Positions 1-64,000 of a stretch of DNA of 64,000 nucleotides are shown here, piece by piece. The notes under the pieces were generated by a model. That model did no database searches, was not told the DNA's origin, and was given only the letters and a program-made list of their open reading frames with translations. This DNA comes from Hoeflea sp. IMCC20628. Lineage in GTDB: Bacteria > Pseudomonadota > Alphaproteobacteria > Rhizobiales > Rhizobiaceae. The stretch covers positions 1 through 64,000 of the forward strand of contig NZ_CP011481.1 in NCBI RefSeq assembly GCF_001011155.1. The letters are read 5' to 3'. Position 1 is the first letter of the stretch; each line of letters opens with the position of its first letter. The translations under genes and the position numbers were made by a program.

Positions 1-842
1 CGCCCATCGGAGCCGTCCGACCAGCGATAGCCGCGCGCCTTGAGATGATCCTTCATGTCGAATGGGGAATTCTCCGCATAAATGCGGACCCGTGACCGCT
101 GGCTGGCTTGATGGAGCTCCGCAAACGGCGTTGTTATCGAACCGGGCCGTGTCTGCCCGAGCACTTCCAACAGCGCGAAACAATCGTCGACAGCGCGGTG
201 CCCATCGTGAAAATATCCCGACTGGCCGATCAGGTACCCGAGTTTGCTTCCCTCAAAGCCGCGCGCCGACCAATCGATATCGGAAACCGAACAAGCCCAG
301 GGCTTGTTGCAAAACATCGGTGAAAATGCTTCGCAAAAGGGCCGGTCGAAACCGGCGTTGTGAGCAATGATCAGGTCAGCCGGCTCAATGAAGTATTTCA
401 GGCGGCTAGCGTCGATCGCCCGACCGGCGACCATGTCGTCGGTAATGCCGGTCAGCCGTGTGATTTCGGCTGGGATGGGAATTGTCGGCTGCTGAAGTCC
501 GCCATAGACGCCAGTGACATCGCCAATGTCACCTGCGTCATTGAAGCTGAAAGCGACTACACCGATTTCGATGATTTCGTCGGATCGGTAGTTGAGGCCG
601 GTAGTTTCCGTGTCGAGAAACACTCCCTGCCGTGAAAATTCGGGTCGAGCATGCTCGACAACTGATCGGGGCGAGAGCCTTCGCAAGATGCGGTAGTTTC
701 CGGTCTCTTCCAGATGGTGGGCCATGGCCTCATCATCAAAACTGAAGCCGCCTTGTTCCCTTCCAGCAACAGCCTGCGGCTTGGCCACTTTCGTGGTGGC
801 CGACAAAACAGGAGCTGCAAAGAAGTCGAGTTGCGAGGTCAT
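1..842 (-). CDS. 3'-5' exonuclease, DnaQ/DEDDh family (partial)
   Basis: The minus-strand frame opens at ATG 842 and runs off the left edge after about 280 residues, so the C-terminus is missing. The three exonuclease motifs of the DEDDh class are visible: DTETTG near residue 77 (Exo I), HNAGFD near residue 161 (Exo II) and H-R-A-V-D-D near residue 215 (Exo III). In the family these bind two metal ions and remove nucleotides from 3' ends, as in the DNA polymerase III epsilon subunit or RNase T. The N-terminal 70 residues before Exo I and the long tail past Exo III are unlike plain epsilon, so this is probably an accessory DnaQ-like nuclease of unknown substrate. Cytoplasmic. It is transcribed away from the operon on its right, across a gap of nearly 500 bases. 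Confidence 0.8.
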   Translation of the reverse strand, partial: MTSQLDFFAAPVLSATTKVAKPQAVAGREQGGFSFDDEAMAHHLEETGNYRILRRLSPRSVVEHARPEFSRQGVFLDTETTGLNYRSDEIIEIGVVAFSFNDAGDIGDVTGVYGGLQQPTIPIPAEITRLTGITDDMVAGRAIDASRLKYFIEPADLIIAHNAGFDRPFCEAFSPMFCNKPWACSVSDIDWSARGFEGSKLGYLIGQSGYFHDGHRAVDDCFALLEVLGQTRPGSITTPFAELHQASQRSRVRIYAENSPFDMKDHLKARGYRWSDGSDG

Positions 843-1326
843 TGTATTCCGATCCGGTCGCGGCATGGACGACGCACAATACGCATCAGAACAGGCGCGA
901 GCAACGACCCGCCCGATTGGGTGCACGCCGCACGGAGCCTGCGGCGGAGAAACGGCAGACAAGCTCCATTCAAATCAAAGAACTGCTTTACAGTCCGGTC
1001 CCAACTTGAGGACGGTCAATGAAGCGAACAGTATTTGCCGACGAACAGATCATCCGCTTTCCGCCCCCAACTCGGTCGTTCGCGACCTTGGACCCAGCGC
1101 TCGTAAGCAGCCATTCACTGGGATTCTGTCGTAAAATATTTTTGCGTAGAATTTGGCTCTCAATAGCCACGAACAGGATGCCAATCTGAAGCGCGTTTAG
1201 TCGATTTTGAATGCAGAATTCTGGATTTCGTCTGCCATGAACGCTCCCTATGGCATGCGCGTAAAATTTCTTTCTACGTTTTTGGTGCCACAAAAAAGTT
1301 TGCGACAGAACCCATGTGATGGGACA
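843..1326. other. intergenic, no gene recognised
   Basis: About 480 bases lie between the start of the exonuclease gene and the stop of the alcohol dehydrogenase gene. Short open frames exist on both strands but none has a ribosome site or a recognisable product. The exonuclease promoter should lie at its left end. I see no clear terminator for the long operon that ends at 1327. Confidence 0.5.
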
Positions 1327-2484
1327 TCAGTAGGCGGCGCGATAGATCGCCAGCGCATCGGCTTCGGTCACTTCACGCGGGTTGTTTATCAGGAGGCGGG
1401 TCTGGTTCATGGCGTCGGATGCCAGACGGGGCAGAAAATCCTCGGGGATGTTCATCGCACGGAGGCTCTGCTGCAGGCCGCACGCTGCCGAGAGTTCGGC
1501 TAACCGGTCACAAAACGCAGCCGCCCGCTCTTGGCCTTCGTATTTCTCCAGTTCCGGAAACGCATAGGGCGCAAGCTCGGCATAGGCCTGCGGCGCGGTT
1601 GCCGCGTTGAAGCGCAACACATGCGGCAACACCAAAGCATTGGAAAGCCCGTGGGGGATATGGAAATGGCCGCCCAAGGGATAAGCCAGCGCATGCACCG
1701 CGGCCACCGGCGAGTTGGCGAACGCCTGTCCAGCTAGCATTGAGCCGAGCAGCATGTCGGACCGTGCAGCGATATCGCTGCCCGCGTGGACGGCCTTGAG
1801 CACCGAGCGCCCCATTAGCGTCAGCGCCTGTGTTGCCAGCATGCGCGACAACGGGTTGTTGTTGGCGCTAGCCGAGGCATAGGCCTCGATGGCATGCACC
1901 ATGGCATCAATGCCGGTTGCGGCCGTGATATGGGGCGGCAGGCCAAGCGTTAGTTCCGGATCGAGCACGGCGACATCTGGCAAGATGACTGGCGAGACCA
2001 CACCCATCTTCTCATTGGTGCCGGTGGTGACGATGGAAATCGGCGTGACTTCCGATCCCGTACCCGCCGTTGTCGGCACCAGGATCAGTGGCAGCCGCGG
2101 TCCCTTGGCGTTGCCCACGCCATACATGGTCTTGAGTGTTTCCTGCCCCAGCACCAGAACCGACACCAGCTTGGCCACATCGAGCGACGATCCGCCACCC
2201 AAACCGATGATACCTTCAACCGAAGCAGCCTTTGCCTTCTCGACGGCTGCAAGGATGACATCCTCGGGCGGATCCGCCTGAACGTCAGAAAACATCTCGA
2301 CTGAGACACCCGCAGTCTCAAGCACCGACAGCGCCCGCTCAATGATGCCGGTGCGCATCATGCCCGGATCGGTGATCAGCATCACCCGCGTGCCGATCTG
2401 GGCACGGGCAAGCTCACCAAGCTTATTCAACTGACCGGCGCCAAACTGAATGCTCTTGGACGTGTTGAAGACAAAAGGTGTCAC
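1327..2484 (-). CDS. iron-containing alcohol dehydrogenase (AttL/BlcB-like)
   Basis: 385 residues, the usual length of group III iron-dependent alcohol dehydrogenases. The NAD-binding signature GGGSSLDVAK sits at 96-105. The four metal ligands of the family fall at Asp193, His197, His264 and His278 with the spacing known from FucO. It would oxidise or reduce a short alcohol or hydroxy acid in the cytoplasm. It is the last gene of the twelve-gene run, 31 bases after the symporter. In Agrobacterium an enzyme of this family (AttL/BlcB) oxidises gamma-hydroxybutyrate made by the lactonase AttM/BlcC. Because an AttM-type lactonase and an IclR regulator occur in the same run here, a similar role is my inference. 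The next enzyme of that pathway, succinic semialdehyde dehydrogenase, is not in the window. Confidence 0.88.
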   Translation of the reverse strand: MTPFVFNTSKSIQFGAGQLNKLGELARAQIGTRVMLITDPGMMRTGIIERALSVLETAGVSVEMFSDVQADPPEDVILAAVEKAKAASVEGIIGLGGGSSLDVAKLVSVLVLGQETLKTMYGVGNAKGPRLPLILVPTTAGTGSEVTPISIVTTGTNEKMGVVSPVILPDVAVLDPELTLGLPPHITAATGIDAMVHAIEAYASASANNNPLSRMLATQALTLMGRSVLKAVHAGSDIAARSDMLLGSMLAGQAFANSPVAAVHALAYPLGGHFHIPHGLSNALVLPHVLRFNAATAPQAYAELAPYAFPELEKYEGQERAAAFCDRLAELSAACGLQQSLRAMNIPEDFLPRLASDAMNQTRLLINNPREVTEADALAIYRAAY

Positions 2485-2515
2485 GTTACTCTCCCTGTTT
2501 CAGGCAATGGTTTGC

Positions 2516-4465
2516 TCAGCCGCCGAAGCTGAACACGACAAGCACGATCAGCACGAAGGCCAGCGCGCCGGTCACGACAAGATTGCGAAGCCGCTCGCGT
2601 TCCACCGGCGACCGGTCGTGATTGAGTTTTCTAGGAGGCTCATAGGCCGGGATCTTCAGTACATAGGGACTGGCCATCTCCATCTTGTAGGACAAGAACC
2701 AGACAAGCCCGACACCCAGTGCCCAGAACAGCAAGGCCCATGCCCAGATCGATGGCATACCCACCAGCCATACCCCCCCGGCGTCATTGATTGTGCCAAA
2801 GGCAAAATTTCCGAACACCAGGCCGGGCCCTATCGCAAGGAACACCCACGCGAGCACCGCAGACCAGGCTGCTGCACTGAGCGCCCGCGCCCGCGATCCG
2901 ACACGCAAGGTGCTGTGCAGAAAACGCCGCGCTTCCTGGGCTTCGGCACCAAAAGCGTTTCGATTGGTGATCGCAGATATGATCAGCACCGCCACCAAAT
3001 TGGCCGCCATCCCCCAGGCTGCGGAATGAATGGTCCAGGGCCAGCGGCCCCATGGCAGTTCAAGCCCCAGGAACGACAGGACCTGATAGCCCAGAGGTTC
3101 TGTGAGCAGCACGCCAGCAATCCCGAAACCAACTCCGGTGGCTGCCGCCGATCTGGTGATCCAGCGCAGCCAGGTGATGCCCAAGAGCGGCGTCCAAAGC
3201 TGGAACGACAGCGGCAGGGCCAAGGCACCAAGTGCCGAGAGGGTGACCGGTGTGAGCGACTGCATCAGCGCGGAGGTGAGGGCCAGCAAGGCGATGACGA
3301 TACGGGTGAGATTGACCGTGGCAACACGCGACAGCCCACTGTGGAAATAGGGTTTGTAGACATGGCGCACCAAGCTTTCGCCAGCGGTCAGTAGGGCAAG
3401 ACCTGCCAGAAGCTGCACGCCGGCAATAGCACCCAGAAACAGCCAGGCGAGGAACCATGGAGATTCTGTTTGAAGCTGCGACAGCATGCTACCGAGCGAC
3501 AACTGTGGACTCACCAGACCGGCAGCGCCGATGATGGCGATGCCGAACGCGATGATCCCGCCCACGACGCCTGCCATGACCCATGTCTGGCCAGCGGCAA
3601 TCCCATTGGCGTTGCGGGTCGACAGGATAATCTTGGCCGCAAGCGGGCTTGCCTGAAATCCCATGAAAGCAAGCGCAATGCTGAAGCTGGTCAACGCTGT
3701 TTCAGCATGACCCGAAACCGCGCCGCGCCCAAGGCCTGCTGAAAACTCGATTACACCCGAAACCAGAAAAAGCCGTGCACCGTCAGGTGTTTGCGCGAGA
3801 ACTTGAAGGTTCGCATTCAGCGCGGCAAATCCGCCCGAGGCAATCAGTGCCACCCCGGCCAGGCCAACCACGCCAGTCAAGGCCAGCACTGTCTGAATAA
3901 CGCCGAAATAGCCAATGGCGCGCATGCCTCCGATGCCGACATAGGCAAACAGAACCGCGCCCAGAAAAAGTCCCGCGACCAATGGCGAGATCATGCCGCT
4001 ACTGAGCGACGCAATAATTTCCGATAGCGCCCTGAGTTGCAATCCAGCAAAGCCGACCGCGAACAGCACCGCCACCAGCGTTGATACGACAACCAAGAAA
4101 TCGCTATCGAAATAGCTGCGAAAAAGTTCAGGCTGCGAGGATAACCGCAATCGCTGGCCGACAAACCACATCCGCTTGAAAAACAGCACGCCGGGTAGCG
4201 CCAGCACAATGCCTGCCTGAAGGATGCCTGGCTGGGTGAAGCCCCGCGCCGACACCTCCGCCGTGCCGCCGAGCAGGAACCAGCCCGACAGACTGGCGCC
4301 GGCGATGGTGACAGCTGAGATCCACGGCGAAAGCGTATGCCCGGCGGAAAAATAGGTTTCGTGATTGCGGTTCTCCCGCGCCGCAACGCGCGTCCAGAAC
4401 AGCATAACCGCGACGTAAAACAGCGCGTACAGCGGCAGCCAAACCAGATTTCCGGCGCTTGTCAT
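2516..4465 (-). CDS. sodium:solute symporter (SSF) family transporter
   Basis: 649 residues with about 13 or more hydrophobic helices; the N-terminal helices and the segment TYFSAGHTLSPW (about 36-47) match the SSF fold of PutP-like sodium-coupled transporters, in which a bundle of ten helices carries substrate and sodium inward. The protein is about 150 residues longer than PutP, the extra part being additional C-terminal helices and a charged tail. The start ATG overlaps the stop of the preceding small membrane-protein gene (ATGA, 4462-4465), so the two are translationally coupled and may work as one unit. Substrate unknown; the operon suggests an organic acid, or the hydroxy acid or sugar released by the co-encoded hydrolases. 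Confidence 0.82.
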   Translation of the reverse strand: MTSAGNLVWLPLYALFYVAVMLFWTRVAARENRNHETYFSAGHTLSPWISAVTIAGASLSGWFLLGGTAEVSARGFTQPGILQAGIVLALPGVLFFKRMWFVGQRLRLSSQPELFRSYFDSDFLVVVSTLVAVLFAVGFAGLQLRALSEIIASLSSGMISPLVAGLFLGAVLFAYVGIGGMRAIGYFGVIQTVLALTGVVGLAGVALIASGGFAALNANLQVLAQTPDGARLFLVSGVIEFSAGLGRGAVSGHAETALTSFSIALAFMGFQASPLAAKIILSTRNANGIAAGQTWVMAGVVGGIIAFGIAIIGAAGLVSPQLSLGSMLSQLQTESPWFLAWLFLGAIAGVQLLAGLALLTAGESLVRHVYKPYFHSGLSRVATVNLTRIVIALLALTSALMQSLTPVTLSALGALALPLSFQLWTPLLGITWLRWITRSAAATGVGFGIAGVLLTEPLGYQVLSFLGLELPWGRWPWTIHSAAWGMAANLVAVLIISAITNRNAFGAEAQEARRFLHSTLRVGSRARALSAAAWSAVLAWVFLAIGPGLVFGNFAFGTINDAGGVWLVGMPSIWAWALLFWALGVGLVWFLSYKMEMASPYVLKIPAYEPPRKLNHDRSPVERERLRNLVVTGALAFVLIVLVVFSFGG

Positions 4466-4887
4466 CGTCCACTGTCCTCGCCGACTGCAGTCTTGACGTG
4501 AAAGCGCGAGAACGCACCGCGAAGCCCGTGGCGCGTCGACAGATAGGCAATGAAGCCGACCGCCAACACGGCAAACAGCGTCAGGCCGGAATAGAAATCC
4601 ACCATCGACATTTCACCGGAGAGCACACCTGCGATGAAGGCGAAGGTCAGCACCCCGAACAAGCCAATACCGAGCGCGGTCTCGCCACGACTAAAGCCTT
4701 GGTGGAACAGGCCGTTGACGACGATATGCGCAACAAAAGCAGCCACGATGAGTGCCGTTCCCAAGAGAGATATGAGGTAGGAATCCCGCGTGAAGCCCTC
4801 AAGCAGAAACGCAAGCCCTCCAAATCCGAGCACTGCCCAGTTCGAAAAGACAAGAAGATCGCGTTCTGTGTTCGGCGTGGCCGACAT
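4462..4887 (-). CDS. small four-helix membrane protein, symporter partner
   Basis: 141 residues with about four hydrophobic segments (roughly 17-31, 38-60, 69-88 and 96-114) and a basic C-terminal tail ending in EDSGR. I do not recognise a named family. Its stop overlaps the start of the SSF symporter, which resembles the arrangement of small accessory subunits with SSF permeases (for example a DUF485-type partner of acetate permease), but I see no DUF485 signature and do not claim that family. It probably sits in the inner membrane with the symporter. The gap to the flotillin gene upstream is 58 bases, consistent with one transcript. Confidence 0.65.
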   Translation of the reverse strand: MSATPNTERDLLVFSNWAVLGFGGLAFLLEGFTRDSYLISLLGTALIVAAFVAHIVVNGLFHQGFSRGETALGIGLFGVLTFAFIAGVLSGEMSMVDFYSGLTLFAVLAVGFIAYLSTRHGLRGAFSRFHVKTAVGEDSGR

Positions 4888-4945
4888 GGCAGGCTCTCCG
4901 GTAAATCAGACACCCGGGAGCCAAAGCTCCCGAGCAGATGCGGGT

Positions 4946-6634
4946 TTACTTGTCCGCCGATTTCTTGGCGGACTTGGACTTCGAGCCTTCGTTAGGCGCG
5001 TTTGGCTCTGAATAGACCACCTTCGACAAGTCCTGCAGCGTGTGTGAGCGATGAATAGAATCTCCGCTCATACCGATTTCGCCCAACAACTGGTCGACGA
5101 AGGGCGCCTGCGAGCGGTAGCGCAAAGCCGAGGAAACCACTTGCTCTGCAAGGTTGCCGTCCCGCGGTCCGTTGCCATCGGTTCCGGAGCCATCGCTGCT
5201 GCCGTGGCTCATATTGCCAGATAATCCGGGAAGACCATCGACATGGAGGATCTTGATACCCTCGATCTTTTCCATCGGCTTCACGCTTTCGCGGATGATG
5301 GCAGGCAGGTTCTCCACCAGCGCCTTGTGCAAGCCGCTCTTGCGGTTGGCATCCGAGCGCATGTTCTCTGCAGCGTTGAGCTTTTCCTTGCCTGCAGCTT
5401 CAACACGATACCGCTCTTCGAGCGCTGACACCGTGATGCGGTCGGCATCGGCGCGATCTTTGGAGGCCACCTTGTCGGCCTCGGCCAGGATCTTGATCCG
5501 GGTAGCCTCAGATTCCGCTGCCTTGGAAGATTCGATGAGTTCCACGATCTTCTGCCGGTTGGCAATTTCGGTATCGCGAATGGTCTGAACGCGCTCTTGC
5601 GCCTCGACCATCTTGGCCCGTGCGGATTCGGCGTCAGCTTGGGCTTCCGAACGTTCCTTGGATTTTACAGAGACCGCTATTTCGCGCGCCTGCTCGTCAA
5701 GTTCCAGCGTTTCCTTGCGCTTGATCTCAAGCCTTTCTATCTCGCGTTCCATGTCGATGCGAGTGCGCTCGACAGATTCGCGTTCCTTGAGCTTGATCGC
5801 CTCGATCTCGCGCTCGCGGCCTGCTGTTTCGGTGGCAATTTCAGACCGGCGCTGAGCCCGCTGGATTGCCACTTCGGCGTCGTGATCGAGACGGGCATAT
5901 TCCGTATCACGCTGAATCTCGAGAGAGCGCTTCTCGGCCTCAAGGTTCTTGGTGCGAATGGCGATCTGGGTGTCTTTTTCGATGTCGTTGCGCTTTTTCT
6001 TGCGGCTTTCAATCTGCTCGGTCAGAATCGTCAGGCCCTCGGCGTCAAAGGTGTTCGACGGGTCGAGAAGCTTGATGTCGGTCTGGTCGAGCGAAGTCAG
6101 TGAGACCGATTCCAGCTCGAGTCCATCGAGCGCCAGACTTTCGGCGACCTCTTTCTTGACCTCTTTGACGAATTCCAGGCGGTTCTCGTGGATATGCTCA
6201 AGCGTCACCTTGGCAGCGGCGCCGCCCATGGCATCGACAAAGCGGCCTTGGATCAAATCCTTGAGCTGATCGGCTTTCATGGTGCGGTTGCCCAGCGAGC
6301 GCGCGGCGGTAGCGACTGCCTCAATGTTCGGGGCGACGCGGACGTAGAATTCCACTGTGAGCTCGACGCGCATCCGATCTTTGGTGATCAGCGATTTTTC
6401 ACGCGCCCGGGTCACTTCCAGCCGCAGCGTGTTCATGTTGACTTCAGTCAGGTCATGCAGGATCGGCAGCACCAGTGCACCGCCGCCCATGACAACCTTT
6501 TCTCCGCCAAACCCTGTTCTGACAAACGAGACATCCTTGGTCGACCGGCGGTACAGCCAATGCAGCAGATAGGCGCATACGGCGATAACAATTGCGGCAA
6601 GAATGATGATTGCAATTATGTCTGCACCCTTCAT
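4946..6634 (-). CDS. flotillin-like SPFH/Band 7 protein (YqiK type)
   Basis: 562 residues. One N-terminal membrane helix (about 5-28) is followed by an SPFH/Band 7 domain (about 30-200). A long charged coiled coil rich in Glu, Lys, Arg and Ala fills about 215-430, and the C-terminal tail is flexible, Gly/Ser-rich and Lys-rich, ending in SAKKSADK. This is the architecture of bacterial flotillins and YqiK, which oligomerise into membrane scaffolds (functional membrane microdomains). It is encoded between a rhodopsin-fold protein and a symporter, so it may organise these membrane proteins; that is inference. It lies 57 bases downstream of the rhodopsin-like gene. Confidence 0.88.
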   Translation of the reverse strand: MKGADIIAIIILAAIVIAVCAYLLHWLYRRSTKDVSFVRTGFGGEKVVMGGGALVLPILHDLTEVNMNTLRLEVTRAREKSLITKDRMRVELTVEFYVRVAPNIEAVATAARSLGNRTMKADQLKDLIQGRFVDAMGGAAAKVTLEHIHENRLEFVKEVKKEVAESLALDGLELESVSLTSLDQTDIKLLDPSNTFDAEGLTILTEQIESRKKKRNDIEKDTQIAIRTKNLEAEKRSLEIQRDTEYARLDHDAEVAIQRAQRRSEIATETAGREREIEAIKLKERESVERTRIDMEREIERLEIKRKETLELDEQAREIAVSVKSKERSEAQADAESARAKMVEAQERVQTIRDTEIANRQKIVELIESSKAAESEATRIKILAEADKVASKDRADADRITVSALEERYRVEAAGKEKLNAAENMRSDANRKSGLHKALVENLPAIIRESVKPMEKIEGIKILHVDGLPGLSGNMSHGSSDGSGTDGNGPRDGNLAEQVVSSALRYRSQAPFVDQLLGEIGMSGDSIHRSHTLQDLSKVVYSEPNAPNEGSKSKSAKKSADK

Positions 6635-6691
6635 TGGAGTGTCCCTTCACTATTCGTCAGATTGGCGGGCTCGCGTACGGCGCTCATGAAA

Positions 6692-7393
6692 TCAGGCATT
6701 GTCGGGCCTTTCGCTGTCCAGGACGGCGGTGGCCAAAATGGCCAGGCCGAAAGCCATGCGGTTGAGAAAGTCGGCAAGATTGTAGGCAACGCTCAGCGCG
6801 CCATCGTCGACGTAACCGGCGAAAGAGGTAATGAAATTCCCCAGTGGATAGATTGCCCAGCCCACCGTCACGATCAGCCTGAGCCAGAAGTATCCACGTT
6901 GCACCGGCTCGCGAAGTGATCCGCGGATGGTTTCGTCCATCTGGCCGAAGAACAATTCACCCAGAATATAGAGCCAGAAGACAAGTCCGATCAGGAAGGC
7001 GAGCGTCGCGTGCATGAAGCCAGCTTCGCCGAGATAGCGCACGAACACCATCAACACGGAAACAATGACAAGCCGCCAGAACAGCCCAATACTGAGGCGT
7101 CCTGCCTGGCTCGCCATAAAATAGAGCGCCAGGATCTGCAACGGCATGGAGATGGTCCAGCCGACATAATGATAGACGATCGGCACATTGCCGACCGTCG
7201 CCCACGCGGTACGGGCTTCATACAAGGCGCCGACACCTACCAGCGCAGCGATGGCGCAGAACGAGACGGCAATCTTCCAGCCGCGGCTGACCCAAGCCGT
7301 TCCGAGCAGCAACAGCACGGCTGTCGCCACCAGGCCGTAAAGCGCCACCGAGTAGCTTGCCGCCGTCAGGTCGGTTGTCTCGAACACTGCCAT
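6692..7393 (-). CDS. microbial rhodopsin homologue lacking the retinal lysine
   Basis: 233 residues with seven hydrophobic helices of type I (microbial) rhodopsin length and order. Helix C reads YHYVGWTISMPLQ (74-86), helix F GWAIYPLGNF (178-187) and helix G NLADFLNRMAFGL (205-217). Aligned by eye to proteorhodopsin and bacteriorhodopsin, the pocket residues Trp79, Pro84, Trp179, Tyr182, Pro183 and the counter-ion Asp208 are kept. The Schiff-base Lys is Arg212 (codon CGC, bases 6758-6760), the proton acceptor Asp is Gly78, the helix-C Arg is His75 and the donor position is Ala89. It therefore cannot bind retinal covalently in the usual way or pump protons by the known route. CGC is at least two base changes from a Lys codon, so a single read error does not explain it. 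Lysine-less rhodopsin homologues have been noted elsewhere; their function is not settled. It lies between ABC permease and flotillin genes, 50 and 57 bases away. Confidence 0.88.
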   Translation of the reverse strand: MAVFETTDLTAASYSVALYGLVATAVLLLLGTAWVSRGWKIAVSFCAIAALVGVGALYEARTAWATVGNVPIVYHYVGWTISMPLQILALYFMASQAGRLSIGLFWRLVIVSVLMVFVRYLGEAGFMHATLAFLIGLVFWLYILGELFFGQMDETIRGSLREPVQRGYFWLRLIVTVGWAIYPLGNFITSFAGYVDDGALSVAYNLADFLNRMAFGLAILATAVLDSERPDNA

Positions 7394-7443
7394 TTTAGGC
7401 TCTCCCTACGAGTATTGTTCTATGTTTCATTGCCCGGGCGTCC

Positions 7444-8811
7444 TCATATTTGCGTGCGGATGTGCGGCGAGCGGGCGTAAAGTGCCACCATCGGCAGGAT
7501 CAGAAGCCCGAAGATGAATTGCTGCCATTCGAAATCGAGGCCCATGCCGATGAGGAACGAGGACAGCACCTGCAGCACCAGCACGCCGATGACAGTGAAG
7601 CCGTAACCGCCCTGCCCGCCAAGCAGCGATGTTCCGCCGACCACGACCGCAGCCAGTGTGAGGAACAAATACTGATCGCCCACTCCGATGAACCCGCCAC
7701 CGCTCCAGCCCAGCAGCAGGCTGCCGGTCAGCGCTGCGAAAAAGCCGGATAATGCGTACATCGTCACCCAGTATTTCAGCTCCGAGATCATCACCCGCTT
7801 TGCGGATGTCCGGTTGACACCGAGCGCATAGAGATAACGGCCATAGACCGAGTAGCGCATGCCAACGGTCAGGATAATGATGATCCCAACCCAGATGACG
7901 ATCACCGGTGGTAACGGAATACCGAATGTTTCGCCGTTCATCGCAGCCAGATTTGACAACCAGCCCGGAACCGTTCCGAAGACGTTGCCGCCATAGGCGG
8001 TGCCGATGGAAGTCAAGATCTGAACGCCGCCGGAAATGGCAAAGCCTGTCCCCAATGTAACAATCAAGGCCTGGCCCTGTAGCCGGTAACTCAACAGTCC
8101 GTTGATGACACCGAGCAGAACGCCGATGCCGAGCACGATTATGGTCGCAAGCCACGAGGGGACCCCGAGGCTGATAAGATAGAGCAGGCCGACATTGGCT
8201 GCGCCGATGATAAAGGGGATCGACAGATCGAGCCCACCCAGAAGCGCCACCAGCGTCTGCCCCACAGAGGCGATGCCCAGGAACGCAGCAAAGAGCAGCA
8301 TCGACTTGATGTTCATGGTCGAAGCAAATCCCTCGATATTCATCGCACCGATGGAGAACAGGCCCGAGAGCACCATGATGCCTATGAACGCCGAACGGTT
8401 TTCCTGGAACTGGCGGCCGAGCGTGCGGGTGATCACGATGATGCTGAGCAGGATCAGCAGGGAAATCACGTTCCAGATATTGAAGAAGTTCTCGATCGTC
8501 AGCGACAGAATGGTGAAAAGCAGCAGGATTGCCACAAGACCGATCAGCGCTGGCCGGAACTGCAGCCAAACCCGGCGGATCTCGCTGGGGCCTTCCTCGG
8601 TCTCAGGCTGCTCGCTGGTGAACTGCCCTAGCACATAGCGCCAGCCCCAGACAAAGGCTGCCAGAGTGGCGATTGCCGAGAGAATGATCATCTGCACCGA
8701 TGTGCCTTGCCGAAACCCGAAGATTACGCCGATGACTGTCAGAATGATCCCGACGACCAGGCCAATGATCTTGGCAGGCAGGCTGAGCGGTTGATTGGAA
8801 GCTGACATCAT
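7444..8811 (-). CDS. ribose-type (CUT2) ABC transporter permease
   Basis: 455 residues, clearly longer than the usual 320-340 of RbsC-like permeases. The family signatures are present: LGGLDLSIPFIIGAANV in the middle and VVGGTSLLGGQGGYGF toward the C-terminus, the conserved loop near the last helices. The extra length is mostly N-terminal: two hydrophobic helices (about 13-35 and 40-60) and a charged stretch before the standard core. It forms part of the inner-membrane channel of an importer with the neighbouring permease, ATPase and binding protein. Its ATG overlaps the stop of the permease gene upstream (8808-8811). It ends 50 bases before the rhodopsin-like gene, which therefore very likely shares the transcript. 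Confidence 0.88.
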   Translation of the reverse strand: MMSASNQPLSLPAKIIGLVVGIILTVIGVIFGFRQGTSVQMIILSAIATLAAFVWGWRYVLGQFTSEQPETEEGPSEIRRVWLQFRPALIGLVAILLLFTILSLTIENFFNIWNVISLLILLSIIVITRTLGRQFQENRSAFIGIMVLSGLFSIGAMNIEGFASTMNIKSMLLFAAFLGIASVGQTLVALLGGLDLSIPFIIGAANVGLLYLISLGVPSWLATIIVLGIGVLLGVINGLLSYRLQGQALIVTLGTGFAISGGVQILTSIGTAYGGNVFGTVPGWLSNLAAMNGETFGIPLPPVIVIWVGIIIILTVGMRYSVYGRYLYALGVNRTSAKRVMISELKYWVTMYALSGFFAALTGSLLLGWSGGGFIGVGDQYLFLTLAAVVVGGTSLLGGQGGYGFTVIGVLVLQVLSSFLIGMGLDFEWQQFIFGLLILPMVALYARSPHIRTQI

Positions 8812-10241
8812 TCCACCGCCTCCGTCGCAGGAGACAATCCGAGACCGTCAGGATGGCGCATCATGTAAGCGCCAAGCACTACGAGCGCTAGAACCACCAC
8901 GACGACAACAGGTGCCAGGCTGCGCTTTTCCGATTGCGAGAAGGCCAGTCGAAGGAACACGGCAACCACCACCATCAACAGCACGAACAGGATCACCGGC
9001 CCGGCCTGAGCGCGCAACGCGGTCTCCTGAGCGTTGGGAGCAGCAACTTCCAGCGGTGCCACATAGATAAGCTCAGGCTCTATCGGGGCGAGCATCTGTG
9101 ATGAGAATACAGGCTCGGTTGCATCATTGGCCTGTGGGGCATTGGCTGCGTTCGGATAATCAAATGTCGCATGCAGGATCACCCCGAGCGCTACCACCGA
9201 CAAAGCAACGAAATACAAGAGCGGAGAGAAATTGCGCAGATGCCGCTGGATGAAAGGAATGACCAGCGTCAACAGCAGCGAAATGACAAGGATGGAGCCA
9301 TAGGCAAGGTTGGTGACAAAGCTCTGCACTGCGCCGAAATTGAACGTCGCAAGCACGAAGGTGATCAAATAGAGATTGATCGCTCCCAGGAACGAGCCAA
9401 ACACCCCGCCTCGCCCGCCGGCAAGCGACGCACCGCCAAGCACCAGTGCGGTCACCGCAATCAACGTGTAGGTGGTGCCCTGCGAGGGGTCGCCCGACGA
9501 AATAAGCGCCGTAAAGGCAATGGCGGCGAGTCCGGCAAAACACCCTGAAATCAGATGGGCACCGATTCGGACCACAAAGATCGGCACACCGCTGGTGTAG
9601 GCCGCACGTTCATCCGACCCCATCAGACGAAGATGGGTGAAGAAAGCCGTCTGGGTGAACAGCAACCATCCCATCGAGGCCAGTACCAATATTAACAGCA
9701 CCGGCGAGAAGATTGAGGTGCCGAGTCCCCAATCAGCCATCCACTGCGGCGCAACGCCACCGGGGCGCGGCAGAATGACAAGATTGAGGCCTGAAAGCGC
9801 CAGATAGCCTGATAGCGAGACAATGATCGGCTGAACTCGCACATAAATGACGATCAGCGCAAAAATCAGCTGGTAAGCGGCACCAACGGCAATCGCATAG
9901 GCGAAAACTGCGATCGGGTTTTCGAGCACTCCGGCACCATGAAGCTGGATCAGCGTCACATTGACAAAGCCGATCAGCGGGCCGACCGACAGGTCGACGG
10001 TTCCGCGGCCTGAGATCACCACTGCCATCAGCGCGTAGGTGGCAAGAATGAGCGGCGTTGCGACGATGATCGCGCTGCCGATGCCCGCACTTGTCACCAG
10101 GCTCGGCGAGCGCAACACAGCCAGGCCAAGCAGCAGGAAGAACAGGCTGATCGGCACTAGCAGGAACGGATAGGAGCGCCCACCCTGGGGCGTTTCTTCC
10201 GTCGAAGCCGCAGCTTTGGGCAATGTGGTTGCTTGGCTCAC
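8808..10241 (-). CDS. ribose-type (CUT2) ABC transporter permease with C-terminal extension
   Basis: 477 residues. The CUT2 signatures are visible as GRGTVDLSVGPLIGFVN in the first third and LVLGGASLAGGRGGVFGS in the middle. A standard permease would end near residue 330; here about 140 further residues add a helix (about 333-355), a Pro/Ala/Glu-rich presumably periplasmic stretch and two more hydrophobic segments at the end. It should pair with the next permease to form the channel. The gene overlaps its neighbours on both sides by 4 bases (ATGA at 10238-10241 and 8808-8811), so ATPase and both permeases are translationally coupled. Substrate not determinable from sequence. Confidence 0.86.
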   Translation of the reverse strand: MSQATTLPKAAASTEETPQGGRSYPFLLVPISLFFLLLGLAVLRSPSLVTSAGIGSAIIVATPLILATYALMAVVISGRGTVDLSVGPLIGFVNVTLIQLHGAGVLENPIAVFAYAIAVGAAYQLIFALIVIYVRVQPIIVSLSGYLALSGLNLVILPRPGGVAPQWMADWGLGTSIFSPVLLILVLASMGWLLFTQTAFFTHLRLMGSDERAAYTSGVPIFVVRIGAHLISGCFAGLAAIAFTALISSGDPSQGTTYTLIAVTALVLGGASLAGGRGGVFGSFLGAINLYLITFVLATFNFGAVQSFVTNLAYGSILVISLLLTLVIPFIQRHLRNFSPLLYFVALSVVALGVILHATFDYPNAANAPQANDATEPVFSSQMLAPIEPELIYVAPLEVAAPNAQETALRAQAGPVILFVLLMVVVAVFLRLAFSQSEKRSLAPVVVVVVLALVVLGAYMMRHPDGLGLSPATEAVE

Positions 10242-12067
10242 AGCTTCACCTGCCGCGGTTGAAGTGTATCCGGATCAAACTCGACAATCTTGATGGGGCT
10301 GCCTCCAGCCATCGTTCTGGTGGGGGGCCCGAGTGCTGTCTTGACCGTTGCCAGCTCGATCGACGCGACATTTACAGACTTGTTGCTGGCAGGCTTTATA
10401 TGATCGGGAACTGTCACGCTGACCCGAACACCATCAGATGAAGTGGCTGCACCACCTTTCGAACCTGAAGCCGCGCGGCCGGGAAGTAGCCCGTATTCAG
10501 TGGTCAGACCCTGCCCTCCGGTCTGCCCGAACATGGCCTCGAGAATGGTCTTGGGATCAAGCCGTCTGCCATCGAACGCATCAAATGGAGCGCCATCGCG
10601 GAACACGATCACCCTCGTAGCAAAGCCCAGAAACTCCTCGAGTTCGGAGGACATGTAGACGACCGACTTGCCCTCCTTGGCGAAGGTGCGAAGGTGTTTG
10701 TACAGCTCTGTCTTTGCGCCAACATCAATGCCGCGCGCCGGATCATTGAGAACGATGATATCAGGCCGCATGGCAAAACCGCGGCCGATCAGAACCTTTT
10801 GCTGATTGCCGCCAGATAACGAGGTGATCTTGTCATCGCGCATGCCGAACTTGATTAGCAGGTTCTCGGTTTCACGTTTGAAGATCGCGCCGAGCGTTTC
10901 CCGATCGATAATGCCGAGAATGCCGGCTCGCTTCTTTTCGCGATAGAGCGGCATGACCATGTTTTCAAAGATCGACAGAGACGCGAAGATGCCTTCCTTC
11001 TTGCGGTCTCCCGAAACATAGGTGACATGCTGCGCAACGGCTTCAGCAAGAGTGCGTACCGCATGCAATTCGCCATGGCGGTCGCGAACCTGTATCAGCC
11101 CGTGGGCCGCTTCCTGAATACCCGCGAGTACGCGGACAAAGCCATCCTGCCCCTGTCCATCAAGACCGGCGACACCGACAATCTCACCCCGGCGCAATTC
11201 AAAATCGAATTGCCGCCCCTCGGGCCAGATCGCCAAATTTTCGGCGTGGAGCGCAATGGTATTGTCTTGCGGTTGCGGAGCCTGATGCGCGTGATGAGCG
11301 TCGCCCTGATCTTCGCCTGTCATCAGTGCGAGCAGGTTCTTCTCGGTGATCTCGTGCTTTTCCAGCACGCCGACATCGCGTCCGTCGCGCAAGACAGTGG
11401 CGCGATCAGATATCCGGATCAGCTCGGCAATCCTGTGGGTGACGATAAGTACTGTCGTGCCGCCGTCGCGCAGAGCACGCATTTTGGCAAACAAGCGCTC
11501 TGTGCTGTCAAAATCCAGTGCGGCGGAGCTTTCATCCAGAATGAGGATCTTCGGCTCGCTCAAAAGCGCCCGGGCAATGGTGATCCATTGTTTGAGACCC
11601 AGCGGGAGTGTTCCCACCAGTGCGAAAGGATCGACCGCCTCGCCTGAAAGTTCGCGCATCAGGTCAGCCGCACGGCGAACCTTGTGGTCTTGCGACATCT
11701 TCTTGGTGAACAGCGAGTCCGCTCCCATGAAGATGTTGTCGACGACCGAACTTTCGTCAGCGACCAGCACTTCCTGGTAGACCGTTGAAATGCCCAGAGC
11801 CCGGCTCTCGGCCGGCGTCGACGGGGTCTCCCCCAGGATGGAAACCGATCCGCTGTCAATTGGCAGAATGCCGGAAACCACCTTGGCCATCGTGCTCTTG
11901 CCGCAGCCATTTCCGCCCACCACCGCATGTATCTCACCCGCACGGGCCGAGAAGCTTGCGCCATCGAGCGCACGCGTCGGTCCGAAATACTTCTTCACAT
12001 TGCGCACGACGATGGTCTCGCGACCCGGTGCAGCTGGTGTGATGTCAGTGGGGTGAGGGGGCATCAT
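10238..12067 (-). CDS. ribose-type (CUT2) ABC transporter double ATPase
   Basis: 609 residues with two nucleotide-binding domains as in RbsA. The first has Walker A GGNGCGKST (51-59) and Walker B ILILDESSAALD. The second has a degenerate Walker A (GLDGQGQDGF), a good signature SLSGGNQQKVLIGRG and Walker B IIVLNDPARGID, which is the usual asymmetry of the family. RbsA-like proteins are about 500 residues; the last 100 here form an unusual Ser/Gly/Thr-rich and Val-rich tail ending in PIKIVEFDPDTLQPRQVKL. The string KIVEFD recurs at the very N-terminus of the lactonase encoded upstream. Cytoplasmic energiser of the importer. The gap to the binding-protein gene is 63 bases. Confidence 0.9.
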   Translation of the reverse strand: MMPPHPTDITPAAPGRETIVVRNVKKYFGPTRALDGASFSARAGEIHAVVGGNGCGKSTMAKVVSGILPIDSGSVSILGETPSTPAESRALGISTVYQEVLVADESSVVDNIFMGADSLFTKKMSQDHKVRRAADLMRELSGEAVDPFALVGTLPLGLKQWITIARALLSEPKILILDESSAALDFDSTERLFAKMRALRDGGTTVLIVTHRIAELIRISDRATVLRDGRDVGVLEKHEITEKNLLALMTGEDQGDAHHAHQAPQPQDNTIALHAENLAIWPEGRQFDFELRRGEIVGVAGLDGQGQDGFVRVLAGIQEAAHGLIQVRDRHGELHAVRTLAEAVAQHVTYVSGDRKKEGIFASLSIFENMVMPLYREKKRAGILGIIDRETLGAIFKRETENLLIKFGMRDDKITSLSGGNQQKVLIGRGFAMRPDIIVLNDPARGIDVGAKTELYKHLRTFAKEGKSVVYMSSELEEFLGFATRVIVFRDGAPFDAFDGRRLDPKTILEAMFGQTGGQGLTTEYGLLPGRAASGSKGGAATSSDGVRVSVTVPDHIKPASNKSVNVASIELATVKTALGPPTRTMAGGSPIKIVEFDPDTLQPRQVKL

Positions 12068-12130
12068 TGTTCCGGCAAAAACTGGTTGGAAAATCGAGGG
12101 GCCATCACCAGGATGGCCCCGCTGGTTCGC

Positions 12131-13306
12131 CTACTTGGCGGTGTATTTTTTCGGGTCTGCAGGCTTCAGGAAGAAATCATCCAGATAGTCGGATGAACCA
12201 CCCCAACGATCGGCACCGACAGCAAGCCAGTCGGGTGAATCAACGCTGCAATCTTCATTCATCACCTTGGTCAGGTCTTCATGGGTCATCTTGATCGGAT
12301 CAACCAGAACCGATTGGATCTTCGGACCCTGGCCCTGAAGCGTACGCATCATGATGTTCCAGATCAGCTGCATTTCATCAGCTGGCGGCCAGACCTGGTA
12401 GGAAGCGGTGATGTAGTCGGGGTTATTGCGCCAGTAGCACAGCGCTCCCAATTCACCACCGATGGCCACTGGCACATCGCCACGACCCGACTGCTGCACA
12501 GCGCGCAGAACGCCCATTTCAGCTGCCGACTGGACCACGATGCCATCGAGCTTGCCCGGGTGGGTGGCGAGCCATTTCTGGACTTCCCCCTGTGCAACCT
12601 GGTCGGTCCACATGCCTGCAACCGAACCAACGACCTTGACGCCGGGTGCGGAAGCAAGACCTGCCTTGACGCCACGGTCCTGACTGTCAGAACCCGATGT
12701 TCCGGGAATGCCTTCGACAACCAGCACATTGCCTTCGCCGCCGATCTGCTCAGCCATGTTCTTGCCGATCTCGAAGCCGGCAACCTGGTAGTTGACCGAC
12801 GAGTTGATCGCATATGGCGAAGTCAGGTAGCCCGTCAGCGAGAATACCGGCACCCCTTTGTCAGCCGCATATTGGACGGTCTGGTTCAGAGCAGTCGGGT
12901 TCGAGCAACAGACGATGATGGCGTCCACGCCCTGGTCGACCAGCTGGCGCATCTGCTGGATCTGGGTCGAGTCATTCAGGTTGGACTGGGTGATGATAAC
13001 CTCATCAAGCAGGCCGAGCTCTTTCCACTCGGGAATGATGACGTTCTGAAGCTCGTTCATTGCACCGGCGCGCCAGGTATTGCCGGCATAGGAGCTGGCG
13101 TAACCGATCTTCCATGGTGGCGGGTTCTTCGCCACAAAATCGCGCCAGGCGCTCGGGCCAATCGGCTGAGCCGGATCAAGCATGTCCGGATTGTAAAGCC
13201 GGGCTGCAACGTCCGGGTTGATTTCATCGATACCTTCGGCATGCACATTGATGGCACCGAGCGCCAAAAATCCTGCCGCAAGGGCAAATTTGCTAAGCTT
13301 TTTCAT
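12131..13306 (-). CDS. ribose-type ABC transporter substrate-binding protein
   Basis: 391 residues from ATG 13306, chosen because AGGAGA lies just upstream; an in-frame ATG 24 bases earlier lacks a ribosome site. A Sec signal peptide ends at about residue 23 (AINVHA). The mature part is a type I periplasmic binding protein: WKIGYASSYAGNTWR starts the first lobe and VDQGVDAIIVCCSNPTALN is the typical first hinge strand. It would bind a sugar or related polyol in the periplasm and hand it to the permeases. The 154-base gap upstream is the largest inside the run and contains a small palindrome (13350-13362), so an extra promoter or a processing site is possible there. Confidence 0.88.
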   Translation of the reverse strand: MKKLSKFALAAGFLALGAINVHAEGIDEINPDVAARLYNPDMLDPAQPIGPSAWRDFVAKNPPPWKIGYASSYAGNTWRAGAMNELQNVIIPEWKELGLLDEVIITQSNLNDSTQIQQMRQLVDQGVDAIIVCCSNPTALNQTVQYAADKGVPVFSLTGYLTSPYAINSSVNYQVAGFEIGKNMAEQIGGEGNVLVVEGIPGTSGSDSQDRGVKAGLASAPGVKVVGSVAGMWTDQVAQGEVQKWLATHPGKLDGIVVQSAAEMGVLRAVQQSGRGDVPVAIGGELGALCYWRNNPDYITASYQVWPPADEMQLIWNIMMRTLQGQGPKIQSVLVDPIKMTHEDLTKVMNEDCSVDSPDWLAVGADRWGGSSDYLDDFFLKPADPKKYTAK

Positions 13307-13460
13307 GAACTGCGTCTCCTCTATCCTCATTTACAGGCATTCACCTCCTCAGGAATATCCTGCGGTGGATTTCTTCCGAACAAGCTATTGATTTTGCTTT
13401 GCAAAACCCCTCCCGCCCGTTTTAACCGACCTCCCAGACGCAATTTGCCGCGTTGGCGGA

Positions 13461-14396
13461 TCAGTCGTAAAAATCATAGGGAGCCTTCTGAAAGGTTTCC
13501 CAATTGTCCGGATCATGACCGGTCACCACCATCGCGCCGGTGTCCTCGGCAATGCGCCGAAGCTTGGCGACCGATTTTGCCGCATCACTCGAAGAAACGA
13601 CCAGGCCGGGCAATGCCTTGTTGTTCCAGTGATCCAGCGTATAGGCCGCATCAATGGTCAGGAGCACAGGTCCGGTGTTGGGCAAAGTAATCAGGAATGA
13701 CATGTGTCCGGTCGAGTGACCGGGTGTGAAAATCATGCGAATGACGCCGTCGCCGTAAAGGTCGAAATTGTCGGTGTATTCGCCACCGAGAAATTTCCAG
13801 TCCAGGCCCGGGCGATCAAAATCAGCCCGGATATAGGCGCCGGCCGCGAACCATTGCGGCTTGAACGCATAGTCATATTCACTCCGCTGGACGATATATT
13901 GCGCCCTGGGAAACCGGCCGATTGCGCCAGTGTGATCAAGATGGAGATGCGACTGCAGCACGTAACGGACATTGCTCGGCTCGACCCCGACGAGGCGGCA
14001 CTGGTCAACGCAATTGTCGGCGATGTTCATAACCGGGTTATAGGCATCGACGACCGCGCCCCAATGGCCACGCTTGTCGATGGCGGCTTCAACGGCATTG
14101 CCGCCATCAATCACTACGTTGCCCATGGGATGCTTGATAAGGAACCACGGCACAGGGATTTCGAAATCACTCTCGCCTTGGTTCATCTTGATGTATTTGA
14201 CTTTGGTTTGCAGGGTTCCGGTCTGGAACATGTGCAACTCGATACCAGAGGATTTGCGCGTGCGGCGGCCGGGATCAGGTGCCCGGTGGCTGAAGTCAGG
14301 CCGCGGCGCAAGACTGCTCGCGCTCGATTTCGACGATGCCGCGGCATTCTCGACTTCCACCCGCTGACCTTTATCATCGAATTCTACGATCTTCAT
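13461..14396 (-). CDS. attM: metallo-beta-lactamase-fold lactonase, AttM/BlcC/AiiB type
   Basis: 311 residues. The zinc motif HLHLDH (150-155) lies within QSHLHLDHTGAIGRF, and later ligands appear in FTPGHSTGHMSF, TIDAAYTLDHW and VVTGHDPD. The spacing and the words KMNQG, DGGNA and RGHWG match, from memory, the Agrobacterium lactonase AttM/BlcC and AiiB, which open gamma-butyrolactone and N-acyl-homoserine lactones. AttM would start near Met56 here; the extra 55 residues are Ser/Arg-rich and begin MKIVEFDDKGQRV. They look truly translated because AAGGG precedes ATG 14396. It stands between the alpha/beta hydrolase gene (56 bases upstream) and the importer. Likely cytoplasmic; the true lactone is unknown. 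Confidence 0.9.
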   Translation of the reverse strand: MKIVEFDDKGQRVEVENAAASSKSSASSLAPRPDFSHRAPDPGRRTRKSSGIELHMFQTGTLQTKVKYIKMNQGESDFEIPVPWFLIKHPMGNVVIDGGNAVEAAIDKRGHWGAVVDAYNPVMNIADNCVDQCRLVGVEPSNVRYVLQSHLHLDHTGAIGRFPRAQYIVQRSEYDYAFKPQWFAAGAYIRADFDRPGLDWKFLGGEYTDNFDLYGDGVIRMIFTPGHSTGHMSFLITLPNTGPVLLTIDAAYTLDHWNNKALPGLVVSSSDAAKSVAKLRRIAEDTGAMVVTGHDPDNWETFQKAPYDFYD

Positions 14397-14452
14397 AAAG
14401 CTAACCCTTGATTTGCGGTCTTCCCGGCAATCAGTCGCAACGGCGCGACTGA

Positions 14453-15301
14453 TCAGGACTTTGATTCAATGATGCGAAGCGCTTCCTTGAGGTAGACGGC
14501 GAAAAGCGGATAGTTTTCCGACATCGGGAAATGTCCGATGTCTTCCATCTCGATATAGATGCCGCCGGGAATCTGCCGGGCGGTATTCTCCGTGGCGTCA
14601 GGCGGCGTGAGATAATCGTAGGTCCCGGTCATCATGATCACTGGGCAGCGGCGGGTATCGATGTTTCCCAACTGGCCGCGCATGTCGTGGTCAATGGAAT
14701 AGAAATGCAGATCGCCTTTGAACACTTCGGCGCCTTGCGTGTAATAGTGCCAGGTCTGCCAGCGATCCTGTTCCGGGCTTTGCGGCGCCATCAGATCCCA
14801 CACGCCTGATGCGCAAACCTGCGCAGCGTTGGCATGCGGATGCCGCCACAAATCCAGAAAGAAGCCTGGCGCATGTTCGGCGGCCTCGACCGGGATCACG
14901 GCGCGATACTTGTCGGGATGATGTAGCGCCAGTTGCAGCGCCACATTGCCTCCGAAGGAAGACCCCATGAAAATCGGGCGATCCAGTTCGAGAGCCTCGC
15001 AAAAGGCATTGATGAAATTCATGAAGTGTTCGGCGGTCAGGAGGTACTCCTCCTTCCACCATTCACGGTTAGTCGGCGGGTCGGACTTGCCATGGCGAGC
15101 CAGATCATAGGCAATGACATCGTAGTTCGCGGTTACATCGGGGTCTTCAAGCAATCCGCGCCATTGGTGATTGTGACAGCCTGCGGTGTGTTGGCAGACC
15201 AGCGGAACGCCGCTACCATTGCGCAGATAGAACACCTTGTACTCGTAGCCATCGACCTCGATGGTGACATACCGACCGACTACCGGTGAGTGCTTGGCCA
15301 T
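14453..15301 (-). CDS. alpha/beta hydrolase
   Basis: 282 residues from ATG 15301, preferred over ATG 15313 because GGAG lies 6 bases ahead of it. The nucleophile elbow GSSFGGN places the catalytic Ser near residue 115. The oxyanion-loop region CQHTAGCHNHQW, the acid in GTYDYLTPPD and the His in EDIGHFPM complete a standard triad. Such enzymes hydrolyse esters, lactones or C-C bonds in the cytoplasm. With a lactonase next to it, a second hydrolytic step on an acylated or lactonised substrate is plausible; the substrate cannot be read from sequence. It lies 56 bases upstream of the lactonase gene. Confidence 0.85.
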   Translation of the reverse strand: MAKHSPVVGRYVTIEVDGYEYKVFYLRNGSGVPLVCQHTAGCHNHQWRGLLEDPDVTANYDVIAYDLARHGKSDPPTNREWWKEEYLLTAEHFMNFINAFCEALELDRPIFMGSSFGGNVALQLALHHPDKYRAVIPVEAAEHAPGFFLDLWRHPHANAAQVCASGVWDLMAPQSPEQDRWQTWHYYTQGAEVFKGDLHFYSIDHDMRGQLGNIDTRRCPVIMMTGTYDYLTPPDATENTARQIPGGIYIEMEDIGHFPMSENYPLFAVYLKEALRIIESKS

Positions 15302-15357
15302 ACTGGTCTCCATGAATTTTCAAAATGTGGGTGCCGAAAACGGGATCAGCGCCAGAC

Positions 15358-15747
15358 TCATACCGGTACGCCAACTTTGCGCAGCAATTCGAACTGGACC
15401 GTGAAGTTGCGGAGGTTCTGCATTAGGGCCAGGGTGTTACCCTCGATCTTCAGATCGCGCCGAAAGCTTGCCGACCAAATGCCGTGAAACATCGGCGCTG
15501 GAATTGGCCTTGCAAATTCCCGCCATGTCTGGGGGCTGGCGCGCAGTGCAAAGTCATAGGCGTCCATCGGCGCTGGATCGACATTGATGCGATAGACCTT
15601 GCCATCGATCATTTCGACGATGACCTTGGCTGTCCCCATGTCCCAGAGATAAGTACATGTGAAATATTTGGCCATTGCGCCGATTGTCTGATCGCGATCC
15701 GACGCTTCGCTGAACCTGGCGGCCCAGTCTCTAACGCTCATCACCAT
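15358..15747 (-). CDS. small cytoplasmic protein, possibly SCP2-like
   Basis: 129 residues from ATG 15747 (GGGAGAG upstream). No signal peptide or membrane helix. The pattern of a predicted beta-rich first half, then PIPAPMFHGIW and a closing helix with ALMQNLRNF, resembles SCP2 sterol-transfer domains, which bind lipids or fatty acyl groups in a hydrophobic tunnel, but the match is weak and from memory. It is the first gene of the long minus-strand run and faces the IclR regulator across about 150 bases. A substrate-binding role for a hydrophobic lactone or ester is speculative. Confidence 0.55.
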   Translation of the reverse strand: MVMSVRDWAARFSEASDRDQTIGAMAKYFTCTYLWDMGTAKVIVEMIDGKVYRINVDPAPMDAYDFALRASPQTWREFARPIPAPMFHGIWSASFRRDLKIEGNTLALMQNLRNFTVQFELLRKVGVPV

Positions 15748-15846
15748 ACATTTCTCTCCCTGCCGCTCCACCGCGACCGCCGCGAACAAAAATTGTCATC
15801 CGCGGATCAATACTTCAGAAATTGGTCGACCTTCCAACTGGTCGAT

Positions 15847-15880
15847 GTTCAATATGCTGAACACGTTTCTGTAGACAGAA
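15847..15880. promoter_or_regulatory. palindromes in the IclR/operon divergent region
   Basis: Two palindromes lie between the divergent starts: GTTCAATATGCTGAAC (15847-15862, 5-base arms) and TTCTGTAGACAGAA (15867-15880, 6-base arms). A direct repeat TGGTCGA also occurs just to the left, near 15821 and 15838. IclR-family proteins bind such inverted repeats between divergent genes, so these are likely operators for the regulator at 15899. Which one is used is not known. Confidence 0.5.
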
Positions 15881-15898
15881 CGATAGTCATTGGGCTAA

Positions 15899-16732
15899 AT
15901 GATTGTCAAGAAAGATATGAATCCGAAGCTGGAAATTTTCATGAAGCAGGAAGAGACAAAGTCCGCATTGGTACCAGCGCTTGAACGCGGAACACGAATC
16001 CTTGATTTGATTGCACGTTCAAAGAATTATCCGAATCTGTCTGAAATTGCTCGCGAGATCGGCATTGCAAAAAGCAGCGCCCATACGTTGTGCAGCACGC
16101 TGGTTCAGCTTGAGCTGCTGATTCGCCGTCCCGACCAGACCTTCCAGCTCGGACCCCATGTCATGCGCTGGTCGAATGCCTTTACCCAGCAATCCGACGT
16201 GGCCACGGAATTTGCTGCACTTTGGGACCAGGAAAGTGAAATGCCCGGTGCCACCATCACCCTATCTGTGCTCGAAGGAGCCGAAGTGGTTTACATTGCA
16301 GCGCGCAACTCCATCGTCAGCCACTCGATGATTGAGTTTCGGGCCGGAATGCGCCTTCCTGCACCGTTCACCGCAACCGGCAAAGCTTTCCTAAGCAGAA
16401 TGAGCGACTTTGAAGTCCGACGGCTGCTTTCGGATGGGATGCCTGAACCACGCACCCCGCACAGCGTCCAGGCAATCGATGCCCTTCTGAGTGAGCTGTC
16501 CACAATCAGGGATGTCGGCTATTCTTGCGACAATCAACAAGTCGCTGAAGGCATTATTTGTTATGGCGCGTCTGTGCTTGATTCCCGCAACCGTCCAATA
16601 GCAGGAATCGCAGTTAGCCTACCATCTGAACAGCTATCAGATGATCAGACAAGTCAGATTATCGCAAATGTGCAACGCATGGCTGCCCGTCTCTCCGCCA
16701 GAATGGGTGCGGATTTGAAACTGACAGACTAA
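15899..16732 (+). CDS. IclR-family transcriptional regulator
   Basis: 277 residues. An N-terminal winged helix-turn-helix (about 26-85, with YPNLSEIAREIGIAKSSAHT) is followed by an IclR effector-binding domain (about 100-270, with PFTATGKAFLS and GYSCDNQQVAEGIICYGASV). The family senses small carboxylates or lactone products and represses or activates an adjacent catabolic operon. It is divergent from the twelve-gene run, as BlcR/AttJ is adjacent to blcABC in Agrobacterium. The effector could be a hydroxy acid or semialdehyde; this is inferred from neighbourhood only. The start may instead be the internal Met7 or Met15. Confidence 0.88.
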   Translation: MIVKKDMNPKLEIFMKQEETKSALVPALERGTRILDLIARSKNYPNLSEIAREIGIAKSSAHTLCSTLVQLELLIRRPDQTFQLGPHVMRWSNAFTQQSDVATEFAALWDQESEMPGATITLSVLEGAEVVYIAARNSIVSHSMIEFRAGMRLPAPFTATGKAFLSRMSDFEVRRLLSDGMPEPRTPHSVQAIDALLSELSTIRDVGYSCDNQQVAEGIICYGASVLDSRNRPIAGIAVSLPSEQLSDDQTSQIIANVQRMAARLSARMGADLKLTD

Positions 16733-17467
16733 ACTCAGCGTTGGTGCGGGGATCAACAAATGTACGGAATTTGGTCTTTGATGGGCTGGCTTATTTGGTT
16801 GCTCCCGCCGAGGCTCGGCAACGAACGGATTTCGGGCGTCCGCAGGCGAGCATTCGGTTAAGACTGGCGACGTCGATCGCAGCTTCTGTCTGTTGAGCGA
16901 GGAATGCCCGTGCGCGCACGGGCAGGAGCTTTAAAACACCGTTCGTACACGTCTGGAAATTCAGCACAGACCGCCTTTAGTCCTTCAGTGCGCTCATGGA
17001 TACACTGGTCTACCAGCGCGCCATTCACTGACGCGCTGGGGCCTTGCGCAAATTTTCAGTGGTTGGGGTGAGGTGGCATAAATGCTCTGCTTGGCGCATG
17101 CGGCAGGCCGCACGAATCTCACTCTACAAGCTCTGGCGCGCAAGGCCCCAGAACCGGTTGACCGACACTGCGGCAGACTCTTCTGCGCTGAAATCGCCCC
17201 ATGTGCCGACACTCCAGTTGCGCCGTCTGCTACGAGACCACTTCAAGTGCCTCGGCTGGACACAACCGGCCGCTTCGGGCGCTGGATTCAGGCCAGCGGA
17301 AAGCGGCTCAGGGTCGCCTCCTACCTTTGGCCGATTTACTGCTGAACGGTAGCTATCGCAGGTCAGGCCCTCAAAGCGGGCAGACCGCTTACGGCCCCAT
17401 TTCGGTCATTCGTTCAGCTTGCGAAACCAGCCACCTCGCCATTTCGTCGCGTCAAACTGACCACCCT
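16733..17467. other. intergenic, no gene recognised
   Basis: 735 bases between the IclR regulator and the Lrp-type regulator. Short open frames on both strands have skewed composition, no ribosome sites and no recognisable product. It may contain decayed sequence, but I can name none of it. Confidence 0.5.
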
Positions 17468-17935
17468 CTACCCTGGCACATAGGCCGCAACCTGCTTGAC
17501 GCAGCGCAGCGCGAAGTTCGATTTCGAGTGCCTCAACCCCGTTACCTTGAACAGCTTTTCGCGCAGGAACTCCTCCACCCCTTGCGTGCCGCTGACGGCG
17601 ATCTTGACGAAATAATCGAAATCGCCGGCCATCAGGTAGATCTCCAGCACCTCCGGGATCTTCGCCATCGCCTCGGTGAACACCTCCAGCGAATCCGCGT
17701 CATGGTGCTCCAGTTGCACCTCGACCATGACCGTCTCGCCGACGCCGAGCGCCTGGTGGTCGAGCAGCGCCGTGTAACCGCTAATGATGCCCTCCTCCTC
17801 CATCCGCCGCACCCGCTGCCAGCAGGGACTGGCCGACAGGCCGACCTCTTTGGCAAGCTCGGCATTGGACAGCCGGCCATTGCCCACCAGTGCCTTGAGT
17901 ATGCGCCGGTCGATGGCGTCGAGAGCTTTGGCCAT
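17468..17935 (-). CDS. bkdR: Lrp/AsnC-family regulator, BkdR-like
   Basis: 155 residues from ATG 17935, the usual Lrp length. The helix-turn-helix is LSNAELAKEVGLSASPCWQR (about 22-41), followed by the RAM/ligand-binding domain with the conserved GDFDYFVKI (about 105-113). The gene diverges from a truncated bkdA1 start at 18313, the same pairing as bkdR-bkdA1 in pseudomonads and rhizobia, where BkdR activates branched-chain keto-acid dehydrogenase genes in response to branched-chain amino acids. The name rests on that neighbour. Since the operon it would control is cut by an IS, the regulator may be orphaned. Confidence 0.8.
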   Translation of the reverse strand: MAKALDAIDRRILKALVGNGRLSNAELAKEVGLSASPCWQRVRRMEEEGIISGYTALLDHQALGVGETVMVEVQLEHHDADSLEVFTEAMAKIPEVLEIYLMAGDFDYFVKIAVSGTQGVEEFLREKLFKVTGLRHSKSNFALRCVKQVAAYVPG

Positions 17936-18312
17936 GAAGATGATCCTTCTTGAGTTTTTACTTCTGGCAGTTGCTTTATCTGCATTCGTGGATTTTTGAA
18001 ACAAAATCGGCAGGACATTTCTCGCATTCCGGTCGTATGATCGGAGATCGCGGATACCCCGGTCACTGACCGCCGAATTCCGCCCGAAATCGCTTTGGAG
18101 GAGGCGCCGGTGGATCTTGATTGCCTGTTCCGGACCGACCTGTCCGCGCCCCGCTTTCTTGCTTTCGCGCCGATGCGTCGCCGCCTCGGCACCGGTCCGC
18201 TTCGCCCCGCCACGGGCGAGCACCGGAACCACGGCAATTTCGCTGCATTTGATCCCCATCATGCACTGACGCCGGCCGGCCCGGCGCGTCTGCAACTCAG
18301 CCAGGAGCAGCC

Positions 18313-18384
18313 ATGACCGATACAAAACCTCTGAGCCTTCGCGTGCCCGAACCCGGCTGCCGCCCCGGCGATGTGCCAGACTTC
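18313..18384 (+). pseudogene. bkdA1: 5' stump of bkdA1 (branched-chain keto-acid dehydrogenase E1 alpha)
   Basis: ATG 18313 opens a frame beginning MTDTKPLSLRVPEPGCRPGD, with CCAGGAGCAG just upstream as ribosome site. The first 24 codons look like the N-terminus of the E1 alpha subunit, which decarboxylates branched-chain 2-oxo acids. At 18385 the frame enters the left end of an IS5-family element and the rest of the gene is not found to the right of that element. So the bkd operon was deleted or moved away. The identification from so short a piece relies on the divergent Lrp-type gene. Confidence 0.6.
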
Positions 18385-19484
18385 GGCTCTGTTGCAGGGA
18401 TCGTTCTCAGCCTGATACTGAGGTTACTCCTTCCCATTCAGGATGCTGAGCATGCCGCACAAATTCAATGCTAACCGCCGAGGTAAAATTCCGAAGCAAA
18501 AGTATCGTGTGTCCAACTGGGCGAGTTACAACGAAAGCCTTCGGCGCCGCGGGGATTTGACGGTCTGGGTCAGCGAAGAGGCGCTTGGTTTGTGGCGGGC
18601 ACCGCGCCGGGCGACGCGGGGTGGTCAGCGGACATATTCAGACCTGGCGATCAAGATCTGCCTGACCCTGAGCGCTGTCTTCAAGCAACCGTTGCGCCAG
18701 ACACAAGGCTTCATGGGTAGTATTGCGACCTTGCTTGGTGTCGAGATCGCGGTGCCAGATTTCTCCACGCTCTCGCGCCGGGGCAAGGGACTGACTTTGC
18801 CTGCGACGCGTAAAACCGACCGATCCGATCCGGTCCATCTGGTGGTGGATAGTACCGGCCTGAAGGTCTTCGGCGAGGGCGAATGGCTTGAGCAAAAGCA
18901 TAATACAAAGCGCAAACGGCGCTCTTGGCGCAAGCTCCACCTCGGTCTTGATCTTGTCAGCGGTGAGATTGTATGCGCGGACCTAACCAAGGATGACGTC
19001 GGCGATCCGACGGCGCTGCCAGATCTGTTGGATCAAGTCGACGGCCCGGTTGATATGTTCCTCGCAGATGGAGCTTACGACGGAGAACCAACATCTGATT
19101 TGCTAGCCGCTCGGTTCGGATCGGCGATCGATGTCACGATCCCACCTCCCAAAACCGCAATACTGAGCCCCAATGCGGCCAAAGATCCGACGGCACGTGA
19201 CTGCCATATCGCCGAGATCGCAGCCCGCGGGCGGATGGCCTGGCAGAAAGCCACTGGCTACAATCAACGCAGCCGAGGTGAAACTCTCATGGGCCGCTGG
19301 AAAGCCGTTATCGGACCCAAGCTAAAGGCGCGCAACTTCGAAAATCAGAAAACAGAAGCCAAGATTGGCGTCCGGGTTCTCAACCGGATGACCGGACTTG
19401 GCCGCCCAAGTTTTGAACGCACCGCCTGAATTTCGTCTCGGGAAGGGCGCGTTCCCAGTTGACGTTGATCTATGCAACACGGCC
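18385..19484 (+). mobile_element. IS5-family insertion sequence
   Basis: A transposase gene is bounded by imperfect terminal repeats: GGCTCTGTTGCA (18385-18396) on the left and TGCAACACGGCC (19473-19484) on the right, 10 of 12 matching when inverted. The flanks (CTTC left, ACGC right) show no target duplication, and the genes on the two sides (bkdA1 and a DUF6629-like protein) are unrelated. This suggests recombination between two copies with loss of the DNA between them rather than a simple insertion. Confidence 0.75.
18452..19429 (+). CDS. IS5-family transposase
   Basis: 325 residues from ATG 18452, with AGGA about 8 bases upstream; the ATG at 18443 is too close to that site. The DDE pattern of IS5 transposases is visible: VVDSTGLKVFGEGEW (first Asp), FLADGAYDGEP (second Asp) and the final E in the YNQRSRGETLMGRWK region. 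The frame is complete without internal stops, so the enzyme may still be active. It cuts and joins the ends of its own element. Confidence 0.9.
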   Translation: MPHKFNANRRGKIPKQKYRVSNWASYNESLRRRGDLTVWVSEEALGLWRAPRRATRGGQRTYSDLAIKICLTLSAVFKQPLRQTQGFMGSIATLLGVEIAVPDFSTLSRRGKGLTLPATRKTDRSDPVHLVVDSTGLKVFGEGEWLEQKHNTKRKRRSWRKLHLGLDLVSGEIVCADLTKDDVGDPTALPDLLDQVDGPVDMFLADGAYDGEPTSDLLAARFGSAIDVTIPPPKTAILSPNAAKDPTARDCHIAEIAARGRMAWQKATGYNQRSRGETLMGRWKAVIGPKLKARNFENQKTEAKIGVRVLNRMTGLGRPSFERTA

Positions 19485-19887
19485 ACGCAAGCGCCTGTTC
19501 TTGGTTCTCGCGTTGATCGGGCTGGTCTTCGGGTTGCTCCTTTATATCCCACACGGATTGAACAGCTCAATGGTGGTGGTGGAGATCAACAATCAGTCGC
19601 TGGCCTATGAAAAATCGATGTGGCTCGATTTCATGATGCCTCGCTGGCTGACCAATATGATATACGTGACCCTGATCATTTTGCCACCGGCTCTGTCGTA
19701 CTACAAACATGTGCGCCACTTTGCGCTAACGTTGGTAGCGGTTGTTGTTGTCAACTTCGCGTTCCTGCAATTCGCTTACATCTCGTTCTTCTGCCTTCTG
19801 GCGGGGTTGGCTACACTGCATCTTGTCTACATTATCCTGGCCAACAAATGCGCTCGCGAATGCCCGGAACTATTTGGACAAATTTGA
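19485..19887 (+). pseudogene. 3' part of a membrane protein gene (DUF6629-like), cut by the IS
   Basis: The frame right of the IS encodes about 130 residues with four hydrophobic segments and ends in NKCARECPELFGQI. The layout resembles the C-terminal two thirds of DUF6629-type membrane proteins, whose function is unknown; this match is from memory. The natural N-terminus is missing because the frame begins inside or beside the IS right end. The intact frame downstream could still be translated from an internal start but would lack its first helices. Confidence 0.5.
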
Positions 19888-20041
19888 ACATGAAAACAAC
19901 ATCTAATACTTTTCTGGCAACTCTCGTCGACCATGGCATATTGGTTATCAGCAATTTTTCGACCTTGCCCGCGATGGAACCTCTAGTGTGCTGGATCGAT
20001 CCAGTCTCCGTTCTCAATGTCCCGCACCCCAAGGTGATCCT

Positions 20042-20482
20042 ATGACCCGTCTTCCAGAATTCGCCTTGATCGTGTTTTCCTTTTTGCTGCACTTCGTCTG
20101 GGAGTTCTGGCAGGCACCGACCTATGCGGGCATGATCGAACTCAACCATTGGGATGGCATCAAGCTGTGTTCATCGGCAACGTTTGGCGATGTCGGATTT
20201 GCGCTGACAGCATTCTGGATCACCAGCGCTGCCGCACGCACCCGCTTCTGGTATGAGGCGCCCAAGGCGTGGCAGACGATCTTGTTCCTCGGGGTAGGGA
20301 TCGCGCTGACGGTCGGGTTTGAGTACTACTACACCAGCATATCCGAACGCTGGACCTATTCCGATCTGATGCCGCTGGTGCCGCCCTTCGGCACAGGGCT
20401 GAGCCCGCTGCTACAATGGATCTTCATTCCGATGACTGTATTGTGGTTCATGCGCCGACAAACGCCGACTGTTGGCCAGTAA
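20042..20482 (+). CDS. four-helix inner-membrane protein, unknown function
   Basis: 146 residues from ATG 20042, chosen for the AAGGTGA site 6 bases upstream. Hydrophobic segments lie at about 7-24, 47-65, 78-96 and 120-138. Two tryptophan-rich stretches, HFVWEFWQAPTYAG near the start and WTYSDLMPLVPPFGTGLSP before the last helix, stand out. I do not know the family. It lies 150 bases after the truncated DUF6629-like gene and converges on the copper operon across a strong bidirectional terminator. Confidence 0.7.
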   Translation: MTRLPEFALIVFSFLLHFVWEFWQAPTYAGMIELNHWDGIKLCSSATFGDVGFALTAFWITSAAARTRFWYEAPKAWQTILFLGVGIALTVGFEYYYTSISERWTYSDLMPLVPPFGTGLSPLLQWIFIPMTVLWFMRRQTPTVGQ

Positions 20483-20510
20483 CAGGCGTGCGGGAATTAA
20501 TCAAATACAA

Positions 20511-20540
20511 GGTGGCGGGAACCGTGAGCCTCCCGCCACC
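20511..20540. terminator. bidirectional hairpin between convergent genes
   Basis: GGTGGCGGGA (20511-20520) and TCCCGCCACC (20531-20540) form a perfect 10-base stem with a 10-base loop. T-rich sequence follows in both directions. It separates the plus-strand membrane protein gene from the end of the copper operon. Confidence 0.75.
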
Positions 20541-20554
20541 ATATTTTGCGCGCT

Positions 20555-20839
20555 TTACTTCAGCTCGGTAACCGTGAGCTTGCCCTTCACCCGGTCTGCG
20601 ACGAACTCGATGTTCTCACCCTCTTTCATTTTTTCAAGCATGGCTGTGTCCATGGTTTTGAACACCATGGTCATGGCCGGCATTTCGAGATTGACGAGTT
20701 CCTCGTGAATGATCGTGACCTTGCCAGCCTTGAGATCAACTTTTTTGACGACACCCTTGGTGTATTCTGTTGCCAGCGCCGCAGTGGCGCCGGTCACGGC
20801 GATCATCGAAGCAAGAGCGAGAGTTGCGAATTTGCGCAT
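20555..20839 (-). CDS. CusF-like periplasmic copper-binding protein
   Basis: 94 residues from ATG 20839 (AAGG upstream). A signal peptide ends near residue 23 (AALATEYTKG). The mature protein is a small OB-fold domain of the CusF type: the His of IIHEEL and the two Met of LEMPAMTMVF match the His-Met-Met copper(I) site, although the capping Trp of E. coli CusF is not at the same place. It would carry copper in the periplasm. Last gene of the operon 25009-20555, 38 bases after the cupredoxin gene. A close paralogue lies at 27507-27791 in the same order relative to a cupredoxin paralogue. Confidence 0.85.
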   Translation of the reverse strand: MRKFATLALASMIAVTGATAALATEYTKGVVKKVDLKAGKVTIIHEELVNLEMPAMTMVFKTMDTAMLEKMKEGENIEFVADRVKGKLTVTELK

Positions 20840-20877
20840 GGGAATACCTTTCAGTGTAGTGGGAGATGTTTTCAGTT

Positions 20878-21360
20878 TCATTTGCTGGCGACAGTGACGT
20901 CACCCTTCATGCCCGATTCGTAATGACCGGGAATGAGACAGGCGAACTCGAACGTTCCGGCCTTGGAGAACGTCCAGATGATCTCGCCGCTGGTTCCTTC
21001 GATCAGCCGGATCGAATTCGGATCATCGTGTTCCATCTCTGGAAACTTCGCCATGATCGCCTTGTGCTCCATATTCTTGCCATGGCTGTCGAGGACGAAT
21101 TCGTGCTCGAGTTCACCGGCATTCTGAATCTTGAACCGGATCGTCTCGCCTTCCGCTATCTGCAGCGAGGCTGGCTCAAAGAGCATCTGCCCATCGTCAG
21201 TTTCAGACATGGAGATTTCAACCGTCCGGCTGACAGCGGACGCCTTGCCGGGCTTGCCCGCATCCATTTCATCGTGATGTCCGCCGCCGTGAGTGCCTGC
21301 CGCAAGCGCGGGCGTGCTGAGCAGGATGAGGGCTAAAGTGCTACCTGTAATTAGGTTCAT
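20878..21360 (-). CDS. periplasmic cupredoxin-like copper protein
   Basis: 160 residues from ATG 21360 with AAGGAAA upstream. Signal peptide to about residue 20 (STPALAAG), then a His-rich stretch THGGGHHDEM. The cupredoxin fold is seen in the beta-strand pattern and in the type I copper ligands: His in ELEHEFVL, Cys in FACLIPGH with the following His, and a Met two residues past it in ESGM. Members of this family carry or store copper in the periplasm. A close paralogue is at 27844-28323. It sits between the oxidase and CusF-like genes, consistent with copper detoxification. Confidence 0.85.
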   Translation of the reverse strand: MNLITGSTLALILLSTPALAAGTHGGGHHDEMDAGKPGKASAVSRTVEISMSETDDGQMLFEPASLQIAEGETIRFKIQNAGELEHEFVLDSHGKNMEHKAIMAKFPEMEHDDPNSIRLIEGTSGEIIWTFSKAGTFEFACLIPGHYESGMKGDVTVASK

Positions 21361-21394
21361 TGATTTTCCTTTTGGTTGGTTGGTCAGGGTGTGG

Positions 21395-22756
21395 TCAGGT
21401 TTTGCCGCCATGCGGCTTCGGGGTGATGGTTGTTGACGCGTCTGCGGCCTTGGCGAACTCCGGGAGTTCGCCGGTCCACTCATAGGCCTGGGTTCCGGGA
21501 GGGTTTTCGTACCAGCCCGGATCGCTGTAATCGCCGGCGGAGATACCTTCGCGGACCTTGACGACCGAGAACATGCCGCCCATTTCCAGCGGTCCGTAAG
21601 GCCCCCAGCCGGCCATCATCGGAATCGTGTTGTCGGGCAGTTCCATCGACATTTCCGCCATATCGGCCATGCCGGCGGTTCCCATCGGCATGTATTCGGG
21701 CTGCACGATCCGGATCTTCTTGGTGACCTTGGACTTGTCGACGCCGATGAAGGTCGGCACGTCATGTCCCATGGCGTTCATGGTGTGATGCGACTTGTGG
21801 CAATGGATGGCCCAGTCTCCGAGATGCTTGGCATCGAATTCATAGGCCCGCATCGCGCCCACCGGAATGTCGATCGACACTTCCGGCCAGCGCGCTTCGG
21901 GCCGGACCCAGCCGCCATCGGTGCCGGTTACCTCGAAATCATAGCCATGCATATGGATCGGGTGATTGGTCATGGTCAGATTGCCGACGCGCACGCGAAC
22001 CCGGTCGTTCATTGACACCACCAGTGGGTCAATATCCGGAAAAATGCGGCTGTTCCATGTCCACAGATTGAAATCGTTCATGGTCATGATTTTTGGCACA
22101 TAGGAGCCGGGATCGATGTCGAAGGCGTTGAGCATGATCAGAAAATCACGGTCGACCGGCATGAAGGCCGGATCCTTCGGGTGAACGATGAAAAAGCCCA
22201 TCATTCCCATCGCCATCTGCACCATTTCGTCGCCGTGGGGATGGTACATAAAGGTCCCAGATTTCACCAGATCGAATTCGTAGATGTAGGTTTTGCCAGA
22301 TGGAATAGCTGGATGGGACAAGCCAGCGACGCCATCCATGCCCGACGGAAGGATCAAGCCGTGCCAATGCACCGTTGTATGCTCGGGCAGTTTGTTGGTG
22401 ACATAGATCCGGACCCGGTCGCCTTCCACGGCCTCAATGGTTGGACCGGTGGATTGCCCGTTGTATCCCCACAGATAGGCGGTCATGCCTTCGGCCAGTT
22501 CACGCTCCACGGGCTCGGCGATCAGATGAAACTCCTTGACCCCGTTGTTCATCCGGAACGGCAGGGTCCAGCCGTTGAGCGTCACCACCGGATTGTAGTC
22601 CGGTCCGGTCGACGGCATCAGCGGCGCCTGGGTCAGCGGGCTCTCCATCAGGGCTGCGTCTGGCAGCCCCATATTGGTCGTTTTCGACCAGGCGGTCGAG
22701 GAAACAAGGGCCGCACCGGCAGCGCTTGCGCCGAGTAATTGACGTCTGTTCATCAT
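21395..22756 (-). CDS. multicopper oxidase, Tat-exported
   Basis: 453 residues. The N-terminus MMNRRQLLG is a twin-arginine signal. The four copper motifs are HWHG (130-133), HPHG (172-175), HPIHMHG and HCHKSHHTMNAM, giving one type 1 and a trinuclear centre. Such enzymes oxidise Cu(I) to the less toxic Cu(II) in the periplasm. A Met-rich stretch near the C-terminus (MGTAGMADMAEMSMELP) may feed copper to the type 1 site. In operon with a TolC-like protein 21 bases upstream and a cupredoxin 34 bases downstream. A second, unrelated-length oxidase is at 50752-52143. Confidence 0.9.
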   Translation of the reverse strand: MMNRRQLLGASAAGAALVSSTAWSKTTNMGLPDAALMESPLTQAPLMPSTGPDYNPVVTLNGWTLPFRMNNGVKEFHLIAEPVERELAEGMTAYLWGYNGQSTGPTIEAVEGDRVRIYVTNKLPEHTTVHWHGLILPSGMDGVAGLSHPAIPSGKTYIYEFDLVKSGTFMYHPHGDEMVQMAMGMMGFFIVHPKDPAFMPVDRDFLIMLNAFDIDPGSYVPKIMTMNDFNLWTWNSRIFPDIDPLVVSMNDRVRVRVGNLTMTNHPIHMHGYDFEVTGTDGGWVRPEARWPEVSIDIPVGAMRAYEFDAKHLGDWAIHCHKSHHTMNAMGHDVPTFIGVDKSKVTKKIRIVQPEYMPMGTAGMADMAEMSMELPDNTIPMMAGWGPYGPLEMGGMFSVVKVREGISAGDYSDPGWYENPPGTQAYEWTGELPEFAKAADASTTITPKPHGGKT

Positions 22757-22777
22757 GGTCTTTTCCTTTCCGGAAAG

Positions 22778-24292
22778 TTAGTGGCCGCCGCCGCCAGCAT
22801 CGCCAACGGATGGTGCAGCAGCTGAGCTGCCCGCACCGGTTCCGCCGCCATAGATCGCAGCGGACAGATTGACATCGGCCAGCCAGAACTCACGCTTGGC
22901 GTTGATCGCCAACATCAGGGTTCCAATCTTGGCGCGGGTGTCGGCAAGAAGCTCGAAAGTGTTGGAAATCATGCCGTTATAAGTCAGCAGGGATTCCGCC
23001 TCGATCGTGGTGCGCAGCGGCACAACGGCGTTGAGGTAGTGCCGCGCGATCTCATGGGTCGCGCTATAGGCTGTGTAGCCAGAACGCGCCTCGGACCGAA
23101 TATTGACGGCCTTTTCCGCAAGCTGATTGGCCGCCTGCATGTAAGCGAGCTCGGCCTTGCGCAGACGGGCTTTGCCACTGTCGAAGATCGGAATCACGAA
23201 CTCCAGTTCGAGTTGTGGAGTAACAACCGTTTTCCGGGTTTTGGTCTCCTCCAGATTGCCACCGGCAATCTCGTATTCAGTCTCGATTTCCCGCTCGGCC
23301 TCAACACCGGAGATGATCTCCAGATCGGTGACAAAGCGCGTGGCCTCGGTCAGGCCATAGCTTTTGGCGACAGCTTCCAGTTCGAGTTTCGCAACGCGAA
23401 GATCGACCCGGTTTTCAAGTGCTTCCTGCTCGATGCGGTTGCGCTTGATGACGCCACTTGGAAGCCGCGGCAAGCGGTTAGGGACGAAGTAATCAACCTC
23501 GCTGCCCCACAGGCCCATCAGCCGGGTCAGCTCTTCTTTCGCCAGCCGTGACGCCAGCCGCGCTTCGGCTATTTGTCCGGTCAGCTCGGCATAAAACGCG
23601 TGTTCACGCGCCTGGCCGCCTTTGCCCATGGCGCCGCTTTCACCCAGTTTTTGTGCCAGTTCCGATGCCGCATCGGCAGCGACCTTGGCCTGATTGAGAT
23701 AGGCGACCGTCTCGAACGCCGAGACCGAATTGATCCAGGCCCGGCGCGTGTCATTGGCGACCTTCAAAGTTGCGTCGACCGCCCGCATCTGTGCCTGCCT
23801 GAAACGGGTGTCGGCGATATCGACCCGCGCCTTGCGGGTTGCCAGCGCCAGGATATTGGTTGCGATCATGCCTTCGATCGCCCTGAGCGCTCCCAGTTCC
23901 GGAGCGCCAATACCGAGCAGGCCGATGGAGACCGTCGGATTTTCGAGCATGCCCTGCTGCCAGGCTTCAGCCGCATTCATGCCAATGTCGGCATAGGCTG
24001 CCTGAAGTCCGCGATTGTTGATCAGCGCCACCTGCACCGCAGTGTCTGCATTTATGGTCTTCTTGTGAACCAGACCCTGGACGCGCTCGGAAACAGCTTT
24101 GGCCTGCTGCTGATTCTGGATCCAGACGGTGTCCTTGCCTTTGGTGCCGATTGAAACGGCGGCCGAAACGACCCCGAATCCGGCATCCTTTGCCGAATAT
24201 CCAGCCAAATCCTGATCGGTTACGCATCCCGAGAGAGCGATTGCCGCAAGTGGCAGAACAAGGCGTGCTTTGAACACTCCCCGCGCGTTCAT
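22778..24292 (-). CDS. outer-membrane efflux lipoprotein, TolC/CzcC type
   Basis: 504 residues with a lipoprotein signal (LSGC, Cys22) and the two repeated helical halves of the outer membrane factor family, including long amphipathic helices with EALENRVDLRVAKLELEAVA. In metal efflux systems it forms the outer-membrane exit duct with an RND pump and an adaptor, but no cusA/cusB-like genes are in the window, so its pump must be elsewhere or it acts with another exporter. C-terminus Gly/Ala/His-rich (DAGGGGH). Its ATG overlaps the stop of the small lipoprotein gene (24289-24292). Confidence 0.85.
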   Translation of the reverse strand: MNARGVFKARLVLPLAAIALSGCVTDQDLAGYSAKDAGFGVVSAAVSIGTKGKDTVWIQNQQQAKAVSERVQGLVHKKTINADTAVQVALINNRGLQAAYADIGMNAAEAWQQGMLENPTVSIGLLGIGAPELGALRAIEGMIATNILALATRKARVDIADTRFRQAQMRAVDATLKVANDTRRAWINSVSAFETVAYLNQAKVAADAASELAQKLGESGAMGKGGQAREHAFYAELTGQIAEARLASRLAKEELTRLMGLWGSEVDYFVPNRLPRLPSGVIKRNRIEQEALENRVDLRVAKLELEAVAKSYGLTEATRFVTDLEIISGVEAEREIETEYEIAGGNLEETKTRKTVVTPQLELEFVIPIFDSGKARLRKAELAYMQAANQLAEKAVNIRSEARSGYTAYSATHEIARHYLNAVVPLRTTIEAESLLTYNGMISNTFELLADTRAKIGTLMLAINAKREFWLADVNLSAAIYGGGTGAGSSAAAPSVGDAGGGGH

Positions 24293-24522
24293 GATCCGGC
24301 TCCCGCGCCGGGCGCCCGGTCGTCATTTTGCTGACGCCATGGTTTCGGATCTACCGGAACACGATGCGTATATCCGTTCAGGACCGTATGATGATGAGTA
24401 CTGCGAATACCCAGGTCTGACTCGACCGGGGAATTGACCGAAAAGACGTCGGCAGGCCTGTTCGCCGCCGTACAGCCGGCGAGCGCCAGCGGCATGGCAG
24501 CCGCCAAGAGATAACGAAACAT
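24289..24522 (-). CDS. small lipoprotein of the copper operon
   Basis: 77 residues with a clear lipobox LALAGC (Cys17). The rest is hydrophilic and includes THHHT near residue 42-46, a possible metal site. No named family recognised. It overlaps the TolC-type gene by 4 bases, so both are made together, and it may help assemble or gate that outer-membrane protein. Confidence 0.7.
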   Translation of the reverse strand: MFRYLLAAAMPLALAGCTAANRPADVFSVNSPVESDLGIRSTHHHTVLNGYTHRVPVDPKPWRQQNDDRAPGAGAGS

Positions 24523-24601
24523 GATTGTCCTACTGCGATAGAGAGTGTGAATGGCCGGTCAGTTCCGGCGTCGATGACCCTTGGACGGATCAGGTCACAC
24601 T

Positions 24602-25009
24602 TCAGGCTCGCGGCGGCCGCTCGGGCAGCGCCAAGACAACGACAATGAATTCAGCCGTGGATTCGACCTGAAAACTCTCGGGTACGAAGCGATCCGCAGT
24701 CACGACATCAAAGCTGCAAAGGGCAACAAAACAAGTCGCGGGACAGCAACGGTCTATGACGGTGTCCGAATCCGCGGGGATCGGATCTTGCGCGACATCA
24801 GCGGACACGTCCTGGGATTGATGGTGAGCGACCGCGGGATGATCGCCAGACACGTGACCCATCATTGCATGGTGTCCACCGCCGCTGCCTGCCTGAGCCC
24901 CAGCCATGGCGAAAGCATGCAAAGACCCAGGTACGATGCTTGTAAAAACAAACATCAACACCAGAAGCAAGCGCCCGTGACGGGATCTTTGGCGGTTCGG
25001 CATCTTCAT
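24602..25009 (-). CDS. small secreted Cys-containing protein heading the copper operon
   Basis: About 135 residues. An N-terminal hydrophobic segment after a basic stretch (LLLVLMFVFTSIVPGSLHAF) acts as signal or anchor. It is followed by a Gly/His/Met-rich part (GGGHHAMMGH, HPAVAHHQS), a Cys cluster RCCPATCFVALC and a C-terminus ending LPERPPRA. It is reminiscent of DUF2946-type proteins found with copper genes, but I am not sure. The start is uncertain: GTG 25027, ATG 25009 and ATG 25003 are in frame and none has a good ribosome site. First gene of the operon that continues to 20555. Similar small proteins occur at 28613, 29995, 50375 and 57436. Confidence 0.6.
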   Translation of the reverse strand: MKMPNRQRSRHGRLLLVLMFVFTSIVPGSLHAFAMAGAQAGSGGGHHAMMGHVSGDHPAVAHHQSQDVSADVAQDPIPADSDTVIDRCCPATCFVALCSFDVVTADRFVPESFQVESTAEFIVVVLALPERPPRA

Positions 25010-25049
25010 ATGGAGGAGAGATGCCACATCATTGCGGCCAAAACAATAG

Positions 25050-25062
25050 GTGAATCATTCAC
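25050..25062. promoter_or_regulatory. palindrome upstream of the copper operon
   Basis: GTGAATCATTCAC is a perfect 13-base palindrome 40 bases upstream of the first gene of the 25009-20555 operon, where an operator would be expected. The bound regulator is unknown; it does not match the CueR-type boxes at 62794 and 63352. Confidence 0.4.
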
Positions 25063-25641
25063 AAAAATTTGTTGCGGATTTTGGCGGACTCCTTCTGACA
25101 ATAAACCCGCGATATGTCCGGGTCACGTATTCCTCCGTTGATCATTGTCGGCCACGGGCTCTGCAGTAGTGAAGTTAAGATCAGGATCTGCAGAACTGCG
25201 CCGCCCATTCAATCGGATGCACCAAGGTCGCTGCAGCGCTTTGAATTGATGCACGTGCGCTACCGCTCAAACGAACACATTTTGGCGCGACACTTTAGGG
25301 AACAGGCCCCAAGTCGAGTATTATCGATGCGTCATTCAGCCGGCAAACTGCAGCTAAATGTCAGCTTCGGCGCAACAGTCACAGACTTCGTTAGGAATGG
25401 CTCGATCAATAAGTTATGAAAATCCTCCATGAGCACGGCAAACCGCAACGCTGGGGCGAAGGACCTCTAACAATGAACGAACCAATTAGGGGGTCGCGGG
25501 CAATACACTCTCTCTGATCTTCAAAAAATCCGTTTGAATTTCACCGAAGAGACCCGGTAAAGCGGGAACGTATCCTAAGATTCGCCCCCCATGTCCCGCT
25601 GTGCTAAAATGATCCTTTCGTGTAATCCACGGGAGGTTGTT
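25063..25641. other. intergenic, no gene recognised
   Basis: About 580 bases between divergent genes. Short frames only, none with a ribosome site and signal. Promoters for the copper operon and the secreted protein at 25642 must be at its two ends. Confidence 0.45.
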
Positions 25642-26010
25642 ATGCGTCAGATTTTTTTTACGACAATCCTGTTCTCTTGTCTCGTGCTTCCGGCCAATGC
25701 GAACGAAAATCACATATTTTATACCGCGAGCGCCGAGGGACTAAGAACTGTCAACCTGAACCTTGTGAGCAGCGGTGTTGCCAGCGACGGCGATTTTGAT
25801 GTTGATGTGGTGATTTCTGTGGTGGAAAAAGACTCCACCGGAAACTCTCTGTACATAGATTGGTCAAGACATTCGGCTAGCATAAGGTGTAACGCCCCAG
25901 CATTGGTCAAAGTCAGCGAAACCAACTACAATATAAACTCAGCACTTTCTGCCGGTATTGACTGGAAGCACGACCTTTGGCTAGCCGTTTGCATGTCGCC
26001 AATGTCATGA
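25642..26010 (+). CDS. secreted protein of unknown function
   Basis: 122 residues from ATG 25642, fixed by GGGAGG 7 bases upstream. Signal peptide to about residue 20 (LVLPANAN). The mature 100 residues look beta-rich and contain two Cys (IRCNAP and LAVCMSP) that could form a disulfide. No family recognised. The base composition appears more AT-rich than the copper genes. It stands alone between two regions on the other strand. Confidence 0.6.
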   Translation: MRQIFFTTILFSCLVLPANANENHIFYTASAEGLRTVNLNLVSSGVASDGDFDVDVVISVVEKDSTGNSLYIDWSRHSASIRCNAPALVKVSETNYNINSALSAGIDWKHDLWLAVCMSPMS

Positions 26011-26166
26011 GCGGTCATAAATTGTTGATGCGGGTTTGGTTCGGCGGCATTTCGTTGTTTCTGTATTCAGTCGGCGAACCTTTTTCGTCGGGGCGGCTTC
26101 ACTAAAATCAGTCCGATGGGACTGACAACAACCTATACGCAGTCCGCTCATTGGAACTAATACAAA

Positions 26167-26195
26167 GCAGGGGCGCACGGCATGTGCACCCCTGC
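26167..26195. terminator. hairpin after the small-protein triplet
   Basis: GCAGGGGCGCAC and GTGCACCCCTGC form a 12-base stem with one G-T pair around a 5-base loop. It lies 26 bases beyond the stop of the last small secreted protein gene on the minus strand. Confidence 0.6.
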
Positions 26196-26220
26196 AAGAG
26201 GAATGAATCGCAACTGAGTG

Positions 26221-26502
26221 CTAAAGCGCGCGCGGCGAGATGGCAAAGGTTTGCTCAAATGCTACAGAGTGGCCAATGGAGCTGGTGGATGTGTAGTCGA
26301 TATCACCCTGCGGTGCTGCGAAGTTCGGTGAGCCGTCATTTCCGGCGCGGTCGTAGCTGACCAGATCATTGCTGACACCAACAACGTAGTTGCCGGAGCC
26401 ATGGCTGGCAGGAGCCTGATAGGCGTCGAGCGCTGAAGACTGGGCAAATGCGCCGGTGATGGTTGCGAGTGTCAGGCCGAGAGCGATAAAAATCTTGTTC
26501 AT
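26221..26502 (-). CDS. small secreted protein, triplet copy 3 (shortened)
   Basis: 93 residues with a signal peptide (ITGAFAQSSA). The first 70 residues are nearly identical to the two upstream copies, including SNDLVSYDRAGNDGSP. After SSIGHS the sequence leaves the pattern of its sisters and ends in an unrelated tail, FEQTFAISPRAL, so the second VSND-x-V-x-YDRA repeat is lost, probably by deletion or frameshift. Function unknown; periplasmic or secreted. Confidence 0.7.
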   Translation of the reverse strand: MNKIFIALGLTLATITGAFAQSSALDAYQAPASHGSGNYVVGVSNDLVSYDRAGNDGSPNFAAPQGDIDYTSTSSIGHSVAFEQTFAISPRAL

Positions 26503-26550
26503 GGTCGTGTTCCTTGAAACGAAGTGAATGTGATGAAGTTGGGAGTCTGA

Positions 26551-26581
26551 GCGGGACCGGCCGGGAGAAAGCCGGCCCCGC
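26551..26581. terminator. hairpin after triplet copy 2
   Basis: GCGGGACCGGC and GCCGGCCCCGC pair over 11 bases with one G-T pair and a 9-base loop. It lies 13 bases beyond the stop of the gene at 26595-26894 and is repeated almost exactly at 26944-26972. Confidence 0.65.
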
Positions 26582-26594
26582 TTTGGGTGTGGTC

Positions 26595-26894
26595 TTAGCG
26601 AGCGAAAGTCGGCGAGCCTTCATTGTCGGCGCGGTCGTAGATAACCTGATCACTTGACACGCCACCGATAGAACCGGTGGCTGTGTGGTCAATGCCACCC
26701 TGCGGCGCTGCGAAGCTCGGTGAGCCGTCATTTCCGGCGCGGTCGTAGCTGACCAGGTCATTGCTGACACCAACAACGTAGTTGCCGGAGCCATGGCTGG
26801 CAGGAGCCTGATAGGCGTCGAGCGCTGAGGACTGGGCAAATGCGCCGGTGGTGGTTGCGAGTGTCAGGCTGAGAGCGATAAAAATCTTGTTCAT
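26595..26894 (-). CDS. small secreted protein, triplet copy 2
   Basis: 99 residues. Signal peptide to about residue 21 (TGAFAQ). The mature protein holds two internal repeats of the pattern VSND-x-V-x-YDRA-x-N-x-GSP-x-FA: SNDLVSYDRAGNDGSPSFA and, after a Gly/Thr/Ser linker, SSDQVIYDRADNEGSPTFA. Small rhizobial secreted proteins with similar look are common and uncharacterised. Each copy has a separate hairpin, so the copies are probably transcribed singly. Confidence 0.75.
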   Translation of the reverse strand: MNKIFIALSLTLATTTGAFAQSSALDAYQAPASHGSGNYVVGVSNDLVSYDRAGNDGSPSFAAPQGGIDHTATGSIGGVSSDQVIYDRADNEGSPTFAR

Positions 26895-26943
26895 GGTCGT
26901 GTTCCTTGAAACGGATTGAATGTGATGAGGTTGGGAAGCTGAA

Positions 26944-26972
26944 CGGGGCCGGCCGGGAGAAAGCCGGCCCCG
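26944..26972. terminator. hairpin after triplet copy 1
   Basis: CGGGGCCGGC and GCCGGCCCCG form a perfect 10-base stem with a 9-base loop, 14 bases beyond the stop of the gene at 26987-27286. There is only a short T run, so termination may be partial. Confidence 0.65.
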
Positions 26973-26986
26973 CTTTGGGTGTGGTC

Positions 26987-27286
26987 TTAGCGAGCGAAAG
27001 TCGGCGAGCCTTCATTGTCGGCGCGGTCGTAGATAACCTGATCATTTGACACGTCGCCGACGGAGCTAGTGGATGTGTAGTCGATGCCACCCTGCGGTGC
27101 TGCGAAGCTCGGTGAGCCGTCATTTCCGGCGCGGTCGTAGCTGACCAGGTCATTGCTGACACCAACAACGTAGTTGCCGGAGCCATGGCTGGCAGGAGCC
27201 TGATAGGCGTCGAGCGCTGAGGACTGGGCAAATGCGCCGGTGGTGGTTGCGAGTGTCAGGCCGAGAGCGACGAGGTGTTTTGTCAT
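26987..27286 (-). CDS. small secreted protein, triplet copy 1
   Basis: 99 residues, start MTKHLVALGLTLATTTGAFA with AAGGACC upstream. Same two internal repeats as copy 2 (SNDLVSYDRAGNDGSPSFA and SNDQVIYDRADNEGSPTFA). Its leader differs from the other two copies (MTKHLVAL instead of MNKIFIAL), which suggests it is the oldest or a separately diverged copy. Role unknown; lies between two copper gene groups but shows no metal motif. Confidence 0.75.
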   Translation of the reverse strand: MTKHLVALGLTLATTTGAFAQSSALDAYQAPASHGSGNYVVGVSNDLVSYDRAGNDGSPSFAAPQGGIDYTSTSSVGDVSNDQVIYDRADNEGSPTFAR

Positions 27287-27466
27287 GGGATGGTCCTTTC
27301 AAGGACGTTGGTTGGATGGGGTATCTTGTTACTCATGTCCGGCTGGCCGGACACGGCTCCGCCAGTGACTGAAAGTCGGGAAGTCGACCACAGGGGCGGC
27401 TCCACACTTTCAGTCCTGATTGGCCGCAGCATGAGTCTTAGATCGGCAGGGAGTGCATCGATGTCA

Positions 27467-27498
27467 TGAGCGGCCCACGTTCGAGGTTGGGCCGCTCA
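27467..27498. terminator. hairpin ending the second cupredoxin-CusF pair
   Basis: TGAGCGGCCCA (27467-27477) and TGGGCCGCTCA (27488-27498) form a perfect 11-base stem with a 10-base loop, 9 bases past the stop of the CusF-like gene on the minus strand. Confidence 0.7.
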
Positions 27499-27506
27499 GA
27501 TGCACC

Positions 27507-27791
27507 CTATTTCAGTTCGACGACCGTCAGCTTGCCCTCGACCCGGTCGGCAACGAATTCGACGTTTGCACCTTGCTTCAGTTTGGCCAGCAAAGTGTCG
27601 TCCTTGATACGGAACACCATTGTCATGGCCGGCATGTCGAGGTTTTTCAGTTCTTCATGGATGAGCGTGACCTTCTTGGCCTTGGCGTCGACCTTCTTGA
27701 CCACGCCCTTCGTGTATTCGACTGCCAATGCGCCCGAGGCGAGGCCGAAAGTGAGGATGGTGGCGGAAGCGATCTTGAGAATTGTTTTCAT
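27507..27791 (-). CDS. CusF-like periplasmic copper-binding protein (second copy)
   Basis: 94 residues with a signal peptide to about residue 23 (ASGALAVEYTKG). The copper site words HEEL and LDMPAMTMVF are conserved with the paralogue at 20555-20839, as is the end of the protein (EFVADRVEGKLTVVELK). Expected to bind Cu(I) in the periplasm. It follows the cupredoxin gene by 52 bases and is closed by a hairpin. The pair duplicates the last two genes of the operon at 20555-21360. Confidence 0.85.
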   Translation of the reverse strand: MKTILKIASATILTFGLASGALAVEYTKGVVKKVDAKAKKVTLIHEELKNLDMPAMTMVFRIKDDTLLAKLKQGANVEFVADRVEGKLTVVELK

Positions 27792-27843
27792 GTCTGTTTT
27801 CCTTTGGGATGTTGCGTTTGTTAGGGTGCTTTTGTTCCGGGTG

Positions 27844-28323
27844 TTACTTTTTGGCTACAATGACGTTGCCATGCATTCCGGATTCATAATGGCCCGGAAT
27901 GAGACAGGCGATCTTGAAGGCGCCGTCATTTGTGAACTTCCAGACGATCTCGCCGGTCTTGCCCGGTGCCAGCCGGATGGCATTGGGATCGTCATGTTCC
28001 ATCTCCGGAAATTTTGCCATCATGGCTTTGTGCTCCATGACCTTGTCTTCTTGGTCGAGCACGAATTCGTGCTCCAGTTCGCCTGTATTCTTGATGGCGA
28101 AGACTACGGTTTGCCCCTTGCGGACTTTAAAGTCGTTGGGGGAGAAAACCATTTGGCCGTCTTCGGTCTCTTTCATGGAGACCCGGATCGTCTGGGTGGC
28201 TTTTGCCTTCTTGCCAGGCTCACCAATGGCCATGGCTTCGGCATGGCCGTCCGAATGAGAGCCTGAAGCGAGGGCCGGAGAGGCCAGGGCGGCGACGAGG
28301 AGTGCGAGGGTTACAGTCTTCAT
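27844..28323 (-). CDS. periplasmic cupredoxin-like copper protein (second copy)
   Basis: 159 residues, signal peptide to about residue 19 (SPALASG) followed by a His stretch (SHSDGHAEAM). Type I copper ligands: His in ELEHEFVL, Cys and His in IACLIPGH, Met in ESGM. About two thirds of residues appear identical to the paralogue at 20878-21360, and the block with MEHKA and MAKFPEMEHDDPN is almost unchanged, so these acidic/Met residues are under selection. Probably transcribed with the CusF-like gene downstream. Confidence 0.85.
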   Translation of the reverse strand: MKTVTLALLVAALASPALASGSHSDGHAEAMAIGEPGKKAKATQTIRVSMKETEDGQMVFSPNDFKVRKGQTVVFAIKNTGELEHEFVLDQEDKVMEHKAMMAKFPEMEHDDPNAIRLAPGKTGEIVWKFTNDGAFKIACLIPGHYESGMHGNVIVAKK

Positions 28324-28612
28324 TGTTTGGTCCTTTTTTTCTTGGGAGGTAGATCAACCGTGCGTTCACGGCTTGGGTGTGACATGGGTGAAATGTGCGT
28401 CGTCGCATCGGTCTTCTGATACAGTCCAGGCGTTTGCCCTAACCGCTGACGACAAAAGGCAATGCGGCTGTGCATCCGCTCGCAATGAGCGGCACTACGG
28501 CCATCAGAAATGTGAATTTCAAGATGTGATCCGAGTAGGAGATGTCAGCACCGCTAGGAGCGGACAATGCTCACATGTGCACAATCAGACCCGCAAAACG
28601 GGCGGTTCCTAC

Positions 28613-29002
28613 TTAAATTTTGGGAGGGCGGTGAAGGCCGGGAGTTTCGCCGGCAATGCCGTGCTCGTCTATGAACTCGCGGGCAGCCGAAACGACGGGT
28701 CCGCTCGTGTCATTCCAGCACGTCACGAGAGCAAAGCCAAAGCAGAAGTCATTGCAGCATTCCTGCTTCACAAGCTTCGAACCTTGGTCAACCTGCAAAC
28801 TGACGCGATGGCTATCGCCTGACGCCATGTGTGCGTCCACCTGATCCATCAACTGGAATGCACTCACTTGATTGTCGACATACGGATCGCTGTGCGGAGC
28901 CGCAGTAGCAACTGAAAGTGAGTAACCGGCTAGCGACACGATAATCGCCATCCTGATAAGAACCAGCAGTTTCCTGCCTATGATTCGATACATCACATTC
29001 AT
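28613..29002 (-). CDS. small secreted Cys-containing protein upstream of the cupredoxin pair
   Basis: About 129 residues. An N-terminal hydrophobic helix (LLVLIRMAIIVSLAGYSLSV) serves as signal or anchor. The middle carries a Cys-rich cluster QECCNDFCFGFALVTCW and the C-terminus ends LHRPPKI, like LPERPPRA in the protein at 24602. The start is uncertain (GTG 29026, ATG 29002 or 28993). It precedes the cupredoxin gene at 28323 by 289 bases, so it may have its own promoter. Probably a periplasmic copper-related protein; no family assigned. Confidence 0.6.
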   Translation of the reverse strand: MNVMYRIIGRKLLVLIRMAIIVSLAGYSLSVATAAPHSDPYVDNQVSAFQLMDQVDAHMASGDSHRVSLQVDQGSKLVKQECCNDFCFGFALVTCWNDTSGPVVSAAREFIDEHGIAGETPGLHRPPKI

Positions 29003-29070
29003 ACTCAACATATAGAATCGGACCAATCTTTTTTCAAGTCTTTGAATTTATTTAGTTTATTAACGTTCTG

Positions 29071-29478
29071 TTAACTATCGGGAGTTCCCGAATCCATCAA
29101 AACGAATTCCGGTGAAGCGGAAAAGGCTACAGAAAGCTGTCTTTTCTGTGGCACCTTGCCGCCTGTACTGATCTGACGCGGTACCAGGCCGAGCCACGCA
29201 GAGCGATCACGGCCTTTGCCAAAGGCCTGCCCGTCGCCGATTGCTGCAACCAGAGCGCTGGCGGTCATCGGTCCTACACCGGGTATTTCCGTCAGTCTCT
29301 TCATCGCCGGATCAGACTGCGTCAATCCCTTGATCTCGGCATCAAAGGTGCCAATACGCACGTTTAGTTTATCAAGTTCGTCTGCCATGTCCGATATCAG
29401 CGTACGCATTCGCGGGCTGATATTGATGTCGGGGTCGTCGAGCAAAGTGCGAAGTTCTCGGGGATGCTGCATCAGCAC
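29071..29478 (-). pseudogene. IS110-family transposase remnant
   Basis: A minus-strand frame of 135 codons contains the typical C-terminal half of IS110 transposases: a helical stretch, then TEIPGVGPMTASALVAAIGD and GRDRSAWLGLVPRQISTGGK. The N-terminal DEDD catalytic half is missing and the frame leaves the family after GGK, ending in an unrelated tail at 29071. It marks an old insertion point next to the cupredoxin group. Confidence 0.8.
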
Positions 29479-29994
29479 ACGAGAGCGCTGGCGACTCTGA
29501 CGTGGAAGTCGAAATGCACAGAGGCACCGCTGCGCTGATACGGAAGATCATCGCTGGCGGAAATTCGGTTCGGAGACGATAGATCCGGCCAGGCTGGCAT
29601 CATCGCGCTGCCTGTCCGGTTCATCCTCTCGGACATGAGGGATTGTAGCACACACCAATGTTCGGTGCTGACGCACGGCTCGAACTTCCGTCACGAAAGG
29701 CGGACACGACCCAAACCTGCATCAGTCCGGGACGGATTTGAACATGTTACTGGAGGTAGTTGGCGGGCGTATGTAACTGGCCGGGACATGTAGCACCTTT
29801 TGTTGTTTTGCGAATTTAACGCTCTGTGCCAATTCGTCCAACCTCGGCTCGGCGCTTTGAACAAAGACGGAAAGAAGGGCGATCCCGGTTCTGTAAACGC
29901 CGCCCAGTGGGACCTCGGTGCTTGATTCAAGTCAAGGCGAACAGTGCGAGGAAGCTCTAAAAGGAACGTGTCGAGTTTGGAAAAATTAAGGCGT
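29479..29994. other. intergenic, decayed IS flank, no gene recognised
   Basis: About 515 bases. The left third probably derives from the same IS110 element but I cannot place a frame. The right end must hold the promoter for the gene at 29995; CTAAAAGGAACG lies about 20-30 bases before it. Confidence 0.4.
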
Positions 29995-30360
29995 ATGTTC
30001 AGATTGAAGATAGCAAAGTGGACAGTGCGGTTGTACGCGGTAACAGTCATCGCGGTTACCGCAGCGTTCCTTTTTTCTGTTCTAGCTGTCGCTCCTGAGA
30101 TTGACCATCGCATTCCGTCGGTGCAGACGGCCGCCGAATTGGTCATCCACTCAGCGGTTATCGGCGATGCCGCGGAGAAAATCGTTCCGGACGTGAATTG
30201 TCACTACGGGCCTGGCTGCGTAGCAATGATTCTTCCGAGCGGCAGCCTGGTACCGGCCTACGTGGTAGGCTCACCAGAACGCCCGACCCATCCACACATC
30301 AAGTCATCTTTGGTAAAGTACCTGCTCTTTTATCCGCCACGACTCCTTTCACAGGTCTGA
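29995..30360 (+). CDS. small membrane-anchored or secreted protein ahead of the ECF sigma gene
   Basis: 121 residues from ATG 29995 (an in-frame start 51 bases upstream is possible). One hydrophobic segment near residues 14-34 (VTVIAVTAAFLFSVLAVA) works as signal or anchor. The outer part has two Cys in NCHYGPGCVAMILPSG and ends FYPPRLLSQV. Layout, Cys pair and Pro-rich end recall the small proteins at 24602, 28613, 50375 and 57436. It is 51 bases upstream of the sigma factor gene on the same strand; it could be a co-transcribed regulator or sensor of that sigma factor, but it has no zinc anti-sigma motif. Function unknown. Confidence 0.6.
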   Translation: MFRLKIAKWTVRLYAVTVIAVTAAFLFSVLAVAPEIDHRIPSVQTAAELVIHSAVIGDAAEKIVPDVNCHYGPGCVAMILPSGSLVPAYVVGSPERPTHPHIKSSLVKYLLFYPPRLLSQV

Positions 30361-30411
30361 CTGCCAGCGCCGGTTGTCGGTGCTGCATAAAACTATGTGA
30401 AAGGAGCAAAA

Positions 30412-31041
30412 ATGTTTGCTGAACAAAACACCCGTGCAACAACGGTCTCGCGCCGGGCCGTTGAGACAAAACTCGTCGAATCCCGCAATCGGTTCCTCGG
30501 CTTTCTTCGCCGGAGATTGAGCAGGCCACAGGATGCCGAGGATGTCTTTCAGGACTTCTGCGTAAAAGTGCTGCGCCATCATGCACAAATCGAGGACGAT
30601 GAGAGGCTGGATGCTTGGCTCGGCGTCACCCTGAAACACACCTTGACGGATCACTACCGGCGGCAAGCAACGCGAAATCGCGGCGCAGAGGCCTATGCGA
30701 TCGAGACCAAGGTGACCCAGCAGGAGGACACCGATACTTCGGAGCCCGCATGCACCTGCATTGCGGCGGCGATAAAGCTGCTTCAACCCTCTCAGGCAGA
30801 GTTGTTGGCTCGGATTGATCTACGAGACGAGCCGCGCACGGCTGTAGCAGCTGACCTCGGGCTGAGCTCCAACTCTTTGGGAGTTCGAGTTCATCGCGCG
30901 AGAACAGCGTTGAGGGAAAAGATAGCGGAGGTCTGCCCGGTTTGCGGGGATGGCGGCTTCATGTTTTGTGACTGCGATCACTCTCGTGGCGTTCGGCCAT
31001 CGTCGATACCTCGCCAGTTTGATGTCCCAACGATGGTGTGA
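30412..31041 (+). CDS. ECF sigma factor with Cys-rich tail (CorE-like)
   Basis: 209 residues from ATG 30412, fixed by AAGGAG 5 bases upstream. Sigma region 2 is seen in RPQDAEDVFQDFCVKVLRH and region 4 in LGLSSNSLGVRVHRARTAL. After region 4 a Cys-rich tail CPVCGDGGFMFCDCD extends the protein; such a tail is the hallmark of CorE-type ECF sigma factors, where it binds copper and switches the sigma factor without an anti-sigma. In a copper region this makes copper-controlled transcription likely. Its target promoters are not known. A decayed copy of its C-terminal half lies downstream (31208-31527). Confidence 0.82.
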   Translation: MFAEQNTRATTVSRRAVETKLVESRNRFLGFLRRRLSRPQDAEDVFQDFCVKVLRHHAQIEDDERLDAWLGVTLKHTLTDHYRRQATRNRGAEAYAIETKVTQQEDTDTSEPACTCIAAAIKLLQPSQAELLARIDLRDEPRTAVAADLGLSSNSLGVRVHRARTALREKIAEVCPVCGDGGFMFCDCDHSRGVRPSSIPRQFDVPTMV

Positions 31042-31207
31042 TGCCCAATCCCGCAGCGCGACTTCTGATCAAGAGGGCTGGAAGGCTTGGGAGGTGGAAT
31101 GACCGATCCGAGTCGAAGATCTCTGAAACTGCCGCCTGGCAATAGGCAGAGCTTAATCAGGGGTGTCGATGTGTGCCACTCCAAAACACCTACCAAGGAG
31201 TGAGCTT

Positions 31208-31527
31208 GTGAAACGTCAGATTACTCTTGATCCGACAAGTGCCCCTGAACTCAACGAACTGATATGCGCTGTATCGACATGCTTTTGTCCACGCTTTCGC
31301 CTGATCAGGCCAACATTGTTTGGCGTGTCGATTTCGACAGATAACGATCAGAAGACGTCGCGCGCAGATTGGGGCTCAGCGAGAGCACGACAGTCAATCG
31401 ACTTGGATGTGGACGCCGGGCTCTAAAGGAACGGTTCGCAGAGATGTTGGGAATCTGCCCAAAACATGGCTTGTCCGGTTGCGGCTGCTCACCGTCGAAC
31501 TGGGTAAATCTCAGAGGGTGCCTGTGA
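31208..31527 (+). pseudogene. decayed second ECF sigma factor, C-terminal half
   Basis: Reading from GTG 31208, ELNELIC begins a sigma-like stretch. After a frameshift near 31265 the frame gives LLSTLSPDQANIVWRVDFD, meets TAA at 31342-31344, and resumes in the same frame with RSEDVARRLGLSESTTVNRL, RRALKERFAEMLGICPKHG and SGCGC, ending at TGA 31525-31527. This is region 4 plus a Cys-rich tail, parallel to the intact factor upstream. With a shift and a stop it cannot make a full protein. Region 2 is absent. Confidence 0.75.
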
Positions 31528-31595
31528 TTGCGTAATGTCGGTCCGGCTCTGACGTCTATATTTGCAGGAGACACTTCTTCATGGAGAAAACTAAG

Positions 31596-31778
31596 ATGCA
31601 GTCGAAAAACATCCCGCTCGGTGCAACGCCCGATAAATCACAAAAAGGCTGCTGTTGCGGGTCTTCGTCCAAAACGCAAGAGGCCAATGTTGCTGCGCGC
31701 AGTATAGACGCGCCTGCCGTCGTCAGGGTTGATCATGACACCGGCACCAAGACCGGCGGGTGCTGCGGCGCAAGCTGA
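31596..31778 (+). CDS. Cys-rich small protein, possible metal binder
   Basis: 60 residues from ATG 31596 (GGAG 9-10 bases upstream; ATG 31581 is an alternative). Two Cys clusters stand at the ends: GCCCGSS near residue 19 and GGCCGAS at the C-terminus. The middle is hydrophilic, without signal peptide or helix. Five Cys in a 60-residue cytoplasmic protein suggest thiol-metal binding, for example copper buffering, but there is no known family. It begins a group with the 53-residue membrane protein and the YVTN propeller. Confidence 0.6.
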   Translation: MQSKNIPLGATPDKSQKGCCCGSSSKTQEANVAARSIDAPAVVRVDHDTGTKTGGCCGAS

Positions 31779-31831
31779 TCCGTCACCCCCGGCGCATGTC
31801 GCGGGGTTTCGCCCTATGAGGAGAAACAAAA

Positions 31832-31993
31832 ATGACTCTCATTCTGGTATCCATCGCATCCGGCCTGATGTTAATTTTTGCGGCCTGCATGCACCAACGG
31901 CGCTCCGAAATCATCGCGTTGAACGCTGATGAAAGCGGTGTCCGCAATCCACCACCAGACACTTCAGAGGGAGTATCCCGATGTTCAAACTAA
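31832..31993 (+). CDS. 53-residue single-helix membrane protein
   Basis: ATG 31832 follows AGGAG by 8 bases. The product starts MTLILVSIASGLMLIFAACM, one membrane helix, then a polar tail with PPPDTSEGVSRC. Its last four codons overlap the start of the propeller gene (31981), which argues for coupled translation. No family recognised; it may anchor or export the propeller protein. Confidence 0.55.
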   Translation: MTLILVSIASGLMLIFAACMHQRRSEIIALNADESGVRNPPPDTSEGVSRCSN

Positions 31994-33039
31994 AAATCGC
32001 CGCAACAGCTGCGCTGTTGCTTTCGGTTGCAATCGCGGCAGCAGAGCCTATCGTTTTTGTGCCCGTAGGCAGCGCCAATACCGTGCTTGTGGTCAATGCT
32101 GAAACCGGTGAGACCGTGAAAACGATCAGAGGACTTGAGGCGGTGCATGGGCTATCGGGCGCGCCAGGTGTGCCGTATTTGGTAGCGGGCAGCTATGCCG
32201 AGACCGACCGCGCGGCAATATCGGAACTGACCCAACCCGAAAGCGTGTCAGAAGATGAGCATGCTGCCCATCATTCTTCTGCCGAAAATGAACCGATCGG
32301 ACCTTCGGATGCAGGTATCAGCATTCTCAGCGTTCTGGATACGACGTCTGGCGAGATTATGCGGCGGATCGAAGTTCCGGGTGCGGTGCATCACACCGCT
32401 GTCTCCCCTGACGGGCGCTATGCTGTCGCAACCCACCCCACGGGCGATGGGATATCGGTTATTGATCTGAAGACATTTACGCTGACGGCGTATATTCCGA
32501 CCGGTAACATGCCAAATTATGCCGCCTTCGGATCCGATCCCGATGTAGTCTATGTGTCGAACACAGGCAACGGAACGATCAGCGAAGTTGATCTCGGACG
32601 AGGAATTGTGCGACGCAACATGGTGGCCGGCAGCGGGCCAGAGCATATCGTCATCGACAGGAACAATGCGGTGCTCTATGCGGCGGACGCAGACGCTGGC
32701 GAGGTAATCGAACTGTCACTGTCCGACGGAACGGTCTTGCGGAGCTTTGCCGTTGGTGGCGAGCTGCATGCGATGGATCTATCTGATGACCGAGCAACGC
32801 TTTTTGTTGCCGGTCGCGGTGAAGACAAGATCGCGGCAATCACCCTTGCCGACGGTGAAATACAATATGCAGACCTATCCCCGGAACCGTACCATTTGAC
32901 GAATATACCCAACACTGGCACGCTTTTTGTTTCGTCACGTGCCGAGCCAAAGATCTGGATTATAGATCAGGCGACGATGACGGCCCGAGGCGAATTCCAG
33001 ATCGAAGGTGAGGGTCACCAAATGGTTGCACTGCCCTGA
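31981..33039 (+). CDS. YVTN-type beta-propeller protein, periplasmic
   Basis: 352 residues with a signal peptide to about residue 21 (VAIAAAEP). The repeated blades have the YVTN pattern, for example VFVPVGSANTVLVVNAETG, AVSPDGRYAVATHP and VYVSNTGNGTISEVDL, as in surface-layer propellers and cytochrome d1-like proteins, but there is no heme motif. A His-rich insertion VSEDEHAAHH near residue 91-100 is shared with the paralogue at 58733-59794 and could bind metal. Role unknown; its repeated association with copper genes suggests a periplasmic metal or electron-transfer function. Followed at 36 bases by a permease gene. Confidence 0.85.
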   Translation: MFKLKIAATAALLLSVAIAAAEPIVFVPVGSANTVLVVNAETGETVKTIRGLEAVHGLSGAPGVPYLVAGSYAETDRAAISELTQPESVSEDEHAAHHSSAENEPIGPSDAGISILSVLDTTSGEIMRRIEVPGAVHHTAVSPDGRYAVATHPTGDGISVIDLKTFTLTAYIPTGNMPNYAAFGSDPDVVYVSNTGNGTISEVDLGRGIVRRNMVAGSGPEHIVIDRNNAVLYAADADAGEVIELSLSDGTVLRSFAVGGELHAMDLSDDRATLFVAGRGEDKIAAITLADGEIQYADLSPEPYHLTNIPNTGTLFVSSRAEPKIWIIDQATMTARGEFQIEGEGHQMVALP

Positions 33040-33074
33040 CCCGGGTCCCCAACATTGAAGAAAGAGAGATACCA

Positions 33075-34400
33075 TTGAAACATGCGCATGGCGATGACGC
33101 TTTAAATAAGGGCTCGATCAGTTTGGCCGGTGCCGTTGGGATGGGAACCGGCGTGATGATCGGCGCGGGTATTTTTGCGCTGACGGGGCAAATTGCGCAA
33201 TTGGCCGGACCATATTTTGCCCTGTCTTTCGTATTTGGTGCCATCGTGACGTCCTTCAGCGCGTACAGTTACATCAAGATGTCGAATGCCTGGCCGTCCT
33301 CTGGCGGGATAGCGATGATCTTGCAGAAAGCCTACGGGCCAGGCGCCATCGCCGCAGCGGCGGCATTGTTGATGGCACTGTCCATGGTCATTTCGGAAAG
33401 CCTCGTGGCGCGGACATTTGCAACCTATGTATTGCGACCCTTTGATATCGCAGGGGGCCCGCTGGTGCCTGTATTGGCGGTCGGAGTCATCCTGTTTGCC
33501 TTTATCGTGAATGCTTCGGGCAACCGGTCTGTCGGTCTTTTGTCGATCATCATGGCGGTCATCAAGATCGGAGGAATTGCGCTCTTTGGTATCGTTGCGC
33601 TTTGGTCGGGCGGCTTCACGTTCGCAGCTGCAAGCAGTACCAACAGCGACTTCAATTTGACCGGGTTCATTGCGTCTGTAGCCCTGTCGATCCTGGCCTT
33701 CAAAGGCTTCACAACTATCACCAACAGTGGTGCAGAAATCACCGACCCGCATCGCAATGTAGGCCGCACCATCATGATATCGATTGCCATTTGCACGGTG
33801 GTATATCTGCTTGTCGCTTTTGCGGTCGGGTCCAATCTGTCGATTGATCAAATTGTTGCCGCCAAGGATTACTCACTTGCCGAAGCCGCATCGCCGGCAT
33901 TGGGACAGTCTGGCTTTTACTTGACAGTCGTCTTGGCAGCTGTCGCCACCGCGTCAGGCGTGTTGGCGAGTGTATTTGCGGTGTCGCGCATGCTCGCTAT
34001 GCTGACGGAAATGAAAATGATACCTCACAGCCATTTTGGCATGTCGGGCCCGATCCGCAGCCACACTCTGGTTTACACGGTCGTTCTGGCTTCGGCGCTT
34101 GCGGTGTTTTTTGATCTGAGCCGGATCGCGTCGCTAGGGGCATTCTTTTACTTGATAATGGACATGCTGGTGCATTGGGGCGTGTTTCGGCATTTGCGCC
34201 GCGAAATTGGCGCGCATGGGGCCATACTGCTTTGCGCGATTGCCTTCGACGGATTTGTTCTGGCAGCATTCACGACAATGAAATTGGGATCTGATCCTAT
34301 GATCGTTCTATATGCAGGTGCCGCGATTTCAGCGGTGTTCATCTACGAACGGATATACCTGAAGCGCTGGACGGCGCTGGAGGCAGTAGCGAGACACTGA
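33075..34400 (+). CDS. APC-superfamily amino-acid/polyamine permease
   Basis: 441 residues from TTG 33075, preceded by AGAGAGA; no in-frame ATG lies near. Twelve hydrophobic segments. The family signature GTGVMIGAGIFALTG is at about 17-31. Such permeases exchange or import amino acids or amines across the inner membrane. It lies 35 bases after the propeller gene, so it is probably in the same transcript. Substrate unknown; a link to copper, for example import of a copper-binding amino acid, would be speculation. Confidence 0.85.
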   Translation: MKHAHGDDALNKGSISLAGAVGMGTGVMIGAGIFALTGQIAQLAGPYFALSFVFGAIVTSFSAYSYIKMSNAWPSSGGIAMILQKAYGPGAIAAAAALLMALSMVISESLVARTFATYVLRPFDIAGGPLVPVLAVGVILFAFIVNASGNRSVGLLSIIMAVIKIGGIALFGIVALWSGGFTFAAASSTNSDFNLTGFIASVALSILAFKGFTTITNSGAEITDPHRNVGRTIMISIAICTVVYLLVAFAVGSNLSIDQIVAAKDYSLAEAASPALGQSGFYLTVVLAAVATASGVLASVFAVSRMLAMLTEMKMIPHSHFGMSGPIRSHTLVYTVVLASALAVFFDLSRIASLGAFFYLIMDMLVHWGVFRHLRREIGAHGAILLCAIAFDGFVLAAFTTMKLGSDPMIVLYAGAAISAVFIYERIYLKRWTALEAVARH

Positions 34401-34599
34401 CCGCGCACGTGAGCGGCGGAGCCATGTGTGAGGAAAATTGACGATTTGCAAACATAGCGACTTTGAAAACGCGCCCCACCAGTTGTGCGGGGCCGGATCA
34501 GAGAAATTAGGGGGTTGGGGGTGGTTCGAGTTCATCGGCGAAATGACTACAACACCGCTGGGTTCTCTCGATACGCACGCCGCTGATATACATTCACGA

Positions 34600-34629
34600 G
34601 CGCTGGCAATTTGGGTCAATTGCCAGCGC
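34600..34629. repeat. perfect inverted repeat (hairpin)
   Basis: GCGCTGGCAATT (34600-34611) and AATTGCCAGCGC (34618-34629) are perfect complements around a 6-base loop. No T run follows. It lies 200 bases after the permease gene and 60 bases before the IS1-like element, so it could be a late terminator or the foot of a lost element. Confidence 0.55.
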
Positions 34630-34706
34630 GACCAATGCAGGAGGTCGGGCAAACTGTAACTGATGTTGGAGGCAAAGTTGCGCGCAGCGCAATCATCGGT
34701 AGTGTC

Positions 34707-35312
34707 TCAGTTTGAATTTAGCGGATAAAAGATGCCCTTGATGCAAGCTGCGTTTCGTACAGCGATCTGAACGTGGCTCTTCATATAAATTCCGCTTCCA
34801 GTGAACGCCTTGCCGCCTTCAACGAACATCCCCCTTATCGTATCAAATGGTTCGAATGAAGGATCATCTTTGATGATTTCATCTATCATCTGGTGAAGGT
34901 GACGAAAGACGGCGCAATCAAGAAACCGAAGAACCCTGTCCGGGTCCTTTGCGCCCTTTGGGTTTGTGTTCTTAGGGACGGGGAGAGCTGCGGTCTTTTG
35001 CACCTTAACGAAAGAGGCATGTGCGGCGCGGAGAATTTCAATGTCTTCTCTGGAAACCAGATCGAGGCAACTGCGCAAATCTATCACCGCGCCGATAACG
35101 CTGGCCTCTTTGTACTGCCCGATAGAGACCTTCCACTGGGCCCATTCCAGCGCCCTCTTCGGGTCTGACTCCCAAAAATACGCGCCTGGTCCTAGCCAGT
35201 CGTAATCCCTATCGCTTTTAATGATTTCAACGCCATCCAGCACGGCTTTACGTGCAACGGCCCCGTCGCACCCGTGGTAGCCTAAGACAAAGGAAGTCGC
35301 TAGACGGCTCAA
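34707..35312 (-). CDS. ADP-ribosyltransferase-fold protein, possible toxin
   Basis: 201 residues. The N-terminal part has a PARP-like pattern: GYHGCD with His13, then YDWLGPGAYFWES with Tyr45 in the G-x-G-x-YF context of the second catalytic motif, and a following helix RALEWA. These match the H and Y of H-Y-E ADP-ribosyltransferases; the third motif may be in GSGIYMKSHVQIAVRN. The family, often called hypothetical, would move ADP-ribose from NAD to a target. Its start overlaps the stop of the small gene 35309-35491 by 4 bases, typical of toxin-antitoxin pairs. The gene lies beside the left end repeat of the mobile element. Activity and target are inferred. Confidence 0.6.
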   Translation of the reverse strand: MSRLATSFVLGYHGCDGAVARKAVLDGVEIIKSDRDYDWLGPGAYFWESDPKRALEWAQWKVSIGQYKEASVIGAVIDLRSCLDLVSREDIEILRAAHASFVKVQKTAALPVPKNTNPKGAKDPDRVLRFLDCAVFRHLHQMIDEIIKDDPSFEPFDTIRGMFVEGGKAFTGSGIYMKSHVQIAVRNAACIKGIFYPLNSN

Positions 35313-35491
35313 GCAGCAACAGACCCTTTCTTGCTACCTGCTCCCCCGAATTCAACCCTCAATTTCCCCTTAGTGGTATATATCCCCTCTTTGATAAGGG
35401 TATCGCGGGCGGACTTTTTCGTGGCCACGGCTCGCTTTGTCGCAGCTTCAATACCCTTGAGGATCTTCTTATTTCTCTGTTCTTGCGTCAT
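35309..35491 (-). CDS. small basic protein coupled to the ART-like gene
   Basis: 60 residues from ATG 35491 with GGGAG 6 bases upstream. It is helical and basic (KKILKGIEAATKRAVATKK) and ends in a short beta-like part (EGIYTTKGKLRVEFGG). The overlap with the ART-like gene and the order, small gene first, fit an antitoxin role; a DNA-binding or chaperone role is equally possible. No family recognised. Confidence 0.55.
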   Translation of the reverse strand: MTQEQRNKKILKGIEAATKRAVATKKSARDTLIKEGIYTTKGKLRVEFGGAGSKKGSVAA

Positions 35492-35599
35492 ATCTGGCTC
35501 CCGTCTGCAAATTGCGGTCACAACGACAACGTACTCGCAGCCCAAACGTTACACAAAATGTTTTGTCAGAGGTTTACAAAATGCGCAAGCGAAGTTCGT

Positions 35600-36478
35600 C
35601 TATTCGCTACGCTTCTTGTATGCACCGCGCGGGCCGGGCTTCGGTGCGCGGGCGTCAATCAAACCAACAATCCAATCCATATCGCGGAGCGTGTCAGATA
35701 CGCCAGCGGCCATTGCTGGCGACATTCTAAGGCTCTTGTGCATCCGGCAGAAATTGTAATGCACAAAGTACAGCGAGAGCATGTGAAGGTGGTTATCGAC
35801 CTTCTTTGAAAATGCATTGGTCAGGCGCGTGAAGCGGCGGTTGCTCATGCGGATATTCAGGTTCATGCGCTCCACATAGGACGTGTTGATATGGTCGCGG
35901 TCCGGGTCGCCAGTGATTTCGGTTTTCTTGATCCCGGTGCATTCAGCCGGGGAATAACGACCGCGAACACCGTCCGGGTCTGTGCCATAAATCTTGACCA
36001 ACTGCGCATAGTCAACGTCCGCACCGAAAGCGCCTTCTACAACGTTAAGATATGCCTTGTGGCCATCGGTGGTAAGCTGGACGCGGTTGGCGAGGCGCGA
36101 TGCTACATCATCCATAAACTCGCCTGCGTAGGATGCACCGCGACCGCCGACCAGATAAGAAATTATCAGTTTGCTGTCGGCGTCAATGGCTGTCCATGTC
36201 CAAGCATCGCCAGCGCCATCAACCGGGGTCTTCATGCCCTTGACGTTCTTCGCCTTGGCAGCAACGAACGACCAAATCTCGTCACACTGAACGCGCTCGG
36301 CTTTGACGCCGCGAACTGTGTTGTCGTGGTACTCGGCGCAGGCGTTGCCAGCATCCACCAGAAGCTTCGAAACCGTGTTGATCGAAACGCCAGTGATCCG
36401 CGAGACGGACCGCATGGACATTCCCTCAACCAGCATGGAGAGGATTTGAGCGCGCTTTGATGTGTCGAGTACGTTTGC
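35600..36478 (-). CDS. IS1-family DDE transposase
   Basis: About 292 residues from ATG 36478 (the frame is open 42 bases further upstream). An N-terminal helix-turn-helix (MRSVSRITGVSINTVSKLL) precedes a DDE core: CDEIWSFV (first Asp), the strand IDADSKLIISYLVGGRG, TTDGHKAYL (second Asp) and YVERMNLNIRMSNRRFTR (final Glu). These words are typical of IS1-type transposases common in rhizobia. It should act on the inverted ends at 34698 and 38921. No internal stop, so probably active. Confidence 0.85.
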   Translation of the reverse strand, partial: ANVLDTSKRAQILSMLVEGMSMRSVSRITGVSINTVSKLLVDAGNACAEYHDNTVRGVKAERVQCDEIWSFVAAKAKNVKGMKTPVDGAGDAWTWTAIDADSKLIISYLVGGRGASYAGEFMDDVASRLANRVQLTTDGHKAYLNVVEGAFGADVDYAQLVKIYGTDPDGVRGRYSPAECTGIKKTEITGDPDRDHINTSYVERMNLNIRMSNRRFTRLTNAFSKKVDNHLHMLSLYFVHYNFCRMHKSLRMSPAMAAGVSDTLRDMDWIVGLIDARAPKPGPRGAYKKRSE

Positions 36479-36526
36479 CATACTCGAAACATATGAACTT
36501 TTATGCTTAGTGTCAACCATGAAAGT

Positions 36527-37714
36527 TCACTTCAAGGAGGGTGTGAAGTCGGGGGCCACCTCATCAGAGTTAGCGACAAACGAATAACCGGTGAGCTTTT
36601 CAAGATCATAATCAGACAAAGCTACATCCGCCTTGAAACTGTCCATCGAATATCTTCCACTGCTGAACACAAGCTCGGTAATTTTCTTCAATAGCAATGG
36701 CTCTTCAAATTGAATGGCCTTAGTTCCTCTGTCTAAAGGTTCTATTTTTCTCCAATTTTTGTATGAAATCTGTTTGTATAGGTTAGTAACTTGACGCTCA
36801 TCAAACAATCCTAGGTCTTTGGCGCGGTAAACCATTGCTTGGATCGACACTTTCCAACGGGCCTTGAGGTCGACAAAACTCTCTGCTCTCGGCGAGTAGA
36901 TTTCGTTGGGGAACGATTGCCTGGGCAACAAGAATGCACCGGCGAAATGGTCTGCTTCTCGCTCGATTTCCTTCAACCTAGCCTTATCATCAATTTCCTC
37001 CGCACCGACCCAACGGTGCAGGCATAAATGGGCGAGCTCATGCGCGGCGTCGAATCGCGCCCTAGCCGCAGATTCCTTGTCCGAGGATAGAAACATAAAT
37101 GGGCGCGGCCCTGACCAAAAAGAGAAGGCTTCTATCTTTTCGCCCTCTATCCGATAGCGAGATACAATAATCCCCTTAGTCTCCAAAAGACGGACAACGT
37201 TCGAAATGGGGCCAAGGCCAAGGCCGAAGTGCTGCCTTGTACGTTCAGCGTATTCTTCAATTTCCTCGTCTTCGTAACTACCCCCGCGTGGCTCATAAGA
37301 GGGGATATCTACGGCTGGGTAGTTGGCGATAAAGTCAAATGCATGCGCAACTGACGAAAGCCACTTGGCGTATATCTCGCATGCTTGGTTGCGCCGCTTG
37401 GTATCGGTGCCAACCTTCCTGAAGAAATTGGCGCTATGCTTTCCAAACCCACCCCTTTGTTCTTTCGTAAAAAAAACTACAGGTTGGCCGAGCGCGGAGG
37501 CGATCTTTGTCATTACATTGGGTTCGGGGTTTTTATCGCCAAGCTCATATGCCGAAACTGCTTGGCGGCTCACGCCAACCCGCTCCGCAAGTTCCGTTTG
37601 CGTGAGCCGGGCTGCTAGCCGCCCTTCTGTCAAGCGATCTGGAATCAAAAGCCGCCCAATGTGTTCAGCTTGGGCGGCTTTTGGAAACTGGAATACGTTC
37701 TGATTATTCACCAT
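36527..37714 (-). CDS. XRE-family regulator with ImmA/IrrE metallopeptidase domain
   Basis: 395 residues. Residues about 28-80 form a Cro/CI helix-turn-helix (LTQTELAERVGVSRQAVSAY). A second domain carries the gluzincin motif HELAH (225-229) with the downstream acidic ligand in EREADHFAGAFLLP, typical of ImmA/IrrE peptidases that cleave repressors in mobile elements and stress responses. The C-terminal 120 residues are unassigned. It overlaps the partner gene 37704-38354 by 11 bases. It probably represses the promoter at 38371-38422 and is inactivated or activates cleavage on a signal. Lies within the IS1-like element. Confidence 0.88.
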   Translation of the reverse strand: MVNNQNVFQFPKAAQAEHIGRLLIPDRLTEGRLAARLTQTELAERVGVSRQAVSAYELGDKNPEPNVMTKIASALGQPVVFFTKEQRGGFGKHSANFFRKVGTDTKRRNQACEIYAKWLSSVAHAFDFIANYPAVDIPSYEPRGGSYEDEEIEEYAERTRQHFGLGLGPISNVVRLLETKGIIVSRYRIEGEKIEAFSFWSGPRPFMFLSSDKESAARARFDAAHELAHLCLHRWVGAEEIDDKARLKEIEREADHFAGAFLLPRQSFPNEIYSPRAESFVDLKARWKVSIQAMVYRAKDLGLFDERQVTNLYKQISYKNWRKIEPLDRGTKAIQFEEPLLLKKITELVFSSGRYSMDSFKADVALSDYDLEKLTGYSFVANSDEVAPDFTPSLK

Positions 37715-38354
37715 TGTCCTTAATCCAACGCTCGATGTCTTCTTTCAACAAATTCAAGTCATCCAATCCAGTGTCTGTATCCTCTGGGGGGACTTCGGCG
37801 TCCATACTTACCGCGTGAGGCATTTTCATGAGATTGGGGGATGTCCATGAAAAATGTGTTTTTGAAGCCGCTGATGGCAGGCCTATATGCGCAAATTCCA
37901 AGGACTGGTGACCATGGACCAATAGAAAATGCGGGAGGCCCACAATTTCCAATTCTTCGCGGAATTCCTCAAAAGCAAACACCTGCTGCGTCCGAAGCCT
38001 TGCGTTCTCCCTAAACACAACGGGCCTTGGTTGGCGAAGCGGGTCCGCGATCTGACTAACAGATGCGGTTGAGTGTTTGAAACGCAACTGCAAATAACGG
38101 CCTGTTGGCCTCGCAAATTGTTCCCACCGATAATCGCAATCGATAGCCCCGCTTTTGATCGCACGTTCGATACCAAAATCGACAGCAAAAGCGATCAACC
38201 GACCGCGATTATCTTGGGCGCTATTCACCTCAAGGAACGGGTTGTCCTTGTAAAGGTCATTTGCCGCAGCGTAAGCGGATTTCAGAACTGTAGGGATAAC
38301 TGGCCACTGAGTAACTGGAAACTGGTCTTTGATAAAGAGTTCCGGGCTTGTCAT
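37704..38354 (-). CDS. partner of the XRE-ImmA/IrrE protein, unknown function
   Basis: 216 residues from ATG 38354. No signal peptide or membrane helix. A mixed alpha-beta protein with LPHFLLVHGHQSLEFAHIG in the second half and an acidic C-terminus (PPEDTDTGLDDLNLL, ERWIKDNGE). I do not recognise the family. It is the first gene behind the operator-promoter and overlaps the XRE-ImmA gene, so the two are a functional pair, probably a regulator or toxin-antitoxin-like module. Confidence 0.65.
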   Translation of the reverse strand: MTSPELFIKDQFPVTQWPVIPTVLKSAYAAANDLYKDNPFLEVNSAQDNRGRLIAFAVDFGIERAIKSGAIDCDYRWEQFARPTGRYLQLRFKHSTASVSQIADPLRQPRPVVFRENARLRTQQVFAFEEFREELEIVGLPHFLLVHGHQSLEFAHIGLPSAASKTHFSWTSPNLMKMPHAVSMDAEVPPEDTDTGLDDLNLLKEDIERWIKDNGE

Positions 38355-38370
38355 GGTTGGGTCTCGAATC

Positions 38371-38422
38371 GGTTGCAATCATTCCACTGCAACCAAATAC
38401 GAAAAAATAGCGTTTTTGTCAA
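38371..38422 (-). promoter_or_regulatory. promoter and operator of the XRE-ImmA gene pair
   Basis: On the minus strand TTGACA (38422-38417) and TATTTG (38399-38394) are separated by 17 bases, a sigma-70-type promoter. The inverted repeat GGTTGCA / TGCAACC (38371-38377 and 38388-38394, 10-base spacer) abuts the -10 box and start site. This is where an XRE-family repressor would bind to control its own operon. Confidence 0.65.
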
Positions 38423-38655
38423 CCATCCTTCGCCCAACGCTTTGCCGCAGCCTTCTGTGCAATCTCTTTCCGCCGCTCTGGCGTCATGTTCTCGGCGCGC
38501 TTCCGGCCACCCTTCGCGCCAAGAGCCTTGGCGTTCGGGTCTTTGCCATCGTCGGGCACATCGTCTTCAATCTCGCCAGTGGCGATCTGTGCGATGCGTA
38601 CAGCCCGTCCGATGGCGTCGGCAGGGCGCTTCTGTCCTTTAGGTCCGGTTGGCAT
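38419..38655 (-). CDS. small basic protein with Ala/Lys-rich tail
   Basis: 78 residues. The start MPTGPKGQKRPADAIGRA is polar and Pro/Gly-rich; the C-terminal half, ALGAKGGRKRAENMTPERRK then EIAQKAAAKRWAKDG, is a widely seen phage- and plasmid-type motif of unknown role, probably nucleic-acid binding. Its last codon overlaps the -35 box of the XRE promoter. It overlaps the zinc-ribbon gene upstream (38639-38655). Confidence 0.6.
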   Translation of the reverse strand: MPTGPKGQKRPADAIGRAVRIAQIATGEIEDDVPDDGKDPNAKALGAKGGRKRAENMTPERRKEIAQKAAAKRWAKDG

Positions 38656-38827
38656 CAGGCCTCCTAATAAGTCTGTAGCTCACGACAGCAGCACCGCTAA
38701 AGTGCTCTAAGTCTCCACCGCACACCTCGCAGGAAAACTCTTCTATATCGCGAGCGGGGATGCTCTGTTCCGTTCGTTCGTAGACGGCACCGCACTTGCA
38801 CGTGCGTTCTGATTTTCGCGTTCTCAT
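38639..38827 (-). CDS. zinc-ribbon small protein
   Basis: 62 residues with two Cys pairs, CKCG (near residue 10-13) and CEVCGG (near 33-38), spaced as in zinc ribbons. The ends are basic. It is the first gene inside the right end of the IS1-like element and overlaps the 78-residue gene by 17 bases. It may be a nucleic-acid-binding or regulatory protein of the element. Confidence 0.6.
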   Translation of the reverse strand: MRTRKSERTCKCGAVYERTEQSIPARDIEEFSCEVCGGDLEHFSGAAVVSYRLIRRPDANRT

Positions 38828-39072
38828 TCGGTCACCTCATGCTTGCCACTAAGCATATAGGAATTCGCGCCGGGATTCGATAGCCTGTCAATCGGATCAA
38901 ATTTCAAACTGAGACACTACCCAATCATCTGTATCGCTTTTTCATTCTGATCCTCAGGCAGTTGGAGAATTCGGATCAGTACCACTCAATGATGCGTGGT
39001 CATAGCTCAGTATTGATCAAATATTAAGTGACCGCTCACCAATATCTCAACGAACAATGAATTGATGAACTC

Positions 39073-39975
39073 GTGAAATTACTGACCACTGCAAAAATAA
39101 TTTTCGCGATGTTTCTCTGGGCGAGTTGTTATCCGTTGATAACAATTGGCATCGCCTATGCCCCGCACCTGACGTTTGCAACCTTGCGGGCAGTGATCGC
39201 CGGCGTAATCCTGTTGGGGATCGCGCTGGCTTTGCGTCGCCCTTTTCCGCGCAGTTGGAAGACGTGGATCACCCTCGCAGCTATCGGGTTTGGGGCCACC
39301 AGCCTGGGGTATTTTGGCATGTTTCATGCGGCCGAATTCGTGTCGCCTGGGATTGCGACAGTTATCACAAACACCCAGCCCTTAATGGCTGCGGGCCTCG
39401 CGGGTGTCGTCTTGGGTGAGCGGCTGACGGGCTGGGGTAAATCGGGTCTTGTTCTGGGGTTTCTGGGAATCGTCGTCATCGCTGCACCGCGATTGTTCGG
39501 AGGTGGTCAGGAGAGCTACCTCATCGGCATCGCGTATATCATTCTGGCGGCTCTTGGCATCACTATCAGCAATGTGATGCTGAAACGGATTGCGGATACG
39601 GTCGATCCACTGATGGCCATCAGTGTCCAATTGCTGATCGGCAGTATCCCGCTGGCGGTGATTGCCGTCGTGACTGAAGACTTCACTGTGATCGAGTGGT
39701 CGCCCGGTTTTCTGTTTGCACTGGTTGGGTTGGCGGTGTTTGGCTCCGCGCTGGTATATGTCATCTGGATGTCGGTTCTTGCAGAAGTGCCGCTGAGCAA
39801 GGCCAATGCGTTCAGCTTTCTTGTGCCGGTATTCGGGCTGACGATGGGTTTGCTCTACTATGGCGAGTCCCTGGGCTGGCCGGAATTGATCGGCACGTCT
39901 CTTGCCCTTGTTGGCGTCATGATGGTCATTCGAAAGGGCATTGCGCCGCCGGCACTTATTGGCGTTACAGCGTAA
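39073..39975 (+). CDS. EamA/DMT-family transporter
   Basis: 300 residues from GTG 39073. Ten hydrophobic helices in two repeats of five, the EamA fold of drug/metabolite exporters. The conserved Pro/Gly near helix ends and GERLTGWGKSGLVLGFLGI at the end of the first repeat, with the second-repeat counterpart GESLGWPELIGTSLALVGV, support it. Substrate unknown. The promoter would be in the 143 bases right of the IS1-like element, so the insertion sits just upstream and may affect its expression. Confidence 0.85.
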   Translation: MKLLTTAKIIFAMFLWASCYPLITIGIAYAPHLTFATLRAVIAGVILLGIALALRRPFPRSWKTWITLAAIGFGATSLGYFGMFHAAEFVSPGIATVITNTQPLMAAGLAGVVLGERLTGWGKSGLVLGFLGIVVIAAPRLFGGGQESYLIGIAYIILAALGITISNVMLKRIADTVDPLMAISVQLLIGSIPLAVIAVVTEDFTVIEWSPGFLFALVGLAVFGSALVYVIWMSVLAEVPLSKANAFSFLVPVFGLTMGLLYYGESLGWPELIGTSLALVGVMMVIRKGIAPPALIGVTA

Positions 39976-40142
39976 TGCTCACCGAGGTGTTGGCCGAAGG
40001 TCCTGATGTTCGGCGATGGGGCTCTGACAGAGTTCAGTTTCCTCGGCGTTGCTGTACTGTCTGACGTCAGCGCCCGTGGGACAGATTTGAGGATTTGAAC
40101 AACGGAGGATTTCTGGTTCATCTTACCGATTGGGAGATCGAG

Positions 40143-40517
40143 ATGAGACAGAAGCCTGAAACATCGAAGAACGCAGCTGACAAGCTGGTCAAGAACATCC
40201 GCCGCAAGACCCGCCAGACCTATTCAGCGGAGGAAAAAATCCGTATCGTTTTGGCGGGTTTGCGTGGAGAGGAAAGCATCTCGGTGCTGTGCCGCCGCGA
40301 AGGTATCGCCGAAAGCCTGTATTACAGCTGGTCGAAGGAGTTCCTGGAAGCAGGCAAGCGCCGGCTCTCGGGTGACACAGCACGGCAAGCGACGTCGCCG
40401 GAAGTAAAGGACCTTCGCTCTGAAGCCTTGGCGTTGAAGGAATGCGTCGCCGATCTGACCCTGGAGAACCGCCTGCTCAAAAAAAGCATGACAGGTGCTG
40501 GGGAGGACGAGGCATGA
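40143..40517 (+). CDS. IS3-type transposase, first frame (OrfA)
   Basis: 124 residues from ATG 40143, chosen for GGGAG 6 bases upstream. A helix-turn-helix of the transposase-8 type (YSAEEKIRIVLAGLRGEESI, then REGIAESLYYSWSKEF) is followed by a coiled-coil leucine stretch (LKECVADLTLENRLLKK). It binds the element ends. Its stop overlaps the ATG of OrfB (40514-40517). Confidence 0.85.
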   Translation: MRQKPETSKNAADKLVKNIRRKTRQTYSAEEKIRIVLAGLRGEESISVLCRREGIAESLYYSWSKEFLEAGKRRLSGDTARQATSPEVKDLRSEALALKECVADLTLENRLLKKSMTGAGEDEA

Positions 40518-41494
40518 GATACCCTGCGACCGAGAAGCTTGAGATCATTCGCACGGTCGAAGGATCGCACCTGCCAACCAAGCAGACCCTCGATATGCTG
40601 GGCATACCGCGCACCACTTTTTACAGATGGTATGATCTTTACCTCGACGGTGGGGTTGTTGCCTTGGATGATCGGTCTCCACGGCCGAAGTCGGTCTGGA
40701 ACCGTATCCCCCAAGACCGGCGTGATGACCTGATTGAGTTCGCGCTGGAACACGAGGCGCTGACGACCCGGGAGCTGGCAGTCAAATACACTGATGAGAA
40801 GCGGTATTTTGTCTCTGAATCATCGGCTTATCGTATCCTGAAGGAAGCCGATTTAATCACCGCACCGGCCTATGTGGTGATCAAGGCAGCCAATGAGTTC
40901 AAAGACAAAACTATCGCCATCAATGAGATGTGGCAGACCGACTTCACCTACTTCAAGATCATCGGGTGGGGCTGGTATTACCTCAGCACGATCCTGGACG
41001 ATTACAGCCGCTACATCATCGCCTGGAAGCTTTGCACAAACATGCGGGCCGAGGACGTGACAGACACCATTGAACTGGCGCTTCAGGCATCGGGCTGCGA
41101 CCAGGCCGTCGTGCGCCACAAACCGCGCCTGCTCAGCGATAACGGGTCATGTTACATCTCTGGCGATTTGGCTGAATGGCTGGAGGACAAGAAGATGGAT
41201 CACGTTCGTGGAGCCCCGTTCCACCCGCAAACCCAGGGAAAGATCGAGCGATGGCATCAGACGATGAAGAACCGGGTCCTGCTGGAAAATTACTATCTGC
41301 CAGGCGATCTTGAACGCCAGATCGAGGCCTTCGTCGACTACTATAACAACAGGCGCTACCACGAGAGCTTGAAGAACGTCACACCCGCCGACGTCTACTT
41401 TGGGCGCGACAAAGCCATCTTGAGAGAAAGGAAAGAGATCAAGAAGCTGACAATCCGCCAACGTCGCTTGCACCATCAAAAACAAGCGGCATAA
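40514..41494 (+). CDS. IS3-type transposase, second frame (OrfB, DDE integrase)
   Basis: 326 residues from ATG 40514 (GGGAGGACG upstream). The integrase core has all three acidic residues: WQTDFTYF (Asp), LLSDNGSCY (Asp) and QGKIERWHQTMKN (Glu), plus the following YNNRRYHESL. OrfA and OrfB overlap by ATGA rather than a slippery heptamer, so OrfB seems to be made by coupling. Intact and probably active. Confidence 0.9.
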   Translation: MRYPATEKLEIIRTVEGSHLPTKQTLDMLGIPRTTFYRWYDLYLDGGVVALDDRSPRPKSVWNRIPQDRRDDLIEFALEHEALTTRELAVKYTDEKRYFVSESSAYRILKEADLITAPAYVVIKAANEFKDKTIAINEMWQTDFTYFKIIGWGWYYLSTILDDYSRYIIAWKLCTNMRAEDVTDTIELALQASGCDQAVVRHKPRLLSDNGSCYISGDLAEWLEDKKMDHVRGAPFHPQTQGKIERWHQTMKNRVLLENYYLPGDLERQIEAFVDYYNNRRYHESLKNVTPADVYFGRDKAILRERKEIKKLTIRQRRLHHQKQAA

Positions 41495-41567
41495 TCAGTC
41501 ACACAAACGAACCAGAGCCTCCAATACTCAAGCCGCTCTGATGTCCCATTTTATCTGACGACGGACA

Positions 41568-42120
41568 CTGGGGCGCAGGAGCGCGCACTGAGAGCTGGGG
41601 CCGGAGTGTCCTTTCCTCCCTGACCAAGGGCAAGAACTTGGAGGATGGATCGATTCCTGTCTTTGTATGCACGACGGATGTGCTGTCGGGGGAACGGGTT
41701 GTGTACAACCGAGGGTCAGCGGCTGACTACGTTTATGCAAGTGCTGCGCTTGCAGGCATCTTACCACCGCTGATTGATGGTCCTCATGTCCTGATGGACG
41801 GCGCCTATGCGGACATCGCGCCTATAGATGTGGCGCGGAACACCGGTGTCGATGTAGTGATCGCTGTTGATCCAAGCCAGCCCGAAACCGGGATCGCTCC
41901 CCGCAACGGAATACAAGCGATGCTGAGATCAATCGAGATCTGTCAGAGCGAGCATGCCAAGCTGCGTTTCGGTCAGGCCGATATGGTCATCAGGCCTAAG
42001 TTTAGTAACACCATAGGTACACTGGAATTCCGCTACAAGCGGCAATGCATTGCGTCAGGCGCCATGGCGGTGCGCCGGTCTGGTGATCAGATCAGAACGT
42101 TACTTTGTCGAGGCAAATAG
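41568..42120 (+). pseudogene. patatin-like phospholipase, C-terminal part cut by the IS
   Basis: The frame is open from the IS end. Words such as VLSSLTKGKN, FVCTTDVLSGERVVYNRG and LMDGAYADIAPIDVARNTG belong to the NTE/patatin family; DGA carries the catalytic Asp of the Ser-Asp dyad. The N-terminal part with the glycine loop and G-x-S-x-G nucleophile is missing, replaced by the IS3-like element. It cannot be an active lipase. Confidence 0.75.
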
Positions 42121-42270
42121 GCAACCACGTTCCGTCCCAAGGGTAGGGTTGCTAATAGAACTCGACTTCTGGCTATGCTGCTTTCCTTGTTTGGACAGGA
42201 CTTTAGCCAAAACCTGTTCTCATGCCTTTCACCATGTCCACTGCGGTCTCTCGGCCCTTTGTTGATGAGC

Positions 42271-44700
42271 TCATAGCTTGACCCGCTTCAAGAGTTGCGC
42301 GTTGATTGCGACCACGACCGTGCTTGCCGACATCAGTATCGCGCCCACAGCGGGCGTGAGCAGAATACCCCATGGCGCAAGCACTCCCGCGGCAAGCGGG
42401 ATGGCAAAGATGTTGTAGCCCGCTGCCAGCCAGAGGTTCTGTTTCATCTTGCGATATGTGACCCGGCTCAGTGTGATGATACGGGGGATGTCACGAGGGT
42501 CCGATCGCACCAGCACGATATGCCCAGCCTCGACGGCCACGTCTGCTCCGGCGCCGATCGCAATCCCGATATCCGCGGTGGCAAGGGCGGGCGCGTCATT
42601 CACCCCGTCCCCGATCATAGCCACCTTCTTGCCTTGGGCCTGCAACTCTCGGACCTTCGACGCCTTGTCGTCGGGCAGCACCTCCGCGAAAACTGTATCG
42701 ATGCCAAGTTCTTTTGCGACCGCATCGGCCACCGCCTGTGCGTCGCCCGTCAGCATGGCGACCTCAATGCCCCGTTCATGCAGCGCCGCGATGGCTTCAC
42801 GGCTTTCCTCGCGGATCGCATCCGCCACCGCATAGACAGCCAGCGCCTTGCCCGCCTGGACGAGATAGATCGCTGCCTGACCATTGCTGGCTGCGGCCTC
42901 GGAGGCAGCCTGAAGTGCTGGTGGAACATCGACGTTTTCCGCCTTGAGCAGCGCCGGCCCTCCCATATGATACTCGACCCCGTCGATTGTGGCTGCAACG
43001 CCCTTGCCGGTGATCGCGCGGAATCCGTCGGCTGATGGGACCGCGATGCCTTTGTCTTCCGCAGTTTTGACGATCCCCCGGGCTATCGGATGCTGGGATT
43101 CAGCTTCAATACCAGACGCGATGCGAAGGGCCTCGTCCTCCTTCAGGCCTTCAGCAACGGAACTGGCGACGATCCGGAACTCGCCCAGCGTCAATGTTCC
43201 GGTCTTGTCGAAAATTACGGTGTCAAGATTGCGGGCCTCCTCAAGCCCACGGCGGTCCCGGACCAGAAGGCCGTTACGGGCGCCTAGAGTCGTGGAGATG
43301 GCCACCACCAGCGGCACCGCCAGCCCGAGGGCATGTGGGCAAGCGATCACCAGAACCGTCACCATCCGCACCACCGCAAAATCCAGCTCGGCCCCTAGCA
43401 GTAGCCATGCCGCAAAAGTTACCACCGCCGCACCAATCGCGACAACGGTAAGAAGCCGGGCTGCGCGGTCTGCCAGGTGTTGAGATCTGGATTTGGAGGT
43501 CTGCGCATCGGCTACCAGCCGCATGATGCCCGACAGCTTGGTCTTGTCGCCCGTTCCGGTGACCTCAATGCGCAGAGACCCTTCTCCGTTGATCGTGGCG
43601 GCGATCACTTCGTCCCCTTCGCCTTTTTTCACGGGTCGCGATTCACCGGTGATCATCGCCTCGTCAATGTCGCTGGCACCCTTGCGCACCACACCATCCG
43701 CGGGAACGCTTTCACCCGGGCGCACCAGTAGCAGGTCGCCATTGCGCAAGGCACTGATATCGACCGTTTCCTCGCCCGTATCGGTTATCCGCGTTGCCGT
43801 GTCTGGCAAAAGCTTTGCCAGTTCCTTCAAAGCACCCTGAGCCTGATTGATGGATCGCATCTCGATCCAGTGGCCCAGCAGCATGATCGCGACCAGCGTT
43901 GCCAGCTCCCACCACAGTGGCATCGAGTCAATCAGCCCAAGCTGAACTACCCAGGAAAATACGAATGCGACCGTGATAGCGAGCGAGATGAGGGTCATCA
44001 TCCCCGGTAGTCGATCTCTCAGCTCGCGCCACGCACCTTGAAGGAAAACGAGACCGCCGTAGAGGAAGACGACAGTAGAGAGCACAGGCGCCATCCAATC
44101 CGATCCGGGGAACGCCGGAGCCTGGTAGCCAAGCAATTCCTGGATGGGGGCCGACCAGATGACAACCGGAACGGTGACAGCGAGCGACAGCCAGAACCGA
44201 TCCCGAAACTTCTCGGGAGAATGGCCCTGATGTTTGTCATGGCTATCGTGGCCCGCATGGTCGGATGAGGGTTCCGGCGTGTCGGTCTGACTGCCAGATG
44301 AGGACTTCGACGCATCCGTCACCGTGCCGTCGTGTTGCTCATGTCCTGCATGCGCGTCATGCGTAGCGGCAGGAGTTTCCGCCCCTGATTTCTGTGTGGC
44401 AGATAAGAGGGCGGCTGCCGGTTTGCTGTCGTCTAGGTGGTCTTCATGATCCTTGGTGGCTGCTACCTCAGGAGGTGCATCCTCAGCAGGTCTGTTGGAT
44501 TGCAATCCAAGCTCGTGCACTGTTGATTTGATATCGGAAACCGCAACCCGGGTTTCGTCATAGCGGACGGTGGCGTTCTTCGCGGCGAAATTCACCGTAA
44601 CGCTTTCAACGCCGGGTACCTCGCCGATCCGACTCTCCACTTCGTCGAGGCTCCATACCGACAACATGTCATCAACTTTGATCACGCTTGTTTTCATCAT
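42271..44700 (-). CDS. P1B-type copper ATPase with CPH motif (CopB-like)
   Basis: 809 residues. The transmembrane metal motif is CPH (454-456), typical of P1B-3 (CopB) pumps. Also seen are TGES (351-354), DKTGT (498-502, phosphorylated Asp) and [12 protein letters not shown]. The N-terminus is an HMA-like fold whose metal loop reads DDMLSVWS instead of GMTCxxC, so it cannot bind copper there. A His/Asp-rich linker follows (HDAHAGHEQHD, DHAGHDSHDKHQGH), which may take that role. It exports copper from the cytoplasm using ATP. A ribosome site AAAGGAA precedes ATG 44700. No partner genes next to it. Confidence 0.9.
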   Translation of the reverse strand: MMKTSVIKVDDMLSVWSLDEVESRIGEVPGVESVTVNFAAKNATVRYDETRVAVSDIKSTVHELGLQSNRPAEDAPPEVAATKDHEDHLDDSKPAAALLSATQKSGAETPAATHDAHAGHEQHDGTVTDASKSSSGSQTDTPEPSSDHAGHDSHDKHQGHSPEKFRDRFWLSLAVTVPVVIWSAPIQELLGYQAPAFPGSDWMAPVLSTVVFLYGGLVFLQGAWRELRDRLPGMMTLISLAITVAFVFSWVVQLGLIDSMPLWWELATLVAIMLLGHWIEMRSINQAQGALKELAKLLPDTATRITDTGEETVDISALRNGDLLLVRPGESVPADGVVRKGASDIDEAMITGESRPVKKGEGDEVIAATINGEGSLRIEVTGTGDKTKLSGIMRLVADAQTSKSRSQHLADRAARLLTVVAIGAAVVTFAAWLLLGAELDFAVVRMVTVLVIACPHALGLAVPLVVAISTTLGARNGLLVRDRRGLEEARNLDTVIFDKTGTLTLGEFRIVASSVAEGLKEDEALRIASGIEAESQHPIARGIVKTAEDKGIAVPSADGFRAITGKGVAATIDGVEYHMGGPALLKAENVDVPPALQAASEAAASNGQAAIYLVQAGKALAVYAVADAIREESREAIAALHERGIEVAMLTGDAQAVADAVAKELGIDTVFAEVLPDDKASKVRELQAQGKKVAMIGDGVNDAPALATADIGIAIGAGADVAVEAGHIVLVRSDPRDIPRIITLSRVTYRKMKQNLWLAAGYNIFAIPLAAGVLAPWGILLTPAVGAILMSASTVVVAINAQLLKRVKL

Positions 44701-45039
44701 CTGTTCCTTTGGCGGTCTTCGACCGTGGGCGTTAGGCTATCTCGTCAATGCTATTTCGGTCTGTACAGCCGACATTTATAACTTTGATTTTCAGTAATTG
44801 TGGACTGCAAGAGCCAAGGAATTCAACGCTGGCACCTGACGCTTGCCGTACCCTTCGTGACGTGTTGCAGGGACTTAGACGCAGGTCCGCTTCGGATATT
44901 ACAGATATTGGCTCGCAGTTCCGGATACTGACCTCCCGGTGTCGTCGGTGTCCGTCAGTATTCAAGCGAAAGGCACTATCAGCCCCGACTGTTGATGCCG
45001 TGTTGTTATTGATGACGACGTTCCTGAGTTGGGCTCAGT
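44701..45039. other. intergenic, promoter region of the CPH ATPase, no gene recognised
   Basis: About 340 bases between the ATPase start and an IS5 remnant. Short frames on both strands show no ribosome site or known motif. The ATPase promoter should be near 44720-44800 on the minus strand; I find no CueR-type box. Confidence 0.45.
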
Positions 45040-45320
45040 TATGGGCGCTTGCACTCGTCACCGTCCACCGCACATCACGATCCTTCTGCGCAAGCTTGGC
45101 GGGCTTGTCCTACCAGTCATCGGGTATCTCGCCGGCCTTGATCGCCGCCTTCTCGTCCTTGCTGTAGCGCCGCCTGGATGATCGTTGCATCGACGATCTG
45201 GCTACCTTTGGCAAGATAGCCAGACTTCAAGAGATGCTTATCGAACCGGGCGAACAGGTTGTCGATGACACCAGCCCGAACCAGGTTTTCGCGGCGGTGT
45301 TCCCGGCGAGCGCGCCGAGG
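45040..45320 (-). pseudogene. IS5-family transposase remnant
   Basis: On the minus strand one frame reads ENLVRAGVIDNLFARFDKHL and SGYLAKGSQIVDATIIQA, a common stretch of IS5-type transposases with the first catalytic Asp. It then needs a frameshift to continue as SKDEKAAIKAGEIPDDW, a stop codon, and DKPAKLAQKDRDVRWTV. Both ends of the gene are lost. Its left-over sequence begins where the GAPDH gene ends. Confidence 0.7.
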
Positions 45321-45332
45321 CCACCGCCATCG

Positions 45333-46403
45333 CTATAGGTGTGTATTTCCGCCCGCACCGCTCCCTGTCGGAGATATGCCGATACCCAAGGCCTTGTTGG
45401 TTTTTTCAATCGATGCCGACGCGTTTTTCTCCATTCCCGTGAGCGCACGGATGGCGTCAATCGTTTCGGGAATGACAATCGCCTGATTGTCCACCATATA
45501 CGCATAGAACAGCTCATTACCCTGCACCGTGAGCATGTCCTCCCACAACGCCACTTCATACAGGTCAGCATGCGGCCGTCCGAGGTCGGCCATCCACTCC
45601 TTGACCGCGTTGAGCGCGGAAAGACCGGAATCCATACGGATAAGCGCTATGCGCGAGGACGTTCTGAAGGCGTCAAGGATGTCGTCCTTGCAGGCGGGTT
45701 TGGTGAGTTCTACAGACCAGTAGTGTAGATGGCCCAAGGTCTCAGGCACTTTGACCGCCATGGTCACAACGTCAAGCTGCGGATCGACGCTTTGCGCGTC
45801 CGGCCCTTGGTGACTTGGTATGTTTGGCTCGGGCACCAAGGTGTTCATGATACCGCCTAAATGGCTTTCCCATGGATCGGTCGCGCGGCGCAAGAGCGTG
45901 CCGCGCGCCTTGCGGAGCAACCCTGCCTGCTTGAGCGCGGTGAGCGTGCGCACAATCGAGGTTGTATTGCACGAGACCACGCGCGTGGCATCGCGTCCTA
46001 CCGCACTGGCAAAATTGGCTTCCGCCACGAAGGAATGTCCCGTTTCCTCGTGCTTTTCACCACCTTGAAGAATGAACTTGATGCCTTGTCGGCGATAGGT
46101 CCTGATATTTTGCGCCGCGATTTTCTTGGGCGTACAATCGACTATGATATCCGATACCGCCAGGAGGTCGTCAAGCCCACCCTGGATGGCCAATCCAGCC
46201 GCGTGCATGACCGCCGCGCTGTCGGGTGTGGCACCGAACAGGCGGTAGCCACGTGCTGTGGCAATATGCATGCGCCAGTCAGTAACGACATCACACACGC
46301 CCGCCAATATCATGTCTTCCTGACGCGTCACAGCATCGGCAACACGTTTGCCGATGACTCCATATCCGTTGACGGCGACACGTGTTTTGGTTGATGTGAC
46401 CAT
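45333..46403 (-). CDS. type II (archaeal-like) glyceraldehyde-3-phosphate dehydrogenase
   Basis: 356 residues. The Rossmann motif is VNGYGVIGKRVADAV (11-25), and the catalytic Cys145 lies in SCNTTSIVRTL, as in archaeal GAPDH rather than the usual bacterial SCTTN form. The enzyme oxidises glyceraldehyde-3-phosphate with phosphate and NAD(P). The normal family end KTNKALGIG is present; after it come about 15 residues (SPTGSGAGGNTHL) that run toward the IS5 remnant, so the true stop was probably replaced by IS sequence. Alone on its transcript. Such genes appear in some bacteria as transferred or stress-linked extra copies; why it lies in a metal region is unclear. Confidence 0.88.
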   Translation of the reverse strand: MVTSTKTRVAVNGYGVIGKRVADAVTRQEDMILAGVCDVVTDWRMHIATARGYRLFGATPDSAAVMHAAGLAIQGGLDDLLAVSDIIVDCTPKKIAAQNIRTYRRQGIKFILQGGEKHEETGHSFVAEANFASAVGRDATRVVSCNTTSIVRTLTALKQAGLLRKARGTLLRRATDPWESHLGGIMNTLVPEPNIPSHQGPDAQSVDPQLDVVTMAVKVPETLGHLHYWSVELTKPACKDDILDAFRTSSRIALIRMDSGLSALNAVKEWMADLGRPHADLYEVALWEDMLTVQGNELFYAYMVDNQAIVIPETIDAIRALTGMEKNASASIEKTNKALGIGISPTGSGAGGNTHL

Positions 46404-46793
46404 GATGTTTCTCCGTTGGGTGCCAACTGAGGTCTAAATACCTGACTATCCGCACATTTGGATAGCGGTCAAATATACAGACGCTCGCGTTGTTGCCCCA
46501 TTACAGCGAAGAACTACAGGACCACAACGCTGCTGGTTTCCTGTTCAGGACAGGACCTAAAACGTGTCGCAGCTTGTGATATTCGGGATTCCCAGATTGC
46601 TTGATCCAAAGCGATTTCTGGCGGCGGCAGACCACTGTATAATGGGTGCATAACAACTCTGAATTCGAATGCCAGAATGGCACGGCACCGACGCAGTTGG
46701 CAAGGCTCACCACGCGGCAATGGGTGGAATAAACCGGCCGGCCCTCACCTTCCATTTCGAGTTTTGCAGCACATAAAAGACGTTACGTCGGAC
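46404..46793. other. intergenic, no gene recognised
   Basis: 390 bases upstream of GAPDH and downstream of the acyltransferase. Open frames on the minus strand have no ribosome site or motif. The GAPDH promoter must be in its left part. Confidence 0.45.
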
Positions 46794-47828
46794 CTACTCA
46801 GTTTTCATATGCGCCCATCCCGGGCGCTCGAACAGGAAGTTCCCGAAACCGGTCAAGCCGATAGCAAGATAGAGTATGATCGGAGTTATCAGGGCCACCA
46901 GGAAGACCGCAAGGCTGAGCGGTCCGGTTTGCGTGATCAGCCCGGTATTCATGGCTATCTCGCGAAAGATCGACATGGGGATTGTAAAAACAAGGTAGAT
47001 GACAAGAGAATGGCTGCCGATCCACCGCAACCAGCCTGTATATGGCCGATCCACCAAAACCACACTGAACGCGCAAAGTGCCACCGCGCCTGCGACACCA
47101 AGCAGCAAATGCAGCGGTGGAAACGCAGCAAACCCCATGCGCGTTTCGTCCGGAAGCAATTCGAAACTCGGTAGAAACACCAAAAATCCGTTGACGACGA
47201 ACCAGACAGCCAGCGCAGCAATTGCTTTCCCGCGATTTTCGGCTATCCAGCCGGCCATCCGAAAAATCTGCGGAGCGAACGCATAGCCGATGTAGAAGAA
47301 CACGAAATAGGCGGCAAATTGCGTCACAATGTAACTTGAAACGTTGATCGGAGCGATCTGCAAACCGGTCGCGACAGCAATCACAAGCCAGTGCGGCACC
47401 CGGAATTGCCACAGCAGCTTCGCGGCAATGGCGAACACGCCGAGCATGTAGACAAACCACAACACCCCATAGGGCTGGACAATGGCGCGGGCAAGATCCA
47501 CTGCCATAGCAACAGGATCGCGAGCGAAAATGCCCACCTTCAAAGCGATCATGATGAAAGCCCACAAACCATAGAAATACATGTAATGCACAAAGCGGCG
47601 ATCAGCATATCGCCGCCAGGGACGAGCGATCACCGTCGAAAGAAACAGGCCGGAAATGAGAAAAAACTCCGGCATGCGAAAGGGCGTAGCGAACGCGATC
47701 ACGTAATGAAGAAAACCGACACCGCCGGCATGCCGACCGGTACTGTAGGTCGCATACATCATCACCACCAAGATGATCGACACGCCCTTCGCAATGTCCA
47801 CCCAAGCCATACGCTTCGAATGAGTCAT
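46794..47828 (-). CDS. acyltransferase-3 family membrane protein
   Basis: 344 residues with about ten hydrophobic helices. The start RMAWVDIAKGVSIILVV is the family hallmark: a polar Asp in the first helix followed by K-G; His residues on the next helices would be the catalytic site. Proteins of this family transfer acetyl or succinyl groups onto glycans or peptidoglycan at the membrane. It overlaps the cytochrome c gene by 4 bases (47825-47828), so it is the last gene of the run from 49459. Substrate unknown; with cell-wall transpeptidases in the same run, a cell-envelope modification is plausible. Confidence 0.82.
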   Translation of the reverse strand: MTHSKRMAWVDIAKGVSIILVVMMYATYSTGRHAGGVGFLHYVIAFATPFRMPEFFLISGLFLSTVIARPWRRYADRRFVHYMYFYGLWAFIMIALKVGIFARDPVAMAVDLARAIVQPYGVLWFVYMLGVFAIAAKLLWQFRVPHWLVIAVATGLQIAPINVSSYIVTQFAAYFVFFYIGYAFAPQIFRMAGWIAENRGKAIAALAVWFVVNGFLVFLPSFELLPDETRMGFAAFPPLHLLLGVAGAVALCAFSVVLVDRPYTGWLRWIGSHSLVIYLVFTIPMSIFREIAMNTGLITQTGPLSLAVFLVALITPIILYLAIGLTGFGNFLFERPGWAHMKTE

Positions 47829-48313
47829 TGCGATTCCAGGGCGTTGCGCGCATTCATCTCATCGTGGCCGTTGCGGATTTCGTCCGGCCATGTGCTCTTG
47901 ATGTAGGAGAGTACCGCGATGATTTCTGCATCGGTGAGCACTCCTTCATAGACCGGCATTGCCGAAGTGTAGTTCTTCAGATTGGCGGCGGCTACAATTC
48001 CGTACTTTGTGATCTCGAAGAGAATTTGATCCGTGTGATGCCAGGTATGGCCGGTCTCGTCATGGGGCGGCGCCGGCATCAGACCGTCCGGTCCCGGCGA
48101 ACGCCAATCCTCGTCTTGTCCTTCCAATTCCACACCATGGCAGGACGCGCAACTATCGGCATAAAGGGTTTTACCCAACGCCAACACTCGCCGGTCGTCT
48201 GGTTTAAAAAGCCCCGTTCTTACTTCATCCTGTTGCACCATCACAACGATCGCGGCGATTACAAACCCCGCAACAGCGGCAAAGGCCGTGACATACAAAG
48301 ACCTACTACGCAT
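47825..48313 (-). CDS. membrane-anchored cytochrome c
   Basis: 162 residues from ATG 48313. An N-terminal helix (LYVTAFAAVAGFVIAAIVVMV) anchors it to the periplasmic side. The single heme site is CASCH near residue 55, with the axial Met in YTSAMPVYEG. It carries electrons, possibly from Cu(I) oxidation or to a terminal oxidase. A similar class I cytochrome is at 59944-60375 in the second half of the copper block. It lies 7 bases after the transpeptidase gene; the ribosome site is weak, so coupling is likely. Confidence 0.85.
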   Translation of the reverse strand: MRSRSLYVTAFAAVAGFVIAAIVVMVQQDEVRTGLFKPDDRRVLALGKTLYADSCASCHGVELEGQDEDWRSPGPDGLMPAPPHDETGHTWHHTDQILFEITKYGIVAAANLKNYTSAMPVYEGVLTDAEIIAVLSYIKSTWPDEIRNGHDEMNARNALESQ

Positions 48314-48320
48314 GGCCGTC

Positions 48321-48980
48321 TTACACCACGATGAGCCGGGAGCCCGAAGGCACGCGGTTGTATAGGTCAATAATATCCTGGTTCATCAATCGGACGCATC
48401 CGCTTGAGACGGCCTTACCGATCGTCCAGTATTCGGGCGAGCCGTGGATACGGTAGAGAGTGTCTTCACCATTCTGGAAGATATAGAGCGCGCGCGCGCC
48501 CAAAGGATTATCGAGCCCGGGCGGCATGCCGCCATTGTCCGCGCTCCATTGCTCCAGTTCCGGTTGCCGTTCGATCATCTCCGCAGGCGGCGTCCATTTT
48601 GGCCACGCCTGCTTCCACTGTATGCGGCCTTCGCCCGACCATTCAAAGCCTTGCCGGCCAAGGCCAACCCCATAGCGCATGGCCTTGCCACCTTCCTGGA
48701 CAAGATGAAGGAAGAATGTACTCGTATTGACTATGACGGTACCGACTGGATGCGGGCCTGCGTAATCGACCTGTCTACGCCAGAGTTTTTCCGGTACTTT
48801 TGTCAAGTCGACTGCTGGAATGGGGAATCTTTCATCCGGCATCGGTCCGTACATTGCAAGATAGGAAGGAGGTGGCCCTTTTGGCTCGGGCGGGACCTGC
48901 AGTGTTTCAGTTGTCGAGCAACCTTGCAGCGTGACAATCGACAGGCTCCCCGCACCCGTGATGAATTGGCGCCGGTTCAT
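48321..48980 (-). CDS. L,D-transpeptidase (YkuD), Tat/lipoprotein-like
   Basis: 219 residues. The start MNRRQFITGAG has a twin-arginine motif and ends in LQGC, a lipobox. The YkuD catalytic words are YRIHGSPE and VSSGCVRLMNQDI, the Cys being the nucleophile. It cross-links peptidoglycan stems (3-3 links) or attaches proteins, in the periplasm. It overlaps the DUF411 gene by 4 bases (48977-48980). A close relative is at 49761-50318. Copper inhibits L,D-transpeptidases in E. coli, so extra copies beside copper genes could have a protective meaning. Confidence 0.9.
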   Translation of the reverse strand: MNRRQFITGAGSLSIVTLQGCSTTETLQVPPEPKGPPPSYLAMYGPMPDERFPIPAVDLTKVPEKLWRRQVDYAGPHPVGTVIVNTSTFFLHLVQEGGKAMRYGVGLGRQGFEWSGEGRIQWKQAWPKWTPPAEMIERQPELEQWSADNGGMPPGLDNPLGARALYIFQNGEDTLYRIHGSPEYWTIGKAVSSGCVRLMNQDIIDLYNRVPSGSRLIVV

Positions 48981-49459
48981 TGTGTGCCAGCCTTGAAGAA
49001 AACCGCAGGAGCCTCAGCGGCTCGACCAGTGAACGCATAGACCGTATAGTTTGCCTCTGGGTCATCGCCCATACCGAGTGACCCCATCGGCATGCCCGGG
49101 GTCGACACTCCACGGATATCCGGTCGCTCGGTCATCAGTTTCTTGACCGCCTCGATCGGCACATGACCTTCAAGCACGTATTTGCGTTCGCCGCCAATCA
49201 TGGCGGTATGGCAGGCCTCAAGTCCCCCGGGCACGCCGGCCTGCATCTTGATCGGCGTGAGGTCTTCCACATCGGTAGTCTCGACGTCGTAGCCTGCCTT
49301 TTCCATGGCTTCAACCCAGGCCTGGCAGCACCCGCACCATGGCGTCTTGAAAACCATGATCTGGTTGTCAGCATCCGGCGTTTCGGCAAGCGCAACCGTG
49401 GTTATTGTGGAAAGCCCCATGGCAATCGACACGGCAAGTGAGGTGAGAATTTTGGTCAT
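48977..49459 (-). CDS. DUF411 periplasmic metal-binding protein
   Basis: 160 residues with a signal peptide to about residue 25 (TTVALAETP). The DUF411 pattern is present: a thioredoxin-like CGCC in TPWCGCCQAW, GGLEACHTAMIGG and GHVPIEAVKKL. These proteins are found with copper-resistance genes and are thought to bind copper in the periplasm. First gene of the run that ends with the acyltransferase at 46794. Confidence 0.88.
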   Translation of the reverse strand: MTKILTSLAVSIAMGLSTITTVALAETPDADNQIMVFKTPWCGCCQAWVEAMEKAGYDVETTDVEDLTPIKMQAGVPGGLEACHTAMIGGERKYVLEGHVPIEAVKKLMTERPDIRGVSTPGMPMGSLGMGDDPEANYTVYAFTGRAAEAPAVFFKAGTQ

Positions 49460-49760
49460 TTCAGATGTCTTTCTAACTGTTGGAGAGGCTGTTTATGGCA
49501 AGCATGGCCCACGGTTTTGAGCATGAAGACCCGAACACCGGGGCATCGTTCCAAAGCAGTAAGGGTCGCAGCATTTCCACGTATGGCGTTTCATACAGCG
49601 TCGCCGAAGGGATCAGTCTGGTGCCCGCGACCATAGGCGGTCAGCGGGTGAGAATTATCCTTAGCGGGTTGCCCGAACCGGCCTTGCCGGCGTTGCATGC
49701 ATTAATCGACGGACGCTGGAGCCGGGGGACACGGTGAGGGTTCGTGTGTTTGCTGATACA
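49460..49760. other. intergenic, promoter region
   Basis: 300 bases between two minus-strand genes. It must hold the promoter of the DUF411 run. A plus-strand frame (49480-49737) exists but has no support (see rejected items). I see no clear operator. Confidence 0.4.
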
Positions 49761-50318
49761 TCACAACACCACCACCTGTGCACCGACAGGCACCCTTTCA
49801 TAAAGGTCTTCGACATGTGCATTGATCATGCGAATACAGCCGTTGGAGACCGAGCGCCCGATGGACGAGGGCTGTGTCGTGCCGTGGATGCGGTAATATG
49901 TGTCGCGGCCGTTCCTGTAGAGATAAAGTGCACGCGATCCGAGCGGATTGCCTGGACCTCCGGGGACACCCTTGGCATATTTGGCGTACTTGCCGGGTTG
50001 GCGCCGGATCATATTTTTGGTCGGCGTCCAGCTCGGCCATTTCGCCTTGCGAGCTATATTAGCAGTCCCTTTAAAAGTAAGGCCCGCTTTGCCAACGCCC
50101 ACGCCATAGCGGCGCGCCATTCCATTGCTCAACTGCAAATAGAGAAAGTGGTTGCGGGGGTCGACAATAACCGTACCGGGCGAATACCCCGAGAACGCCA
50201 CTGATTGTGGCTCAAACTTCGGGTCCAACTTGAATGAATTTACATGCGCATGAGCCTGCGATGCCGGCATCAATGCCAAAGCCGCAAAGCCGAACATGAG
50301 TTTTCGTTTGGAAATCAT
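49761..50318 (-). CDS. L,D-transpeptidase (YkuD), secreted
   Basis: 185 residues from ATG 50318, fixed by GAGGT upstream. Signal peptide to about residue 23 (PASQAHAH). The catalytic part YRIHGTTQPSSIG and VSNGCIRMINAHVEDLY has the nucleophile Cys; SVAFSGYSPGTVIVDPRNHF begins the fold. It is close to the protein at 48321-48980 in sequence and length, a probable local duplication, but has an ordinary Sec signal in place of the Tat/lipoprotein start. It follows the small Cys protein gene by 56 bases. Confidence 0.9.
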   Translation of the reverse strand: MISKRKLMFGFAALALMPASQAHAHVNSFKLDPKFEPQSVAFSGYSPGTVIVDPRNHFLYLQLSNGMARRYGVGVGKAGLTFKGTANIARKAKWPSWTPTKNMIRRQPGKYAKYAKGVPGGPGNPLGSRALYLYRNGRDTYYRIHGTTQPSSIGRSVSNGCIRMINAHVEDLYERVPVGAQVVVL

Positions 50319-50374
50319 AATTACCTCGTGACTGATCAAATTCAAGAAGCGCCTATTGGCGCGGCTATCCGTAA

Positions 50375-50701
50375 TCAGGACACGATGGGGGGTCTCATGA
50401 GGCTGCCTTCGACCGAATAAGTCAGCGAAGCCGAATACGAACTTGCTTTAACGGAGATTGTTCGCGGAAAACCTGCAACCACATTTGGCGTAAGGTAATG
50501 GCAGTCCATGGCACAACTGGTGTGACCATGCCCCATCTTGCTGCCGGGAGTCTCACAGCAGTTCATCATGACAGCGTCGGGCAGGCTTTGTACGGTCATC
50601 ATCTGGCCAACCGCATCCGCAGTTTGCGCACTCTGCGTAGAGGCCACGAGTGCGCCATTTGTAAACAGCAAGAAAACAACTGCGATGATGAGACTGCGCA
50701 T
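50375..50701 (-). CDS. small secreted Cys-containing protein of the copper block
   Basis: 108 residues. Signal peptide to about residue 20 (LLFTNGALVAST). The mature part has Met and Cys clusters, DAVMMNCCETPGSKMGHGHT and SCAMDCHYL, which could bind copper, and ends LMRPPIVS. The Cys cluster plus RPP end repeats what is seen at 24602 and 28613. It is 50 bases downstream of the multicopper oxidase gene and 56 bases upstream of a transpeptidase gene, in one run on the minus strand. No named family. Confidence 0.65.
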   Translation of the reverse strand: MRSLIIAVVFLLFTNGALVASTQSAQTADAVGQMMTVQSLPDAVMMNCCETPGSKMGHGHTSCAMDCHYLTPNVVAGFPRTISVKASSYSASLTYSVEGSLMRPPIVS

Positions 50702-50751
50702 ACCAACCTAATTACCCGAAAAAGCTGAAATATTCCATAAGAAACCGACCA

Positions 50752-52143
50752 TCACGCAACAGTGAACCACGTCGTCATGCCTGCCGCCGCATGTTCAAGC
50801 ATGTGACAATGGTAAAGCCATTTTCCCGGATTGTCGGTGACAAAGGCAATTTCCGTCGTCTGGTTGGGCCCGATCAGGAAGGTGTCGCGCCACGGCTTAC
50901 CTTCGTCCACCTCGCTTCCAGACCGGGAGATCACCCGGAAATGATGCCCATGCACATGCATCGCATGAACCCAGGCAGTCCTGTTAATGGTTTCGATGAT
51001 GATGGTTTGCCCGCGTTCTGCAACGAACAGGGGATCGTCGGCGAGGTTTGCAACACCGTTGAATGCCCAGGTCTGGCGGGTGCTTTGCACATCCTCCCCC
51101 TGAAGTTTCTTGCCCTGGTATGTGATCTCGACAAAGCCACCCATAGCCCCGCCCTCCATAAGGACTTTCACCCGCCGCGCGTTGGCGATGTCGGGCTCGG
51201 GAATCGCGTTGATCGCAACAGCTGGTGCGGTCACAGCAGCGGTTGCAACGCCCTCGACTTTGAATTCTGCCATGACGAAAGGATCGTCGCTCGACACCTC
51301 CTCCAGTGCAAAATTTTCCTGAGGGACGACCAACAGATCCATGCGCTGCGCCGGGCCAAGCATCGCGGGCGCATAAGCAAGGCTGATTGGCTCGGACAAA
51401 GCCTGGCCGTCATAGGCCAGCACCTTTGCGTCGAACCGGTTGGGGTCTATTTCGAAGACGCGAGCGTTGGCTGCATTGATCAGGCGCAACCGGTAGGCTT
51501 CACCGCGCTTGAGCGCCGTCACCGGCACTGCCCCCCCATTTACCGTGATCCAGTTGCCGAGGCGGCCGCCGTGGCTCCAATCCATCAGCGAACCGAAGCT
51601 CTCGGTGTCCAGCACGCCCGGCCGGCGCAGCCGCCAGTCGTCAAGAACCAGTGTGATGTCGTGGGAGCTGTCGAACGGCCTCTCCGGCTCATCAATGATC
51701 ATCGGACCGTAAAGGCCTCGGCCAACCTGGTTCCAGCTTTTATTGTGCGCATGATACCAATAGGTGCCCGCATCAGGCACTTCAAAATCATACACGAAGC
51801 TGGCGCCCGGTTGCACTGCTTCCTGTGTCAGTCCCGAAACGCCGTCCATGGCATTGTCGATCCGGATCCCGTGCCAGTGAATGGATGTCGGTTCCTCCAG
51901 ATTGTTGGTGAAACGGACACGGACGCGATCTCCCTTACGGACACGAATTTCAGGCCCCGGCACTTCGCCATTGTAAGCCCAGACATCGGAAGCTTCAGCG
52001 TCTGGCCGGAAGAGCTTTTTCTTTGCGGGCCCAGCGATCAACTCGAGCTCTGTAGAGCTTGTGCGCGCCAGCGACAGAGCCGGAAACTGGGTGGCAGAGA
52101 CAAGCCCGGCCGCCCCGATGATGAAATTACGCCGATTGATCAT
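50752..52143 (-). CDS. multicopper oxidase, CopA/CueO type, Tat-exported
   Basis: 463 residues; MINRRNFIIG is a Tat signal. Copper motifs are HWHG (89-92), YHAHN, HAMHVHGHHF and HCHMLEHAAAGM, the last with type 1 ligands Cys, His and Met. This is the usual three-domain CueO-like layout but without a long Met-rich insert. It would oxidise Cu(I) in the periplasm. It starts the run 52143-49761. Distinct from the oxidase at 21395-22756, whose last motif is HCHKSHH. Confidence 0.92.
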   Translation of the reverse strand: MINRRNFIIGAAGLVSATQFPALSLARTSSTELELIAGPAKKKLFRPDAEASDVWAYNGEVPGPEIRVRKGDRVRVRFTNNLEEPTSIHWHGIRIDNAMDGVSGLTQEAVQPGASFVYDFEVPDAGTYWYHAHNKSWNQVGRGLYGPMIIDEPERPFDSSHDITLVLDDWRLRRPGVLDTESFGSLMDWSHGGRLGNWITVNGGAVPVTALKRGEAYRLRLINAANARVFEIDPNRFDAKVLAYDGQALSEPISLAYAPAMLGPAQRMDLLVVPQENFALEEVSSDDPFVMAEFKVEGVATAAVTAPAVAINAIPEPDIANARRVKVLMEGGAMGGFVEITYQGKKLQGEDVQSTRQTWAFNGVANLADDPLFVAERGQTIIIETINRTAWVHAMHVHGHHFRVISRSGSEVDEGKPWRDTFLIGPNQTTEIAFVTDNPGKWLYHCHMLEHAAAGMTTWFTVA

Positions 52144-52310
52144 TTTTCAGGTTCCAGAAGTTAAATTGGACTTGGGGATGACGTTTTGACTACTCAGTTA
52201 CAAAGCGCCATCGTGAAGGTCGTCTACAATCGGCTCCGTCGGCCGACGTCTGAACCGAATGCCGATTGCAGCAGTTGCAGATCCAGGCGACTAAACTGCA
52301 TGCCGACGAC

Positions 52311-53747
52311 TCAAACCGAAGAATTGATCCACTGCGCGCGATTGTCCTCAACAGCTTCTTGCGAAGTTCCCTCCAAAGGGATCAAGATCGAGGCGCACAA
52401 CCCACCCTCCGCCCGATTGACCAGCCAGATGTCACCCCCATGCGCAGTGATGATTGTTCGTGCAATTGACAGACCGAGCCCGTGCCCACCGGTTTCCAAT
52501 GATCTCGATTCTTCGAGCCTGAAAAACGGATCAAAAACCCGTTCAAGCTCGGTATCCGGGATGCCCGGTCCGTTATCTTCGACCGTAATCATGAGATGGT
52601 CGTCACGAACTGAATATGCCACGTGTGCGTTTCCACTGTAACGCACGGCGTTTTCGATCACGTTGCGAAGCGCTCGGCGCATTGCAGTCGGGCGGATGCG
52701 AACACTTATTAGCGGGCCGTTATCCAGGAGGAAGGGAACTGGGGAGCCCGTTCTCAGGTCTTCGAGCAGGGCGCCAATGTCGACAGATTGAGAGGCTTCG
52801 GATGCTGCCATTCCGCGGGCGAAGGTTAGCGTCTCCTCGACCATGGTCTGCATTTCCTCGACCGAGGCCACCAGACTGCTTCGTGTTTCCTCGTCGTCGA
52901 CCATCTCGGCACGAACACGAATTGCCGTAAGCGGAGACCTGAGATCATGTCCCAACGAAGCCAGTAAGCGTGTTCGGTCCGCAACAAACCGGGTCAGGCG
53001 ATCCTGCATTCTGTTGAAGGTCGAGGTAAGCTCCCGCACTTCGCTCGGGCCCACGGCGGGCAATTCAGCGATTTCTTCGCCCCGTCCCAGCCTGTCAACC
53101 GCTCCGACCAGCCGTCTTAGTGGACCCGTAAAACGGGTCATGAGAAACCAGAAAACCGTGATCAGAATGGCCGCCGCAGTCAGAATAAAGGTCAGCATGG
53201 AGTAAAACGGCCACTGGAAGGGCGGTCGCTCGAACCGTGTGCCGACATTGAGCCAACGTCCGTCAGAAAGCGCGATAGACAGATTCATTTCAACTGCAGA
53301 GACCGCGCCGTGCATCATTGACCGATGCATTTCAGCCATTTCAGGTGAAAGGTGCGGCATCGGGAGGATTTGTCCCTCGATTGCATGCAGTTCGACACGG
53401 ATGTCACCGCTGTAACTCTCGCCCAGAAGCGCACGAACCCGGGATTCGATCAGACCACTATCCGAGCCGTCTGAATTTCCGGCTGTCGCTTCACCCGACA
53501 GGTCAAATCGGACAAGCGGCGAATTGGCTGCGCGCAGGATGGAGTCTTGCAGATTGTCCGGAGCCTCTTCAATCAACCTCGCCACGTTTGCGGCGCGGCC
53601 TGCGGCTTCAAAGCCAAGCGCAGCCCGAACCGCGAGTCCTCTCTCATCGACGAACAACCAAAGGCTCACGACTTGCGCGACGACAAGCGCGGCGACAACA
53701 AGAAGCACGAGTTGAGCCCTGAGGCTTGTCAATGGGGCCCAACTCAA
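52311..53747 (-). CDS. sensor histidine kinase of the copper-block two-component pair
   Basis: 478 residues if translation starts at TTG 53747, whose TTG overlaps the regulator's TGA stop (TTGA) with GGAGGT 6 bases ahead; no ATG fits. Helix 1 (LVLLVVAALVVAQVVSLWLF), a periplasmic sensor loop containing MPHLSPEMAEMHRSMMHG (Met/His-rich, suited to copper), helix 2, HAMP, the H-box SLGHDLRSPLTAI, N-box NVIENAVRYSG and G-boxes DNGPGIP and GGHGLGLSIA are all present. It would phosphorylate the regulator at 53744-54466 on a periplasmic signal. Confidence 0.88.
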   Translation of the reverse strand: MSWAPLTSLRAQLVLLVVAALVVAQVVSLWLFVDERGLAVRAALGFEAAGRAANVARLIEEAPDNLQDSILRAANSPLVRFDLSGEATAGNSDGSDSGLIESRVRALLGESYSGDIRVELHAIEGQILPMPHLSPEMAEMHRSMMHGAVSAVEMNLSIALSDGRWLNVGTRFERPPFQWPFYSMLTFILTAAAILITVFWFLMTRFTGPLRRLVGAVDRLGRGEEIAELPAVGPSEVRELTSTFNRMQDRLTRFVADRTRLLASLGHDLRSPLTAIRVRAEMVDDEETRSSLVASVEEMQTMVEETLTFARGMAASEASQSVDIGALLEDLRTGSPVPFLLDNGPLISVRIRPTAMRRALRNVIENAVRYSGNAHVAYSVRDDHLMITVEDNGPGIPDTELERVFDPFFRLEESRSLETGGHGLGLSIARTIITAHGGDIWLVNRAEGGLCASILIPLEGTSQEAVEDNRAQWINSSV

Positions 53748-54466
53748 CCCAACACCTCCACGTCCGCCGACAGGCAATAGCCGTCGTTTCTGACGGTCGC
53801 AATGATCTTTGGCTGAAGAATGTCGGGTTCGATCTTGCGTCTGAGGCGGCTGATCTGGTTATCGATGGTGCGGTCCAACGGCCCGGATGAACGGCCAGCC
53901 GTAAGGTCCAGAAGCTGCTCACGGCTCAGTACCACACGCGCGCGCTCCAACAGGACGATCAGGAGCTTGAAGTCTGAACTCGTCAAGCGCGTTTCGTTTC
54001 CGGATTCGTCCGCCAGCACCCGGCTGTCGGAATCAAGCACCAGGTGGGCAAAACGGAGGCGCTTTCCCACAAACACGCCTGAAAGCTTTTCCTGCCGTTC
54101 CGTACGCCGAAGGACCGCCTTGATACGCGCCAGCAACTCTCGCGGATTAAACGGTTTGGCAAGATAGTCATCGGCTCCGATTTCGAGCCCGACGATCCGG
54201 TCCGTGTCGTCACCCAGTGCGGTCAACAAGATGATAGGCAACACGCGCTCGGCGGAAAGCCGCTGGCACAGAGAAAGACCGCTTTCGCCCGGCATCATGA
54301 CGTCCAGCACCATCAAGTCATAATTGCCGATCGCAAGTTTTGCTTCGGCATCTTGCGCATCCTTCGCGGTGTCGGCGCGCATGCCGTTCTTCTGAAGAAA
54401 GCGCTTTACGCTTTCACGGATTTCTTTGTGATCGTCGACGACGAGAATGTGCGGAGCATCGGACAT
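53744..54466 (-). CDS. OmpR-family response regulator
   Basis: 240 residues from ATG 54466. Receiver domain: VVDDHKE (acidic pair), VLDVMMPG (phospho-Asp) and KPF (conserved Lys). The C-terminal winged helix has LDRTIDNQISRLRRKIEPD. It is the partner of the kinase encoded downstream and is divergent from the Met-rich EF-hand gene across about 170 bases, which is its likely direct target. Copper-linked by neighbourhood (CusR/CopR-like), not proven. Confidence 0.9.
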   Translation of the reverse strand: MSDAPHILVVDDHKEIRESVKRFLQKNGMRADTAKDAQDAEAKLAIGNYDLMVLDVMMPGESGLSLCQRLSAERVLPIILLTALGDDTDRIVGLEIGADDYLAKPFNPRELLARIKAVLRRTERQEKLSGVFVGKRLRFAHLVLDSDSRVLADESGNETRLTSSDFKLLIVLLERARVVLSREQLLDLTAGRSSGPLDRTIDNQISRLRRKIEPDILQPKIIATVRNDGYCLSADVEVLG

Positions 54467-54634
54467 GAGCTTTTCTATCGAAAACCGACACACTGCGTCA
54501 GTGGTTGTTTTGTCACCGAATGTAACAGAACCCGCATTCTACGACATGCCGGTACAAACCGTTGGATGCAAACCATTCAAATCGGGTTCTTTATGCCCAG
54601 ATAAGAAATGTGCAACCAACCAGGAGATTTCAAA

Positions 54635-55312
54635 ATGTACAAGTTCAAGACCATCGCAACGGCGCTGCTCATTTCGGCCGCCGTGCCAACACTTGCGCTC
54701 GCCGGTTCCAATCACGGCCATGGCCAACGGCAAGCAACGTCGAATTCCGGTTCTCCAGCGGCCATGGCGGGCGGCAACGCCAACATGATGCAAGGAATGA
54801 TGGGCGGCGACATGGGATCCATGATGCGCATGATGAAGATGATGCACGGTGGACAATCAGGTATGATGAGCATGGATGGCGAAACCGGCGGCATGGGCGC
54901 GGAAATGATGGGCATGGGCGGATTGATGATGGGTGGCGCCGACCATATGCAACGCCTGTTCGACACCGATGATGACGGAACGGTCTCGCCCGACGAACTT
55001 CGCACTGGTCTGCTTGACGAACTGAAAACCTACGACGCGGATGGGGACGGAATGCTGTCGCTCGCTGAATTCGAAACGCTTCATGCCGCCCATATCAGGG
55101 AACATACGGTCGACCGCTTCCAGGCCTTCGACGCGGATGGAGACGGACAAGTCACCTCCGAGGAATTTGCAGCGCCCGCCGACAGGATCAAGCGGATGAT
55201 GATGATGCGTTCGGGCAATATGTCTGGTCAGAACGGCGGCATGATGAACGGCGAGCAGCCGGGGAACATGATGCAGGACGGCACGCAAAACGAAACTGAA
55301 AAAGATAATTGA
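54635..55312 (+). CDS. secreted EF-hand protein with Met-rich segments
   Basis: 225 residues from ATG 54635 (AGGAG upstream). Signal peptide to about residue 22. A Met/Gly-rich stretch of about 70 residues follows (NANMMQGMMGG, MMRMMKMMHGG), a typical Cu(I)-binding composition. Then come EF-hand loops DTDDDGTVSPDE, DADGDGMLSLAE and DADGDGQVTSEE, and a second Met-rich end (MMMMRSGNMSGQNGGMM). It likely binds copper and calcium in the periplasm. First gene after the divergent response regulator, so probably induced by it. Confidence 0.85.
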   Translation: MYKFKTIATALLISAAVPTLALAGSNHGHGQRQATSNSGSPAAMAGGNANMMQGMMGGDMGSMMRMMKMMHGGQSGMMSMDGETGGMGAEMMGMGGLMMGGADHMQRLFDTDDDGTVSPDELRTGLLDELKTYDADGDGMLSLAEFETLHAAHIREHTVDRFQAFDADGDGQVTSEEFAAPADRIKRMMMMRSGNMSGQNGGMMNGEQPGNMMQDGTQNETEKDN

Positions 55313-55381
55313 GCGCTGCCGATTGAACAAACCAGTGGCGGAGGCAATGCCTTCGCCACTACATAACAAGGGATTGATTGA

Positions 55382-55486
55382 ATGATGAACGGTTATGGCA
55401 TGGGTTTTGGCGGGCTCTGGATGATTTTGGTCCTGGTTCTTGTCGGCCTCGCGATCGTCGCCCTGATAAAGTATCTGGGGAAATGA
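55382..55486 (+). CDS. 34-residue membrane peptide
   Basis: ATG 55382 to TGA 55486. The product starts MMNGYGMGFGGLWMILVLVL and ends ALIKYLGK: a short Gly/Met/aromatic N-terminus and one membrane helix. Such small membrane proteins often stand beside copper genes. A ribosome site AAGGGAT lies 7-8 bases upstream. It is between the EF-hand and DUF302 genes, in the same direction. Confidence 0.6.
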   Translation: MMNGYGMGFGGLWMILVLVLVGLAIVALIKYLGK

Positions 55487-55512
55487 AGACTGTTTGAAAG
55501 GATAACCAACAT

Positions 55513-55899
55513 ATGAACTACACCATAGACAGAATGTTTCCCGGGGCCGGTATCGACGATATCGACGCCCGCACTCGTGCTGCCCTGGCTGCAGCCGGCT
55601 TCGGAGTCCTGACCGAAATCGACGTCAAGGCAACAATGAAGAAGAAAATTGACAAGGACATGCCTGGCTACCGCATCCTTGGCGCCTGCAATCCGAACAT
55701 GGCCTGGCAGGCTATCGGCATGGAGCCGAAGGTCGGGGCCATGCTTCCGTGCAACGTGATTGTGCGGGAAACAGACGAAGGTGTGGAAGTGTCGGCGGTC
55801 GATCCGGCGGTCTCTATGACCGGGATCAACAATCAGGAGCTCGGTGACGTCGCCGGTCAAGTCCGGAAGATGCTTCAGGACGTCGTATCTGCAATTTGA
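55513..55899 (+). CDS. DUF302 family protein
   Basis: 128 residues without signal peptide. The family words are ARTRAALAAAGFGVLTEIDV, YRILGACNPNMAWQAI and LPCNVIVRE, where the Cys residues face each other in the fold. DUF302 proteins occur with copper and sulfur genes; function unknown. It is 26 bases after the small membrane peptide gene, so probably in the same transcript with the EF-hand gene. Confidence 0.85.
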   Translation: MNYTIDRMFPGAGIDDIDARTRAALAAAGFGVLTEIDVKATMKKKIDKDMPGYRILGACNPNMAWQAIGMEPKVGAMLPCNVIVRETDEGVEVSAVDPAVSMTGINNQELGDVAGQVRKMLQDVVSAI

Positions 55900-56156
55900 T
55901 CCTTCATGCCAGAATCCGCGAAACGAAACAGCACACACTCTATATGCAAGCGTGACTAAAAGGTTTGGTCGCGCTTGCCACATTCAGGTCGGCCTCGACT
56001 TGCACTCTTGGTACGTCAGTCGCATACCCATCCACGGGTTTGAAATTTTCGTTAACCACGCAGATGAACAAATCTGCTACGCTGTCTACATGAAAAGCAA
56101 TATCGCGCTCTCAACGGCGACGGCCGCACCAGCTCTCCGATCCACAAGGGACAGAG

Positions 56157-57170
56157 ATGAATTTGTTTCAAAAGCTGCTCAACACTTCGATCCTGCTCGC
56201 ATTGGCTGCGTCTATGACAGCTTGCGTATCGACGGTTCTTGACGTCGACAACAAGGCAAATCAACCAATTGCCGCCAACCTCGTCAGCAATATGAACAAA
56301 CGCAAGATGACCCCGGCTGATCCCATACTGGTCCGGATCTTCAAGGATGAGAGCGAGCTCGAGATCTGGAAACGTGACCGTACTGGGCGTTACGCGCTTT
56401 TGAAGACCTTTCCCATGTGTCGCTGGTCCGGCAAGCTCGGCCCAAAGACCAAAGAAGGAGATCGGCAAGCTCCAGAAGGGTTTTACCATGTCTCCGCCGG
56501 TATGCTGAATCCCAACTCGCAATATTATCTCTCTTTCAATCTTGGCTACCCAAACAAGCTGGAAAGCGCACTCGGCTACACCGGCGACGCCTTGATGGTT
56601 CATGGTGCCTGTACATCGGCAGGATGTTACGCGCTCACGGACGCTGGCGTCGCACAAATCTATGCGATCGTGCGTGAAGCCATCAGAGGCGGACAGTCTT
56701 CCTTTCAGGTGCAGGCTTTTCCATTCCGGATGACGCCCGAAAACATGGCGCGAAATCGAAATGACCCTAATTTCGATTTTTGGAAGAACCTGAAACAGGG
56801 CTATGACATTTTGGAGGTCACAGGCCGACAACCCCAGGTGTCCTATTGCGGCAGACGGTATGTCTTCGACGCGACCTATGAGGGTGGAAATCCTCGCAAC
56901 CCGCTTGCTTCATGTCCACCGCTGCTGAGCGCGGAGGACGATGTCGTAGCTGCTCGGCGCGTTTCAGATGAACGCAAGATGGAAGCAATACTTGCCTCCG
57001 GGACGTTTATATCGGCCCATGCATATTCGGATGGCGGCATGCATCCAAGCTTCCGAAAGCTTCTCAAAAGCCGGGGCGCAGAGGTGCTCGCCCAGACAGC
57101 ATCATTGAAAAACGTGCCGGTCAGTCGACCGGATGCTGCGTTGGCGGATCCCCACACACCCAGTGAATGA
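56157..57170 (+). CDS. YafK-like L,D-transpeptidase, lipoprotein
   Basis: 337 residues. Lipobox near Cys23 (SMTACVS). The catalytic part of the YafK/ErfK type is APEGFYHV, LMVHGACTSAGCYALTD with the His and the nucleophile Cys. The second half has FPFRMTPENMARNRNDPN. YafK-like enzymes act on peptidoglycan, for instance by cleaving or forming links to Braun lipoprotein. Third L,D-transpeptidase in this 9-kb copper block, of a different subfamily from the other two. Preceded by CAAGGGACAG. Confidence 0.88.
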   Translation: MNLFQKLLNTSILLALAASMTACVSTVLDVDNKANQPIAANLVSNMNKRKMTPADPILVRIFKDESELEIWKRDRTGRYALLKTFPMCRWSGKLGPKTKEGDRQAPEGFYHVSAGMLNPNSQYYLSFNLGYPNKLESALGYTGDALMVHGACTSAGCYALTDAGVAQIYAIVREAIRGGQSSFQVQAFPFRMTPENMARNRNDPNFDFWKNLKQGYDILEVTGRQPQVSYCGRRYVFDATYEGGNPRNPLASCPPLLSAEDDVVAARRVSDERKMEAILASGTFISAHAYSDGGMHPSFRKLLKSRGAEVLAQTASLKNVPVSRPDAALADPHTPSE

Positions 57171-57435
57171 CACTCACAGCCCGGGATACAGTTTGACGTG
57201 AGACCGGGTTTTCGTACCGCAGACTGGGTAATTTTTCTGGCGCATTGGCTCATGACGAACCGAATATGCCCGAGCCATCCATGAGCGTTATCGGAGGATT
57301 GTTGCAGATAGCGCTGTGAGGGCAACCCGCGTGTGGTTAAACGCGTTCCCAATTGGGCTGTTCCATTTTGATCCATGTCAATGAAGAATGAGGATTCGAT
57401 GTGGTAGAGATTAATCTCAATCGGGATTTGATGCC

Positions 57436-57798
57436 GTGCAAATACTTCGAAATCGCAGTCTGCAAGGCGGCCAGCTCAGCTGGCAGGCCCTGACGCTTGC
57501 GGTCATCATGGCTTTGTATTTCTCTGCCATTTCCCTACATCAGACTCATGCCAGCGAATTTTCCGGCATGGAGACGGTCGTTGTTTCCGCCCACTCGCCT
57601 GATTCTGGAAACACCGCACGCGATATGTCGTCACACGCATCACAATGCGCCAATCAAATGCATTGCCATTCCGCAGCGATTTTGCCGAGCGAAGCGTCAA
57701 GCCATAGAGATGACCTGGCGGGCGAAATCTCTTCGACCCAGGCATTCGTTAGGCAACAGTTTTCCCCTTTTCCTGCCCCTCCTCCCAAAATCTCCTGA
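57436..57798 (+). CDS. small secreted His/Cys-containing protein
   Basis: 120 residues from GTG 57436, with an N-terminal hydrophobic segment (ALTLAVIMALYFSAISL). The outer part has SQCANQMHCHSAA, which could hold copper, and ends FPAPPPKIS, again a Pro-rich end. The start codon is uncertain and no strong ribosome site is seen. It precedes the YHS gene by about 250 bases. Same general plan as 24602, 28613, 29995 and 50375. Confidence 0.5.
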   Translation: MQILRNRSLQGGQLSWQALTLAVIMALYFSAISLHQTHASEFSGMETVVVSAHSPDSGNTARDMSSHASQCANQMHCHSAAILPSEASSHRDDLAGEISSTQAFVRQQFSPFPAPPPKIS

Positions 57799-58046
57799 CG
57801 CGACGAATTCGTTCTTCCGGCTGAGCTTGTTCCAGCGGCGTGAGTTGAGGTGTCTGCCACTTTTGGCGGTTCAACTTTTCCCACGCGAGCATGGCGGCGA
57901 ACGGAATGGCATTTGATATTTGGGGTTGAGTTGAAACGCTCACCAACACGTCTCCGCCATCCCCAGTCACCTGCGTTGGACCAGGCCCAGTTCGGACATA
58001 ACCGAAAACGGCGAAGGCGCTTTTAGATTTGCGCGTGGAGCATGCA

Positions 58047-58388
58047 ATGGAATCTATCCTCTATTTTCTCTTTTGGGCCGGCTTCATATTCATCATGATG
58101 CGGTTTGGCTGTGGCGCTCAGGTTATGGGTCACGGCAAATCAGGAGCAACCCGCGACGAGCCAAGCGGATCGGCGACTGACGTCCGCTGGACTGCCCCGA
58201 AGACTGACACTGACCCTGTGTGCGGAATCACCGTTCAGACGCGAAACTCGAAGTCGGCCGTCCATGACGGCCATGTCTACTACTTCTGTTCACGGGAATG
58301 TCGCGAGCGTTTCGAGGCCGCGCCAGCTTCCTACCTTGCTACAACTGATGCAGTCATCCCAGACATGAGGGAGCAAGCTGATGGCTAA
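58047..58388 (+). CDS. YHS-domain membrane protein
   Basis: 113 residues from ATG 58047. One N-terminal helix (YFLFWAGFIFIMMRFGCG). The YHS domain follows: DPVCGITVQ and VYYFCSRECRERFEA, with Cys residues that hold metal. In copper-gene context such domains bind Cu(I) and hand it to ATPases. It overlaps the next gene by 8 bases (58381-58388). Confidence 0.85.
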   Translation: MESILYFLFWAGFIFIMMRFGCGAQVMGHGKSGATRDEPSGSATDVRWTAPKTDTDPVCGITVQTRNSKSAVHDGHVYYFCSRECRERFEAAPASYLATTDAVIPDMREQADG

Positions 58389-58704
58389 TCTGACCAGATC
58401 TGATCAAACTCACCGGGCAGGCATACCTCTGCCCGTGATCCGTCCACCGCATATCCCAGTCTTCGCGCTCGGCATGAGCTTGGGCATTTTTCTCGTGGTG
58501 ACGTTTGCGCTGTGTGTCGGCTTCGACCTCATCTTCCCCGGGCAGGCCATGTACCAGACGTGGTTGAAACTGCTTCCCGGTTTCTCTTGGTTGACTTGGT
58601 CAAGCTTTCTGCTCGGCGGGGTGGAGGCCTTTGCCTATGGCTGGTTCGTCGCGCTGATATTCGCGCCGCTATTTAACTATTTCTCTGCCCGTTGGGCACG
58701 TTGA
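58381..58704 (+). CDS. DUF5676-type membrane protein
   Basis: 107 residues with two hydrophobic segments (about 29-50 and 73-95). The polar start and the layout GFDLIFPGQAMYQTWLKLLP then WSSFLLGGVEAFAYGW agree with DUF5676 membrane proteins, found near copper ATPases; function unknown. Overlap with the YHS gene and 28 bases to the propeller gene point to one operon. Confidence 0.75.
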   Translation: MANLTRSDQTHRAGIPLPVIRPPHIPVFALGMSLGIFLVVTFALCVGFDLIFPGQAMYQTWLKLLPGFSWLTWSSFLLGGVEAFAYGWFVALIFAPLFNYFSARWAR

Positions 58705-58732
58705 TGCAACGCACAACAAAAGGAACTCAACT

Positions 58733-59794
58733 ATGACGTCACCATTGAAGCTCTCTCTTTCGGCAATCCTCGCCGTTCTCCTGACTTCGGCGTCAGCGAC
58801 GGCCGCGACGGTCTACATTGCTGATGGCAGCGCGGATCAAATCATCGTCGTTGATACAGACACTGGCACGGTCGAACGCAAGATCACCGGCTTGGATGCC
58901 ATTCACGGCCTTTCTGGTGCACCTGGTGTTAGGTACCTCGTCGCCGGCAGCTATTCCGAGGTCGAAGGCACCGAGGCCACGGCACTCGCTAAGCCAGAAG
59001 GTGTGTCGGAGGACGAACATGCGGCCCATCACGCCAAACCCGCAGCGGGGGCGATGCCCAAGGATGCCGCGATCAGTATTCTGACCATCCTCGACGCAAA
59101 GTCTGGTGAGATACTGCGTCGGATCGAAGTGCCCGGCGCGGTCCATCATACTGCTGTTTCGCCCGACGGTCGTTACGCTGCAGCTACTCATCCATCAGGT
59201 GACGGGATAAGCATAATCGATCTCGAAACCTTGGCTTTCAAGGCCTTTGTTCCAACTGGATCGGCACCGAATTATGCCGTTTTTTCCAAAGACAGCGCTT
59301 CGGTTCTCGTCACCAATTCAGGCAACGGCACAATCAGTGAAGTCGATGTCGAGAAGGGATTTGTCAGGCGCAATTTGCTTGTTGGTACAGCTCCCGAGCA
59401 TGTGGTCATCTCCGGTGACGGGGCAACGCTATATGTGGCCGACGCAGATATCGGCAAAATCCATGAGATTGCTGTGTCCGATGGTGCCATTCTCCGCTCA
59501 TTCGAGATTGGAGGAGAGTTGCACGGGCTCGACTTGTCGGACGACGGGAGCACGCTCTTCGTCAGCGGAAAGGGCGAAGACAAGCTTGTCGCGATCGATC
59601 TGCAATCCGGTGCGATGCGAACCGTTTCACTGTCGCCCGCTCCGTATCATCTGACAACGATCGGCGGCACTGGCAAGATTTACGTATCGAGCCGCGACGA
59701 ACCCAAGATTTGGATCATCAACCAGATAGATCTCGCGGTCATCGGCAAAATCACCGTTTCCGGCGAGGGCCACCAGATGGTCGTGCTTCCGTAA
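58733..59794 (+). CDS. YVTN-type beta-propeller protein, periplasmic (second copy)
   Basis: 353 residues. Signal peptide to about residue 24 (SASATAATVYIADGS). The blades match the protein at 31981-33039 closely: GLDAIHGLSGAPGV, AVSPDGRYAAATHPSGDG and TNSGNGTISEVDVEKG. The His insertion VSEDEHAAHH at about 93 is exactly conserved, while the segment after it differs. Conservation of only that loop among variable parts argues for metal binding. Placed between DUF5676 and cytochrome c genes. Function unknown. Confidence 0.87.
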   Translation: MTSPLKLSLSAILAVLLTSASATAATVYIADGSADQIIVVDTDTGTVERKITGLDAIHGLSGAPGVRYLVAGSYSEVEGTEATALAKPEGVSEDEHAAHHAKPAAGAMPKDAAISILTILDAKSGEILRRIEVPGAVHHTAVSPDGRYAAATHPSGDGISIIDLETLAFKAFVPTGSAPNYAVFSKDSASVLVTNSGNGTISEVDVEKGFVRRNLLVGTAPEHVVISGDGATLYVADADIGKIHEIAVSDGAILRSFEIGGELHGLDLSDDGSTLFVSGKGEDKLVAIDLQSGAMRTVSLSPAPYHLTTIGGTGKIYVSSRDEPKIWIINQIDLAVIGKITVSGEGHQMVVLP

Positions 59795-59943
59795 TTTCGG
59801 AGAGGACCGTCCAAAGGACTATCGTTATAGGCAAGAATCGAAAGCAGACGATCGAAGGATCGCGCCGAACCGGCAAGCGCAAAGAAAATGCCTTGTTCGA
59901 AATTATAGATCGAAGCATCGTCCTAAAAATAAGGAAAAGACAA

Positions 59944-60375
59944 ATGCAACTCAAGAATAACCTGACAAAATATTTCGTCATCGGATTTTTCGGACTCGGA
60001 TTAGTTGCTCTTGTCTCAAAGAACTTGAAGGCAGATTCCGAGACGCCGTATGCAATGGCTGGCTTGACTCAAGTGTCTGGTGAAGCACAAGCCGGTCAGG
60101 CCTTGTTTGGTGCCAACTGCGCATCTTGTCATGGCGACACTGGCGGAGGCACCGGAAAAGGGCCTCCACTGATCCATGACATTTACAATCCCGGGCATCA
60201 TCCCGATGAGGCGTTCTTCAGCGCGGTTGCCAACGGTGTTCCCCAACACCATTGGCCATACGGAAACATGCCAAGACTTAGCCAAGTGACACCGGATGAG
60301 GTCGCGAAAATAATCAGCTACGTCCGCGAAATGCAACTCGCCAACGGCATCACCTACAAACCGCACAAAATGTAA
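59944..60375 (+). CDS. cytochrome c, class I
   Basis: 143 residues from ATG 59944, chosen for AAGGAAAA upstream. N-terminal hydrophobic signal/anchor ([15 protein letters not shown]). Heme site CASCH near residue 58, axial Met in [11 protein letters not shown]. It is 15 bases before the copper ATPase gene and about 150 after the propeller, so likely co-transcribed. Probably accepts or passes electrons in periplasmic copper oxidation. Confidence 0.85.
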
Positions 60376-60389
60376 CCGGAAGGGAATTG

Positions 60390-62780
60390 ATGATGAAAGA
60401 TGAACAAGTCGACGATCAGGTTCCTGCCAGTTTTTCCGGCACGGTTTACACCTGCTCGATGCACCTCGAAGTCAGGCGCACAGAACCCGGGGACTGTCCA
60501 AAATGCCATATGCGTCTGATACATGAGGGCGCAAACAACAGTTACGACGATGGCCATGAAGGACACGAACACGGGAGTAGCCACAGCCACGGCGGGCGCG
60601 AAGCTGTGAAGAATAGGAACGATGATCGCCAGTATGACAAGGTGCCACCTGATTACTCTGGCCCGGTCTACACTTGTCCGATGCATTCACAAGTTCGTCA
60701 GACCAAATCGGGATCATGTCCGATCTGCGGGATGGGACTCGAGCTTGAGTCGTCAGCGATGGAAGGTGACGGACCAAATCCGGAGTTGGTGGACTTCACC
60801 CGCCGCTTTTGGGTCGCGGTCGTTCTGAGTATCCCGCTCCTTGTCTTGACGATGGGACCATATGTCGGTCTTGCCGGCGTGCGAGAAATCCTGGGAGAAC
60901 GCGCGACACTCTGGATCGAATTGACCCTTGGCACGCCTGTCGTTCTCTGGTCTGGCTGGCCATTTCTTGTTCGCGGATGGACATCATTCCGAACTTTGAA
61001 GCTCAACATGTTCAGCCTGATCAGCATGGGCGTGATGGCAGCCTGGCTGTTCAGTATTGTCGCCGTTCTGGTGCCCGGTATTTTTCCGGATGGCTTCCGT
61101 AACAGTGAGGGACATGTCGGAGTCTATTTCGAAGCCGCCGCTGTGATTGTCACCCTGGTCCTTCTTGGCCAGTTGATGGAACTTCGAGCTCGCGAAGGTA
61201 CAGGCCGAGCGATCCGCGCTTTGCTGGACATGGCGGCGAAGACGGCCCACGTGATCCGGGAAAACGGGCGCGAGGAAGAAATCCCGCTCGAAGAAGTACA
61301 AGTCGGCGATCAACTGCGCGTCCGCCCGGGTGACAAGGTCCCTGTTGATGGCATCGTCCTTGATGGCCGCTCCTCGATTGACGAGAGCATGATTTCGGGA
61401 GAACCCGTCCCGATTGAAAAGGTTGCAGACGATCCGGTGACTGGAGCAACAATCAATGGCACTGGAAGTCTGATAATAGAGGCCACACGGGTTGGCGCTG
61501 ACACGATGCTTTCCCAGATCGTAGAGATGGTGGCAAACGCCCAACGCTCACGCGCACCTATCCAAAAATACGCCGACAAGGTTTCGGGCTACTTTGTTCC
61601 TGTCGTTATTAGCGTTGCGGTGCTGGCCTTCGCCGCCTGGGCGCTTTTGGGACCTAGCCCTGCGTTCTCTTATGCACTCATCGCCGCCGTCGCAGTGCTC
61701 ATCATAGCCTGCCCCTGTGCGCTCGGTCTCGCGACCCCGATGTCAATCATGACCGCGACAGGCCGTGGGGCTCAGGCTGGAGTTTTGATCAAGAATGCGG
61801 AGGCACTGGAGCGATTCGAGAAAGTCGATATCCTGATCGTGGACAAGACCGGAACTTTGACTGAAGGCAAGCCGCGTCTGGTCGCTGTATTGCCTGAAGG
61901 TGGCCATGACGAAGCCGAGGTCTTGCAGCTAGCCGCCTCTTTGGAACGGGGATCGGAACATCCGCTCGCTGAGGCGATAGTAAGAGGCGCAGAGGAACGG
62001 CACATCGAAATGACCGCCGCCACCGAATTCGAAGCCGTCACAGGGATGGGTGTGAAAGGCGTTGTTAATGGCCGCCAGATCGCGTTGGGAAATTTGAGAT
62101 TGATGACCGAGATGGGGCTGGCGGCTCCGTCACTTATGGATAAGGCAAACGCTCGTCGCGACCAAGGCGAGACAGTGATGTTCGTTGTGCTCGATGGCAC
62201 CATTGTCGGTCTGGTCTGCGTCGCCGATCCCGTAAAGGAAACCACGCCAGCAGCACTCAAAGCTCTGCACAAGCTCGGATTTCACATCATCATGGCCACA
62301 GGCGACAACGAACGGACAGCCAAGGCCGTAGCGGGACGACTGGGTATCGACGAAATTCGAGCCGATGTGCTGCCTGAGGACAAAGCACGGATCATTCGCG
62401 AACTTCAGGATATGGGCCGAAAGGTTGCCATGGCCGGCGACGGCGTAAATGACGCGCCAGCACTTGCGCAAGCCGATGTGGGCATTGCCATGGGAACTGG
62501 AGCGGACGTCGCCATCGAGAGTGCAGGCTTCACACTGGTTAGCGGCAACTTGGACGGAATTGTGCGTGCTCGGCGGCTCAGTCAGGCTACTATGCGTAAT
62601 ATCCGCCAGAACCTGTTTTTTGCCCTGGTCTACAATACCCTCGGTGTGCCGGTTGCGGCGGGATTGCTCTATCCGTGGTTTGGCATCTTGATTAGCCCGA
62701 TGTTTGCCGCCTTTGCCATGAGTGCCTCTTCGATCTCGGTCGTAATGAATTCACTTCGTCTGCGAAGCCTCAGATTCTGA
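60390..62780 (+). CDS. copA: P1B-1 copper-exporting ATPase with two N-terminal metal-binding YHS-like motifs
   Basis: About 796 residues; starts ATG 60390 or 60393 (GGAAGGGAATTG upstream). Two heavy-metal-binding domains at the N-terminus: [12 protein letters not shown]...CPKCHM and [12 protein letters not shown]...CPICGMGLE, each with Cys-x-Met-His and C-P-x-C, joined by a His-rich linker ([14 protein letters not shown]). There is no HMA GMTCxxC. The core has CPC in [23 protein letters not shown] and TGES-like SGEPVP. It exports Cu(I). Next to CopZ and another ATPase gene. Confidence 0.92.
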
Positions 62781-62793
62781 AATCTGCCACCCC

Positions 62794-62824
62794 TTGACCT
62801 TCCCATCGTGGGAAGCCCCATATC
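62794..62824 (+). promoter_or_regulatory. CueR-type (MerR-family) promoter for copZ
   Basis: -35 TTGACC (62794-62799) and -10 CATATC (62819-62824) are 19 bases apart, the long spacing MerR regulators correct by twisting DNA. The spacer holds CTTCCCATCGTGGGAAG (62799-62815), a perfect 7-base inverted repeat with a 3-base centre, the usual CueR box. No cueR gene is in the window. Confidence 0.85.
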
Positions 62825-62851
62825 AGACGAGCAGCTTTGAAAGGAAACAAA

Positions 62852-63058
62852 ATGACCTATGAGTTCGACGTCGAAAATATGACCTGTGGCCATTGCCGCG
62901 GCACGGTTGAAAAAGCGATTAAAGCAGCCGATCCCGCCGCGGTCGCAACGATCGACCTGGCCTCGAAGAAGGCGACAGTCCAAACCAGCCTTGACCCGGC
63001 CGTTATCAGGGACGCGATTAGGAATGCCGGATATCCAGTATCCTACGTGAAACTCTAA
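62852..63058 (+). CDS. copZ: copper chaperone CopZ (HMA domain)
   Basis: 68 residues from ATG 62852 with AAGGAAACAA upstream. One HMA domain: NMTCGHCRGTVEKAI with the Cys pair at about 11 and 14 and ends GYPVSYVKL. It carries Cu(I) in the cytoplasm to the ATPases. Preceded by a CueR-type promoter at 62794 and followed by a terminator, so it is its own transcript, probably with copper induction. Confidence 0.92.
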   Translation: MTYEFDVENMTCGHCRGTVEKAIKAADPAAVATIDLASKKATVQTSLDPAVIRDAIRNAGYPVSYVKL

Positions 63059-63066
63059 TTGCCAAT

Positions 63067-63104
63067 ACGGTCGCCCTCCGCAAATGTGAGGGGCGACCGT
63101 TTTT
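63067..63104 (+). terminator. terminator after copZ
   Basis: ACGGTCGCCC-TC and GAGGGGCGACCGT form a GC-rich stem (one bulged G) with a T run directly after, 9 bases past the copZ stop. Confidence 0.85.
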
Positions 63105-63351
63105 CAGTGAACTATGCAACTGCGCGGACGTCCGTTTAGGTTCCACCATAGGTCTGCTCAAATCAGGTGCGCCTCAGCCGTCCAACATATCAAGACCAAA
63201 TTCGATAGCTTGGCAATTTACGGGCCGCTTCTCTGCCGTAGTGGAGCAAGCCGTCGCTAGTTAGGCCTGATCGCCGCCCTATGGCTGCGCCAAATCATGG
63301 GGAACCTCACCGCTGCGAAACGCAGAGTCAATAAAAAACGCAAAAATGCCC

Positions 63352-63382
63352 TTGACCTTCCCATCACGGGAAGGATTACAGA
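63352..63382 (+). promoter_or_regulatory. second CueR-type promoter, for the partial copper ATPase
   Basis: TTGACC (63352-63357) and TACAGA (63377-63382) are 19 bases apart. CCTTCCC-ATCAC-GGGAAGG (63356-63374) is a perfect 7-base inverted repeat with a 5-base centre, almost the same as the copZ box. Transcription would begin near 63389, so the start at 63382 is upstream of +1 and the ATG at 63412 is the likely start. Confidence 0.85.
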
Positions 63383-63411
63383 TGTCAACGGTTAGTAAAG
63401 GAGCCGCTCAA

Positions 63412-64000
63412 ATGAATGCGATATCGAAAGTCAGGATACCCGTAGCGTCCTCCGCTACCACCGATTTCGGAATCGAAGGCATGACCTGCGCGTCTTGCGT
63501 CAATCGCGTTGAGAAGGCCATAGAAGCCGTTCCAGGCGTGACTTCTGCAACGGTAAACCTGGCGACCGAACGTGCCACCGTCACGTTCAATGAAGCGGTG
63601 CCGATGGAGACTGTGGTTCAGGCAATTGAGATGGCAGGCTACGAGCCCAGGATCGAGACACTTCAATTCGGCATTGAAGGCATGACTTGCGCTTCCTGCG
63701 TCAGTCGCGTGGAGAAAGCGATCAACGCCGTCCCGGGCGTCAGGGATGCGTCAGTCAACCTTGCAACAGAAAAGGCAACGGTTCGCGCAGTTGTGGGGAC
63801 ACCCACATCAGCATTGGAGGACGCCGTTCGCAACGCCGGCTATGATGTCCGGAGGATTGCTGCTGAGGTCACCAATGACAGTCACGGGGACCGGCGCGAC
63901 CGAGAGATCAACCGTCTGAGAATGTCGCTGGTCATTTCCGCAGTGCTTACATTTCCGCTCTTTGTTCTTGAAATGGGATCGCATCTCAGCGCGTCCATCC
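63412..64000 (+). CDS. copA: P1B-1 copper ATPase with two HMA domains (partial, runs off window)
   Basis: From ATG 63412 (AAGGAG about 8 bases upstream) about 196 codons to the window edge. Two HMA domains are seen, each with [25 protein letters not shown] and [18 protein letters not shown], nearly identical, so the second probably arose by internal duplication. The first membrane helix begins near the window edge ([18 protein letters not shown]). This is a canonical CopA architecture, unlike the pump at 60390, so the cell has at least three copper ATPases here. Confidence 0.9.

Follow-up and report, generated by a model that had tools for sequence, protein, structure and literature searches.

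The cluster and its genomes

The window, a stretch of 64,000 nucleotides from Hoeflea sp. IMCC20628, contains a gene for a flotillin-associated rhodopsin (FArhodopsin) in a cluster of transport and catabolic genes (Table 1). A preliminary description, made from the sequence alone, had placed this gene between an ABC permease (upstream) and a flotillin (downstream), a position borne out by family matches. A ribosome-site-like stretch, GGGAGAG, lies six bases 5' of its ATG; promoter- and terminator-like sites from a pattern scan were about as frequent as in shuffles.

Table 1. Features of the rhodopsin cluster in the window.
Feature	Position	Strand	Evidence or remark
Iron-containing alcohol dehydrogenase (Fe-ADH)	1327..2484	-	over no curated NCBIfam cut-off
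Sodium:solute symporter (SSF) family protein, 649 aa	2516..4465	-	
141-aa protein, four hydrophobic segments	4462..4887	-	without family match
Flotillin (Band_7 + Flot)	4946..6634	-	directly downstream of rhodopsin; adjoins it in 21/21 loci
Lysine-less FArhodopsin (P0001), 233 aa	6692..7393	-	frame, Pfam, alignment, AlphaFold2, fold match
CUT2-type permease PERM1, 455 aa	7444..8811	-	extra N-terminal membrane module, ~130 aa (about 8413-8811)
CUT2-type permease PERM2, 477 aa	8808..10241	-	extra C-terminal region, ~150 aa
ABC ATPase, 609 aa	10238..12067	-	two ABC_tran stretches
Periplasmic substrate-binding protein (SBP)	12131..13330	-	Peripla_BP_4
AttM/BlcC-family lactonase	13461..14396	-	NCBIfam NF045700, 432.7 bits (equivalog cut-off 390); HLHLDH stretch present
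Alpha/beta hydrolase	14453..15313	-	family match
143-aa protein (SCP2-like)	15358..15789	-	weak SCP-2 sterol-transfer match (E 0.075, below cut-off)
IclR-family regulator, divergent	15899..16732	+	position conserved

Is the order with the CUT2-type importer, SPFH and SSF genes conserved, a check that the preliminary description had proposed? We found 21 loci in named genome contigs, belonging to Hoeflea, Oricola, Nitratireductor, Zhengella, Pararhizobium, Cohaesibacter, Roseovarius, Lichenifustis and other relatives. In 17 of the 21, all 13 genes are present in the order IclR, SCP2-like protein, hydrolase, AttM, SBP, ATPase, PERM2, PERM1, rhodopsin, flotillin, 141-aa protein, SSF and Fe-ADH. 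Contig ends truncate loci L027 and L030, in Lichenifustis (L032) the first cluster genes are rearranged and the Fe-ADH match is absent, and the most distant locus (L033) runs from PERM1 to SSF only.

Rhodopsin matches occur in 11 of 101 relatives (window genome counted), and 29 of 397 genomes of the order match P0001, plain proteorhodopsins counted. In a sample of the class, 34 of 385 genomes match the profile. Among the 28 of the 33 other genomes whose surroundings were examined (G119, G236, G251, G318 and G341 being left out), five have the FArhodopsin cluster: in three, a FArhodopsin that has the retinal lysine (Lys-type) is the only rhodopsin, and the other two, which are small, combine a Lys-type FArhodopsin with a separate pump. 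Copies with 72-75% identity, under the annotation 'bacteriorhodopsin', are present in four plasmid records (two of Martelella, one of Pararhizobium gei and one with the label Dysgonomonadaceae), and a Shinella record carries a 38% identical copy. Plasmids CP070278.1 and NZ_CP066788.1, one labelled Dysgonomonadaceae and one Martelella, give the same match and are almost equal in length (246192 vs 246197), so that the former label is probably wrong. Petroleum-contaminated soil and a plant are among the sources given in the records of relatives.

The window sits on a 123-kb contig, and the genome also has a contig of 4.84 Mb. Metal-resistance-like cargo on the 123-kb contig (21395-24292, 42271-44700, 50752-53777 and 60387-62780) consists of two P-type ATPases with metal-binding domains, two multicopper oxidases, an outer-membrane efflux protein and a sensor kinase. 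Transposase genes are found near the cluster (18443-19429) and further along the contig (35600-36520).

Loss of the Schiff-base lysine and pump residues

The preliminary description had proposed a rhodopsin fold of seven helices. Residues 12-223 of the protein score 75.8 bits against Pfam Bac_rhodopsin (cut-off 24.6), and the AlphaFold2 model, based on an alignment of 20 relatives, has seven long helices (pLDDT 87.9, pTM 0.86). The best solved matches are the PsFAR entries 9r23 and 9r21 (TM 0.92 on the query, 35% identity), and third in fold comes 8cnk, a retinal-free proteoopsin with decanoate. By the family match the protein belongs to the type-1 rhodopsin sequence family, and by the model it is predicted to have the fold; with PsFAR as best PDB match by sequence and fold, it stands closer to known FArhodopsins than to pumps.

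Every pocket and pump-site residue named beforehand is correct in the alignment: His75, Gly78, Trp79, Pro84, Ala89, Trp179, Tyr182, Pro183, Asp208 and Arg212. The residues of a light-driven pump (proteorhodopsin) are thus replaced, Lys by Arg212, the Asp acceptor by Gly78 and the Glu donor by Ala89. Could a lysine elsewhere in helix G face the pocket instead? This was ruled out, as the only lysine of the protein, K40, lies outside helix G. Nor is Arg212 (codon CGC) an assembly error, another objection considered from the outset, because Arg is present in 25 of 27 aligned rows from independent assemblies (Lys in one, Leu in one). Against four relatives, dN/dS is 0.029, 0.031, 0.076 and 0.112, inside the range of the cluster neighbours, ratios that are rough because dS is 1.1-1.5. 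By these sequence comparisons, the gene is under purifying selection.

To place the protein among its homologs we used an alignment and tree of 63 rows: 32 lysine-less, seven Lys-type FArhodopsin and 24 pump rows. Ten of 73 rows were left out as fragments, same-contig duplicates, rows with N, or very distant or extra pumps (L027, L101, L102, L130, L209, L210, L213, L214, L216 and L217); the set is also without L014, L021, L023 and L001-L012 except L008, many of which are the same genomes as longer loci. Homologs with Arg or another residue at the lysine site, which the preliminary description had suggested looking for, form one group with support 100/100, comprising 27 rows with Arg at position 212 (Arg-type) and five with Leu (Leu-type). 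None of the 32 retains the Lys, the Asp acceptor or the Glu donor. Gly78 is found in 32/32 lysine-less rows, while Asp78 is found in 24/24 pumps and 7/7 Lys-type FArhodopsins. In the former retinal pocket, Arg119 replaces Gly: position 119 is Arg in 32/32 lysine-less rows and Gly in 24/24 pumps, with Ala in four, Gly in two and Glu in one of the Lys-type FArhodopsins. Gly145 is common to all 39 FArhodopsin rows, where the pumps have Tyr (23) or Trp (1). Residue 208 is Asp in 30 lysine-less rows and Glu in two. His75 is not general: 25 of the 32 have it, and the five Leu-type rows have Arg there instead. An earlier tree, which included a distant, long-branched row and was without L027, L102 and L130, joins Lys-type and lysine-less FArhodopsins with support 100/96; the tree without the distant row, midpoint-rooted, has its root between the lysine-less rows and all others. 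Because the two trees differ, this grouping depends on the root.

Does the bacterium have another rhodopsin, or a supply of retinal? The window genome has one Bac_rhodopsin and hence no co-resident proteorhodopsin. Each of 27 genomes tested (26 lysine-less and one Lys-type, G069) has exactly one, a count in which G097 is the only representative of the five Leu-type rows, as it is for the Blh test, and in which a second rhodopsin or Blh could escape detection, since several of the genomes are incomplete assemblies. The absence of blh from the window, noted in the preliminary description, extends to the whole genome, which has no match to the Blh family (PF15461). No Blh match was found in 25 of the 26 lysine-less genomes; the match in the remaining one, Lichenifustis, is partial and close to a contig start. 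The same search returned Blh in 16 genomes outside the lysine-less set: 0/4 genomes with only a Lys-type FArhodopsin, 2/2 with FArhodopsin and pump, and 14/21 with pumps only. RPE65-family enzymes, with which some relatives could cleave carotenoids, occur in 2/26, 3/4 and 0/2 of the lysine-less, Lys-type-only and FArhodopsin-plus-pump genomes, respectively. Three Lys-type loci, L105-L107 (G457, G379 and G285), come from genomes of 4.0-4.5 Mb that are Blh-negative and RPE65-family positive, with the FArhodopsin as only rhodopsin.

The crt genes, likewise reported missing from the window, were sought in the whole genome: all 19 matches to the broad crtI family model fall below the cut-off (best 147.6 vs 238.1 bits). 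A single SQS_PSY match lies in an open frame shortly downstream of an ORF judged by inspection to be SecDF; from this neighbourhood, it is presumably a respiratory-complex assembly homolog rather than a phytoene synthase. Hidden carotenoid synthesis was accordingly set aside as an explanation.

Extended permeases and a probable lactone pathway

PERM1 is the immediate upstream gene of the rhodopsin in Arg-, Leu- and Lys-type clusters alike, and before the standard permease core it carries an extension of about 130 residues, which includes four hydrophobic segments. Is this module tied to the rhodopsin? Among the matches listed, 14 of the 397 genomes of the order have a permease whose alignment begins no later than query residue 17, and the rhodopsin adjoins in 14/14, which may amount to one evolutionary association, as module and rhodopsin may be a single gain inherited together. 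The five next-closest permeases (58-60% identity) start at residues 129-134, in genomes without a rhodopsin match; no weaker match starts before 124 among those listed. Four of these five rhodopsin-less clusters read hydrolase, SBP, ATPase, PERM2, PERM1 and succinate-semialdehyde dehydrogenase (SSADH), and have none of rhodopsin, flotillin, 141-aa protein and SSF; a contig end truncates the fifth, whose SSADH match is only 34%. The other 15 of the 29 rhodopsin-match genomes have no extended permease among the matches listed. One is G069, with a Lys-type rhodopsin, a flotillin and a weak permease match (E 4e-6), which does not run contrary to the coupling because its contig ends beside the rhodopsin. 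Surroundings seen for four of the other 14 show a rhodopsin without the cluster.

Open frames point the same way. With each frame counted from its first possible start codon, a choice that can make frames too long, and with 11 of about 45 rhodopsin loci measured, the longest PERM1 frames are 455-524 aa in 11/11 loci with rhodopsin and 333-339 aa in 4/5 without it; the fifth has no close upstream stop, so that its start is undefined. PERM2 frames are 321-324 aa in 5/5 clusters without rhodopsin and 447-797 aa in nine loci with it, the start not being found in one more and another not being covered. In the Lys-type loci L105, L114, L115 and L206, PERM2 frames reach 735-797 aa, more than twice 321-324 aa. 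ATPase lengths overlap between clusters with and without rhodopsin and were not used as a discriminator. Neither the PERM1 module nor the PERM2 C-terminal region has a Pfam match near cut-off, and against the PDB the PERM1 module gave only two weak matches (E 0.04-0.06, undecaprenyl-diphosphatase). No rhodopsin-PERM1 contact was predicted, because the AlphaFold2 model of PERM1 (pLDDT 48.5) was too poor to use. From these sequence comparisons, the co-occurrence is consistent with rhodopsin and permease being physically coupled, as a lead rather than a proof.

What might the importer carry? Agrobacterium blcABC (attKLM) degrades gamma-butyrolactone via gamma-hydroxybutyrate and succinic semialdehyde, according to PMC5924552. 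The cluster lactonase scores above the equivalog cut-off for the AttM family, and in Martelella an SSADH follows Fe-ADH. A full-length SSADH is found in 15 of the 20 loci L013-L032, and L138 and L139, the latter from the nearest species, have one too; L023 and L030 stop at its site or short of it, L032 has a partial match (49%), and L029 and L031 have none. The window cluster has no SSADH at positions 1-1326, where similarity to L139 stops right after Fe-ADH; the sole match on its contig (37%) lies elsewhere. The alpha/beta hydrolase is 76-95% identical in Arg- and Lys-type clusters and 43-45% in Leu-type clusters. Since AttM, Fe-ADH and, in relatives, SSADH resemble blcABC, the cluster is likely to combine a CUT2-type importer with a blcABC-like pathway, with a small lactone or hydroxy acid as probable substrate class.

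Proposed function and known rhodopsin systems

What does a rhodopsin without its lysine do beside an importer? We favor, at a probability of roughly one half, the view that this FArhodopsin has given up light and acts as a seven-helix component, or as the organiser, of an uptake complex built on flotillin, with a small lactone or hydroxy acid as cargo. The importer (binding protein, ATPase and two permeases with extra membrane modules) would bring in the substrate, which the hydrolase, the AttM lactonase, Fe-ADH and, in relatives, SSADH would convert to succinate. The rhodopsin, which may form a pentamer as the five chains in the PDB entry of its relative PsFAR suggest, would pack against the extra N-terminal module of PERM1, and rhodopsin and flotillin together may hold or gate the importer within a membrane domain. 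The substrate, the physical contact and the gating or scaffolding are the parts that we infer as the best explanation for the cluster. In short, a protein resembling a light pump, devoid of the residues for light and kept with a flotillin, gives the impression of a rhodopsin that has been recruited into a transport machine. The new role envisaged in the preliminary description thus stands as a likely place in a membrane complex, by the conserved partnership with permease and flotillin; retinal bound non-covalently, another of its suggestions, is unlikely. Because Lys-type FArhodopsins have much of the same cluster, the role may not require loss of the lysine.

A stricter form, which we hold only tentatively, makes the rhodopsin an obligate light-independent subunit of the ABC importer, for which the permease would have gained its ~130-residue membrane module as a dock, with the flotillin clamping the assembly, and with Arg119 and the loss of the Asp acceptor and the Lys making the change from photochemistry to a mechanical or ligand-gating role permanent. 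A somewhat weaker candidate is a ligand sensor, whose former retinal pocket would bind a molecule other than retinal, for example an anionic amphiphile at Arg119/Arg212, and report to or gate the importer. Retinal-free proteoopsin, the third fold match, binds decanoate, whose carboxylate pairs with the retinal lysine (PMC11322631), and W179, Y182, P183, N211 and Arg119 are kept in 32/32 lysine-less rows. However, the five Leu212 rows count against an Arg212-carboxylate pair as a general mechanism, and Arg119 may simply fill the pocket. A receptor, also among the original suggestions, is possible, but no transducer-like gene was found among the cluster genes scanned.

Might the rhodopsin be a partner of the flotillin only, shaping a membrane domain but with no particular link to the importer? 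In PMC10308929, a flotillin gene next to the rhodopsin is the most widespread trait, and it holds throughout our loci; the permease extension, however, goes with the rhodopsin, and PERM1 keeps its upstream place in all three cluster types, so that we regard this alternative as unlikely. Retinal still bound non-covalently, or light acting through scavenged retinal, is more doubtful by far. Fold and several pocket residues are kept, 7/21 pump-only genomes are themselves Blh-negative, and RPE65-family enzymes in two lysine-less genomes and a partial Blh match in one leave a conceivable source. Against this stand 25/26 genomes without Blh, 24/26 without an RPE65-family match, and a pocket that has lost Lys, acceptor and donor and carries Arg119 in place of the Gly of pumps. 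Finally, a decaying gene or assembly error, suggested by the lost catalytic residues, can be dismissed in view of the intact frame, the recurrence of Arg212 and a dN/dS of 0.029 at dS 1.10 against the nearest species.

How does the uptake-complex reading compare with known systems? The window protein is a lysine-less FArhodopsin, a class already known: the implied novelty of the protein class does not hold, since Haro-Moreno 2023 (PMC10308929) describes FArhodopsins with Q, T, L or R at the Lys site, the freshwater members mostly being without Lys. Shared with that account are the adjacent flotillin, a sodium symporter, an inner-membrane translocator, an alpha/beta hydrolase and Fe-ADH, and the published marine cluster has a sterol-carrier protein, of which the weak SCP-2 match is the window counterpart. 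In contrast, biotin-dependent carboxylases, N,N-dimethylformamidase, PxpA and aldolases of the published clusters are not among the window neighbors scanned, and the window member is tied to an AttM lactonase and extended permeases. With regard to the reduced retinal pocket by which FArhodopsins are also judged, the window protein shows Arg119 where pumps have Gly. The same text presents the family as aquatic, with a proteorhodopsin always co-resident in marine genomes, and proposes that the FArhodopsin complements or helps that pump; here, it is the only rhodopsin found, and relatives also come from soil and a plant. Since its authors could not test freshwater members, we do not take a co-resident pump as defining FArhodopsins. 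A single rhodopsin found per genome, with no Blh match in 25 of the 26, argues against the pump-helper idea for the lysine-less branch, as far as incomplete assemblies allow.

PsFAR, solved by cryo-EM, has the Lys that the window protein lacks, and the two PsFAR residues changed in 9r23, H84 and E120, correspond to Met83 and Arg119 of the window protein. The betaproteobacterial Rh-noK (Yamauchi 2019, as described in PMC10308929) is likewise a type-1 rhodopsin without Lys, but is xanthorhodopsin-related and in tandem with a pump, whereas the window protein is FArhodopsin-related with no pump found. In haloarchaeal opsin-related proteins (Becker 2016; PMC4915679), the Lys site holds Arg in group A and Leu or a different hydrophobic residue in group B; these form an archaeal sensory clade, with group A beside chemotaxis transducers, none of which were seen in the window. 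Agrobacterium blcABC/attKLM (PMC5924552) shares the AttM-family lactonase and the alcohol and semialdehyde dehydrogenases; unlike it, the window cluster adds a dedicated importer, a rhodopsin and a flotillin, and lacks SSADH in this strain.

Full-text literature, mostly without subscription papers and bioRxiv, yielded no description of FArhodopsins from Hyphomicrobiales, of the lactonase pathway or of the permease module. As far as searches show, four points go beyond print: in these cultivable bacteria the FArhodopsin is the sole rhodopsin found; the lysine-less rows have Gly78 and Arg119 in common, with Arg or Leu in place of the lysine; the cluster has the context of a lactone pathway; and a permease module is linked to the rhodopsin. 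That module is a concrete candidate partner, the substrate class is equally at hand for testing, and named strains (Hoeflea alexandrii, Roseovarius litoreus, Zhengella mangrovi, Martelella and Pararhizobium gei) bring the question within reach of ordinary genetics.
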